A stretch of 31,916 nucleotides of DNA, from the IMG/VR virus record IMGVR_UViG_3300037119_003937, positions 1 to 31,916 of that record. The stretch is one strand, 5' to 3'. The notes under the pieces are model-generated. The model was not told the DNA's origin, ran no database searches, and was given only the letters and a program-made list of their open reading frames with translations. Positions 1-31,916 of this stretch are shown in pieces. Positions within the stretch are counted from its first letter, which is position 1; the number at the start of each line of letters is the position of its first letter. Both the position numbers and the translations under genes were made by a program. The DNA comes from a virus.

Positions 1-2
1 AT

Positions 3-677
3 GTCGCTCAAGGGGCGTCTTCCTCTATAGCGATCACCTTCGATAATCCAGTTGTTGCTGGAAGCGTCGTGAAGTTCGGCTTCGCTGGCTTCTTCGGTTC
101 TGCAATCAGCCCACCATTTAATCTTGCAGTTGGACAGTTCGTAAAGTCTGGTTCATCGTCTACCGGGACTCTCACACTGGATGTACATACCACGAGGAAC
201 GTCGCCGGGAACGAGGACAAGGTTGCGTTGCTCTCGATTCCAGTCTCGGGGGATGGAACGCTGACACTTACCTTCAATAACGGTGTAGCAGTTTCTGCTC
301 AGCAGTTCTACATCTTGTGCGGAGCTGAGTGTGAGGATGTAGATACAAGCGCCTCACGAGTCAACGCCACCAGTTCGGCTAATTCCAGCACTAGCATCAA
401 CGGCGCTTCAGGGAACGTCGCCACTGGTGGTGCAGGGATCATCTGGGGCATGCTGGCACCGGGGAGTCCTTATGGGACTATTTCAGCAACCCCAACGGCT
501 GATTACGTTGCTGGTCAGCTTGCTGAGCAAGAGGACGACTCACAGTACAACTTCTGGTTCGGCTATCGCAAGACAGCAGTTGATATCACGGATTCTGTCG
601 ATGTGACTTGGCAGGATACGTCGCCCGATCCCTCGTGGGTGGCCGTGGCTGCGGCGTATAAGTCGAGCACGCCCTGA
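3..677 (+). CDS. virion-associated protein, 5' end cut by the window
   Basis: The reading frame is open from the first bases of the window, so the gene begins upstream; the GTG at 69 is internal to an open frame and is probably not the start. The visible 224 residues are Ser/Thr/Gly/Ala-rich with alternating hydrophobic strands and almost no charge, as in beta-rich virion surface proteins. Two cysteines sit in the segment CGAEC. It is followed, with a 1-base TGATG overlap, by another beta-rich gene, and five more structural-looking genes lie on the same strand, so a tail or capsid decoration role is inferred from context and composition. No catalytic motif was seen and the exact family is not recognised. 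Codon use is GC-richer than in the head genes further right. Confidence 0.6.
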   Translation, partial: VAQGASSSIAITFDNPVVAGSVVKFGFAGFFGSAISPPFNLAVGQFVKSGSSSTGTLTLDVHTTRNVAGNEDKVALLSIPVSGDGTLTLTFNNGVAVSAQQFYILCGAECEDVDTSASRVNATSSANSSTSINGASGNVATGGAGIIWGMLAPGSPYGTISATPTADYVAGQLAEQEDDSQYNFWFGYRKTAVDITDSVDVTWQDTSPDPSWVAVAAAYKSSTP

Positions 678-1726
678 TGCCAGCGATTTCATCCGTCTCC
701 GGCAACGCCGTCCACGGGCAGTCGCTGACAATCTTCGGGTCTGACTTTGGTACGAAGTCGCCTGCGACGCCGCACTGGTGGGACGACTTCGAGGGGCACA
801 CTCTCAGCGCGAATGTGAACGGCCTGACGCCGGTTAACGGGCCGACCAACTGGTCGGCGGGCAGCATCGGCGCTGGACCAAATCACGCCCCGACCATCGC
901 CAACAGCAACCTGCGACATGCGCGAGCCACGAAGTGCGCGCTGCTCGACAATGATCCGACGGAGGGCAACTGGAGCATCGCAGTTTCAGCGTCCATTACC
1001 CCTCTCGGCAGCGGTTCCAAGCTGTACATCTTCTTTCGCAACCGCATGTCGAAGAACGGCTCGTACAGCGACAACTACAAGCCTTACGAGTATTTCGGTG
1101 AGGTCGGTGTCGGGTTCTCCGGCTTCGGCGATCCGGTCGCCGACCCCAATATCCGCACCGACAACACCTATACGGACGCTGGCGGCGGCAGCAATCTTAA
1201 CTACGGCGGGATCGACCAGACCGACATTCTCGACACTTGGGTTGGCTACGAGGAGGAGATAGGTCTTCAGTCGAGCGGTGGATCACGCAGGCTGTGGGTT
1301 CACATCGGCACTAGCGATATTCACGCTGCGTGGAACGACCAGTCGATGACAAAGACCATCGACGGAGGTGAGCACGTCGATTTTATCGTGATGGGCAACT
1401 ATCACCGCGATTCCTACAACTACATCTTCCGCATCGCCGACACCTACATCGACAACACCTTCGCTCGAGTGATGATCGGCGACGCCTCGACGTGGACGGC
1501 TTGCAACGCGAAGGAAATCTTCATCCCAACAGCGTGGAGCGACACACAGATCACCGCTACGGTGAGGCTTGGCGTCATGCCAGATGGCGTGACGCGCTGG
1601 CTGTACGCGGTCAAGTCCGATGGCTCGGTGAATGCCACCGGCTTCGCGGTGACGACTGGAGCGAGCGGTGAGGGCGGCGGGCCAATCCCCAGCGTATCGC
1701 CGCGCACCATCTACCTGATGCCATGA
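677..1726 (+). CDS. putative virion/tail protein with IPT/TIG-like N terminus
   Basis: A 349-residue protein starting at the ATG that overlaps the previous stop (TGATG). Residues 3-25 (ISSVSGNAVHGQSLTIFGSDFG) resemble the opening strands of an IPT/TIG immunoglobulin-like domain. The middle, about residues 30-260, is rich in Trp, Tyr, Gly and Asp with many predicted strands, compatible with a jelly-roll or concanavalin-like fold that might bind a surface glycan. Residues 285-335 look like a second TIG-type strand set (WSDTQITATVR, then a Gly-rich linker). There is no signal peptide or membrane segment. Its place among fibre-like genes suggests a receptor-facing virion protein. The fold is inferred, not proven, and no enzyme motif was identified. 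Confidence 0.6.
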   Translation: MPAISSVSGNAVHGQSLTIFGSDFGTKSPATPHWWDDFEGHTLSANVNGLTPVNGPTNWSAGSIGAGPNHAPTIANSNLRHARATKCALLDNDPTEGNWSIAVSASITPLGSGSKLYIFFRNRMSKNGSYSDNYKPYEYFGEVGVGFSGFGDPVADPNIRTDNTYTDAGGGSNLNYGGIDQTDILDTWVGYEEEIGLQSSGGSRRLWVHIGTSDIHAAWNDQSMTKTIDGGEHVDFIVMGNYHRDSYNYIFRIADTYIDNTFARVMIGDASTWTACNAKEIFIPTAWSDTQITATVRLGVMPDGVTRWLYAVKSDGSVNATGFAVTTGASGEGGGPIPSVSPRTIYLMP

Positions 1727-1905
1727 TCACCACGCAGACAATCGAGATCAACAGGAGCGTGAAGGACGAGCTGGAGGTGCTCGCGACCGCGCTCGATCTG
1801 ATGGCAAAAAAGAACTACACCGAAGCGGCCCGCGTCCTGATCGAGCGCAAGGACGTGCTGATGAAGGACGCGCCGCTCAAAATCTACGACCAGAGGGAAG
1901 CATGA
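1723..1905 (+). CDS. small helical protein of unknown function
   Basis: A 60-residue protein whose ATG overlaps the previous stop by four bases (ATGA) and whose own end overlaps the next start, so it is translationally coupled on both sides. It is charged and predicted almost wholly helical, with the core VKDELEVLATALDLMAKKN followed by a second helix around EAARVLIERKDVL. No known domain is recognised. The tight packing between two virion genes argues that it is real. An assembly chaperone or small adaptor for the neighbouring tail proteins is possible, but this is only positional inference. Confidence 0.6.
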   Translation: MITTQTIEINRSVKDELEVLATALDLMAKKNYTEAARVLIERKDVLMKDAPLKIYDQREA

Positions 1906-2246
1906 CCTTCCGCATCGGCACGCCGCACACGAAGGGAGCGGGCTATTTCATCAACGACAAGGACACCTCGCGCCCGCAGGAAGCCGACATCCAGACATGC
2001 TCGCATTGCCAGCGGGTGATAAAGATGCAAGAGTGGAAAGGCGACGGAGGATTCTGCGGGAAGTGCATGCATCCCATCTGCGGGCCGTGCGCGACGCGGG
2101 CGATGACCTATGGCTGTGAGCCATTCATGAAGAAGATCGAGCAGTATGCGGAGAAGAGCATGCGATACCACCAATTCTCGAAAATTGCGGGGCTTGAGCC
2201 GGTGCCCCACAACTCAACCCCCACCGGCCAAACTTCAAAGGAGTAA
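1902..2246 (+). CDS. cysteine-rich zinc-ribbon-like protein
   Basis: A 114-residue soluble protein with seven cysteines in a compact region: C33 and C36 (CSHC), C52 and C55 (CGKC), C60 and C63 (CGPC is part of this run) and C72. The first two pairs are spaced like a zinc ribbon; the second group, C60, C63 and C72, could complete another metal site. The tail after residue 75 is helical and basic, ending in a Thr/Pro-rich stretch. The start overlaps the previous gene by four bases with GAGGGA upstream. Zinc ribbons usually bind nucleic acid or protein partners. Here the gene sits inside a run of virion genes, which is unusual for a regulator, so a structural or transcriptional role is open. Metal binding is inferred from spacing only. 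Confidence 0.65.
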   Translation: MTFRIGTPHTKGAGYFINDKDTSRPQEADIQTCSHCQRVIKMQEWKGDGGFCGKCMHPICGPCATRAMTYGCEPFMKKIEQYAEKSMRYHQFSKIAGLEPVPHNSTPTGQTSKE

Positions 2247-2249
2247 ACT

Positions 2250-2723
2250 ATGTCTCAGTTCACCAGCGGTACCCCTGCAACCTTCACTCCAACCGCTTCG
2301 ACGACGGACGCGAACGCCGCAGTCCTGAGCGTCCTGACTGTCGGCCAGTCGGCCTGCGTCAAGATGATCAACTGGGGCGGCAGCGGCACCTCGCTCGTCG
2401 GCTACGTCACTCGATGGGCGCGCATTACGAACACCGCAGCGACCCCGACGGCGCGGCTCATTTCGAACGCGGGTTCCACCACGGTCACGCCGCAGGCGAC
2501 CTGTAACACCTACGCCACTCCGGCGACTGCCACCGCCGACACCTACCTCTTCAAGCAGAACTGGAACGTGCAGGGCGGCGGCGGCGCGATCGTGCTGCCG
2601 ATCGGCGGAGAGTGGTGGATCGTCGGCGGAGCCCTCGGCACGCTCTTCAACCAAATTGGGCCGGGCAACATCACCGGAGCAGACGCGAACCTGTCGAACT
2701 ACTCGACGACTTGGGCTGAGTAA
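2250..2723 (+). CDS. putative virion structural protein (beta-rich)
   Basis: A 157-residue protein with a clear AAAGGAG ribosome binding site before its ATG. It is Thr/Ala/Gly-rich and low in charge, with the pattern of short alternating strands typical of small decoration or tail-attachment proteins. A Gly run with IVLPIGGEWWIVGG near residues 105-128 suggests a tight hydrophobic strand pair at the core. There is no signal peptide, coiled coil or catalytic motif. Position between the cysteine-rich gene and a tail-fibre-type gene suggests that it is part of the particle, but no named family is recognised. Confidence 0.6.
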   Translation: MSQFTSGTPATFTPTASTTDANAAVLSVLTVGQSACVKMINWGGSGTSLVGYVTRWARITNTAATPTARLISNAGSTTVTPQATCNTYATPATATADTYLFKQNWNVQGGGGAIVLPIGGEWWIVGGALGTLFNQIGPGNITGADANLSNYSTTWAE

Positions 2724-2737
2724 TGCTGTAACAGTTT

Positions 2738-2763
2738 CCGCCGGGGAGATTTGTCTCCGGCGG
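2738..2763 (+). promoter_or_regulatory. GC-rich stem-loop between two virion genes
   Basis: The left arm CCGCCGGGGAGA pairs with the right arm TCTCCGGCGG around a TTTG loop, leaving a two-G bulge. No T-tract follows, so it is not a standard intrinsic terminator. It lies just before the GGTGGAG ribosome binding site of the gene starting at 2777 and could tune translation or mRNA decay between the two cistrons. Confidence 0.4.
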
Positions 2764-2776
2764 TGGAGAATATTGA

Positions 2777-3556
2777 ATGGCCGACACTAAAATCTCGGCT
2801 GCAACGGCGGTCGCGACGCCCGCTGGGACAGACGAATTCGCCACCCACCAAGGCGGCGCGTCGAAGCGAACGACGCTCGCTCAGATCAAGACGTTCGCCA
2901 ATACCGCGCCGGTGTTCGCGGCAGGCACGGCTTCGGCAGGAACGCATCCGGTCTTCACTGGCGGCACGGTGCTAACGACGCCAGAAGACGGGGCTGTTGA
3001 GTTCGACGGCACCAACTTTTTCGGCACAGTTGACGCAGGCAATCGCGGCTATATTCCTGTTCGGCACTTCATCCGGTGTTCGGCAGCGCAAACCCTGACT
3101 GACACGACTGCCGCTCAGAACATATTTGATTCTCCGGCCAACGGGACCATCACACTTGAAACCGGGGTGTATCTGTTCGAGGCGTTGATCGCCCTTACCG
3201 GTATGTCAGCCACTTCGGGAAATGCACAAATCCTGTTTGGCGGAACGGGCACTTTCGGAGATTGGCTATGGAGCGTTGCCGGTATTGACGCTGCGGACAA
3301 TCAAACCCTTGTTGATATGGACAATCCGTTCATTATTACCAATGCGTCTGCTGCATCGGTGGTTAGCGCCGGAACGGGTGCGGCGCTACGACTTATTCTA
3401 CGAGGGAGTTTCGAGTGCTCTAGCGCAGGCACGCTCATTCCTCAAATAGACTTGGTGACGGGCGGGGTGACGCCAACCGTGGCTGCCGGTTCATACTTTT
3501 TGCTTGAGCGCATGTGTGCGAGCGGAAGCGTAAATTCGCTAGGTCAATGGAGTTAA
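2777..3556 (+). CDS. putative tail fibre / virion protein with conserved phage N terminus
   Basis: A 259-residue protein. Its first 40 residues (ADTKISAATAVATPAGTDEF, then a Gly-Gly-Ser-Lys/Arg-Thr segment) match the N-terminal attachment signature common in phage tail and fibre proteins, usually seen as KISxLPxATxxxGTDxFPVxQGG. The remainder is strand-rich; residues 95-259 look like a C1q/TNF-like trimeric head (TLTDTTAAQNIF, GVYLFEALIAL and SAGTGAALRLILRG are consistent strands). A trimeric receptor-binding or decoration protein is therefore likely. A GGAG ribosome binding site precedes the ATG, just after a stem-loop. The C1q-like assignment is inferred from pattern only. Confidence 0.65.
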   Translation: MADTKISAATAVATPAGTDEFATHQGGASKRTTLAQIKTFANTAPVFAAGTASAGTHPVFTGGTVLTTPEDGAVEFDGTNFFGTVDAGNRGYIPVRHFIRCSAAQTLTDTTAAQNIFDSPANGTITLETGVYLFEALIALTGMSATSGNAQILFGGTGTFGDWLWSVAGIDAADNQTLVDMDNPFIITNASAASVVSAGTGAALRLILRGSFECSSAGTLIPQIDLVTGGVTPTVAAGSYFLLERMCASGSVNSLGQWS

Positions 3557-3559
3557 TCC

Positions 3560-5233
3560 TTGGCTGACTATTGGCAGCTAGAGGAAAATACCGATCAGTG
3601 GCAGCTAGAAGAAAACACTGATCTCTGGCTGCTGGAAGAGAGCGGTGTAGCGAGTGGAGTATCGGAGTTCTCGCAGGCAGCTCCACAGCAAGCCGATCTC
3701 GGAATAGAAGGCTGGACGCGCGGCACCTCCCTGCTCGCGCAGGGCATGGTTCCGCTCTTCATCGCGGCGGCGGCGCAGTTCAATCCGCAGCCAGCGCAGG
3801 CGAGAATATTTTCCCCGGCGAGCACGCCGCCGGTAGTCGCCAGCGCGGTCAGACTTGTCCAGACGCGCGAGCAAGAGTATCGCAATTCGCCGTCCGTAGT
3901 CTGGCGCTCGGTCGTTGCCGGATCCACGCCCTATCCGATCGAGCTGGTCGCTGGCGCTCCGCAAGTCGACCCAACGCAGGTGGCGGCGAGGCTGTGGGCT
4001 CCGGCCTCGGCCCCGGCGGCTGTCGCCGGGCAGCTCTCGCCGTTCATTACGGGAGCGCCGGAGCAGGCCGATCTTTCGATCGAAGGATGGGTGCGTGGCA
4101 CCTCGCTGCTGGCGCAGGGCGCGGTGCCTCGGCGAATTAGCGCTCAACCACAGCCCGACATTACGCAAGCTAGCAGGATCTGGGCTACCTCTGCAACTCA
4201 GCCTGTCTTTGGTGCCGTTCCACCGTATACGTTAGCTCAGCCGCAACCGGACACGATGCAGAGGAGCGTAATATGGCAGTCTCAGCCAGCTCCGTTCAGT
4301 GGCACTCTCGGTGCGTATGTCGTAGTTCCACAGCAGCCTGACACGAGGCAAGCTAGTAAGGTCTGGCCTGCTGTCGTAACGCCGCCAGCCATTGTCACGG
4401 GGCCGGTGCCTCAGCCGGTCGTCACCAGACCGCAATTTCCGTTCCAATCGCGCGGTTGGATCTGGCAGCCAACGGTAGATCAAGGGCCCGGTTTGTCCTT
4501 GGATATTCGCTTCGGGCTGCACGCGCTTGCGATACACAGTGCCGAAGCCGGGAAGTCGAGGATCTGGAAGTCGCAGCCCGCTCCACCATCTGGAGTGCTC
4601 GGCAAATTCATTATCGCGCCTCAACAGCCGGACACGAGGCAGGCGAGTAGAATATGGTTGTCACAACCAGCTCTGTTCAGTGGAGTACTTGGTGCGTTCG
4701 TCGTAGCGCCTCCGCAGCCAGATACAACACAGAGGAGTGTGACTTGGAAGTCACAATCTGCTCCGTTTATAGGCGAACTAGGTTCGTTTACTATAGTTCC
4801 ACAACAACCTGATACGAGACAGGCGAGTAGAACGTGGTTGTCGCAACCAGCACCATTCAGCGGAATACTTGGTCAATTCACTACTACACTTCCGCAACCT
4901 GATACGACACAGGTGAGTGTGGTGTGGCAATCGCTACCAACACCGCCGGAAGTTCCCCCTGTTGATATAAGAATTGGCGGTGCTTTTTACGAGGCAATGA
5001 CGTTTAGACGTAAGAAATTTGAAGAAGAACATGAAGAGCCAACTACTGCCGTTCGCAATGCTATACTTTCTGCTATTGAGAAACAGGGAATTTCTGTATC
5101 CCCATCTGTTGTCAAAACGACAATTACTGCGATTTCAGCTACGGAAGAAGAAGTTACAGTCACACTTCCGAAACTTACTCAAAGCCAAATGAATGCTATA
5201 ATCGCAGCTATCCTAGCCGCGGAGCTTTTGTGA
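3560..5233 (+). CDS. Pro/Gln-rich 30-residue-repeat virion protein
   Basis: A 557-residue protein starting at TTG with GGAG seven bases upstream. Three features stand out. Residues 4-28 hold three tandem copies of a 9-residue unit of the form WQLEENTD. Residues about 190-460 contain imperfect 30-residue units of the type QQPDTRQASRIW followed by SQPAPFSGxLGxF; the best four lie at roughly residues 350-460. A 16-residue unit with IEGWxRGTSLLAQG occurs twice in the first 200 residues. The last 95 residues form a separate charged, helical and strand domain (EEEHEEPTTAVRNAILSAIE) that may be the anchor. Repeats rich in Pro, Gln and Trp suggest an extended spacer or fibrous virion protein. Base composition drops in GC after about 4640, inside the repeats. 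No homologous family is recognised. Confidence 0.65.
   Translation: MADYWQLEENTDQWQLEENTDLWLLEESGVASGVSEFSQAAPQQADLGIEGWTRGTSLLAQGMVPLFIAAAAQFNPQPAQARIFSPASTPPVVASAVRLVQTREQEYRNSPSVVWRSVVAGSTPYPIELVAGAPQVDPTQVAARLWAPASAPAAVAGQLSPFITGAPEQADLSIEGWVRGTSLLAQGAVPRRISAQPQPDITQASRIWATSATQPVFGAVPPYTLAQPQPDTMQRSVIWQSQPAPFSGTLGAYVVVPQQPDTRQASKVWPAVVTPPAIVTGPVPQPVVTRPQFPFQSRGWIWQPTVDQGPGLSLDIRFGLHALAIHSAEAGKSRIWKSQPAPPSGVLGKFIIAPQQPDTRQASRIWLSQPALFSGVLGAFVVAPPQPDTTQRSVTWKSQSAPFIGELGSFTIVPQQPDTRQASRTWLSQPAPFSGILGQFTTTLPQPDTTQVSVVWQSLPTPPEVPPVDIRIGGAFYEAMTFRRKKFEEEHEEPTTAVRNAILSAIEKQGISVSPSVVKTTITAISATEEEVTVTLPKLTQSQMNAIIAAILAAELL
4250..4940 (+). repeat. 90-bp imperfect tandem coding repeats
   Basis: Degenerate in-frame units of about 90 bases encode the PQQPDTRQAS...W.SQPAPFSG.LG.F module. 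Copies near 4330, 4620, 4710, 4800 and 4890 keep the protein motif, while synonymous positions differ, with later copies AT-richer. An unrelated segment at about 4390-4560 interrupts the array. Confidence 0.7.
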
Positions 5234-5544
5234 AAAGAAGATTTATTCAAATAAATGGGGAATTGGTGGAGGTCTCTAACGATTACGAGACTGCGCCTCG
5301 TGGTGGAGACTATGTGCTTTGGAATGATCGTGATTATCAGGATATGGGGGATCAAAGATTTAGTTCGCGCACGAAACATCGTAGGTATATGCGCGAGCGA
5401 GGGGTTACTACGGCTGATGATTTTAAAGAGCAATGGCGTGGTGATGAGAAAAGACATATTGAAGCAAAAAGGGGAGTCGACCCCACTCGTAGGGCCGACA
5501 TTGAGCGAGCCATCCACACTGTGAACTCCAAAGGAAGAAAATGA
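5230..5544 (+). CDS. small conserved phage head-region protein
   Basis: A 104-residue basic protein starting at GTG, overlapping the previous stop by four bases (GTGA). It begins KRRFIQINGELVEV and continues with SRTKHRRYMRERGVTTADDF. I recognise this layout (RRFIQIxGxLxEV, then a Ser-Arg-xx-His-Arg-xx-Leu/Met motif) as a hypothetical family commonly found just upstream of scaffold and coat genes in podoviruses and some siphoviruses. The function is not known. Its end overlaps the scaffold-like start by four bases, so it is co-translated with head assembly genes. A role in capsid maturation or as a minor capsid protein is possible by position only. Confidence 0.7.
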   Translation: MKRRFIQINGELVEVSNDYETAPRGGDYVLWNDRDYQDMGDQRFSSRTKHRRYMRERGVTTADDFKEQWRGDEKRHIEAKRGVDPTRRADIERAIHTVNSKGRK

Positions 5545-6632
5545 GCGACATTCGCGCAGATATTGAAGCTGCTGTCACCAAAGTAGAGACTACTGATTCG
5601 GCGGAGACGCCCCCGGTAGTGGAAGAAAAGTCGGTAGTGGAGACGCCCCCGATTGTTGAAGAGAAGACTGTAGTGGAGGAAAAGGTTGTCGTTGAAGAAA
5701 AGGCTATCGTTGAAGAAAAGCCGGTAGTGGAAGAAAAACCAGTAGTGGAGCAAAAGGCGATAGTCGAAGAGATAAAGCCTAAAATCACAGTTCGTCCTCC
5801 GGAGAGTTGGAAGCCCGCTATTCGGGAGAAACATTGGAAGACTCTTCCGCTAGAGGTGCAGTCGGAGATTCATAGGCGTGAGCGTCAAATAGATACTGCT
5901 CTACAACAAGCTTCAGAGAGTAGAAAATTTGCCGATCATATGAACAATTTGTTCATGCAGCACAAAGATTTCATCGACTATGAGAAGTCGCACCCCACTC
6001 AAGTCGTCTCTAATCTTCTGAATATCGCTAAAGGGCTGCGCTTTGGAGCTCCTGCTCACAAAGCGCAAGTCGCGGCCCAAATTATCCAGGGATTTGGTGT
6101 AGACGTTAAGCTTCTCGATCAAGCTCTTTCTCTTGTAGTTGGTGGAAATCAAACGCAGCCGCAGGGCTTCGATCAGAATGCCTTGGATGCAGCTATTTCG
6201 AAGCATATGGCTCCATTTCGTGACTTAATGCAAAATATGACGGAACAGCGGAAAACGGCGGCGAAAAGAGCAGATGATACATTGGCAGAAGAAATCAATA
6301 CTTTTGCCAGCGATCCGAAGAATGAATATTTCGAAATTGTGAAAGATACGATGGCAGATATCATGGAGGCTGCTGCCAATCGTGGAGAGCAATTGGACTT
6401 GCAATCTGCCTATAAACGTGCTATACTCGCTCACAGTGACCTCGCTACTGTTGCTACTCAGAAAGCGGTGTCCGAAGCGGCTACGAATCTGAATGCTCCA
6501 GCAACAAAAGCTCGCGCTTTGGCGAATATTAGCGTGACTGGAGCTCCATCAGGGAACGTACCTATAGGAAATACTGACTCTGTTCGTAGTGCGGTAGAGG
6601 CCGCTGTAGCGAAGCACAGTGGTCGTCAGTAA
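5541..6632 (+). CDS. putative scaffolding protein
   Basis: A 363-residue acidic, strongly helical protein directly before the major capsid gene, the expected place for a scaffold. Residues 20-75 are a tandem run of units of the type VVEEKP, with P, A, S, T or V at the last place. Residues 80-130 hold a conserved-looking segment with RPPESWKPAIREKHW and PLEVQSEIHRRERQI, a motif I associate with phage scaffold or head-assembly proteins. Long helices fill the centre and the C terminus is Ala-rich. There are no cysteines or membrane segments. The start overlaps the previous gene by four bases. A protease role is unlikely because no Ser-His or ClpP-type motif is visible. Confidence 0.75.
   Translation: MSDIRADIEAAVTKVETTDSAETPPVVEEKSVVETPPIVEEKTVVEEKVVVEEKAIVEEKPVVEEKPVVEQKAIVEEIKPKITVRPPESWKPAIREKHWKTLPLEVQSEIHRRERQIDTALQQASESRKFADHMNNLFMQHKDFIDYEKSHPTQVVSNLLNIAKGLRFGAPAHKAQVAAQIIQGFGVDVKLLDQALSLVVGGNQTQPQGFDQNALDAAISKHMAPFRDLMQNMTEQRKTAAKRADDTLAEEINTFASDPKNEYFEIVKDTMADIMEAAANRGEQLDLQSAYKRAILAHSDLATVATQKAVSEAATNLNAPATKARALANISVTGAPSGNVPIGNTDSVRSAVEAAVAKHSGRQ
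5619..5782 (+). repeat. 18-bp tandem coding repeat in the scaffold-like gene
   Basis: Repeating hexapeptide units of Val/Ile-Val-Glu-Glu-Lys-X are encoded by near-identical 18-base units, roughly GTAGTGGAAGAAAAGCCG. About eight copies are recognisable. The array is in frame and is likely to expand or contract by slippage without breaking the gene. Confidence 0.75.
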
Positions 6633-6635
6633 CGG

Positions 6636-6698
6636 GAAGCCAAAGGTTCATCCCGAGGTAGAAACGAAGCCGAAAGGTTCATCGTAGAAACGGGCTTC
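6636..6698 (+). promoter_or_regulatory. duplicated hairpin leader of the capsid gene
   Basis: The 92-base leader holds a tandem direct repeat. Unit 1 (6636-6665) and unit 2 (6666-6691) share GAAGCC, AAAGGTTCATC and GTAGAAAC and differ by a 5-base insertion and one base. Each unit can form a small hairpin (GAAgCC with GGTTC); unit 2 has a GAAA tetraloop closed by C-G. A downstream GGCTTC (6693-6698) can pair with either GAAGCC, allowing alternative folds. A strong CAGGAGG site follows before the ATG at 6725. Confidence 0.6.
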
Positions 6699-6724
6699 AA
6701 TTTCATCAACCTCAGGAGGATTAG

Positions 6725-7723
6725 ATGGCATTCCCAAACGTCACGGATATCGTGGCAACGACCATCGAATCGCGTTCTAGAAAGATTGAGGACAACGTCC
6801 TCAACAACAACGCGGGTCTGGCGTACATCAAGAGCAAAGGGAACGTCAAGCCTGTCTCCGGAGGTCGTATCATTTACGAGGAACTGTCGTTCGCGGAAAA
6901 TGCGAACGCCGGATGGTACTCGGGATACGATCTACTTCCGGTGGCAGCGCAGGATGTTCTTTCCGCAGCTGAGTTTTCGCTGAAACAGGCGGCGGTCCCA
7001 GTCATCATCAGCGGTCTGGAAGAGCTGCAGAATGCAGGTCGTGAGCAGATGATCGACCTGATGGATAGCCGTATCACGGTCGCAGAATCGACCATGACGA
7101 ACATGATTGCGAACGGCTTCTACAGTGATGGCACTGGTTCCGGCGGCAAGGAAATCGTCGGTCTGGATGCAGCAGTACCCCTCGGCGCGGCAACTGGTCG
7201 CGTTGCGACTGGCAACTACGGGAACATCGAACGTTCCCTGTGGGGTTTCTGGCAACCGTACACCCTTCGTGGAACGCCCACAACTGCTGCGAATATTCAG
7301 GCGCAGTGGAACTCCATTTGGGCGCAACTCGTGCGTGGGCGCGATCGGCCAGATCTTATCATCACCGATTCCGCTATGTGGGCGCTCTACATGGCATCGC
7401 TTCAGGTCCAGCAGCGTTTCGTCAATCCCGAAAAGGCGAAACTCGGCTTCCCAACCGTGCAGTACATGGACGCGGATGTCGTGCTCGACGGCGGTCTGTA
7501 CTTCCCGTCTTCGGCGTGGGGTCCTGGAATGACCACTAACACGGCGATGTTCCTCAACACCAAATTCCTGAAGTGGAGGCCTCATTCGCGGCGAAACATG
7601 GTGCCGCTGAGCCCGAATCGCAGGTACGCGGTGAATCAGGATGCCGAAGTGACGATTCTGGCGTTTGCGGGCGCGTTGACCTGTTCAGGTCAAGCGTTCC
7701 ACGGTCGCCATCTCGGAACTTAA
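6725..7723 (+). CDS. major capsid protein (HK97-fold type)
   Basis: A 332-residue protein, the usual size for an HK97-fold coat. It follows the scaffold-like gene, has an almost perfect ribosome binding site (AGGAGG, seven bases spacing) and codon use richer in preferred GC-ending codons than its flanks, consistent with very high expression. Sequence cues are an N-terminal helix followed by a strand with GGRIIYEELSF (E-loop-like region), the long central helix QMIDLMDSRITVAESTMTN (spine-helix-like), an A-domain stretch with RPDLIITDSAMWALYMASLQ, and a late MFLNTKFLKWRPHSRRNM strand typical of phage coat proteins annotated in P22-like podoviruses. It should form the icosahedral shell with the adjacent 168-residue protein. 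The family assignment is confident in general but not to subgroup. Confidence 0.85.
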   Translation: MAFPNVTDIVATTIESRSRKIEDNVLNNNAGLAYIKSKGNVKPVSGGRIIYEELSFAENANAGWYSGYDLLPVAAQDVLSAAEFSLKQAAVPVIISGLEELQNAGREQMIDLMDSRITVAESTMTNMIANGFYSDGTGSGGKEIVGLDAAVPLGAATGRVATGNYGNIERSLWGFWQPYTLRGTPTTAANIQAQWNSIWAQLVRGRDRPDLIITDSAMWALYMASLQVQQRFVNPEKAKLGFPTVQYMDADVVLDGGLYFPSSAWGPGMTTNTAMFLNTKFLKWRPHSRRNMVPLSPNRRYAVNQDAEVTILAFAGALTCSGQAFHGRHLGT

Positions 7724-7736
7724 GGAGACCTGAATC

Positions 7737-8243
7737 ATGGCATACAAGATGGCAGCAAATCAAATCGGGTACCCCGCAGTCAACGATGTGTCGACGACTC
7801 AGAAAGTGCCACTCGGCACGATCGCACCTATCGTCGACAATGACGAGACGGTGCCCCACTCCGGTGAAGTTATCTACCTGAAGGCTTCCGGCGCGTCGAT
7901 CGTCGTTGGCTCTCTAGTAGACTACGACACGCATCTCGCCACCGCAGTTCTGGCTCCAGCCACTACCGGAGTCGGTCCAGTCGCAGTGGCAATGGCAATC
8001 GTTCCAGTCGCATCTTTCGGATGGTTCCAAATCGCAGGACGCGCTGCGGTAAAGGCTCCAAACGCGATGACTCCGGGAGCAGATGTATTCGCACTGGCGG
8101 CGACGCCGGGAAGTGTGGATGATGCCGCAGTAGCGGGCGAGCAGATTCTCGGTGCAAAGGTTTCAACTACGACTGGTACTCCCAGCACGGGTCTGGCCTA
8201 CATCGAAATCGCGAGACCGCATCACCAAGGGCAGATTACTTAA
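7737..8243 (+). CDS. head decoration-like protein
   Basis: A 168-residue protein, 13 bases after the coat gene with a TAAGGAG ribosome binding site and the same high-expression codon style. It is beta-rich, Ala/Val/Thr-rich and lacks cysteines. The core pattern GEVIYLKASGASIVVGSLVDYD, then GVGPVAVAMA and a WFQIAGRAAVKA segment, is the layout of small capsid-stabilising proteins (DUF2190-like) that sit beside coat genes. It should bind the outside of the shell. Evidence is size, position and strand pattern; the name of the family is a moderate inference. Confidence 0.7.
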   Translation: MAYKMAANQIGYPAVNDVSTTQKVPLGTIAPIVDNDETVPHSGEVIYLKASGASIVVGSLVDYDTHLATAVLAPATTGVGPVAVAMAIVPVASFGWFQIAGRAAVKAPNAMTPGADVFALAATPGSVDDAAVAGEQILGAKVSTTTGTPSTGLAYIEIARPHHQGQIT

Positions 8244-8245
8244 CC

Positions 8246-8572
8246 GTGTCCGCTCTCACAGGGCTTCCCGGCTCGAATGGGCGTATTCTCATCGCGCCAG
8301 CCGGGAGTCCTGTGGTTTTTCTTCGTGCTATGGGATTTAATTCTTCTGGAGCGCTATGTACGACTGCCCCAGCTCCGGGAGGATTTAGTAATGGATCCTG
8401 TATGATGGATACATCGGGTTTAGTAATGGCCTCTACAGTAAACGGAATAGCCCAGCATGTATCTGGACTTCCAGTAGATATAGACGGAGGCTTGTGTATT
8501 GAAGTTGGTGCTCCCACTAGTTATGATCAAGGAATAGGGTTTACGGCAGGAGGTCGAATTGCCGTTATCTAA
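8246..8572 (+). CDS. small head-region protein of unknown function
   Basis: A 108-residue protein starting at GTG two bases after the previous stop, without a strong ribosome binding site, so it is probably coupled to the upstream gene. It is Gly/Ala/Ser-rich with several predicted strands and no charged clusters (PAGSPVVFLRAMGFNSSGAL, then SGLPVDIDGGLCIE). It looks like a small virion protein. Its end overlaps the next start by 14 bases. No family was recognised. The base composition is already more AT-rich than the capsid gene. Confidence 0.55.
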   Translation: MSALTGLPGSNGRILIAPAGSPVVFLRAMGFNSSGALCTTAPAPGGFSNGSCMMDTSGLVMASTVNGIAQHVSGLPVDIDGGLCIEVGAPTSYDQGIGFTAGGRIAVI

Positions 8573-8783
8573 TGACCAGACTTTAGCTCTTGTGGATGCT
8601 GTGATAGCATCTGGACAAGACCTACAGACTTCGCGCCAAGCTCTTCGTGATGCCGTAGAACAAGTTCAGGCATCACAGCAAACTGTAGAGGAAATGAAAG
8701 CTACAGTAGAACAGAATGAATCCCTCCTAAAGCAAGCACGACAAGCATTGGAGGATGGAATTAGAGAAAGAGCACGGCCCTAA
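8559..8783 (+). CDS. small coiled-coil protein
   Basis: A 74-residue protein starting at TTG; GCAGGAGG five bases upstream supports this unusual start, which lies inside the end of the previous gene. Almost the whole protein is predicted coiled coil with Gln, Ala and Glu heptads (SRQALRDAVEQVQASQQTVE, continuing through residue 70). No membrane segment is present. It could be a small assembly factor for the head or neck. Function unknown. Confidence 0.55.
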   Translation: MPLSNDQTLALVDAVIASGQDLQTSRQALRDAVEQVQASQQTVEEMKATVEQNESLLKQARQALEDGIRERARP

Positions 8784-8837
8784 GATATTCGGGGACTAGG
8801 ATATCAACCGAGTTGTACTAAGGTCAGGAGACACGAT

Positions 8838-9425
8838 ATGGCAATCGGTGAAGAACTGGATTACGATCACACGCTACACGCAAGAAATCGCGGCGGAGAT
8901 GATAAACTCGCCGTGCGTTTCTTTAAGAAAGCGAAACAAAATCCTGAAAAAACGCAAACCGAAGGACGCCCCATCTTCGAGGAAGTGGACTACATCCAGA
9001 TCATGGTGCCTGGAGACCGTACTAGCATCATCGTTCGCCCTGTAGGGCCGGGGGATGAAGCACGTTTCCGGAAGCAGTATGAACACTGGAAAGCCACGCA
9101 GAACAATGATCTAGTGGTGGGTACTCCGCTAGAGGCATGGGGAATTCTCAATATGGCCCAAATTGAGGAATTCCGTTATTTCGGTATTCGAACTGTCGAG
9201 AATATGGCAGATCTCCGAGATGATGTTGTCGGACGCATCATGGGAGCCACCACGCTGAAGCAAAAAGCTAAGATCTTTGTAGAGGCTTCCAAGGCGGAAG
9301 CTCCTATGAAGGCTATGCGTGAAGCATTGGAGACCCGAGATACTGAGCTGTCAGCACTGAAGCAAGCGGTGGCAGATCAAGCCAAGATCATCGAGCAGCT
9401 GAGATTAAGGATGCCCGCCGAATAA
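8838..9425 (+). CDS. conserved phage protein, head/neck region
   Basis: A 195-residue protein with AGGAG before the ATG. Residues 50-75 (VDYIQIMVPGDRTSIIVRPV) and 79-120 (DEARFRKQYEHWKA, GTPLEAWGILNMAQIEEFRY) match a hypothetical family that I recognise from many podo- and siphophages. Within it, residues 105-130 resemble a helix-hairpin-helix (MAQIEEFRYFGIRTVENMA). The C terminus (140-195) is coiled coil. The gene is positioned between capsid genes and the gp4-like factor, so a portal-neck or DNA-contact role is conceivable. The function of the family is unknown to me. Confidence 0.65.
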   Translation: MAIGEELDYDHTLHARNRGGDDKLAVRFFKKAKQNPEKTQTEGRPIFEEVDYIQIMVPGDRTSIIVRPVGPGDEARFRKQYEHWKATQNNDLVVGTPLEAWGILNMAQIEEFRYFGIRTVENMADLRDDVVGRIMGATTLKQKAKIFVEASKAEAPMKAMREALETRDTELSALKQAVADQAKIIEQLRLRMPAE

Positions 9426-9434
9426 GGAGCTAGG

Positions 9435-10184
9435 ATGTCTTACGAAGCAGTAGAGTATACCTATCAGCAGATTCTTATGGATATCTGTAGGTATGTAGGG
9501 CATCCTGTTCCAGCGGATCCAGCAGGCTCACAAGATCCTGCTGTTATCCAGATGGGCGCGGCACTCAACTTTGCCCTTGAACATATCTTGACCCGCAGAG
9601 ATTGGCATGCCCTTACGAAGCGTGCTACGCTCGCTGTAGTGGCTGACAGCGCAGGTCAGGAAGAAAAGAGTTTCGCACTACCGGCAGATTTCAGCCACTT
9701 TGTTGAGCAAACGCAATGGTCTCAAGGATCTTCAGAGCCTGCTGGTGGTCCAATCAGTACTCAGGCATGGCAGTCGTACATCGTACGAAATTTCTCCATG
9801 CAGTTGACTCTCTACTGGCAGCTTCGTGAGAATCTTCTGTGGTTTCTGTACCCACCACATCCAACATCTGTAGACTTCGAGTATATGTATATCTCGAAGG
9901 GACAAGTCATTGACGCAGATGATGCTGCAAAGTATAAGAATCGAGCAGCCAAGAATGGGGATACTTTCGTTCTTGACGGATTTCTCTTATCTCTTCTCGC
10001 TCGTTACCACTATCTATCTTGGAAGGGATTTGATACTGTAGCAGCAGAGAGCGACTTCAATCAAATATTAGAGTCGCGCACAGGCACAGAAAGAGCCTCT
10101 CCTGTGCTTTCTCTTGTTCGTCGAAGAAGCATGCCCCTTATTGATCCAGTACATTCGGTTCCAGATACGGGGTATGGACTTTAA
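9435..10184 (+). CDS. head-to-tail adaptor, P22 gp4-like
   Basis: A 249-residue protein with ATAAGGAG upstream. Its N-terminal helices (YTYQQILMDICRYVG, then AVIQMGAALNFALEHILTRR) and the central strand pair around YWQLRENLLWFLYPPHP fit the gp4-like tail accessory factors that plug the portal and start the short tail. The last 100 residues carry a helix-rich section (FLLSLLARYHYLSW) typical of this group. It is followed, with a one-base TAATG overlap, by the gp10-like hub, mirroring the gp4-gp10 order of P22. Length is larger than P22 gp4 (about 166 residues), so homology is at the level of fold and order, not confirmed by sequence. Confidence 0.65.
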   Translation: MSYEAVEYTYQQILMDICRYVGHPVPADPAGSQDPAVIQMGAALNFALEHILTRRDWHALTKRATLAVVADSAGQEEKSFALPADFSHFVEQTQWSQGSSEPAGGPISTQAWQSYIVRNFSMQLTLYWQLRENLLWFLYPPHPTSVDFEYMYISKGQVIDADDAAKYKNRAAKNGDTFVLDGFLLSLLARYHYLSWKGFDTVAAESDFNQILESRTGTERASPVLSLVRRRSMPLIDPVHSVPDTGYGL

Positions 10185-11836
10185 TGTTGCGACCTCTTAC
10201 TCGTAAGAGATCTCGCCCCGTTCCACTGAGAATCCACAAATGGGATCTTTTACCACCTCCAGTTAAGGGTCTAGATATAACCCTGCCGTTCTCAGATCAA
10301 GACCCGAGAACGGCCTTGGTTCTGGAGAATTTTATCTGCCGTAGAGCAGGAGCAGAACTTCGCGGCGGGGCTGGTCGTTGGACTACGAACTTAGGTGGTG
10401 TAGGTACGGAATCTCCTGTGAATTCTCTGGCAGGATATCTTCCATCAAGAGGAACTGGTAGCGTTGAAGCAGCGAAACTCTTTGCTTTCTGTGAAGATGA
10501 GGAAGTATATGACGTCACATCACAAACAAGCGAAGCAACAGTTCCAGTTTCAGTATTAACTCTAGCAGGGCAAATTGAGCCGGGGTACGTCAGTCATGTG
10601 AATTTTGCTGGTGTAGGGACGAACTACCTCCTAGTAGCTATTCCAGGAGTAGGCTACTACACCTATGATCATACCGGAGGATGGGTCAATCGTACTGCAA
10701 GTGTCACTGGGGTAAGCTTGACGAACGTTGCTTTCGTCATGATTTGGAAGAAAAGAATCTGGTTTATTCTCCACAATGATCAATCTGCATGGTATCTTCC
10801 CGCTGGAGCTATTGTAGGGGCTGCAACAGAATTTGATTTTGGCCCCCATCTGGCGCACGGTGGAACTTTGCAGATGCTTGCTTCTTGGACCAGAGATGCT
10901 GGTGAGGGTATCGACGATAATCTCGTGGCTGTAGGTTCAGGAGGAGACGTAATTGTATATCAAGGAACGGACCCTGCCAGCGCAGCCACTTTTGGAATGA
11001 TTGGTCGTTGGTATACTGGACCTCCGCCTTATGGTCGTCGTTTTGCTACGAAGTATGGTGGAGATCTTGGCATTCTCTGTGAAAATGGTGTAGAGTTCAT
11101 GTCTCGCCTTGTGGGGGCGCAGGGACTTCTTGAACCTGATGGAGAGCAGGTTAATGGAGCTACTCGCCGGTACAATGAAGTGATTGCGCGAGATATACGA
11201 GATACTCGTGGCGAGCAGGGATGGTATGCTATTCACACTACTTCTGAGGATTGTGTAGTTGTGCTCACACCACACAATGTAGAGGGAGAAGAGCTTCAGT
11301 ATTGCTTCTCCACAGTTCCGGCTGCGTGGTCTATCTTTTCTAACATAGCTGCTCTTTCCGGGGAATTTTTCAATGGAGATTTGTTCATCGGTACTCCTAA
11401 CGGAACTATTCAGCGTATGTTTGATTCAGATACAGATGACGAACTTACAGATGGTACTCTAGGTGAAGATGTAATAGGACATCTGCAGTCTGCCTTTATT
11501 CCGCCCAATAATGATCGTATGCAATTGAAGATTCCGCAACTTCTTCAAATTATGCTTACGTCTACAGAACCTCCGTCAGTATTGGCGCGTATCAACACAG
11601 AATGGTCAGGGCAGGCTACTTCGGGCACACCATCTATACTTCCCGGTGAAAATGCTATCTGGGACACCTCCCAATGGGATGAAGCTGTGTGGAGTGGCTC
11701 GGCTAACACCTATCTCGTTTGGATTGGGTGTTCGGGATTGGGGTGTTATTTCTCTTTACGACTTTCCATTACTGGAAAGCCAAGAACTACCTTCACAAGC
11801 TGGAAAGTTATCCATACTCTGGGGGGCTTGATGTGA
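10184..11836 (+). CDS. tail hub / stabilisation protein, P22 gp10-like
   Basis: A 550-residue beta-rich protein. The start KRSRPVPLRIHKWDLLPPP followed by LENFICRRAGAELRGG (residues 48-63) is characteristic of podoviral tail-hub proteins that open with a small N-terminal arm and then fold as beta-propellers. Repeated Gly-Val and Trp-Tyr strand motifs fill the middle, for example FATKYGGDLGILCENGVEFM at about 288-307. Size is close to P22 gp10 (about 472 residues). The C-terminal region (residues 460-550) is a separate domain. It overlaps the previous gene by one base and the next by four. It should form the hexameric hub between gp4-like protein and fibres. Confidence 0.7.
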   Translation: MLRPLTRKRSRPVPLRIHKWDLLPPPVKGLDITLPFSDQDPRTALVLENFICRRAGAELRGGAGRWTTNLGGVGTESPVNSLAGYLPSRGTGSVEAAKLFAFCEDEEVYDVTSQTSEATVPVSVLTLAGQIEPGYVSHVNFAGVGTNYLLVAIPGVGYYTYDHTGGWVNRTASVTGVSLTNVAFVMIWKKRIWFILHNDQSAWYLPAGAIVGAATEFDFGPHLAHGGTLQMLASWTRDAGEGIDDNLVAVGSGGDVIVYQGTDPASAATFGMIGRWYTGPPPYGRRFATKYGGDLGILCENGVEFMSRLVGAQGLLEPDGEQVNGATRRYNEVIARDIRDTRGEQGWYAIHTTSEDCVVVLTPHNVEGEELQYCFSTVPAAWSIFSNIAALSGEFFNGDLFIGTPNGTIQRMFDSDTDDELTDGTLGEDVIGHLQSAFIPPNNDRMQLKIPQLLQIMLTSTEPPSVLARINTEWSGQATSGTPSILPGENAIWDTSQWDEAVWSGSANTYLVWIGCSGLGCYFSLRLSITGKPRTTFTSWKVIHTLGGLM

Positions 11837-12273
11837 TTATTACCTCCCGTAAGCCGGAAAATAAACATCTTCTCTATGGGTACCTCAAAGAGAAGAAAGT
11901 ACTAGAATGTTGGTCAGATGATTTTCAAGGATTTGGAGTTCTAAACACAGAACTTGCGCTCAAAGCCGTTGTGGGCTACAATTCGTTTTGTCGACGAACT
12001 TGTTCGATGCACGTTGCAGGAGAGGGAAATTGGATTACAAGGGAATTACTCTTTGTATCCTTTGATTATCCTTTTCGTCAACTTGATGTCGTTCAAATAT
12101 TCGTTTCGGCAGCCGCAAGCAATGAACGGGCGTTGAAGCTTCAGAGTCGATTGGGCTTCAAGCCGCTTGTCATCATTCCAAGGGGCTGGGATGAAAGTAC
12201 CGATTTAGTCGTGCAAACCATGACTAAGGAGGCTTGCGAGTGGTTGAAAGGGAATTATGAGCAGGCTGCTTGA
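11833..12273 (+). CDS. GNAT-family acetyltransferase-like protein
   Basis: A 146-residue protein starting at GTG, which overlaps the hub stop by four bases (GTGA); a longer version from 11719 would lie inside the hub gene and is rejected. Residues 88-118 (VVQIFVSAAASNERALKLQ then RLGFK) match motif B of GNAT acetyltransferases, where an Asn-x-x-Ala helix packs on acetyl-CoA. The upstream helix WITRELLFVSFDYPF matches phage GNAT-like proteins. The canonical Q/R-x-x-G-x-G/A loop is not obvious, so catalysis is uncertain. GNAT-like proteins in this slot between tail hub and internal proteins occur in other podoviruses; whether they modify virion proteins, a host target or have become structural is not known. 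Confidence 0.7.
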   Translation: MIITSRKPENKHLLYGYLKEKKVLECWSDDFQGFGVLNTELALKAVVGYNSFCRRTCSMHVAGEGNWITRELLFVSFDYPFRQLDVVQIFVSAAASNERALKLQSRLGFKPLVIIPRGWDESTDLVVQTMTKEACEWLKGNYEQAA

Positions 12274-13528
12274 CACCCATTTCGGTATGACGCCGGAGCG
12301 GGCATTCATGCCCCTAGGCGGGCGTATGACTTTGGAGGGTGGAAAGAGCAGCGCCCCTCCAGCTCCAGATTATCGTGGTGCCGCAGAACAAACTGCGGCC
12401 GGAAACAAAGAAGCCCTTACTCAACAGACCTTCGCTAATCGACCTGATCAAGTAACTCCGTGGGGTACCTCTCAGTGGACTCCTACGTCTACTATAGATC
12501 CATCTACGGGACAAGCAGTTACAAAATGGTCACAGAATCAGCAAGTATCTCCTGCTCTTCAGGGCGCTCTTGATCAGCAACTTGATCTTCAAGGTAAAAG
12601 GACAGACTTAGCTTCAGGTCAGCTAGATCGCGTTGCGGCTGATATGTCGCAGCCGTTCGATTGGCAGAATCTTCCTGGAACGGGAGCTACTCCTCAGACA
12701 CGGAATCTTGCTCCAACGACTACAGCATTCGACCCAAATGCCTTCGCAAAGCAAAGGGACGATTACACGGCAGCGGCTTGGGAGCAGATGCGTCCTGAGC
12801 ATCAACGACAAGAAGAATCTGTACGTACTCGTCTTATGAACCAAGGTCTCACTCAAGGAAGCGAAGCTTATAACAATGAGCTAGCTCGTCTGCAAGGTCA
12901 GCAAGGTACAGAGCGCTGGAATGCTCTAAATGCTGGAATTACTCAGCAAAAGACCTTGAATGATATGATGCTGGCCTCCCAAGGGCAGGCTTTCGGCCAG
13001 CAAGCGACTGCATCAGGACAAGGCTTTGCTCAAGATAAAGACTCTGCGGCATTTCAAAATCTACAGAGGCAGCAGGCTATCGCCGAGCAGGCTCAACGGC
13101 GGGGTATATCCCTAAATGAAATGAATGCGCTTCTCACAGGACAGCAAATCAGTCCTGTGAATATGCCGAGCTTCTCCCCTGCCGGTCAGGGTCAAGGCGC
13201 TAATCTTCTTGCTGCTGCTCAAGGACAAGGTCAGTACGATATGTCTAAGTACCAAGCAGATCAAGCTCTGCAGGGTCAGACAAACGCTGGCCTCGGTACT
13301 CTTGCTGGACTCGCTGCATACGCTGCAATCTCCGACAGGCGCTTGAAGAGGCATATCAGGCGTATTGGGAAGCTTGCTTCGGGCATTCCGGTGTATCTCT
13401 TCAAATATCGTGGCTCCAATGAGAATCACATTGGAGTTATGGCGGATGAGGTCTTGCCAGTAATTCCATCAGCAGTCATCCAGCGTATTGATGGGTATTA
13501 CATGGTGATGTACTCGAAACTTCGTTAG
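12257..13528 (+). CDS. tail/internal virion protein with C-terminal S74 chaperone domain
   Basis: A 423-residue protein starting at an ATG inside the previous gene with AAAGGG upstream. Residues 20-330 are Gln-rich, Pro-poor and helical (QATASGQGFAQDKDSAAFQN), like podoviral needle or ejection-associated proteins. Residues 357-423 form a peptidase S74-type intramolecular chaperone: SDRRLKRHIRRIG contains the Ser359 and Lys364 pair expected for self-cleavage, followed by VYLFKYRG, HIGVMADEV and a C-terminal YSKL. In tail spikes this domain helps trimer folding and then cuts itself off. The Ser-Lys pair suggests cleavage is possible here too. The gene is located after the GNAT-like gene and before ejection-protein candidates. 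Confidence 0.75.
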   Translation: MSRLLDTHFGMTPERAFMPLGGRMTLEGGKSSAPPAPDYRGAAEQTAAGNKEALTQQTFANRPDQVTPWGTSQWTPTSTIDPSTGQAVTKWSQNQQVSPALQGALDQQLDLQGKRTDLASGQLDRVAADMSQPFDWQNLPGTGATPQTRNLAPTTTAFDPNAFAKQRDDYTAAAWEQMRPEHQRQEESVRTRLMNQGLTQGSEAYNNELARLQGQQGTERWNALNAGITQQKTLNDMMLASQGQAFGQQATASGQGFAQDKDSAAFQNLQRQQAIAEQAQRRGISLNEMNALLTGQQISPVNMPSFSPAGQGQGANLLAAAQGQGQYDMSKYQADQALQGQTNAGLGTLAGLAAYAAISDRRLKRHIRRIGKLASGIPVYLFKYRGSNENHIGVMADEVLPVIPSAVIQRIDGYYMVMYSKLR

Positions 13529-13537
13529 GAGAAGAAA

Positions 13538-13969
13538 ATGCCTTACGGTCCAGGAACATACGGCCCCGACTCACTTCAGAGCGGAACGGATCTTGCCGCC
13601 CTCCCAGAGCAAGAGAAGAAAGCAGCCCTGCGAAAGCAAGGTATTCCAGAGGCACTCATCGATCAGATTCTCGCCCTTTCGTTGAATGATCCCTCTGGGC
13701 TGAACAAGCAATATGATATGAGCGCTTATATTCGTCGTGGAGCATTCACTCCTCAGCAAACGACAAGTGTTCCAGGAGCTATCGCTCAGGGACTCGCCGG
13801 AGGTATAGCCGGGCACATTGACAAGAATTACGCCAAGGCTATTCGTGATTACGAAGGTTCAAATGTCAGGGGCCGCAAGAGTCTACTCGGCGCAATGTTT
13901 CCGGGGAAGAAAAGTACCAGCAACGCATTCGATTATCGCCCTGAAATCGACTACACAGGAATCGAGTAG
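13538..13969 (+). CDS. small virion-region protein
   Basis: A 143-residue protein with TAGGAG before its ATG. The N terminus MPYGPGTYGPDS is a recurrent opening of small proteins next to ejection genes. A helix-turn segment (QEKKAALRKQGIPEALIDQI, residues 25-44) is followed by an Ala/Gly-rich hydrophobic stretch PGAIAQGLAGGIAGHIDKN (81-99) that could be a short amphipathic or membrane-interacting helix. The last residues are polar. Overlap of one base with the next gene indicates an operon with the ejection proteins. Function is unassigned. Confidence 0.6.
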   Translation: MPYGPGTYGPDSLQSGTDLAALPEQEKKAALRKQGIPEALIDQILALSLNDPSGLNKQYDMSAYIRRGAFTPQQTTSVPGAIAQGLAGGIAGHIDKNYAKAIRDYEGSNVRGRKSLLGAMFPGKKSTSNAFDYRPEIDYTGIE

Positions 13970-15024
13970 TGGCGGACAATCCTTACGAAGCGAGGGTATT
14001 AAGACTCACAGCAGAGCTTGATGCCCTACGAAAGCAACCTCAGATTCCGATGTTTAGTCCGGAGGAGGTTGCGCGTCGTGAGGAAGAACGCTTACGAGAA
14101 CAGCAACTCGCTACTCTGGGCCTTCTATCTGGAGACAAGCCCCTACAGGCTGTCAGTGCTCCACTTCTAAGGAAAGCTCTGGAGGCTGGAGAAACAAAGA
14201 TTACAGATCATGGGGAGTATAGCCCTAGAGAAGGAAAACTTCGTGTTTTCCCCGAATATCTTCGTCGTCTTGAAGAAAATCGCTTGGCCGCTGATTTAGG
14301 GAGAGCCGAGACTGGGCGTGACTCTGCAGATTTTCGTGCCAGTGAATCAACCAAAGCGCAAGATGCTCGCGCAGCACTCCAAGCCTCACAAGCTGAAATT
14401 CTCGCTCCATATAGGGACGCGACTTTGAAGCTTCGAGAAGAAATGGCAAAACTCACAGCACTGAGAACGAAGCTTGCCGCCCAGAAAGCAGGCAGGGGCG
14501 AGGATCTCAAAGGTCAGGCGTACAAGGACATGAAGAAAGCTGGAGAAGATTTGGATGAATTGGATCTTATTGAAACCAAGCTCACCAAAGAATTCTCCGG
14601 CGGTACCGCTCAAGGCTTGACGTTCCTCGGGAAGACTCAGGACGCCATTACGTCACAATTTCCCGGTTTCGTTCCAGATCAATGGATGAAGAATCGTGAA
14701 GCGTGGGCTACGCTTCAACGACTGGGCGAGATGAAGAAACGTTACGCCCTTTTCGGGGCTACCCTCACGGGCAATGAGAAGAGCTCGTGGGAAGCAGTCA
14801 CCCCACCGCGAGGACTTAGTGGCGTGGATCTCGTAAAGTGGTTCGACACGCAAAAGACTCTCGTACATCGAGCTATCGGGAAAAATGCGGAAGCTCTTGC
14901 AGAGGGCGGGGCTAACAAGAATCAATTGGAAACCTTCACCAGAGGTCTCTACAAGGCACCACAAAAGAAGAAAGTGCAAATGTGGGATCCGACCACAAAC
15001 TCATTCACTGAAGTGGAAGAGTAA
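13969..15024 (+). CDS. putative internal virion / ejection protein, coiled coil
   Basis: A 351-residue protein starting at a GTG that overlaps the previous stop (TAGTG). It is highly charged and mostly helical; residues 10-60 (EEVARREEERLREQQLATLG) and 95-200 are coiled coils, including EEMAKLTALRTKLAAQK. The last third contains a globular part with WDPTTNSFTEVEE at the end. No signal peptide or cysteines were seen. Long Ala/Glu-rich coiled-coil proteins in this position, just before an Ala/Gly-rich large protein, resemble the ejected core proteins of podoviruses. The evidence is gene order and composition. Confidence 0.6.
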   Translation: MADNPYEARVLRLTAELDALRKQPQIPMFSPEEVARREEERLREQQLATLGLLSGDKPLQAVSAPLLRKALEAGETKITDHGEYSPREGKLRVFPEYLRRLEENRLAADLGRAETGRDSADFRASESTKAQDARAALQASQAEILAPYRDATLKLREEMAKLTALRTKLAAQKAGRGEDLKGQAYKDMKKAGEDLDELDLIETKLTKEFSGGTAQGLTFLGKTQDAITSQFPGFVPDQWMKNREAWATLQRLGEMKKRYALFGATLTGNEKSSWEAVTPPRGLSGVDLVKWFDTQKTLVHRAIGKNAEALAEGGANKNQLETFTRGLYKAPQKKKVQMWDPTTNSFTEVEE

Positions 15025-16793
15025 TGGCGGATAAGCCCTACAAGAGTCGATTCCACCCTAATCACGGTGAATTTCGTTTCCCTCTGGAGATGCCAGAGGA
15101 AGAAATCAATGCCGTTATGGGGCGTTTCCAGGGCGCGCTGACCAGTGGAGGAGCGGGTACAGCCCCCAGTGGCACACCCGGCAGCGCCGGGGGTCCTGAC
15201 GCGTCACAGCCCTTTCCTGAGTCATCTACAGTCGTTACCCCATACGCTACTGGCAACCTACCCGGGACTCTAAAGCAGATGGGCGAGGAAGCATCAGGCA
15301 TGGGTAAGTTCCGTCTAGGATTAGAGCAATCCGGGGCACGGACGGCTCGTGCTTTGGGTATTCCACAGACCCTACGCGCTGCGGGTGTACCTCTCGATCC
15401 TCAAGGTGATGAAGCTCTTGATGCCGTCGCGAAAGGCACGGGAGTTCCAGGAGCCCTTGGTGACTTCACCGGCAGTACTATTCAGGGTATAGGGGCTGGA
15501 CGCCTTCTTACGAAGGCAGCTCCAGCTGCGCTCACAAGATTTGCAGGAGCTCATCCAAAGACTGCCGCTTATCTTGGATCTGCGGGAGGCAGTTCTGGAA
15601 TTACCGCAGCTATGACTCCTGGAGATTTGGAAACTCGCGGAATAGAAGCGAGTAAAGCAGCAGCTATGGCGCTTCCAATGACTTTCGCGGCTCGTCAAAT
15701 AGCGCAGCCCCTGACTATGAATCAAGCGGGGCAGAATTTGAAAGCTGCCACAGGGGAAGTACCCCCAGTTCACATCGGGGCAGAAAGCAAGCTCGTTCGT
15801 GATACTGGCTCTGTAGTTAAGGATATTCCTTTCATGGGAAATCCTCTTCTTTCAGGAGAAGAGCGCGTCTTTGGATCTGGCGTACGACAACTCTGGGCTC
15901 AAGCTACACCTCCTGGAAAAGATACTCTACTGCAAGTGGGGGATAAAGTCCGTAGAGGACAGCTTTTCAACGATTTGAGCGCTCAATTCGACGACACCTA
16001 CTCTTTATTACTCAAAGGTGTGAACGTACCCATTAGGACTAAAGATAAGGCTACCATCGTCCAAATCATTGACGGCACTCTTACTCCTGCCGACGCAAGG
16101 CAAGTTCACAAGTTCATTTCCAATAGATTTCCAAAAGACTTTAGCGTTTCTGGAAAAACTTGGAAAGAATTACAGGATACAATCCGAGATAAAGCCGATG
16201 AGTTCCGTAAGGGTGGTACGACCATCGATAACAAGATGGCCCAAACGTATGATCGAATCGACAAATACCTTTCCGTAGTGAGAAATCGTGGATTGGCTCC
16301 GGGAGTTGTACAGAAGCTTGACGCTACAGATCAAGCCTTTGCATCACGAAAGATTTTAGAGACAGCGGTGGCACTTCCCGGTGGTGAGCGGGAGCTTACT
16401 CCGAACATGCTGTCCAAGGCACTTCGTATTCACACTTCAGAAGATGCCTTGGCACGAGGACAAGGTACGAATCAAAGTCTTATCGATCCTTTGGCAGCTT
16501 CTCTCGGAGATATGGGGGAGAAGAATACAGCGCAGGCTCTGTGGAATTTTAGACGTCTTATCAGCCCTGCTGTTACTGGACTAGCCACTGGAATGGCGAC
16601 CGGTGTTCCTGCGCTGGCAGCGGCTCCCGCTGGAATTGCCGCTGGAATGAATCTTCTTGGTTCCGGGCGTAGAGGAGCCAGCGTAATGTTCGGAGACACT
16701 GGTCCTCAACGTGCTATGGCTCAGTGGCTTCGAAATCGACCAATGGATATTCCCGGAGCAGTGTCGGGTCTAGACCTACAGACACAGGAGTAG
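15024..16793 (+). CDS. putative DNA-ejection protein
   Basis: A 589-residue protein whose ATG overlaps the upstream stop by one base. It has an N-terminal 100-residue Pro/Gly/Ser-rich linker, Ala/Gly-rich hydrophobic helices at residues 125-235 (LTKAAPAALTRFAGAH, GSAGGSSGITAAM) and 510-560 (AVTGLATGMATGVPALAAAP), separated by a charged helical centre. Hydrophobic Ala/Gly helices that could insert into membranes are characteristic of ejection proteins such as P22 gp16 and gp20 and their relatives. No transglycosylase motif was found. The role is to leave the particle with the DNA and help cross the envelope; inferred from composition and location. Confidence 0.6.
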   Translation: MADKPYKSRFHPNHGEFRFPLEMPEEEINAVMGRFQGALTSGGAGTAPSGTPGSAGGPDASQPFPESSTVVTPYATGNLPGTLKQMGEEASGMGKFRLGLEQSGARTARALGIPQTLRAAGVPLDPQGDEALDAVAKGTGVPGALGDFTGSTIQGIGAGRLLTKAAPAALTRFAGAHPKTAAYLGSAGGSSGITAAMTPGDLETRGIEASKAAAMALPMTFAARQIAQPLTMNQAGQNLKAATGEVPPVHIGAESKLVRDTGSVVKDIPFMGNPLLSGEERVFGSGVRQLWAQATPPGKDTLLQVGDKVRRGQLFNDLSAQFDDTYSLLLKGVNVPIRTKDKATIVQIIDGTLTPADARQVHKFISNRFPKDFSVSGKTWKELQDTIRDKADEFRKGGTTIDNKMAQTYDRIDKYLSVVRNRGLAPGVVQKLDATDQAFASRKILETAVALPGGERELTPNMLSKALRIHTSEDALARGQGTNQSLIDPLAASLGDMGEKNTAQALWNFRRLISPAVTGLATGMATGVPALAAAPAGIAAGMNLLGSGRRGASVMFGDTGPQRAMAQWLRNRPMDIPGAVSGLDLQTQE

Positions 16794-16796
16794 AAA

Positions 16797-18170
16797 ATGC
16801 CAAGAAATGCTTCGGGAGTTTACACACTTCCAAATCCCGATGTAGTATCAGGCAATACCATTGAAGCTTTGGATGAAAATCAGACCAGAGACGACATGGC
16901 TACGGAGCTTACGAGTTCATTGGATCGCAGCGGACGAGGTGCGATGCTCGCCCCATTCCGTCTATTCGATGGTTCGGTGTCCACTCCTGGACTTGGCTTT
17001 TCTCTCGATACGAATACAGGAATGTTTCGTATCGGTGTGGACAATGCTGCCCTCGTGGCAGCAGGCGACAAAGCTGTAGAGTGGAGTGCTACACAAGTTC
17101 TGCTCTATTCTGCCGGAGTAGTCGGGGTTGGCTATCTCGGCGCTACGAACGGATTTCAACTTAGCTCTTCTATTCCACTTGGTTGGTCCAGTGGAACTGT
17201 TCCCGGTACTAATGATTTGTCATTGTATCGTGACGCTGCAGATATATTGGCCCAACGTCGCGGAGTGAACCCACAAGATTTCCGTCTCTACAATACGTTC
17301 ACAGATGCAAGTAACTATGAGCGCGGAAATTTTGAATGGGATAGCAGCTCACTAAGGCTTACTTCACAAGCTGCGGGCACCGGAGTTCTTCGTAATATGC
17401 TCATCGGTGGGGCTGGCGGCGACATTTCTATTTTCTTTCGCCCAAATGTAGGAGTTGCGGACGGTTGGATTCTCAATGCAGCAAGTCATTTGTTAGCCGA
17501 TGTAGATAACACAAATGACATTGGAGCCAGCGGTGCTAGTCGCCCACGAACTCTCTACGTAGGTACGAGTCTTGTTCTCCAAGGACATGCTCTTACGGCA
17601 GCAGCTCCCGGAGTAATCGCTACAGATATTCCAGCTGGAGTCATGTTTGACTATGGCGGTACTTCCGTTCCTACAGGATATCTTGCCTGTGATGGAACTG
17701 TAGTGAGTCGTACGACTTATGCAGCCCTCTTCACTGCTATCGGCACGACCTGGAATACAGGAGGAGAACCGGGTACTGATTTCCGCCTTCCGAATCTTAA
17801 CCGACGTGCTACAGTTGGATCAGGAGGATCAGGAACTGGCACGCTAGGAAACGCCGTGGGGAATATAGGTGGTGCGGAGACTCACACCATCGGTACTACC
17901 AATCTTCCCGCGAGCGGCCTGAGCATCCCGAGCTTGAGTGTATCTGTATCAACTGCTGTAACTCGAATCGAGTCCGGAGCCGGGGCAGTAGCGGATGGAA
18001 TCACTTATGGGTCGTCTGATGGAGTGGATACGCGGGCTGTTGCTGGCAACCTTCCGGGTTTTCCCGGTACTGGCTCCACTGGCACTGGCACGACCGGCAA
18101 CATGGGTTCTGGCTCCGCGATGAACATTATGCAACCGAGCGCTGTGGTTAGGAAGATCATCAAGACATAA
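16797..18170 (+). CDS. tail fibre with phage tail collar domain
   Basis: A 457-residue protein with CAGGAG before its ATG. Residues about 278-345 form a phage tail collar domain (IPAGVMFDYGGTSVPTGYLA, CDGT, TFRLPNL-type segment as DFRLPNLNRRATVG). The C terminus after residue 350 is Gly/Ser/Thr-rich with repeated Gly-Thr-Gly units and ends in NIMQPSAVVRKIIKT, the usual ending of collar-domain fibres (the Met-Gln-Pro motif). The N-terminal 270 residues are strand-rich and could bind the tail hub. This is the best candidate for a short tail fibre that touches the receptor. It is the last gene before the lysis cassette. Confidence 0.85.
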   Translation: MPRNASGVYTLPNPDVVSGNTIEALDENQTRDDMATELTSSLDRSGRGAMLAPFRLFDGSVSTPGLGFSLDTNTGMFRIGVDNAALVAAGDKAVEWSATQVLLYSAGVVGVGYLGATNGFQLSSSIPLGWSSGTVPGTNDLSLYRDAADILAQRRGVNPQDFRLYNTFTDASNYERGNFEWDSSSLRLTSQAAGTGVLRNMLIGGAGGDISIFFRPNVGVADGWILNAASHLLADVDNTNDIGASGASRPRTLYVGTSLVLQGHALTAAAPGVIATDIPAGVMFDYGGTSVPTGYLACDGTVVSRTTYAALFTAIGTTWNTGGEPGTDFRLPNLNRRATVGSGGSGTGTLGNAVGNIGGAETHTIGTTNLPASGLSIPSLSVSVSTAVTRIESGAGAVADGITYGSSDGVDTRAVAGNLPGFPGTGSTGTGTTGNMGSGSAMNIMQPSAVVRKIIKT

Positions 18171-18190
18171 ATGAAAATAAGGAGAAAGAA

Positions 18191-18550
18191 TTGTTTAGTG
18201 ATATCGTCGGAGACTTAACTGTGGCTGACGTAATCATGTACGCATTCCTTTCTTTCGGCTTTATTATTGTGACGTCTAGTTTATTCGCAGCACATCGCTC
18301 TAACGGAACAACTAAATATCAGAACTTCAATGTCATGGATCTCTTCTGCACGAGAGGAGGGCACATTAGTCGCCCTGCCGTCATGGAGATGATAGCATTT
18401 CTCATAATGACATGGGGCTTTGTAACCTTCGTTCTGCAAAAGAATCTTACTGATTGGTACGCTGGAATCTACGTCGGTACCTTCGTACTGCGTGCAGCTC
18501 ATTCAGCATATCTTCGTGTGAATACTAAAGATGAGCGCTCACCGACTTGA
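18191..18550 (+). CDS. holin candidate, three membrane segments
   Basis: A 119-residue protein starting at TTG with ATAAGGAG seven bases upstream. Three hydrophobic segments are visible: residues 11-33 (VADVIMYAFLSFGFIIVTSS), 63-83 (VMEMIAFLIMTWGFVTFVL) and 88-108 (WYAGIYVGTFVLRAAHS). Its C-terminal tail is charged (NTKDERSPT). Three membrane spans, small size and the place directly before the DUF5675 and spanin genes fit a class I-type holin. No homologous holin family was recognised, so another small membrane protein is possible. The stop lies 20 bases inside the next gene. Confidence 0.6.
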   Translation: MFSDIVGDLTVADVIMYAFLSFGFIIVTSSLFAAHRSNGTTKYQNFNVMDLFCTRGGHISRPAVMEMIAFLIMTWGFVTFVLQKNLTDWYAGIYVGTFVLRAAHSAYLRVNTKDERSPT

Positions 18551-18926
18551 AATAAGAACCGTAGCTATCCTAGAGGATGGTTGCTTCTCCGTACTCCTAT
18601 GGGATGGGCGTCCTTTCGCGAATAGTGTTGAGCGCACGTTTGAAGATCAGCGGGTGGTGGTTTCCGCGGGTATGATCCTCACACAGCGTGATTTCTATCA
18701 TAAGGGAAATTACGCAACGTATGAACTTCAAATCTCCGGACACGACAGAGTGCTATTTCATAAAGGTAATATCGAAGATCATTCAGAAGCTTGCGTCATT
18801 ATAGGGGAGAGCTTTGGCCAACTTTCAGGAAAGACTGCCGTACTTGATTCTAAGGGCGGTTTTGAAGAATTCATGCGTCTCGCAGAAGGAATAAAAGAAT
18901 TCTACACCCTAGTGAGCGGGCGATGA
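18531..18926 (+). CDS. DUF5675-like protein in the endolysin position
   Basis: A 131-residue soluble protein overlapping the holin candidate by 20 bases and Rz by four. I recognise the DUF5675 layout: an N-terminal strand pair (VAILEDGCFSVLLWDGRPF), an E-R-x-F-E-D-Q segment, then the signature HKGNIEDHSEACVIIGESF at residues 77-95. In other members this reads H-x-G-N, about D/E, G-C-I/V-L-x-G. Here the Gly before Cys is Ala and the Asp region is shifted, while H77, G79, N80 and C88 remain. The paired His and Cys recall L,D-transpeptidase (YkuD) sites, which is only an analogy. No lysozyme, amidase or transglycosylase gene was found in the cassette, so this may be the cell-wall enzyme, but that is inference. 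Confidence 0.65.
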   Translation: MSAHRLEIRTVAILEDGCFSVLLWDGRPFANSVERTFEDQRVVVSAGMILTQRDFYHKGNYATYELQISGHDRVLFHKGNIEDHSEACVIIGESFGQLSGKTAVLDSKGGFEEFMRLAEGIKEFYTLVSGR

Positions 18927-19432
18927 AACAATATGTCTGCATTGGTCTCGTCTTTGCCATTGTTCTTGGAATTGTAGCTCTTTACCACCACGCTGACGGA
19001 GTTGGATATGATCGCGCTATTGGCGAAATTGCAAAGAGAGATAATGAACATCTGGTCAAAGCTCAGGCAGAAATATCAAGCCTTCAAAGAGAGAAAGAAG
19101 AAATAGAGGCTCGTCATTTCGCCGAAATCGAAGCTATTGATGATCAAGGCTGGAAGGAGATTCGCCGTGTTGAAGCTGCTAAGGAGAAGTTTATTGGTGA
19201 TGTTGTTGCTGGTCGTCTGCGCCTGTTCGACCCCGGTAACAAGTCCTGCCCCGACCGTAGTGAACCTCAGCCCGCCGAAACTTCCTCTACCGCCAGCGTG
19301 GGTGATGGAGCCTCAGGAAGCGAACTTTCTGGAGAGACTGCGATCTTTCTTCTCGGTGAAGCAGCCCGCGCCGACAAAGTAGCTACGCAGTTGAAGGCAT
19401 GCCAGAAAATCGTCGGCGACGATCGGACCTAG
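18923..19432 (+). CDS. Rz: inner-membrane spanin (Rz-like)
   Basis: A 169-residue protein with an N-terminal anchor (YVCIGLVFAIVLGIVALY, residues 4-21) followed by a long charged coiled coil through about residue 95 (EIAKRDNEHLVKAQAEISSL), then a polar Pro/Ser/Thr-rich periplasmic tail. This is the classic i-spanin topology: N-in, C-out, with a coiled coil that meets the o-spanin. The start overlaps the upstream gene by four bases. The o-spanin is nested in another frame. The pair fuses inner and outer membranes as the last step of lysis in Gram-negative hosts. Assignment rests on topology, the embedded lipoprotein and position. Confidence 0.8.
   Translation: MKQYVCIGLVFAIVLGIVALYHHADGVGYDRAIGEIAKRDNEHLVKAQAEISSLQREKEEIEARHFAEIEAIDDQGWKEIRRVEAAKEKFIGDVVAGRLRLFDPGNKSCPDRSEPQPAETSSTASVGDGASGSELSGETAIFLLGEAARADKVATQLKACQKIVGDDRT
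19167..19382 (+). CDS. Rz1: outer-membrane spanin lipoprotein (Rz1-like), nested in Rz
   Basis: A 71-residue frame fully inside Rz. I choose the GTG at 19167 because AAGGAG lies seven bases upstream and it gives a compact signal peptide LKLLRRSLLVMLLLVVCAC with the lipobox VCA and lipid-attachment Cys20; longer starts at 19137 (TTG) or 19140 (ATG) lack a ribosome binding site. The mature part is Pro-rich (STPVTSPAP, SPPKLPLPP), as in lambda Rz1. It should sit in the outer membrane and bind the Rz coiled coil across the periplasm. Complete embedding in the Rz gene is a known spanin arrangement. Confidence 0.85.
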   Translation: MLKLLRRSLLVMLLLVVCACSTPVTSPAPTVVNLSPPKLPLPPAWVMEPQEANFLERLRSFFSVKQPAPTK

Positions 19433-19630
19433 TTACCTCTCGATATGTCGGTGGTCCCACATTGCGTCGTGAACATCGGGACTGTCAGCGGGCAGTCGAA
19501 GCACGGCGACGAGCCGAACGGCGGGCAGCAGCATTGGGTTCTCATGTTTTTCTCTTGCTGCTCGACTCTTCAAGGACATGGAAGAATGCCAGAAAACCTC
19601 CTTATTTTAGTATCAGAACCCGAACGTTGG
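19433..19630. other. convergent junction between late (+) and early (-) genes
   Basis: This 198-base GC-rich stretch separates the ends of Rz and the Fic gene, which face each other. No intrinsic terminator with a T-tract was found, although one is expected between convergent operons; a small perfect hairpin (ATCGTC, GGC loop, GACGAT) sits at 19409-19423 in the end of Rz. Frames on the + strand across this area overlap Fic and lack ribosome binding sites. An Arg-rich frame (19399 on) may be a gene remnant. Confidence 0.4.
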
Positions 19631-20104
19631 TCAAGATTTCTTGGCCTCAGTGGAAGCGCGTGCCAGCGTTTGATAGTAGAAGTGATGCAGGAACCCAAGC
19701 GGCGCTTTCCACATCCCGCCCATCTCACGCAGCCACAGCGCTCTACCTGACCGCCCATTGCCATCGGTAAACGGGTGCAGGATCTCGTACTCAACGTGCA
19801 TCTCGTAGGCGTCTCGCACCTTGTCCTTGTTTTCCAGCATGGAAGCTAGAGCAGCCTGCACCTGCGGCCCACCACGAGGCGCTATGTGATCCCCTACGCG
19901 AACGTCTAACCCCTGAATGAACCTGGGCTTAGCGTTTGGCTGGTAGACCGCTACGAGGTTGATCAGGTCGGAGACGGTGATGGGCCTTCCGGTGCGCGAC
20001 AGAAACCTCGCCGTGGCCGCGACTTCCTCGCCTGTCGGCTCGCGGTGGATGCCTTCGATGCGGTTCGACTCGCGCACGAAGTCATCAAGCGAGAAGATTT
20101 TCAC
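19631..20104 (-). CDS. Fic-family protein with N-terminal inhibitory motif
   Basis: A 157-residue protein starting at GTG, overlapping the upstream stop by four bases (GTGA), with AGGGGAG upstream. Residues 110-121 (HPFTDGNGRSGR) are a complete Fic active site: His110 as the base, Asp/Gly/Asn and two arginines for the nucleotide phosphates. Residues 65-80 (LDVRVGDHIAPRGGPQV) match the Fic flap that positions a target strand. Residues 13-18 (SNRIEG) match the (S/T)xxxE(G/N) inhibitory helix, so this is a class II-like enzyme with its switch on the same chain. Known Fic proteins AMPylate or phosphorylate Tyr, Thr or Ser of target proteins. The target here is unknown. It is the last gene of the leftward operon, in a GC-rich patch. 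Confidence 0.88.
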   Translation of the reverse strand: MKIFSLDDFVRESNRIEGIHREPTGEEVAATARFLSRTGRPITVSDLINLVAVYQPNAKPRFIQGLDVRVGDHIAPRGGPQVQAALASMLENKDKVRDAYEMHVEYEILHPFTDGNGRSGRALWLREMGGMWKAPLGFLHHFYYQTLARASTEAKKS

Positions 20105-21159
20105 GCATCTCCCCTATCTGAACGTGCAGGTATTGCGCACTCCGACGCCTTTACTTGGGCGAGCAGTGCCATGAACAACTCGAAGGCTTCACCGTACCGC
20201 GCGTCGATGGTGTGCCCGCCCATCCTGGTAACGATGGCGTCGCGCACCTGCTCGAAGGTGTGCTTTGCGGACGCGGGTAGTCTGTCAGCAAGGCGGCGCA
20301 GGAAAGTCGCGTCGTCGAAGTTCTCCAACTGCTCGGTATAAGCAGCGATCTCCTGCAGCTTGCTGATCGCGTCCCGCCAGTCAGCGCGGTCCCATTCCTC
20401 GCCGCGCTTATCGCGCGTGTCGGAATCCCTCGGACGCGGGCAGTTCGGATCGTGGCTGTCGGTGTAGCCGCATGCCTCGCAGTAGTCGCGCGTGGTGGCC
20501 CGTGTCTCCGATGAAGCCATACCCATCAGCAAGCTCACGATGTCATCCAAGACCCGCTTGCTGACGCTCACCTTCACGATCTCGTGCGCCCCGCTTTGTT
20601 CCTCGATGGCCTCGTTGATGTAGTTGATGACCTCTTGCGGGTGCGGCAACGGGTTCCACGTGGTGCTGGTAGTGATCGTCGGTGGCTGCGGCGCAAGCGG
20701 GAGCACCTGAACGATCTGTGCGTGTATCTCCGATGGGGCGAAGGACTCCATTAGACGACGCAGTTCTGTGCGCATCATCGGCCATTCGGTCCAGTGCCCT
20801 GACACGCAGCCCTGCAACATGGCTTGCAGGTTCGGGTAGTCCTTCAATCTCCCCGGCTTATCGTCAATGCACGGTGCAGCAACCGCAGGGGCCAAGTCCT
20901 CGGCGGAATGGATACCACCACTCGGGGGCACCTGCGGCGCTGCATTCGTCTCCGATGCGGCTGTACGCGCTTCCAGCTCTGGCATTTCAGTGCGCCAGCG
21001 GTAGGTGTCCTCGCCGCACATCATGGCGTTGGCGAACCAGGCAATGAGATCTCCTTCATCCAGACCGGCTCTTGAGTACAGAGGGAACCGCTCCATGAAC
21101 TCTCGCGCCCAGCGGGCAGCGTCGCGGTCGCAGTTTAGTGGGACCACTGGGGTATTCAT
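20101..21159 (-). CDS. GC-rich phage protein of unknown function with a Cys motif
   Basis: A 352-residue protein, ATG start with AGGGAG about ten bases upstream. Residues 12-56 (AAARWAREFMERFP is the general style; exact start DRDAARWAREFMERF, then DEGDLIAWFANAMMCGEDTY) resemble the N terminus of phage accessory proteins. The middle has a Cys pair and a Cys/His group (YCEACGYTDSHDPNCP, about residues 228-243) that may bind zinc. The C terminus is helical. The gene overlaps Fic by four bases and its GC content is well above that of the ligase upstream, so the two may have been acquired together. It is not recognised as an antitoxin or enzyme. Confidence 0.6.
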   Translation of the reverse strand: MNTPVVPLNCDRDAARWAREFMERFPLYSRAGLDEGDLIAWFANAMMCGEDTYRWRTEMPELEARTAASETNAAPQVPPSGGIHSAEDLAPAVAAPCIDDKPGRLKDYPNLQAMLQGCVSGHWTEWPMMRTELRRLMESFAPSEIHAQIVQVLPLAPQPPTITTSTTWNPLPHPQEVINYINEAIEEQSGAHEIVKVSVSKRVLDDIVSLLMGMASSETRATTRDYCEACGYTDSHDPNCPRPRDSDTRDKRGEEWDRADWRDAISKLQEIAAYTEQLENFDDATFLRRLADRLPASAKHTFEQVRDAIVTRMGGHTIDARYGEAFELFMALLAQVKASECAIPARSDRGDA

Positions 21160-21182
21160 GCTTTATCGCTCCCTGTGGCATA

Positions 21183-22028
21183 TTAGAAATCAAACTTAGA
21201 GCGCCATCCGAGAAATACTGGGTGGCGTGGTAGATCCTTCATACCTACGGCAAGATATTTGAATTTCGCCACTTTCAGTTCATACTTCTTACGATTTTCC
21301 CATATTTCGATACGCTCAGCGTCGGTAAAGCCAGTTCCTATGTTGAAGAATTTCCCATTCCACACTACCATCAGTGCCCCAAGTCTCCCAGTGGGGACGA
21401 GGTTTGCCTGATGGGAGCTGCGAGCTTGATACCCAAGCTCATTGATCTTTGCTTCATTCGCGTTGTGCATGAGTTCTTCAAAGCCAACGACGGAAGCTTC
21501 ACTGTCAGAGAATCTCTTTAGCTTCATGAGATATCCTTGATTCATGGTGCTCCTGCCGTATTTGTACTCCCCTCCCGGAGAACGAAGCATGATACCCTCA
21601 TAGCCTTCAGCTAGGAATTTTGTCTCCAATTCCAATAGATCATTCTCTCCATACACTACGTGATGTTGAAGTTTGTACTTCTCGGTGATGTGATTAGCCC
21701 TCATCGGATACGGAAGAGTAGGGTTAGCCACATGATCGAAAACGTAGAAGTTGACGTCGGTAGGTTGGCCTTCGTACGACATAACGGCGGACATTGTAGT
21801 GCGGTATACATCCGGAGCATTGGGCGGGCCGACGATTAGTTCGCCATCGTGATGTTCCAAGTGGTTGAACATATCTTGGACATGTCGATTCGGAATAGGC
21901 TTCCTGTTTCGTGAGAGCAAGCAACCGTGCTCAACGAATGCCCGGATGCCGTCTAGCTTCGGGCTTGCTAGGAGTGGGTATTGGAGGTCTGCTACGTCTT
22001 CGACTGTAGCTGCTAGCATCGGTTTCAT
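21183..22028 (-). CDS. ATP-dependent DNA ligase
   Basis: A 281-residue ligase with ATG start and GGGGAG six bases upstream. Motif I is K24-L-D-G-I-R29 (KxDGxR), with Lys24 the AMP-accepting residue. Further motifs are DGELIVG (61-67), EGYEGIMLR (141-149) and LMKLKRF (167-173, motif V). The C terminus from about 175 (GRLGALMVVWNGKFF and the following strand set) fits a compact OB fold. It seals nicks in phage DNA after replication and repair. Size is near the minimal nucleotidyltransferase plus OB form, shorter than T7 ligase (359 residues). It is in the leftward operon downstream of DUF3310 and the modification genes. Confidence 0.93.
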   Translation of the reverse strand: MKPMLAATVEDVADLQYPLLASPKLDGIRAFVEHGCLLSRNRKPIPNRHVQDMFNHLEHHDGELIVGPPNAPDVYRTTMSAVMSYEGQPTDVNFYVFDHVANPTLPYPMRANHITEKYKLQHHVVYGENDLLELETKFLAEGYEGIMLRSPGGEYKYGRSTMNQGYLMKLKRFSDSEASVVGFEELMHNANEAKINELGYQARSSHQANLVPTGRLGALMVVWNGKFFNIGTGFTDAERIEIWENRKKYELKVAKFKYLAVGMKDLPRHPVFLGWRSKFDF

Positions 22029-22042
22029 CAGTAACTCCCCAG

Positions 22043-22216
22043 TTAGAAAAGGTGAGGGGATTGTCGGTTCCTACTCCCCTCGGGGTAGGTAAAGGGCGTT
22101 CCGGAATCAAGAAGGCGACTTCCTGGGGAGGAGAATGCCTTATCGCTGGTGGAAATTCCGGAACCTATGACCGACTCATAGTCGTGGCGCTCCACCTTAC
22201 AGATACAGTATGCCAC
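22043..22216 (-). CDS. possible small ORF before the ligase gene
   Basis: A frame of 57 residues from GTG (MAYCICKVERHDYESVIGSG and onward) in the 193-base gap between DUF3310 and ligase. It has no good ribosome binding site, and a longer version from 22315 starts at TTG inside DUF3310. Two TTCCGGAA palindromes (near 22098 and 22155) and a hairpin (22071-22088, CTACC/GGTAG style arms) lie in the same interval, so the gap may be regulatory rather than coding. Low confidence. Confidence 0.25.
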   Translation of the reverse strand: MAYCICKVERHDYESVIGSGISTSDKAFSSPGSRLLDSGTPFTYPEGSRNRQSPHLF

Positions 22217-22221
22217 AATCG

Positions 22222-22482
22222 CTACTTCAGGGGGTAATTTTTGTTGACCTCGATTAGCTTTTCGAGGAAGTGCATCGCCTTTTGAAGATCTTGAAGTCCA
22301 CCTTTCTTTTTCCAACGCAGGACATACTTGAAGATCATAGCCTCCATGTACGGCATTTCATTGGCAATGACGAAATCCCAATGCTGAATGGGAGTGGCAT
22401 AGTGCCTCCCTCCCACCTGTTTGTCATTGGCGGTCGTGACTTGGACATGCTGGTTTTTGAGGTTTCTGTGGGCCTTATGCAT
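22222..22482 (-). CDS. DUF3310 protein
   Basis: An 86-residue protein. I start it at the ATG at 22482 because AGGAGATACC precedes it; a GTG at 22524 would lengthen it without a ribosome binding site. It matches DUF3310: KQVGGRHY near residue 21, a following helix with IANEMPYMEAMIFKYVLRW and KGGLQDLQKAMHFLEKLIE at the end. DUF3310 proteins are frequent in phages, often near nucleotide metabolism genes, and have been described as nucleotide-kinase-associated; the reaction is not established. Here it is between the HD hydrolase and the ligase, consistent with a nucleotide-pool role. Confidence 0.8.
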   Translation of the reverse strand: MHKAHRNLKNQHVQVTTANDKQVGGRHYATPIQHWDFVIANEMPYMEAMIFKYVLRWKKKGGLQDLQKAMHFLEKLIEVNKNYPLK

Positions 22483-22530
22483 GGTATCTCCTATAAATGG
22501 CTTGTCGTGACCGCTGTAGACCACCCCGAC

Positions 22531-23073
22531 TTAGTGGGCCGGGGGTGTGGTACCTACCGCTTTTTCTCTACCCGGACCCAATATAGCGTCCAGCTTCTCC
22601 CAGACTCCCTTTGGCATTCCCTCTTTAATGTTGAATAGGTAGTTGGATCCATTTTGGAACACCACCTGCATGAAACGATTTCCCATGAGAGATTCTGCCG
22701 AAGCACGGCAGCAGAGTTCTGCCATGTCTGCTACTTTGAGAAGAATTTTCTCCTCTGGTGTTAAAGTTTCATAAGCCTTGAATTTCATGTTGTAGAGTTC
22801 ATCTACCTTCTCCTCAATTTCTTCAAGAATCTCGCCCATGTTCCCCAGCCACTTTGCAGTGGCGGGAATATCCCCCGTTATATGTTCGTATCCGTCGTGT
22901 TCCAGGATAGCGCGTACTAGATTATCTGAAACGAAACCATCTGCTAGGTAAAAGGCGACTACTAGCACACGAGCCGTATGGTCCCCGACTGTTTGTTCCC
23001 GAATACAGGGAACAGTATGAAATCTTTTTACATCGTAGGCACGGAACAGGTGCCCTAGTTGTTCAGAGTTCAT
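22531..23073 (-). CDS. HD-domain nucleotidase, YfbR/DatZ-like
   Basis: A 180-residue HD phosphohydrolase. The sequence VKRFHTVP (15-22) and QTVGDHTARV (27-36) provide the first metal His32; HD motif H59-D60 with E63 (EHDGYE), D68 in TGDIP and D116 (LKVADMAEL) complete the site. This is the layout of YfbR 5'-deoxynucleotidases and of phage DatZ-type dNTP phosphohydrolases, which remove an unwanted nucleotide from the pool. Its start overlaps the TS-like gene by 11 bases. In this neighbourhood a plausible role is lowering dTMP or dTTP so that the modified dUMP derivative is used, but the substrate is not readable from sequence. Confidence 0.85.
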   Translation of the reverse strand: MNSEQLGHLFRAYDVKRFHTVPCIREQTVGDHTARVLVVAFYLADGFVSDNLVRAILEHDGYEHITGDIPATAKWLGNMGEILEEIEEKVDELYNMKFKAYETLTPEEKILLKVADMAELCCRASAESLMGNRFMQVVFQNGSNYLFNIKEGMPKGVWEKLDAILGPGREKAVGTTPPAH

Positions 23074-23983
23074 CCTTCATCCTTTCATCGTAACGTTCGC
23101 AAGCGAGACGCCAGTCTGTAGCCTTGCATAGTCTTGAATTTCTTTGAAGTAACGGCACAGCCACCTCTTCAAAGAATGGCTCTTGAAATCCTCTTCTCTT
23201 ATTGTGGAAAACTAAATCCTCACATTCGCGAAGCCATGAGCCTAGATCACCTTGAAGTATGGGGTAAGCTCCAACTCCAAGCTCTTCATAAGTTTGATGC
23301 TCTGGTGGTCTTTCAAGGAAAAGCCAGTGTCTCTTGTAGATATGAAGATTATTCGTTACTTGATACATCGGTCCTACACTCATTCGTAAAGATGAGGCCA
23401 TTAGTTCATGGAGAAAAGAGAAATGTACGATGTTAGAACCAACAGCGCCCCACACCAGATCATTAGATCTGTTGAGCACTGTCATCGTTAGAGAATTATC
23501 TTGGTACGCACGAAAATAAATGTGAGTATTGCAGGGAAGATCCTTCTTTTCCACTCCGAGATCTAGATTTGGATCCCACATGGATATGACTGCTCGCCGT
23601 GTAGTGGGATCTCTGCGAAGCATAGCCCGAACATCCAGTAGTTGATCTGAATTAAAGTGCTCTCGCCAGCGGAAGCCATAAGCTCCGTGAATCTCCCCCG
23701 TTTCTTCCGCATAATCCATCATTCGCGGGTTAAAATCTTCCAACCAAGCGGCGATATCACAACCTGCCATCATCCACAGACATTCGGCGAAGTGGAAATA
23801 GGGATTTTCCTTACGTTCCGGCACGAACAGCACCCGATTTCTTGGCCGTAATGTCGTCAGAGTAACGGGGTGTGGAATGGTCTTTACGAGACCATTACGT
23901 GAATTCTCTTCTATACCCGTAGCCCTCATTTTCCACAAACATTCTGTAAAGAGAGAACTAGCCTCCAGAGCCCGAATTTCCAT
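23063..23983 (-). CDS. thymidylate-synthase-fold protein, likely dUMP hydroxymethyltransferase
   Basis: A 306-residue protein with GGAGATAG before its ATG. Conserved thymidylate synthase residues: R129-R130 (TTRRAVIS), catalytic Cys151 in LPCNTHIYF, R172-S173-N174-D175, N184 (GSNIVHF) and H214/Y216 (NLHIY). N184 corresponds to the Asn that selects uracil rather than cytosine. Cys-Asn-Thr after Pro and Arg-Ser-Asn-Asp resemble T4 dCMP hydroxymethylase (as I recall CTNT and RSND) more than canonical ThyA (Cys-His and Arg-Ser-Cys/Ala-Asp). With N184 this suggests dUMP to 5-hydroxymethyl-dUMP. Plain thymidylate synthase is the alternative. It is downstream of the glycosyltransferase and helical-domain genes, which supports the hydroxymethyl role. 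Confidence 0.85.
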   Translation of the reverse strand: MEIRALEASSLFTECLWKMRATGIEENSRNGLVKTIPHPVTLTTLRPRNRVLFVPERKENPYFHFAECLWMMAGCDIAAWLEDFNPRMMDYAEETGEIHGAYGFRWREHFNSDQLLDVRAMLRRDPTTRRAVISMWDPNLDLGVEKKDLPCNTHIYFRAYQDNSLTMTVLNRSNDLVWGAVGSNIVHFSFLHELMASSLRMSVGPMYQVTNNLHIYKRHWLFLERPPEHQTYEELGVGAYPILQGDLGSWLRECEDLVFHNKRRGFQEPFFEEVAVPLLQRNSRLCKATDWRLACERYDERMKDEL

Positions 23984-24170
23984 CTTCTATCTCCGTAACT
24001 TCCAAATTGAAATGTTTAGCGAATTTCTCCGCTGCCTCTTCGCTAGCGAATACGAGAACCTGCCAATCGTTATCAACGGTTACAAGAGCGGTCAAGCGCC
24101 CGTCAGGATATTTGAATCTTTTTACAAGTCTTCCATCAGTACCGCTGCTTTGGTGTTCCTTCTCCGACAT
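23958..24170 (-). CDS. 70-residue protein nested between base-modification genes
   Basis: I start it at the ATG at 24170, preceded by GGAAGG; a longer start at 24290 lies in the previous gene. The 70 residues contain a likely beta-beta-alpha core: DGRLVKRFKYPDGRLTALVTV, then DNDWQVLVF and the helix SEEAAEKFAKHF. Its 5' end overlaps the helical-domain gene by 35 bases and its 3' end overlaps the TS-like gene by 26. This coupling suggests the product works with the modification enzymes. No family is recognised; a small accessory or DNA-binding factor is a guess. Confidence 0.65.
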   Translation of the reverse strand: MSEKEHQSSGTDGRLVKRFKYPDGRLTALVTVDNDWQVLVFASEEAAEKFAKHFNLEVTEIEDGNSGSGG

Positions 24171-24978
24171 ATGCCTTCCAGTATTTTGAAAATTCACAGA
24201 GGCAGTTTTGAAAATCCTGCATACAGATCTGGAGCCCTCCTTCATCTTTGAAGTGTTCCTCTTCAACTTTGTGGTACAGGGTGGTAGCATGCAGTAGGAA
24301 ATGCCTTTCCGACAAGTCCTGACGTGCTAGGACATTACGGAGACCACGCAGGCTACCGGGGCCGGGGGCTGCCCAACTCCACCAGTCTGGGGCTTTTTGA
24401 AGTGGGTGATAGGGCGTATTTTTGATATCTGCAATGACTTGAGCAGAAAGAAAGGAACCCAGTCCTTTGAACTGTGTGAGATAGTTGAAGTACACCTCAA
24501 GAGTTTCTTCTCCAGGAAGGTACTGCCTGGAGTGTTGGTACACAGAGTCAGCCACGCCAACGATATAATCTACTTTGTCCATTCGCACACCACAGGTCGT
24601 AATGAGATACGCCGCGTTGAGGATTTTTGCCCCCGAGTCTCTTCGAGCTTTGATGTGCGCTATTAGCGCATCTTTATTCCATTGTTCTGGGAACCCAATT
24701 TCTTGAAGAGTATCCGGATTATTCAGCATTCTAGCAAGAACCATAGCCGGAAGTAGATTCTCATGATACACATAGGGATTTCTCCAGTGATTCGCAATCC
24801 ACTTAGTAACCCGGTCATCTTCACGTCGCACGTTCGTAAAGCGATAGTTATTCAGGATAGGGTCTTCTGTCCATGGGCGTGCTAGCCCCGCTTCTTTCTC
24901 GGCGAGGATGTTTCTGCGCTCTTTAATCCAGAACGCCAAAAGTGCGCTGCGATCAGGCTCTAGATTTTCCGTATTCAT
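24136..24978 (-). CDS. 5-hmdU DNA kinase helical-domain protein (no P-loop)
   Basis: A 280-residue protein matching the helical domain of 5-hydroxymethyl-dU DNA kinases (earlier called alpha-glutamyl/putrescinyl-thymine pyrophosphorylase, type 2). Signatures are FWIKERRNILAEKEAG (16-31), PWTEDPI (35-41), YRFTNVRREDDRVTKWI (45-61), a helix-hairpin-helix FKGLGSFLSAQVIADI (170-185), GPGSLRGL (206-213) and the late LCEFSKYWKA (260-269). No Walker A sequence is present anywhere, so the kinase half seen in phages such as M6 and ViI is missing. The HhH with Asp184 recalls DNA glycosylases; binding or flipping a modified base is the likely role. It overlaps the glycosyltransferase by 26 bases. Confidence 0.85.
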   Translation of the reverse strand: MNTENLEPDRSALLAFWIKERRNILAEKEAGLARPWTEDPILNNYRFTNVRREDDRVTKWIANHWRNPYVYHENLLPAMVLARMLNNPDTLQEIGFPEQWNKDALIAHIKARRDSGAKILNAAYLITTCGVRMDKVDYIVGVADSVYQHSRQYLPGEETLEVYFNYLTQFKGLGSFLSAQVIADIKNTPYHPLQKAPDWWSWAAPGPGSLRGLRNVLARQDLSERHFLLHATTLYHKVEEEHFKDEGGLQICMQDFQNCLCEFSKYWKAYVGEGTPKQRY

Positions 24979-25726
24979 ACGCCGCCTTCCATTGTATAAT
25001 TACATCTTCTCGTTCTCGTCCTTGCCACGCCGTCGCAGTTTTCTTCTTTACCACGTTTACGAAGTCAGGAAAGATTTCTTGTAGTCTTCGTGCCGCTGCG
25101 CTTTGCTTTTCCATCGTACGATAAGTAGAACATCCACCAGCGGAATTACTTCCTCCTTGATTTTGCACCATCCAGTTGATACTCATATGGGGATATCCCC
25201 TAGTGAGTAAGCTTAACTGAACGTAGAAATCTTCCATCAACTCCATATGTCGGAAGTCGATTTTGAGGTCTAGAAGAACATCAGTTCGATACGCCAAAGC
25301 TCGTAAAGCACGAGTGTTCATGACGTAACGGTCTGTTCGACGATTTCCTCCTTCTCTGGGAGAAATTGCTACATGGATATAATCGTCGAGAAGATTACTA
25401 ACTTCACTGAAGACTAACCCAAGTTCGTCATCTGTTGGAGTACGAAACTTGCTGGTTTCGTCCGTACGTCTGATAGCGAATGTAAGGTCATCGTCTAACA
25501 TTAAGACCTTCGCATCGCCTTTGCCATAGGCGAAATCACAAATAGCTTGCCGGGTGGCTCCGATACCTGAGACTTCCATGGCTAATACTGGAAGCTTGTA
25601 TACTTGATACGACTTTACTTCTTCTTTTGGAACTACTAGAATTACTTGCTCCCGAATTTCTGGGGGAAGTCCCATTAAGGTGACTTGCTTCGTGGCCCTA
25701 GCTCTACTAGGGATAGCGATGAGCAT
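24953..25726 (-). CDS. TET-associated-type glycosyltransferase (GT-A-like)
   Basis: A 257-residue protein with GAGGAA before its ATG. It opens IAIPSRARATKQ, a nucleotide-sugar-binding start, and has the metal motif LMLDDDLTF (Asp78-80). An acidic motif MELMEDFYVQLSLL (near residues 158-171), a Gly-rich segment NQGGSNSAGGCSTY and the C-terminal REREDVIIQWK fit the phage glycosyltransferase family that Iyer, Aravind and colleagues called TET/JBP-associated (TAGT), predicted to glycosylate hydroxymethyl pyrimidines in DNA. The sugar is not predictable. It leads a run of overlapping genes with the 5-hmdU-kinase helical domain and the TS-like enzyme, so hmdU in DNA is the likely acceptor. Confidence 0.85.
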   Translation of the reverse strand: MLIAIPSRARATKQVTLMGLPPEIREQVILVVPKEEVKSYQVYKLPVLAMEVSGIGATRQAICDFAYGKGDAKVLMLDDDLTFAIRRTDETSKFRTPTDDELGLVFSEVSNLLDDYIHVAISPREGGNRRTDRYVMNTRALRALAYRTDVLLDLKIDFRHMELMEDFYVQLSLLTRGYPHMSINWMVQNQGGSNSAGGCSTYRTMEKQSAAARRLQEIFPDFVNVVKKKTATAWQGREREDVIIQWKAAYEYGKSRA

Positions 25727-25743
25727 GACCGTTCCTCGAAATG

Positions 25744-25772
25744 AAAGCGCCCCTCCTAGGAGGGGCGCTTTT
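25744..25772 (-). terminator. strong intrinsic terminator, near-bidirectional
   Basis: A perfect 28-base palindrome (25744-25771): arm AAAGCGCCCCTCCT and its exact complement, so the stem is about 12 base pairs with a CTAG loop. T runs on both sides (TTTT on the + side, TTTCATTT on the - side) allow function either way. It lies after the gene ending at 25790 and right before the ribosome binding site of the glycosyltransferase, so it can end or attenuate transcription into the modification genes. Confidence 0.9.
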
Positions 25773-25789
25773 GATGCACTTGACTTCCG

Positions 25790-26170
25790 TTATTTCGTGG
25801 CTACGGGCTGACCCTTGACTGGCGCAGCCGGAGTCGGCTGAGTCGCGGGCTTTTCGGCCTTGGCTTTCTTCTCGACCATCTTCGGGGTGTACCCGGAAAT
25901 GGTGATGAAGCCACGCGCCGAATCCCAGGAGAGGTCTCCGTAGGTTCCGCCCTTGGCGATGAAATCGCCGACGGTCTTCGCGGTCTTGTAGTGCTCGAAG
26001 CGCTCGTACGACTTGGAGCCGACGCGCTTGGGGTTCTTTTCGGACTTGAGCGACACAGCCGCGTTCTTGTCGAAATTCTTGCTCGTGCGGTCTCGCGGAG
26101 CCGCTGCCGGGGCGGGAGATCCCGGTTTCTGTACCGGGACTGCTCCCGGCGTGGGTTTCACTTCGGCCAT
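25790..26170 (-). CDS. small Pro/Ala-rich phage protein in its own transcription unit
   Basis: A 126-residue protein. The start is the ATG at 26170, five to six bases after AGGAGG; an upstream in-frame codon at 26233 would place the start inside the promoter. Residues 1-35 and 100-126 are Pro/Ala-rich and flexible. The core (about 45-92) contains NPKRVGSKSYERFEHYKTA, DFIAKGGTYGDLSWDSARGF, a motif I know from many hypothetical phage proteins and probably DNA-related. It is GC-rich with strong codon bias, has its own promoter and terminator, and is likely expressed strongly. Function is unknown. Confidence 0.7.
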   Translation of the reverse strand: MAEVKPTPGAVPVQKPGSPAPAAAPRDRTSKNFDKNAAVSLKSEKNPKRVGSKSYERFEHYKTAKTVGDFIAKGGTYGDLSWDSARGFITISGYTPKMVEKKAKAEKPATQPTPAAPVKGQPVATK

Positions 26171-26204
26171 CTTGCCTCCTGTGGTTGGAAAATGCAACAT
26201 AGCG

Positions 26205-26233
26205 AGTATAACTCGGGTCGTATAGGATTGCAA
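26205..26233 (-). promoter_or_regulatory. sigma-70-type promoter
   Basis: On the - strand, TTGCAA (-35; plus-strand 26228-26233) and TATACT (-10; plus-strand 26205-26210) are separated by exactly 17 bases. The -10 matches five of six consensus bases and the -35 four of six. Transcription would start near 26198 and give a short leader to the ribosome binding site at about 26176, driving the 126-residue protein. Confidence 0.8.
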
Positions 26234-26236
26234 GCT

Positions 26237-27646
26237 TTATCGCTTGAACGTCTTTAATCTTCTCATGAAAGCAGCTTGTACGTCATCTTTCGATTTAAGT
26301 GATTCGATTACATCTTCATCTAATGTATCTCTCGCCACTATACGATACACTATGACGTGATTTTCCTTTTGTCCCTGACGATATACTCGCCGAATGGCTT
26401 GGTCGTAATACTCAAAATTCCAAGTCATTCCGTACCAGCATACCCGATTACAAGATTGCTGAAGATTTAATCCATGGCCCATACTAGCTGGATGCCCTAC
26501 GAGTAATGGGAGCTCACCGAGGTTAAATCTTTCAATATATTCCAGAGCTTTCTTTGTTGAAGTGCCCCCATGAATCACTGGCACATTGGGAAATCTTGAG
26601 GCCATGCGCTCGTAATCATGTTGAAATTCGTATAGTACGAGTAACGGCTGGCCCTGAAGTTCCTCTACGAGATCCTCTAGAGCATCCAGCTTAGCATCGT
26701 GCACTTCATGGAATTGCCGACGGCCAGTGCCTTCAGCTTCAATTTCACTGTAAATTGCTCCGTTGGCTACTTGACGGCATTTTCCGCCAGCAACGGCAGA
26801 ATTCGCCGCAACGATATCCTCTTCTTGAATTTGTGTGATGAAGGCTACTTCCAGCTGTCGATAGATCTTTCTAGCATCTGGTGGAAGATCTATATAAATG
26901 TCCTTAAACATCAATTCTGGCATTTTTATCCAATCTTCAGCTTTGAGGCGCAGTACCATTGGATCGATGCGTTTGGCGATGCGATCGGCAGAATCTAACT
27001 TCGGCTGCCAGTCGTATCCACCAAACCCAGAGGGGTAAAAGAATTCATTCCGATAGTGAGTAATGAAGCGCCCGAGAGCCAGACCTTGATCTAATATATA
27101 GATCTGGCCGAAGAGATCCATCAATGATCGGGGAGTGGGGGTGCCTGTGAGAATCCAGCGACGTTTGAAAGTGGGCACCATCTGGCGCATCGCTTTGAAT
27201 CGTTTTGTCGATGAATTCTTGAATTTGGTACTTTCATCGACACACAGAATATCAGCTCCGATACGACGATATCTCCCATTTTCAAGAAGCCATGCTATAG
27301 CATCGGGATTAATGAGGAAAACATCAGCCTCTAGGTCGAGGCAGGCTTCTTTGTAAGGCCCGTGAATGATACAGTACGTCAGACCTTCAAAATCAGTCCA
27401 CTTTTGTATTTCGTCCGGCCACGTTACTGCCATCGGGCGTAGTGGTGATACCACCAACATTCGCCGATTGATGCCCTGCTTCTTCAGAATGCTGAATGCC
27501 GCCAGAGCTATCGCTGTTTTCCCTAGCCCCGGATCCAGAAACATTCCCCCGCACCCCTGTGATATTAGAAGTTTTATCGCGTTCTTCTGATACTCTCGGG
27601 CGGGCCAGTAAACACTCTCTTGCTGATTCGAATGTGTGGCAGACAT
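26237..27646 (-). CDS. SNF2-type superfamily 2 helicase
   Basis: A 469-residue protein from the ATG at 27646; a TTG nine bases upstream is also possible. Motif I is DPGLGKT (38-44), motif Ia-like VVSPLRPM, Walker B DEST (137-140), motif III LTGTP (166-170), motif V PASMGHGLNLQ (386-396) and motif VI QAIRRVYRQGQ (416-426). The -R-x-x-R-x-G-Q ending is typical of SNF2-family enzymes rather than RecQ or PcrA types. Phages of this type use it for replication or recombination remodelling. It overlaps the nuclease gene upstream by 254 bases, which is very unusual. No separate replicative helicase was found in the window. Confidence 0.9.
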   Translation of the reverse strand: MSATHSNQQESVYWPAREYQKNAIKLLISQGCGGMFLDPGLGKTAIALAAFSILKKQGINRRMLVVSPLRPMAVTWPDEIQKWTDFEGLTYCIIHGPYKEACLDLEADVFLINPDAIAWLLENGRYRRIGADILCVDESTKFKNSSTKRFKAMRQMVPTFKRRWILTGTPTPRSLMDLFGQIYILDQGLALGRFITHYRNEFFYPSGFGGYDWQPKLDSADRIAKRIDPMVLRLKAEDWIKMPELMFKDIYIDLPPDARKIYRQLEVAFITQIQEEDIVAANSAVAGGKCRQVANGAIYSEIEAEGTGRRQFHEVHDAKLDALEDLVEELQGQPLLVLYEFQHDYERMASRFPNVPVIHGGTSTKKALEYIERFNLGELPLLVGHPASMGHGLNLQQSCNRVCWYGMTWNFEYYDQAIRRVYRQGQKENHVIVYRIVARDTLDEDVIESLKSKDDVQAAFMRRLKTFKR

Positions 27647-27878
27647 AGATTTCAAAGCCCCTCTTCCTTAGTAACTTGTGAATATATGTTTGAAGTTCTC
27701 TGGCATCTTCATCTATACGCTTGAATTCTATGAATACCGCCCTACCTCCATAATCGAGAAATAGACGGTCAGGCCAGCCTCTACGTCCGTGCAGGTTCAA
27801 TTTCACCTGCACTCCACAACAAGATCCTTCCCACCAATCAACGGTGTCTTGTTCAACTTTCTTCTCTAGTACACGCAT
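27393..27878 (-). CDS. VRR-NUC-type nuclease with overprinted tail
   Basis: A 161-residue protein with GGGAGG before its ATG. The VRR-NUC core is GWPDRLF (34-40, with Asp37), VFIEFKR (48-54, Glu51 and Lys53) and the helix TYIHKLLRKRGFEIYVCHT (64-82). Such PD-(D/E)XK nucleases act on branched or structured DNA (Holliday junction-like). Residues 78-161 are read from DNA that also encodes the first 85 residues of the SNF2 helicase in another frame; the last 60 residues are Ser/Gly/Thr-rich and low in structure. The core is well supported, while the tail may be expendable. Confidence 0.8.
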   Translation of the reverse strand: MRVLEKKVEQDTVDWWEGSCCGVQVKLNLHGRRGWPDRLFLDYGGRAVFIEFKRIDEDARELQTYIHKLLRKRGFEIYVCHTFESARECLLARPRVSEERDKTSNITGVRGNVSGSGARENSDSSGGIQHSEEAGHQSANVGGITTTPDGSNVAGRNTKVD

Positions 27879-28504
27879 GGTCCTCCCTTCCTATTAGAGA
27901 ATGAGCACCAGTTGCAGTGTTGTCCTGGACGCGGGGAGTAAAACGTGTCACGAAGCATAGGGTCCACACGCTTCAGCCAGATCTCTTTCTTTTCATCGAG
28001 CTGCGCTCGATGAAGTACGTCGGCTGTAACGAACCCTTGATCGATGTAGATGGTATCAATATCCGATTCTTCAGCTTCAGGATGGGCGGCTAGAGCCATG
28101 ACGAGATAGAGTTCCCGTTGGAGATAGTGATCTTCCCACGGCTTGCCAGTCTTCCATTCGCCCATGTAGATAGTTGGAAGTTCTGGGCGCATAGCATCAA
28201 TTATTCCCCTCACCCACACCGTAGGATCATCCCATTCAACTCGCTCCCATTTGTCGTTAAACGCGAGCTTTACCTCTGGAATATACCCATATTCACGCAT
28301 CTTGACGGCACGGTCAATGGCGAATTGCGGTATACCCGAGGTCCATTCTCCAGTCTTGAGATAGCCCTCAAGAGTACTGTGCATGTCAGATCCACGCGCC
28401 GCCGCTGGTCCAGGAACACCCTCAGGTAAGCGATCCACATGCCGAAACTTATACGCGAGGGGACACTTCTGATAGAGCCCGAATTTACTAAGCGTCCAAC
28501 TCAT
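27866..28504 (-). CDS. Cas4/RecB-like nuclease with iron-sulfur cysteines
   Basis: A 212-residue PD-(D/E)XK nuclease. Signature residues: C14 in YQKCP, H42 in RGSDMHSTLEGYL (36-49), D103 in GIID, E116-x-K118 in GEWKTGK, and QRELYLVMALA (129-139) as the QxxxY helix. C14, C197, C200 and C210 (HCNWC, then GGPC) match the four cysteines that hold a 4Fe-4S cluster in Cas4 and AddB-type nucleases. The enzyme probably resects DNA ends for phage recombination. The start overlaps the polymerase stop by 17 bases, and its end overlaps the VRR-NUC start by 13. Confidence 0.9.
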   Translation of the reverse strand: MSWTLSKFGLYQKCPLAYKFRHVDRLPEGVPGPAAARGSDMHSTLEGYLKTGEWTSGIPQFAIDRAVKMREYGYIPEVKLAFNDKWERVEWDDPTVWVRGIIDAMRPELPTIYMGEWKTGKPWEDHYLQRELYLVMALAAHPEAEESDIDTIYIDQGFVTADVLHRAQLDEKKEIWLKRVDPMLRDTFYSPRPGQHCNWCSFSNRKGGPCVY

Positions 28505-30278
28505 TTAGCTCTCCGAAGTTGTGCCCCCAGAAGCCTTCGGAGAGCATTGGAACGTCGAAACGAGGATGATTCATGACTTCTTTAAGATGCTGCATACCCG
28601 CTTCCCATGTTTTTTCAGGAGCGGATATATCGATCTCATCGTGCATTGCAATGAGGAAATAATTATCATCCAGCTTTGTCGCATGCCAGTCGATGACTGC
28701 CTGCTTTGTCTGATCTGCAGCGCTGCCCTGAATAAGGTAATTCAGAAGCTTGTATTCAAAAGATCGCATTATTCCACCCACTAGACGCGGAGGCTCAGGG
28801 AGGTAAAGCCTTCCACCCCATGTTCGCATCGGTGTTCCATTACGCCCACGATTACGAAGGGCATCTCCTAGAATACGTATTCCTGGAAGCGCCGCCATGT
28901 ATGCTTCGCGAATATTTTGAGCTCGCCCGTAGTCAGTTCCCAACTGCTGTGCTAGACCTGTGACACCAGCGCCGTAGATAATGGAGAACCCTACTATTTT
29001 CACATCCTTTCGCTCCAGGCGTATGCCAGTGATTTCTTGGATCATCTCTTGCGCCATGAGATGTGGATCCAGCTTTGGATTTCCGTTGTACGCCTTCATG
29101 AGCCCACCATCTTCATAATGCGCGAGTATGCGAATTTCCTGTGAGGAAAAGTCACGCTTCAGCCAAAGATGCCCCTCTTCAGGTAGAAGGTACTGGCGCA
29201 TCAGCGGAATTTCCATGAATTCTGATGGAGCTTTAGCTTTCATCTCCGTTGGCGGATTGGTCAGATTGGGATGGTCACAGCTTAGACGTCCAGTTCTCGT
29301 ACCTTTGAAGCTACTTTCGCCGCCATATCCTTCTTGACGAACTTGATTCCATGTGGGGTGGACTCTTCCCTCGCATGCAATCGCTTGATTGTACCACGGA
29401 ATACCGAACGTGTTTAGACACGTCGCCATGCCGCCCCGGTACAGCAGTAGAGCTAGTAATTCTGGATTGGTCACGCCGCTGGTCAGCGCTCCCTTAGCCA
29501 TAGATCTACGCCCCGTAGGGGTAAGCTGCCATTCTTTGACAGCGCCTGCGGCATCCAGTGCCTGAGCTAATTCATCTGAAGATTCAACGTTGAAGGTACT
29601 ACCAAGGATGGAAAAGATGCGAGAATCTGCCGTCTTAACTGCCGCATCCATTTTGTCAATATCACCGCTCAGACGATCTATATCGACGCGGAGGCCACGA
29701 AGCTCTGCTTCGTAGAGAATCGGCATTAGAAGTTGTTCACGCTGGTACGCCTCTTCCATTCCTTTTTCCACGATAATAGGGTGGAGAGTACGGAAGAGAC
29801 GCCATGTACGCCCTACGTCACCGAGGGCATAGGGCCGCACTAGCTCTACTGGAGCTTTGGAAATATGAGCGCCCCATTCTTTTTTCGTGGCTCCTGGAAC
29901 ATTACGAAGAATCCAGTCGCGAAGCTCATCTCGTTCTTCTGGAGGTTCTCCCAGAATACGCTCGGCTGAGGGCTTGAGACTCAAACTGGCAGCGTGTGGA
30001 TCGTGGAGGAAAATTAGGAATTGCGTGTCATGAACGTTGAGAGGATTTCGTGGAAAAGGAAGACTAAACCACTTCATTGCCACGGAAACGTCGAATTTGG
30101 AATGGTGGAAAAGCATATTTTCCTTCCACGCATTGGATAGGATATTTGCCATCCATGCCCATTCGGTAGTGTAATCGGATTCACCGTCAGGCGTGCGGTA
30201 GGCCAGCCCTACCGGCTTCGGAGGAAATTTACTGGTATTTCCTACAATCGCTTCCGTTTCGAAGTCAAGAACCCACAT
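28488..30278 (-). CDS. family A DNA polymerase with 3'-5' exonuclease
   Basis: A 596-residue polymerase. Exonuclease: D5/E7 (LDFETEA), D63 (SKFDVS) and Y150/D154 (YALGD), all DEDDy residues that are expected. Polymerase: TRTGRLS (328-333), motif A RDFSSQEIRILAH (D376, steric-gate E381), motif B RKDVKIVGFSIIYG (K427, F431, Y435), YLIQGSAAD (514-522) and motif C HDE (546-548). Phe431 at the position of E. coli Phe762 suggests normal discrimination against dideoxy substrates. The 5' nuclease domain is absent, as in T7. It replicates the phage genome, and must accept any modified base provided by the neighbouring pathway if that base is incorporated as a nucleotide. Confidence 0.97.
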   Translation of the reverse strand: MWVLDFETEAIVGNTSKFPPKPVGLAYRTPDGESDYTTEWAWMANILSNAWKENMLFHHSKFDVSVAMKWFSLPFPRNPLNVHDTQFLIFLHDPHAASLSLKPSAERILGEPPEERDELRDWILRNVPGATKKEWGAHISKAPVELVRPYALGDVGRTWRLFRTLHPIIVEKGMEEAYQREQLLMPILYEAELRGLRVDIDRLSGDIDKMDAAVKTADSRIFSILGSTFNVESSDELAQALDAAGAVKEWQLTPTGRRSMAKGALTSGVTNPELLALLLYRGGMATCLNTFGIPWYNQAIACEGRVHPTWNQVRQEGYGGESSFKGTRTGRLSCDHPNLTNPPTEMKAKAPSEFMEIPLMRQYLLPEEGHLWLKRDFSSQEIRILAHYEDGGLMKAYNGNPKLDPHLMAQEMIQEITGIRLERKDVKIVGFSIIYGAGVTGLAQQLGTDYGRAQNIREAYMAALPGIRILGDALRNRGRNGTPMRTWGGRLYLPEPPRLVGGIMRSFEYKLLNYLIQGSAADQTKQAVIDWHATKLDDNYFLIAMHDEIDISAPEKTWEAGMQHLKEVMNHPRFDVPMLSEGFWGHNFGELNELDA

Positions 30279-30426
30279 TTTTCTCTAGCTCCTCAATTCG
30301 CTTTACCAGAGTATTGAGTAATTCCATAAATCCTGGAAATATTTCTTCTCCAGATTTAACTCTGTATGTACTTCCAGCTCTTCTGAGCAGATAATTCATC
30401 TGCTCAGAAGATATCGGAAAGCTCAT
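30265..30426 (-). CDS. 53-residue coiled-coil protein before the polymerase
   Basis: A small frame that starts at an ATG overlapping the upstream stop by one base (TAATG) and ends 14 bases inside the polymerase gene. The product begins SFPISSEQMNYLLRRAGSTY and ends with the helix LNTLVKRIEELEKN, a probable two-stranded coiled coil. Overlaps on both sides fill the whole gap between the SSB-like gene and polymerase, which argues for a real coupled gene. It may be a small polymerase or SSB accessory factor; no homology was recognised. Confidence 0.65.
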   Translation of the reverse strand: MSFPISSEQMNYLLRRAGSTYRVKSGEEIFPGFMELLNTLVKRIEELEKNVGS

Positions 30427-31232
30427 TAGTACTTCTTGGAATCCGGAGCCGCAGGCGCCGACTGTTGCGATGCAGCGTACGGAGCCATTAGTAGATTTTC
30501 ACTCGCTTTGATCTTCTTGCGGAGAGCTTCCAGGCGCTCGTTTGGCACGGTATTCACTTTCGTGAAGTACACGTGGAACTGATGCTTTGGATGCGGCTCC
30601 GTATAGATTTCTGTAATGACACTCCATACAGGGCGACCATCTACACCAGCGAGCTGAGTGATGTACCCGGCCCAGTATCTCGTGGAAGTCACAGGCAGCT
30701 TCAAGATAGCCGTTTCTGCATCGACCGTATCCGCATCCGATTCCAGCGCCGTAGCGGGAATCAATACTAGGCGACGAATCTGGCTACATGCCTTTCCACG
30801 ACCGCCGCGTGGGTCAGACCCCCACGCATTCTTCGGACAGGTGAGGCAAGAGCCATCGGGACCGCCCTGCTTCTCCTCAGAGTCCTCATGCGGACGGATG
30901 GTTTCTTCTTCCCTGGATATGGCAAAGCATGCCGGATTGCTCGGCTGCTCCGCATTGAACGGCTTGTTGTACCAGCGATTCTCGAAAATAGCGTCCAGTA
31001 CGACACAGCGGAGGCGATTGTTCGCAACCGGAGTGCCTTGCCAGGAAATGATGCCACTACGCAGGGAAATCGCACCACCTACGGGACGCTCGAGCATCGC
31101 AGCAGCGCGAGCTTCGGCTGCGAGTTGGTCGGTTACGCTCACGGGAAGCGTATTTTGAATCACTACTGGAACATCCCCAATAGTGGAGGGTTGAAGAACG
31201 ACCTTCTCCCCCGGTTTCACTTCTTTTGCCAT
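30426..31232 (-). CDS. Cys4 zinc-binding replication protein, SSB-like position
   Basis: A 268-residue protein with TAGGAG before the ATG. Cysteines C102 (PACFAIS), C129 and C132 (CLTC) and C149 (GKACS) are spaced for one zinc ion, within a conserved-looking block CPKNAWGS followed by a Gly-Arg-Gly-Lys loop and RRLVLIPA. The C terminus is Ala/Pro/Ser-rich and disordered, as in DNA-binding phage proteins. It is in the replication block directly before the 53-residue gene and polymerase, so a single-stranded DNA-binding or recombination mediator role is likely by context. An OB fold is not evident by eye. It could also be a primase-associated factor. Confidence 0.6.
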   Translation of the reverse strand: MAKEVKPGEKVVLQPSTIGDVPVVIQNTLPVSVTDQLAAEARAAAMLERPVGGAISLRSGIISWQGTPVANNRLRCVVLDAIFENRWYNKPFNAEQPSNPACFAISREEETIRPHEDSEEKQGGPDGSCLTCPKNAWGSDPRGGRGKACSQIRRLVLIPATALESDADTVDAETAILKLPVTSTRYWAGYITQLAGVDGRPVWSVITEIYTEPHPKHQFHVYFTKVNTVPNERLEALRKKIKASENLLMAPYAASQQSAPAAPDSKKY

Positions 31233-31241
31233 TGGTAACTC

Positions 31242-31622
31242 CTACAGAGTTTGCTTGGATATGCTCAGCTTGTCCACTGGGAACCAAGTAATCCCAGGAA
31301 CATCTACGCCAACGTCCTTACGTTCCTTCACCGCCTTGGCGTTGATGCGTCGGTAAAGCAGGTCGAACTCACCCGTAGTTCGAATGTGGGCGTAGAGCTT
31401 GTCGATCTCCTCTATGGAGGGCTCAAAGACTACGGTGTGTCTAATGATCGCAGCTTTGCCTCCGGCAGCAGTTATCTTTCCGTTGCGGAAGGCTTCAATG
31501 AGTTGCGCCTTGAGGTATTTCTCCTGAGCGTCCATCTCGTCGACTTTGCGCTGCGCTGCGAGTCGCTCCTCGCGAGACTCGTAGTATGCGTCGACGAGCA
31601 CCGCCAGCTCTTCAGCGGTCAT
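31242..31622 (-). CDS. conserved phage replication-block protein
   Basis: A 126-residue protein whose ATG overlaps the upstream stop by four bases (ATGA). Residues 1-45 form a coiled coil (AVLVDAYYESREERLAAQRK), followed by a strand-rich part and ending RRINAKAVKERKDVG, then PGITWFPVDKLSISKQ. I recognise this pattern (R-x-N-x-x-A-V-K-E-R and P-G-x-x-x-F-P-V-x-K-L-S) from hypothetical proteins next to SSB-like genes in many phages. Function is not known; a recombination or SSB partner role is likely by position. Confidence 0.65.
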   Translation of the reverse strand: MTAEELAVLVDAYYESREERLAAQRKVDEMDAQEKYLKAQLIEAFRNGKITAAGGKAAIIRHTVVFEPSIEEIDKLYAHIRTTGEFDLLYRRINAKAVKERKDVGVDVPGITWFPVDKLSISKQTL

Positions 31623-31840
31623 CGGTCAATTATTTCTTCGATATTGGTGATGGCCGATTCTACTCCGTCGTGGGCTTCTTGAAGATTGTCCATGTTGGAT
31701 TGGTCATCCTCTGTACGGAGGCTTTCCGGCTTGTTCTCGAAAGCATCACTTTCTTCATCTTTGATACTCTCGAGAATGTTGGACCACTCTTGCAGACCTG
31801 CAACTACCTTCTCCAACGTCTTCTTGCGCGTTTGATCCAC
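31619..31840 (-). CDS. small acidic coiled-coil protein
   Basis: A 73-residue protein starting at GTG with GAGGGAG upstream. It is very acidic and helical (LQEWSNILESIKDEESDAFE and SAITNIEEIIDR), with a central ENKPESLRTEDD segment, a pattern I recognise in small early phage proteins (the E-N-x-P-E-S-L motif). There is no known activity. A DNA-mimic or SSB-tail-like partner role is conceivable. It overlaps the next gene by four bases. Confidence 0.65.
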   Translation of the reverse strand: MDQTRKKTLEKVVAGLQEWSNILESIKDEESDAFENKPESLRTEDDQSNMDNLQEAHDGVESAITNIEEIIDR

Positions 31841-31853
31841 AGTAACTCCCTCT

Positions 31854-31916
31854 TTAGATGCCGTTTGCGTTCGCGCTGCTTTTGTCGTTCATGCTGTCGC
31901 TCGCCCAGCGCGGGAT
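31854..31916 (-). CDS. C-terminal end of a leftward gene, cut by window edge (frame uncertain)
   Basis: Upstream of the 31840 start, one frame (residues IPRWASDSMNDKSSANANGI, then TAA at 31856-31854) ends just before the ribosome binding site of the next gene, as expected for a previous cistron. A second frame that is Arg/Lys/Gln-rich runs through into the 73-residue gene. The data do not decide between them, so this is only a hint that the operon continues to the right. Confidence 0.3.
   Translation of the reverse strand: MPRWASDSMNDKSSANANGI

Follow-up and report, generated by a model that had tools for sequence, protein, structure and literature searches.

A 157-residue open reading frame in the window (the whole stretch of viral DNA analyzed here, 31,916 nucleotides) encodes a very small, intact Fic enzyme whose activity is predicted from its sequence. 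Fic enzymes normally attach AMP to proteins, or remove it. We propose that this gene specifies a class II Fic AMP-transferase that is minimal and self-inhibited, belongs to a virus-restricted clade and is made early in infection, as cargo that would tune a host or defence protein; we give this reading, taken as a whole, an even chance. Fic enzymes, class II inhibition and the occurrence of Fic proteins in viruses were already known, and what appears to be new is a compact class II clade apparently restricted to viruses.

Active site and inhibitory motif of the viral Fic protein

The Fic gene, its motifs and the neighboring gene are located in the window as follows.

19631 to 20104, minus strand: Fic enzyme open reading frame, 157 aa, GTG start (Pfam PF02661, 34.2 bits; viral homologues)
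19742 to 19777, minus strand: catalytic motif HPFTDGNGRSGR, H110 to R121 (H110, P111, D114, G117, R118 and R121 invariant)
19865 to 19924, minus strand: predicted flap, or target dock, R61 to P80, RFIQGLDVRVGDHIAPRGGP (R61 and G71 invariant; V68 and P76 above 90%)
20051 to 20068, minus strand: inhibitory motif S13-N-R-I-E17-G, in which E17 is the predicted inhibitory glutamate (82-member alignment; profile alignment with CdFic)
20057 to 20089, minus strand: N-terminal helix, residues 6-16, located where class II Fics have their inhibitory helix (DSSP of the AlphaFold2 model; structural alignments)
19664 to 19696, minus strand: C-terminal signature of the viral clade, GFLHHFYYQTL, residues 137-147 (F138, Y143 and L147 invariant in 82 members)
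20105 to 20115, minus strand: ribosome-binding-site-like AGGGGAG, read from the sequence (AGGGGAGATGC, then GTG)
20101 to 21159, minus strand: upstream overlapping open reading frame, 352 aa, of no known family, sharing a GC-rich block with the Fic gene

The PF02661 score exceeds the Pfam cut-off of 24 bits, and the same profile matched 67/67 aligned clade members. The AGGGGAG sequence lies a few nucleotides upstream of the GTG start, which overlaps the stop of the 352-aa reading frame by 4 nucleotides (GTGA). Residues 110-121, HPFTDGNGRSGR, match HxFx(D/E)GNGRxxR, which, like (S/T)xxxE(G/N), is a published motif, the former of the active site and the latter of inhibition (PMC3667792). Conservation was counted over 82 viral homologues, or 76 after near-copies were removed. 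The six residues listed above for the catalytic motif did not vary among the 82, and N116 was found in 81 of them. The active site of the window protein is intact, as the sequence-only reading had stated.

The same reading had recognized SNRIEG (residues 13-18, N-terminal to the Fic core) as an inhibitory motif, and the alignment agrees with this: the segment fits (S/T)xxxE(G/N), S13 and I16 are each present in 82/82 members, and E17 is Glu in 81/82 and Asp in the remaining one (L090). When near-copies were removed (76 rows), E17 was within the 20 most conserved positions, whereas the mean column identity across the family alignment was 39% and most other positions varied, so that SNRIEG and the catalytic site are conserved to about the same degree. 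Judged by this alignment, the match to the motif is not due to chance and is conserved family-wide. In all three Fic classes, the inhibitory Glu displaces the gamma-phosphate of ATP from the second Arg of the active-site motif and thereby blocks AMP transfer, and an E to G change relieves the inhibition (PMC3667792). The viral protein consists of the inhibitory helix and the Fic core alone, with the second domain absent. The motif Ser and the catalytic His are 97 residues apart, compared with mostly 113-140 in bacterial relatives, and the GFLHHFYYQTL signature was missing from the bacterial Fic reading frames that were checked.

An AlphaFold2 model built with 67 family members had a pLDDT of 95.6 and a pTM of 0.90, and in this model the helix assigned by DSSP to residues 6-16 leads through SNRIEG. 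The top structural matches were all class II Fics, namely CdFic (4x2d, Z 12.1), SoFic (3eqx, Z 11.7) and FICD (4u0s, Z 11.4). Their alignments span 142-143 residues and begin at model residue 1, whereas the class I and III proteins NmFic, VbhT and EcFicT align from model residue 18 only, suggesting that the motif helix occupies the inhibitory-helix position. In class I and III Fics, the inhibitory helix comes from elsewhere. The concern that SNRIEG might point away from the active site was not borne out, as judged indirectly by structural alignment of the model. In a profile alignment, S13 and E17 of the family fell on S31 and E35 of CdFic, the pair mutated in 4x2c/4x2d, with the motif stretch alone contributing only 1.7 bits; when the family profile was aligned with profiles of bacterial class II Fics, the match covered residues 41-154, leaving the motif outside. 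Taken together, the sequence comparisons and the predicted structure support well the assignment of this protein to class II, with an N-terminal inhibitory segment. Of the earlier description of a self-inhibited, possibly regulated enzyme, the inhibitory segment is thus upheld by conservation, model and fold comparison, and that the enzyme is regulated may fairly be supposed.

The closest counterparts of the viral protein differ from it in size and setting. CdFic (Clostridium difficile Fic 0569; PDB 4x2c/4x2d/4x2e), the best match over 142 residues, carries an N-terminal SNKIEG in register with the viral SNRIEG; however, it is a bacterial protein with a chain of 235 residues instead of 157, and is 20% identical. 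SoFic, a class II protein reported to act as a single-gene anti-phage defence, shares the catalytic motif, an N-terminal inhibitory Glu (E73) and the fold, but it is a bacterial defence protein of about 360-370 aa with an extra C-terminal domain and 18% identity, and the SoFic NCBIfam model gave the viral protein 22.7 bits against a cut-off of 550, which places it outside SoFic. FICD (HYPE) has the same class II arrangement, but it is an enzyme of the ER with a TPR domain and BiP as its target. A structure search of viral models returned weak matches only, to the Fic proteins WSSV Wsv406 and those of Oryctes nudivirus and Fusobacterium phage Fnu1.

Distribution of the viral clade

Related stretches were sought in viral contigs; a first scan yielded 8 and a later one at least 151, and 80 were kept. 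We built a maximum-likelihood tree from 76 viral and 73 other Fic sequences, the latter from bacterial genomes except for one short human-gut contig named 'Bacteriophage sp.' (L002). The viral family stood on a single branch with a support of 100/100 and a length of 2.31. L002 grouped among the bacterial rows, indicating that phage records can hold other Fics too. A profile of the clade, applied at an E-value of 1e-14, matched 0/754 alpha- and gammaproteobacterial genomes (385 centred on Cypionkella and 369 on Methylobacter), and it matched 8/8 held-out virus records with 160-212 bits. Among the matches listed, the bacterial genome scan gave only distant Fics, and plasmids gave distant Fics only and no clade member. 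Rare prophage copies of the clade may occur in bacteria.

The single homologue found in an isolated phage was UFK26723.1 of Roseobacter phage RDJL6 (OK283306.1), which is annotated as 'hypothetical protein', falls in the same clade and is 44.8% identical to the window protein. The clade occurs in phages of 27-68% GC. From these sequence comparisons, the homologues form a deep and large clade, apparently restricted to viruses in the genomes sampled, and phages have carried the clade for a long time. In the literature on phage Fic enzymes, we found no characterized relative and no description of this compact class II clade.

CtrA-like reading frames were seen in several Fic-bearing phages (L001, L022, L058 and L085), and the family is annotated as a CtrA transcriptional regulator in RDJL6, suggesting alphaproteobacterial hosts for those phages.

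Gene context and probable recent acquisition in the window phage

The Fic gene closes a series of closely spaced minus-strand genes for ligase, nucleotide metabolism, helicase and polymerase, and this end position in a replication and nucleotide gene run suggests that it would be expressed early. The clade Fic was found in 0/22 records of relatives with a shared major capsid protein (identity of up to 92%), and two further records, found through the 352-aa neighbor gene, also lacked it. In a collinear 43-kb relative (L258/L259), a 117-aa reading frame replaces both the Fic gene and its 352-aa neighbor, between lysis-side genes and DNA ligase. The GC contents of the Fic gene and its neighbor are 0.591 and 0.615 (GC3 0.715 and 0.745), compared with 0.45-0.50 in the window genes from ligase to polymerase. 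The Fic gene exceeds its surroundings in GC by 0.106 in the window, whereas the same difference at 75 other loci had a mean of 0.000, a standard deviation of 0.030 and a maximum of 0.078. This GC excess, together with the Fic-lacking relatives, suggests that the two-gene block was acquired recently in this phage and is probably accessory cargo here.

The 352-aa reading frame has almost no relatives, with a 31-aa match in L256 and a 47-aa match in Streptomyces phages. We rejected it as an obligate partner of Fic, because only two related viral loci were found and one of them is a 100% identical fragment. This fragment, a record of 13,558 bp (L255, IMGVR_UViG_3300037070_001612), carries seven genes, from the TAGT gene to the 352-aa reading frame, with 100% protein identity to the window; it seems to be the same virus recovered again, with the 352-aa reading frame cut by the contig end. 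The start of the window, at 300-3450, is GC-rich as well (about 0.59 or more) and was perhaps exchanged too. The major capsid protein (6725-7723, plus strand) is nearest to that of Stenotrophomonas phage BUCT555 (61.6%), followed by Myxococcus phages Mx9/Mx8 (53-55%), and the polymerase is nearest to those of Xanthomonadaceae phages and an environmental phage (37-38%).

Proposed function and alternative explanations

We envisage that the Fic core would bind ATP/Mg at HPFTDGNGR and that E17 would pair with R121, keeping ATP in a non-productive pose. At rest, the enzyme would be off or would remove AMP, and a rearrangement of the helix or of the active site, brought about for example by a target protein, a metal or a change in oligomer state, would release it. 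It would then add AMP to, or take AMP off, a hydroxyl group on a host protein aligned on the flap. Made alongside early genes as accessory cargo, it would adjust a host or defence protein in the course of infection. In this scheme, we infer that the enzyme inhibits itself in solution, that AMP is the group moved, that expression is early and that the target is a host protein.

One point against this scheme is that a strictly conserved off switch would be odd in a phage weapon, which could become active in one step by losing the Glu. For deAMPylation, FICD and EfFic require the very Glu that blocks AMP transfer, and this Glu has been proposed as a signature of bifunctionality (PMC6408439). By analogy, this favors a regulated enzyme that would add AMP, remove it or do both, and the E17 enzyme may be an AMP remover as much as a silenced adder, an alternative that was missing from the sequence-only reading. 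In its strongest form, which we consider a serious but minority possibility, the protein is mainly a deAMPylase, in which E17 aids the hydrolytic removal of AMP from host proteins such as gyrase and topoisomerase IV, the AMP having been placed there by host Fic toxins or by a SoFic abortive-infection system. The Fic-1/AntF complex deAMPylates GyrB through the Glu of the antitoxin (PMC13327609), SoFic, one of the relatives of the viral clade, is a class II protein that by itself provides anti-phage defence (PMC12249575), and the retention of E17 in the viral family is as expected of a deAMPylase. However, bacterial class II Fics also retain the Glu; thus, the conservation of E17 is not specific to a deAMPylase role.

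SoFic also provides the precedent for a phage-borne defence or superinfection-exclusion gene (PMC12249575), where infection by a competitor would release the Fic, an essential host protein would be AMPylated and the infection would be aborted, in the manner of a miniature SoFic. The gene is accessory and apparently recently acquired in this phage, and an integrase above the curated cut-off is also encoded in 14/50 Fic-bearing records. But the protein lacks the C-terminal domain reported to be necessary for SoFic toxicity (PMC12249575), and the integrase is absent from most records, though many of these may be fragments. No integrase was found in the window, a 31.9-kb linear record that may itself be a fragment, the collinear relative's record being 43 kb. 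The sequence-only reading had called the genome lytic-looking, which these records do not establish; homologues stand in records with an integrase and in records lacking one. We regard this explanation as unlikely.

The Fic fold would suit the toxin of a toxin-antitoxin pair of the Doc/Phd or FicT/FicA type, and bacterial Fics often act as such modules (PMC5651007). This role is highly improbable for the viral protein, which has a built-in inhibitory motif and a canonical GNGR instead of a Doc-type site. Doc-type active sites lack GNGR, and Doc of phage P1, a member of the same Fic/Doc superfamily, has a kinase-type active site and the separate antitoxin Phd, whereas the viral protein combines GNGR with a built-in inhibitory helix. 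With the degenerate HPFxxxNKR-type site absent and the canonical GNGRxxR present, we rejected Doc, and because the site has GNGR and the gene has no conserved antitoxin neighbor, the comparison drawn earlier with Doc was given up. No neighbor family within 1.2 kb was common to more than 5 of the 76 Fic loci, the top one being integrase-like, which argues against an antitoxin partner; a class I FicTA pair was rejected because no conserved small antitoxin gene lies beside fic in these loci. The VbhA family was found in 0/50 Fic-bearing records, in a search run without a positive control. Within 8 kb of the 76 loci, the most frequent neighbors were a DNA methyltransferase-like family, seen at 16, and tyrosine-integrase-like genes, seen at 13, as named from sequence. 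Beside Fic, small HNH-like genes (L021, L027 and L051) and DUF1643-like genes (L023, L027 and L044) were noticed by eye at three loci each.

The window also holds a likely DNA hypermodification cassette (22531-25726, minus strand) with an HD/YfbR-like hydrolase, a thymidylate-synthase-like protein, a TAGT glycosyltransferase and a 280-aa protein that matches only the HMUDK helical domain, its kinase part being unmatched; most of the cassette is kept in the relatives L259, L263 and L265. A role for Fic in this pathway, by nucleotidyl transfer to hydroxymethyl bases, has a negligible chance despite the cassette, because HMUDK_hel occurs in only 1/50 Fic-bearing records, which refutes a general link, and Fic is missing from close relatives that carry the cassette.

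We therefore retain the self-inhibited class II Fic AMP-transferase as the preferred reading. The invariant active site and the near-invariant inhibitory Glu across the clade suggest that this chemistry has been long selected in phages. Phages modify host proteins by ADP-ribosylation and phosphorylation, and the clade is a good candidate for another tool with which a phage may manipulate the infected bacterium. A small class II Fic may also be a handy model for class II activation or for switching between AMPylation and deAMPylation. More tentatively, and with the balance of our expectation somewhat against it, these phage-only miniature class II Fics might add AMP to host or defence proteins, or strip it off, as the first dedicated viral family of this kind, possibly acting as an 'anti-Fic' counter-defence against SoFic-type immunity.

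Follow-up and report, generated by a model that had tools for sequence, protein, structure and literature searches.

A probable glycosyltransferase branch of phage thymidine hypermodification

Related systems and the layout of the locus

The Pseudomonas phages M6 and PaMx11 and the Pseudanabaena phage Pam3 carry a helical protein (HEL), a TS-like enzyme, an HD phosphohydrolase (HD) and a family-A polymerase in the same order as the phage described here, with a P-loop 5-hmdU DNA kinase where our phage has a glycosyltransferase (GT). Their order is kinase-HEL-TS-HD, followed in M6 and PaMx11 by a DUF3310 gene, and they additionally encode ADDT and tailoring enzymes (radical SAM, PLP, FAD or acetyltransferase) that our phage lacks. 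The gene set of our phage is itself already known from HTVC023P-type pelagiphages, which are marine podoviruses; as far as the accessible part of that 2022 report goes, it does not interpret the genes as a glycosyltransferase branch and gives no kinase/GT comparison, product or mechanism (PMC9599517). The cultured Brevibacterium phage LuckyBarnes (NC_047851) has adjacent genes for a TS-like enzyme, two TAGT glycosyltransferases and HEL, and no kinase; it differs in order (TS-TAGT-TAGT-HEL), in having two GTs, in its longer TS (517 aa) and in its distantly related HEL, and no HD gene was found beside the cluster. The uncultured phage MW202897 (circular, 40 kb) has a TAGT (39.8% identical), a TS-like enzyme, HD and DUF3310 in order and no HEL in its whole genome, so TAGT may not need HEL. 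Finally, kinetoplastid base J belongs to the product class predicted here, O-glycosylated 5-hydroxymethyluracil in DNA (PMC6449724). For base J, however, JBP1/2 hydroxylate thymine in DNA, whereas the predicted source of this group in our phage is the nucleotide pool, through hydroxymethylation by the TS-like enzyme.

The window, meaning the whole stretch of DNA that was analysed, is a 31.9-kb fragment of an uncultured phage genome. An earlier note on it had described a leftward run of five overlapping genes, four of them with recognisable families. All five ORFs were found on the minus strand with 0 internal stops (Table 1), and Pfam and PHROGs profile matches above cut-off upheld the families assigned to GT, HEL, TS-like enzyme and HD. 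Overlaps measure 26 nt for GT/HEL, 26 nt for small protein/TS and 11 nt for TS/HD; the HEL and small-protein genes also overlap. The search for the same gene set in other phages, which the note had recommended, returned the identical gene order in dozens of further contigs, so a chance arrangement is very unlikely. This type of operon is common among viral metagenome contigs. The conserved unit extends one gene past HD, to a DUF3310 gene found downstream in the same order in most relatives, including M6, and the order conserved across relatives is GT or kinase, HEL, (small protein), TS, HD, DUF3310. The 110-aa ORF from 24290 that encodes the small protein is probably over-extended. Many relatives are ~70 aa long and begin ~35 nt upstream of the point where HEL ends, which makes the ATG at 24170 (70 aa) the probable start codon. 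These relatives occupy the same place in GT-type loci and in some kinase-type loci; the small protein has no family match in Pfam or PHROGs.

Table 1. Genes of the conserved unit, with positions in the window
Feature	Position	Strand	Remarks
GT, TAGT-family GT-A glycosyltransferase	24953..25726	-	257 aa; PF20691, phrog_842
HEL, HMUDK_hel helical protein	24136..24978	-	280 aa; PF18723
Small conserved protein, ~70 aa	23958..24170	-	relatives at same place; no family match
TS-like pyrimidine hydroxymethylase, predicted dUMP 5-hydroxymethylase	23063..23983	-	306 aa; PF00303, phrog_5131
HD phosphohydrolase, YfbR-like 5'-deoxynucleotidase (predicted)	22531..23073	-	180 aa; PF12917
DUF3310 protein	22222..22524	-	PF11753, E 2.5e-6

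A glycosyltransferase in the slot of the kinase

GT has the profile, fold and motif of a TAGT (PF20691) enzyme. The Pfam match lies well above cut-off (E 3.5e-16, 60.2 bits versus 27.5) and is accompanied by a PHROGs match to phrog_842 (2.3e-49). An acidic metal-binding motif, DDD, is present at residues 78-80; D78, D79, G197-G198 and R203 are invariant among 41 relatives, and D80 is nearly so. The AlphaFold2 model (pLDDT 94.7) has GT-A glycosyltransferases among its best PDB matches (E ~1e-5); a search by sequence for a solved structure gave none that was convincing. The TAGT family takes its name from an association with TET/JBP dioxygenases, and no such dioxygenase was found among the window proteins scanned.

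GT occupies the exact slot of the 5-hmdU DNA kinase, and in the loci sampled the two are mutually exclusive: across 77 dereplicated HEL loci, 43 have GT only, 20 have the kinase only, 14 have neither and 0 have both. This exclusion gives a Fisher p of 9e-10 when kinship is ignored. When kinship is counted, there are 9 independent contrasts, of which a median of 4 show the kinase going the opposite way and 0 the same way, and the sign test gives p about 0.125, weaker than Fisher. Among loci bearing GT or kinase, at least 8 switches between the two can be placed on the HEL tree. In 10 of the 14 loci with neither gene, an ORF lies directly upstream. Of the slot genes, that of locus L064 gives a sub-threshold TAGT match (9.7e-6), and that of locus L016 is weakly similar to Glycos_transf_1 (0.0021). 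Three slot-gene families of these loci look GT-B-like by eye; profile and PDB searches gave no confirmation.

Further enzymes of the kinase-type phages are also missing. The 5-hmdU DNA kinase (PF18748 and the A4 kinase profile) is absent from the window and from complete GT-type relatives and was found in controls; in whole-record scans, no GT-type record had the kinase profile or ADDT, and the kinase-type controls did. The amino acid:DNA transferase PF18724 is absent from the window and relatives and present in Pam3 and, weakly, in G011. Radical SAM (PF04055) and PALP (PF00291) are absent from the window and three complete relatives and present in M6 and Pam3. These three GT-type relatives (43.1, 41.8 and 41.5 kb) have terminal direct repeats of 50-123 bp, and their genomes are therefore taken as complete; the largest of the three, at 43,072 bp, is collinear with the window. 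As it lacks the kinase, the amino-acid transferase and the radical SAM and PLP tailoring enzymes, the operon differs from the M6 (5-NedU) and ViI (5-NeOmdU) pathways, as the earlier note had claimed.

The helical protein and the predicted pathway

HEL matches PF18723 (HMUDK_hel) across the whole domain (E 9.4e-36, 124 bits versus a cut-off of 25, profile positions 8-276 of 281), and its core is conserved, with 23 residues invariant in 67 sequences and 39 kept at 90% or more among both GT-linked and kinase-linked relatives. No residues strongly distinguish GT-linked from kinase-linked HEL, so its role is likely to be identical in both pathways. Its viral matches include the SP10 5-hmdU DNA kinase (637 aa). 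In Bacillus phage SBSphiC, kinase and HEL are fused (PF18748 at 35-193, PF18723 at 312-597); no GT-HEL or kinase-HEL fusion was found among the viral contigs examined. A search by sequence for a solved HEL structure yielded none that was convincing. The AlphaFold2 model (pLDDT 95.4) weakly matches HhH 8-oxoG DNA glycosylases in the PDB (best E 0.19, probability 0.93) and shares a remote fold with the PaMx11 gp46 glycinyltransferase (TM about 0.45, rank 13). An older name, aG/PT-PPlase1, would make HEL an amino-acid transferase. That assignment was ruled out, since the transferase (PaMx11 gp46, PDB 8z2m) belongs to a separate family, PF18724.

The TS-like enzyme (PF00303, 2.5e-23; phrog_5131, 4.8e-82) has an invariant nucleophile, C151, and carries N184, a dUMP-type residue, at the position of Asp in dCMP/CMP hydroxymethylases (Asp179 in T4 gp42 and Asp in MilA; PMC6400193). 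Asn is also found there in TS and in M6-type enzymes, and the best phage-record matches are to M6-type phages. By sequence, the enzyme is thus a predicted dUMP hydroxymethylase of the M6/ViI type. The HD protein matches the YfbR-like profile PF12917 (4.1e-7, 30.3 bits versus 25.9), HD_3 (7e-4), phrog_6047 and phrog_7076; with H, HD and D metal-binding residues visible by eye in the translation, it is a putative 5'-deoxynucleotidase.

What might this operon do? It is probably a glycosyltransferase branch of phage thymidine hypermodification, in which 5-hmdUMP would be made and incorporated, and would receive an O-linked sugar once in DNA, through GT acting with HEL. Specifically, the TS-like enzyme would produce 5-hydroxymethyl-dUMP, which would be phosphorylated and incorporated by the phage family-A polymerase, replacing some or all dTMP. 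We propose that HEL recognises the DNA and would present 5-hydroxymethyluracil to GT, which would move a sugar from a nucleotide-sugar donor onto the hydroxymethyl oxygen of hmdU, its presumed substrate. The predicted product, O-glycosyl-5-hmdU, would be chemically like eukaryotic base J and may shield the viral DNA against nucleases and glycosylases of the host, and the HD protein may clean the nucleotide pool. The first steps would be common to M6-type hypermodification with one enzyme swapped: because GT stands where M6/PaMx11-type operons have their 5-hmdU DNA kinase, the kinase/amino-acid-transferase route would be skipped. This suggests a second branch of viral thymine camouflage, with a sugar in place of the kinase route. 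A search of the accessible literature found no virion DNA analysis of any GT-type phage. The earlier note had proposed a thymine hypermodification operon in which GT and HEL finish the base; the 5-hmdU-type gene set with GT and helical protein stands, but HEL is a partner or domain of the 5-hmdU kinase and is not known as a self-sufficient base-finishing enzyme.

A more general reading, which we hold tentatively and at slightly less than even confidence, is that HEL is a shared DNA-reading, base-presenting 5-hmdU module that phages combine with different catalytic heads. The head would be a P-loop kinase or a TAGT enzyme with the GT-A fold, and at some loci another protein resembling a glycosyltransferase. 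GT and HEL would then form a two-subunit 5-hmdU DNA glycosyltransferase with a TG/TC preference as in kinase-type phages, unlike the single-chain DNA glycosyltransferases of T-even phages. The pathway predicted for this operon type would explain the purpose of the conserved helical protein in 5-hmdU kinase systems and would provide enzymes able to add sugars to 5-hmdU in duplex DNA; T4 beta-GT glycosylates 5-hmdU in duplexes only in a mispair with guanine (PMC4111573).

Competing explanations

HEL might instead be a catalyst acting before or after GT, with a fold akin to that of the amino-acid:DNA transferases. It would make a further change, such as exchanging or lengthening the sugar, and the finished base would be more elaborate than glycosyl-5-hmdU. 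The remote fold shared with the glycinyltransferase, to which ADDT matches can be added, the enzyme-like number of invariant HEL residues and the HEL-free TAGT of MW202897 are all consistent with this. Kinase-type phages, however, have a dedicated transferase, ADDT, and yet also have HEL; moreover, the known HEL-kinase fusion and the likely equal role of HEL in both pathways speak against this, and we regard a catalytic HEL as unlikely. Substantially less probable is T-even-style glycosylation of 5-hydroxymethylcytosine, with the TS-like enzyme as a dCMP hydroxymethylase and GT as an hmC glucosyltransferase. Characterised TAGT-type enzymes do use cytosine derivatives as substrate, which counts against thymidine glycosylation: T-even members act on hmC derivatives, and the TAGT of T6-like phages is believed to attach a second glucose to glucosyl-hmC (PMC13390438). 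The name of phrog_842 agrees, and the authors of the LuckyBarnes genome described the enzyme of that phage as a dCMP hydroxymethylase (PMC6588365). On the other side, Asn184 is as in TS and M6-type enzymes rather than the Asp of T4 gp42 and MilA (PMC6400193), the top phage matches of the TS-like enzyme are M6-type, and HEL belongs with 5-hmdU kinase systems.

The 5-hmdU kinase and amino-acid transferase could also be encoded by the host or by phage DNA outside the window, with GT contributing only an extra decoration on an M6-like base. While the window is indeed a fragment, the complete relatives have GT and lack kinase, ADDT, radical SAM and PALP, which the controls contain, and no locus combines GT with the kinase, making this a highly improbable account. 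Lastly, GT could serve host surface glycans and lie beside DNA genes by coincidence. Such O-antigen-type roles are common among phage GTs; we nevertheless give this explanation almost no credence, as GT is a single TAGT-family gene that overlaps HEL and recurs in a replication operon beside HEL and TS.

A glycosyltransferase in the kinase slot

The operon is probably a glycosyltransferase branch of 5-hydroxymethyldeoxyuridine (5-hmdU) hypermodification, with a TAGT-family glycosyltransferase (GT) standing in for the 5-hmdU DNA kinase. The earlier note proposed a thymine-modification island here; its families and gene set stand, its interpretation is supported in part, and the proposal can now be sharpened to the GT branch. 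All five ORFs lie where that note placed them, with no internal stops, in the leftward-transcribed replication half of the IMG/VR record, a linear fragment of 31,916 bases. The small protein has no family match, and its start, judged from relatives, differs from the 24290 originally drawn. A DUF3310 gene comes next after HD and co-occurs with the set across loci. A Fic-like motif (HPFTDGNGRSGR) occurs in a small protein encoded at 19631-20104 on the minus strand, between the structural and replication halves of the window.

Replication and modification genes of the window (Pfam matches all exceed curated cut-offs)
Gene	Position	Direction	Pfam match or context
Family-A DNA polymerase	30278-28488	leftward	
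PD-(D/E)XK nuclease	28504-27866	leftward	
SNF2-type helicase	27655-26237	leftward	followed by the GT-HEL-small protein-TS-HD genes
GT	25726-24953	leftward	TAGT, 3.5e-16
Helical protein (HEL)	24978-24136	leftward	HMUDK_hel, 9.4e-36
Small protein	start ~24170	leftward	
TS-like enzyme	23983-23063	leftward	thymidylate synthase, 2.5e-23
HD phosphohydrolase	23073-22531	leftward	YfbR-like, 4.1e-7
DNA ligase	22028-21183	leftward	after the five genes

The gene order is that of M6-type phages, with a GT instead upstream of HEL. In M6, PaMx11, Ab18, Bordetella CN1 and Pam3, a small P-loop gene lies immediately upstream of HEL, while TS, HD and, in most, DUF3310 follow downstream. The P-loop proteins of M6 and Pam3 match PF18748 (5-hmdU DNA kinase), and that of Ab18 gives a weaker match. 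The gene is labeled “terminase small subunit” in several records, and this annotation of the kinase recurs in RefSeq entries for Mesyanzhinovviridae (NC_007809, NC_026594, NC_028770, NC_047876).

How general is the exchange? Neighbors were assigned with iterated profiles in 103 HEL loci, mainly from viral contigs, which dereplication at 90% HEL identity reduced to 77. A GT is present in 43 of these, a kinase in 20, neither in 14 and both in none; the GT or kinase gene mostly overlaps or abuts HEL. Fisher's test gives p 9e-10 with kinship ignored. The HEL tree requires at least eight switches between GT and kinase. Nine independent contrasts for GT are supported; across these, the kinase moves in the opposite direction in a median of four and in the same direction in none (p ~0.125). 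Exclusion is without exception in this set and does not reach significance after kinship correction. At one locus (L077, 1114-2231), a tandem pair of kinase-family genes lies immediately upstream of HEL.

The lack of the kinase and of the amino acid:DNA transferase (PF18724) is not an effect of fragmentary records. Neither profile has a match in any GT-type record scanned whole, and both are present in the kinase-type controls G011 and Pam3, the transferase weakly in G011. Three GT-type relatives (43,072, 41,810 and 41,516 bp) are read as complete because each has a terminal direct repeat (77, 123 and 50 bp, respectively), and the largest is collinear with the window across some 25 genes. Radical SAM and PALP enzymes, both detected in M6 and Pam3, were not found in the window or in these three relatives.

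A predicted route to a glycosylated base

From its sequence, the TS-like enzyme would convert dUMP to 5-hmdUMP; phage or host kinases would then produce the triphosphate, and the polymerase would place it in DNA. The slot swap and the protein families suggest that the GT, with HEL, adds a sugar to the 5-hydroxymethyl group in DNA. “Base J-like” is only a label for this predicted product. HD may clear competing deoxynucleotides. It occurs alongside both GT and kinase and is therefore part of the shared early steps. It is nevertheless dispensable, since some GT-type relatives, the complete G009 among them, have no recognized HD gene.

The nucleophile, C151, is intact in the TS-like enzyme, whose best-matching relatives are from M6-type phages. 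In pairwise alignments, Asn184 corresponds to the thymidylate synthase Asn, which is Asp in MilA; the dCMP determinant in T4 is Asp179 (PMC6400193). A loop insertion shifts T4 by one residue in the multiple alignment, so the Asn184 assignment rests on the pairwise alignments and the near-invariance of N184. The enzyme is a predicted dUMP hydroxymethylase, as in its M6-type relatives. Across 41 relatives the GT retains D78, D79, both glycines at 197-198 and R203, with D80 nearly invariant; its model (pLDDT 94.7) is similar to sugar transferases of the GT-A type and to nucleotidyltransferases (E ~1e-5).

The gene set itself is already known in pelagiphages (PMC9599517), and the passages of that account considered here describe no kinase/GT exchange. 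DNA modification was proposed for LuckyBarnes in 2019, by means of a “dCMP-hydroxymethylase” and two GTs (PMC6588365); its TS shares the Asn of the window enzyme, and HEL is also present. According to a 2019 paper, glucosylated 5-hmdU was until then unreported in phages (PMC6449724).

The role and distribution of the helical protein

What does HEL contribute? Its older name is aG/PT-PPlase1, and either name is applied to orthologous genes of near-identical phages. HEL can be confused with the amino-acid-attaching enzyme but is not that enzyme, which is encoded by a separate gene (PaMx11 gp46, family PF18724, PDB 8z2m). Bacillus phage SBSphiC (L117, 2035-3945) encodes an unannotated natural kinase-HEL fusion, a single 636-aa ORF with PF18748 at residues 35-193 and PF18723 at 312-597, followed by a TS-like gene. 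A search with the HEL model also hits the 5-hmdU DNA kinase of SP10 (637 aa). The predicted HEL fold (pLDDT 95.4) has no strong PDB match, the top hits being HhH 8-oxoguanine DNA glycosylases (E 0.19, probability 0.93), enzymes that bind DNA and flip bases. GT-linked and kinase-linked HEL sequences alike conserve 39 positions at ≥90%, and no strong class-specific positions were found between them. The most economical reading is that HEL has one role whichever catalyst it adjoins, binding DNA and presenting 5-hmdU. MW202897, with TAGT, TS and HD and no HEL, counts against this reading.

HEL homologues are also encoded in genome contigs of bacteria and archaea (L122, L127, L129, L131, L144, L151, L152, L160-L177), including Bradyrhizobium, Ramlibacter, Haloferax elongans and many Alphaproteobacteria. 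No TS, kinase or TAGT was recognized near HEL in these contigs, and the homologues possibly have defense or other base-handling roles. DefensePredictor suggests a defense role for an aGPT-Pplase domain (PMC13092281). Among the loci without a kinase or standard TAGT, some (L069, 8039-9987; L064, 8107-9946; L099, 7545-9974) have a glycosyltransferase-like gene immediately upstream of HEL, itself preceded by a radical SAM-like gene. This arrangement may represent a third kind of pathway; a SPASM domain was confirmed in the L069 radical SAM-like gene. HEL is also encoded in ~40 cultured Microbacterium phages, Pikmin (L109) and its relatives. In Pikmin, it lies near a ThyX-labeled TS, a gene labeled thymidylate kinase and a protein that matches TAGT weakly (0.0043).
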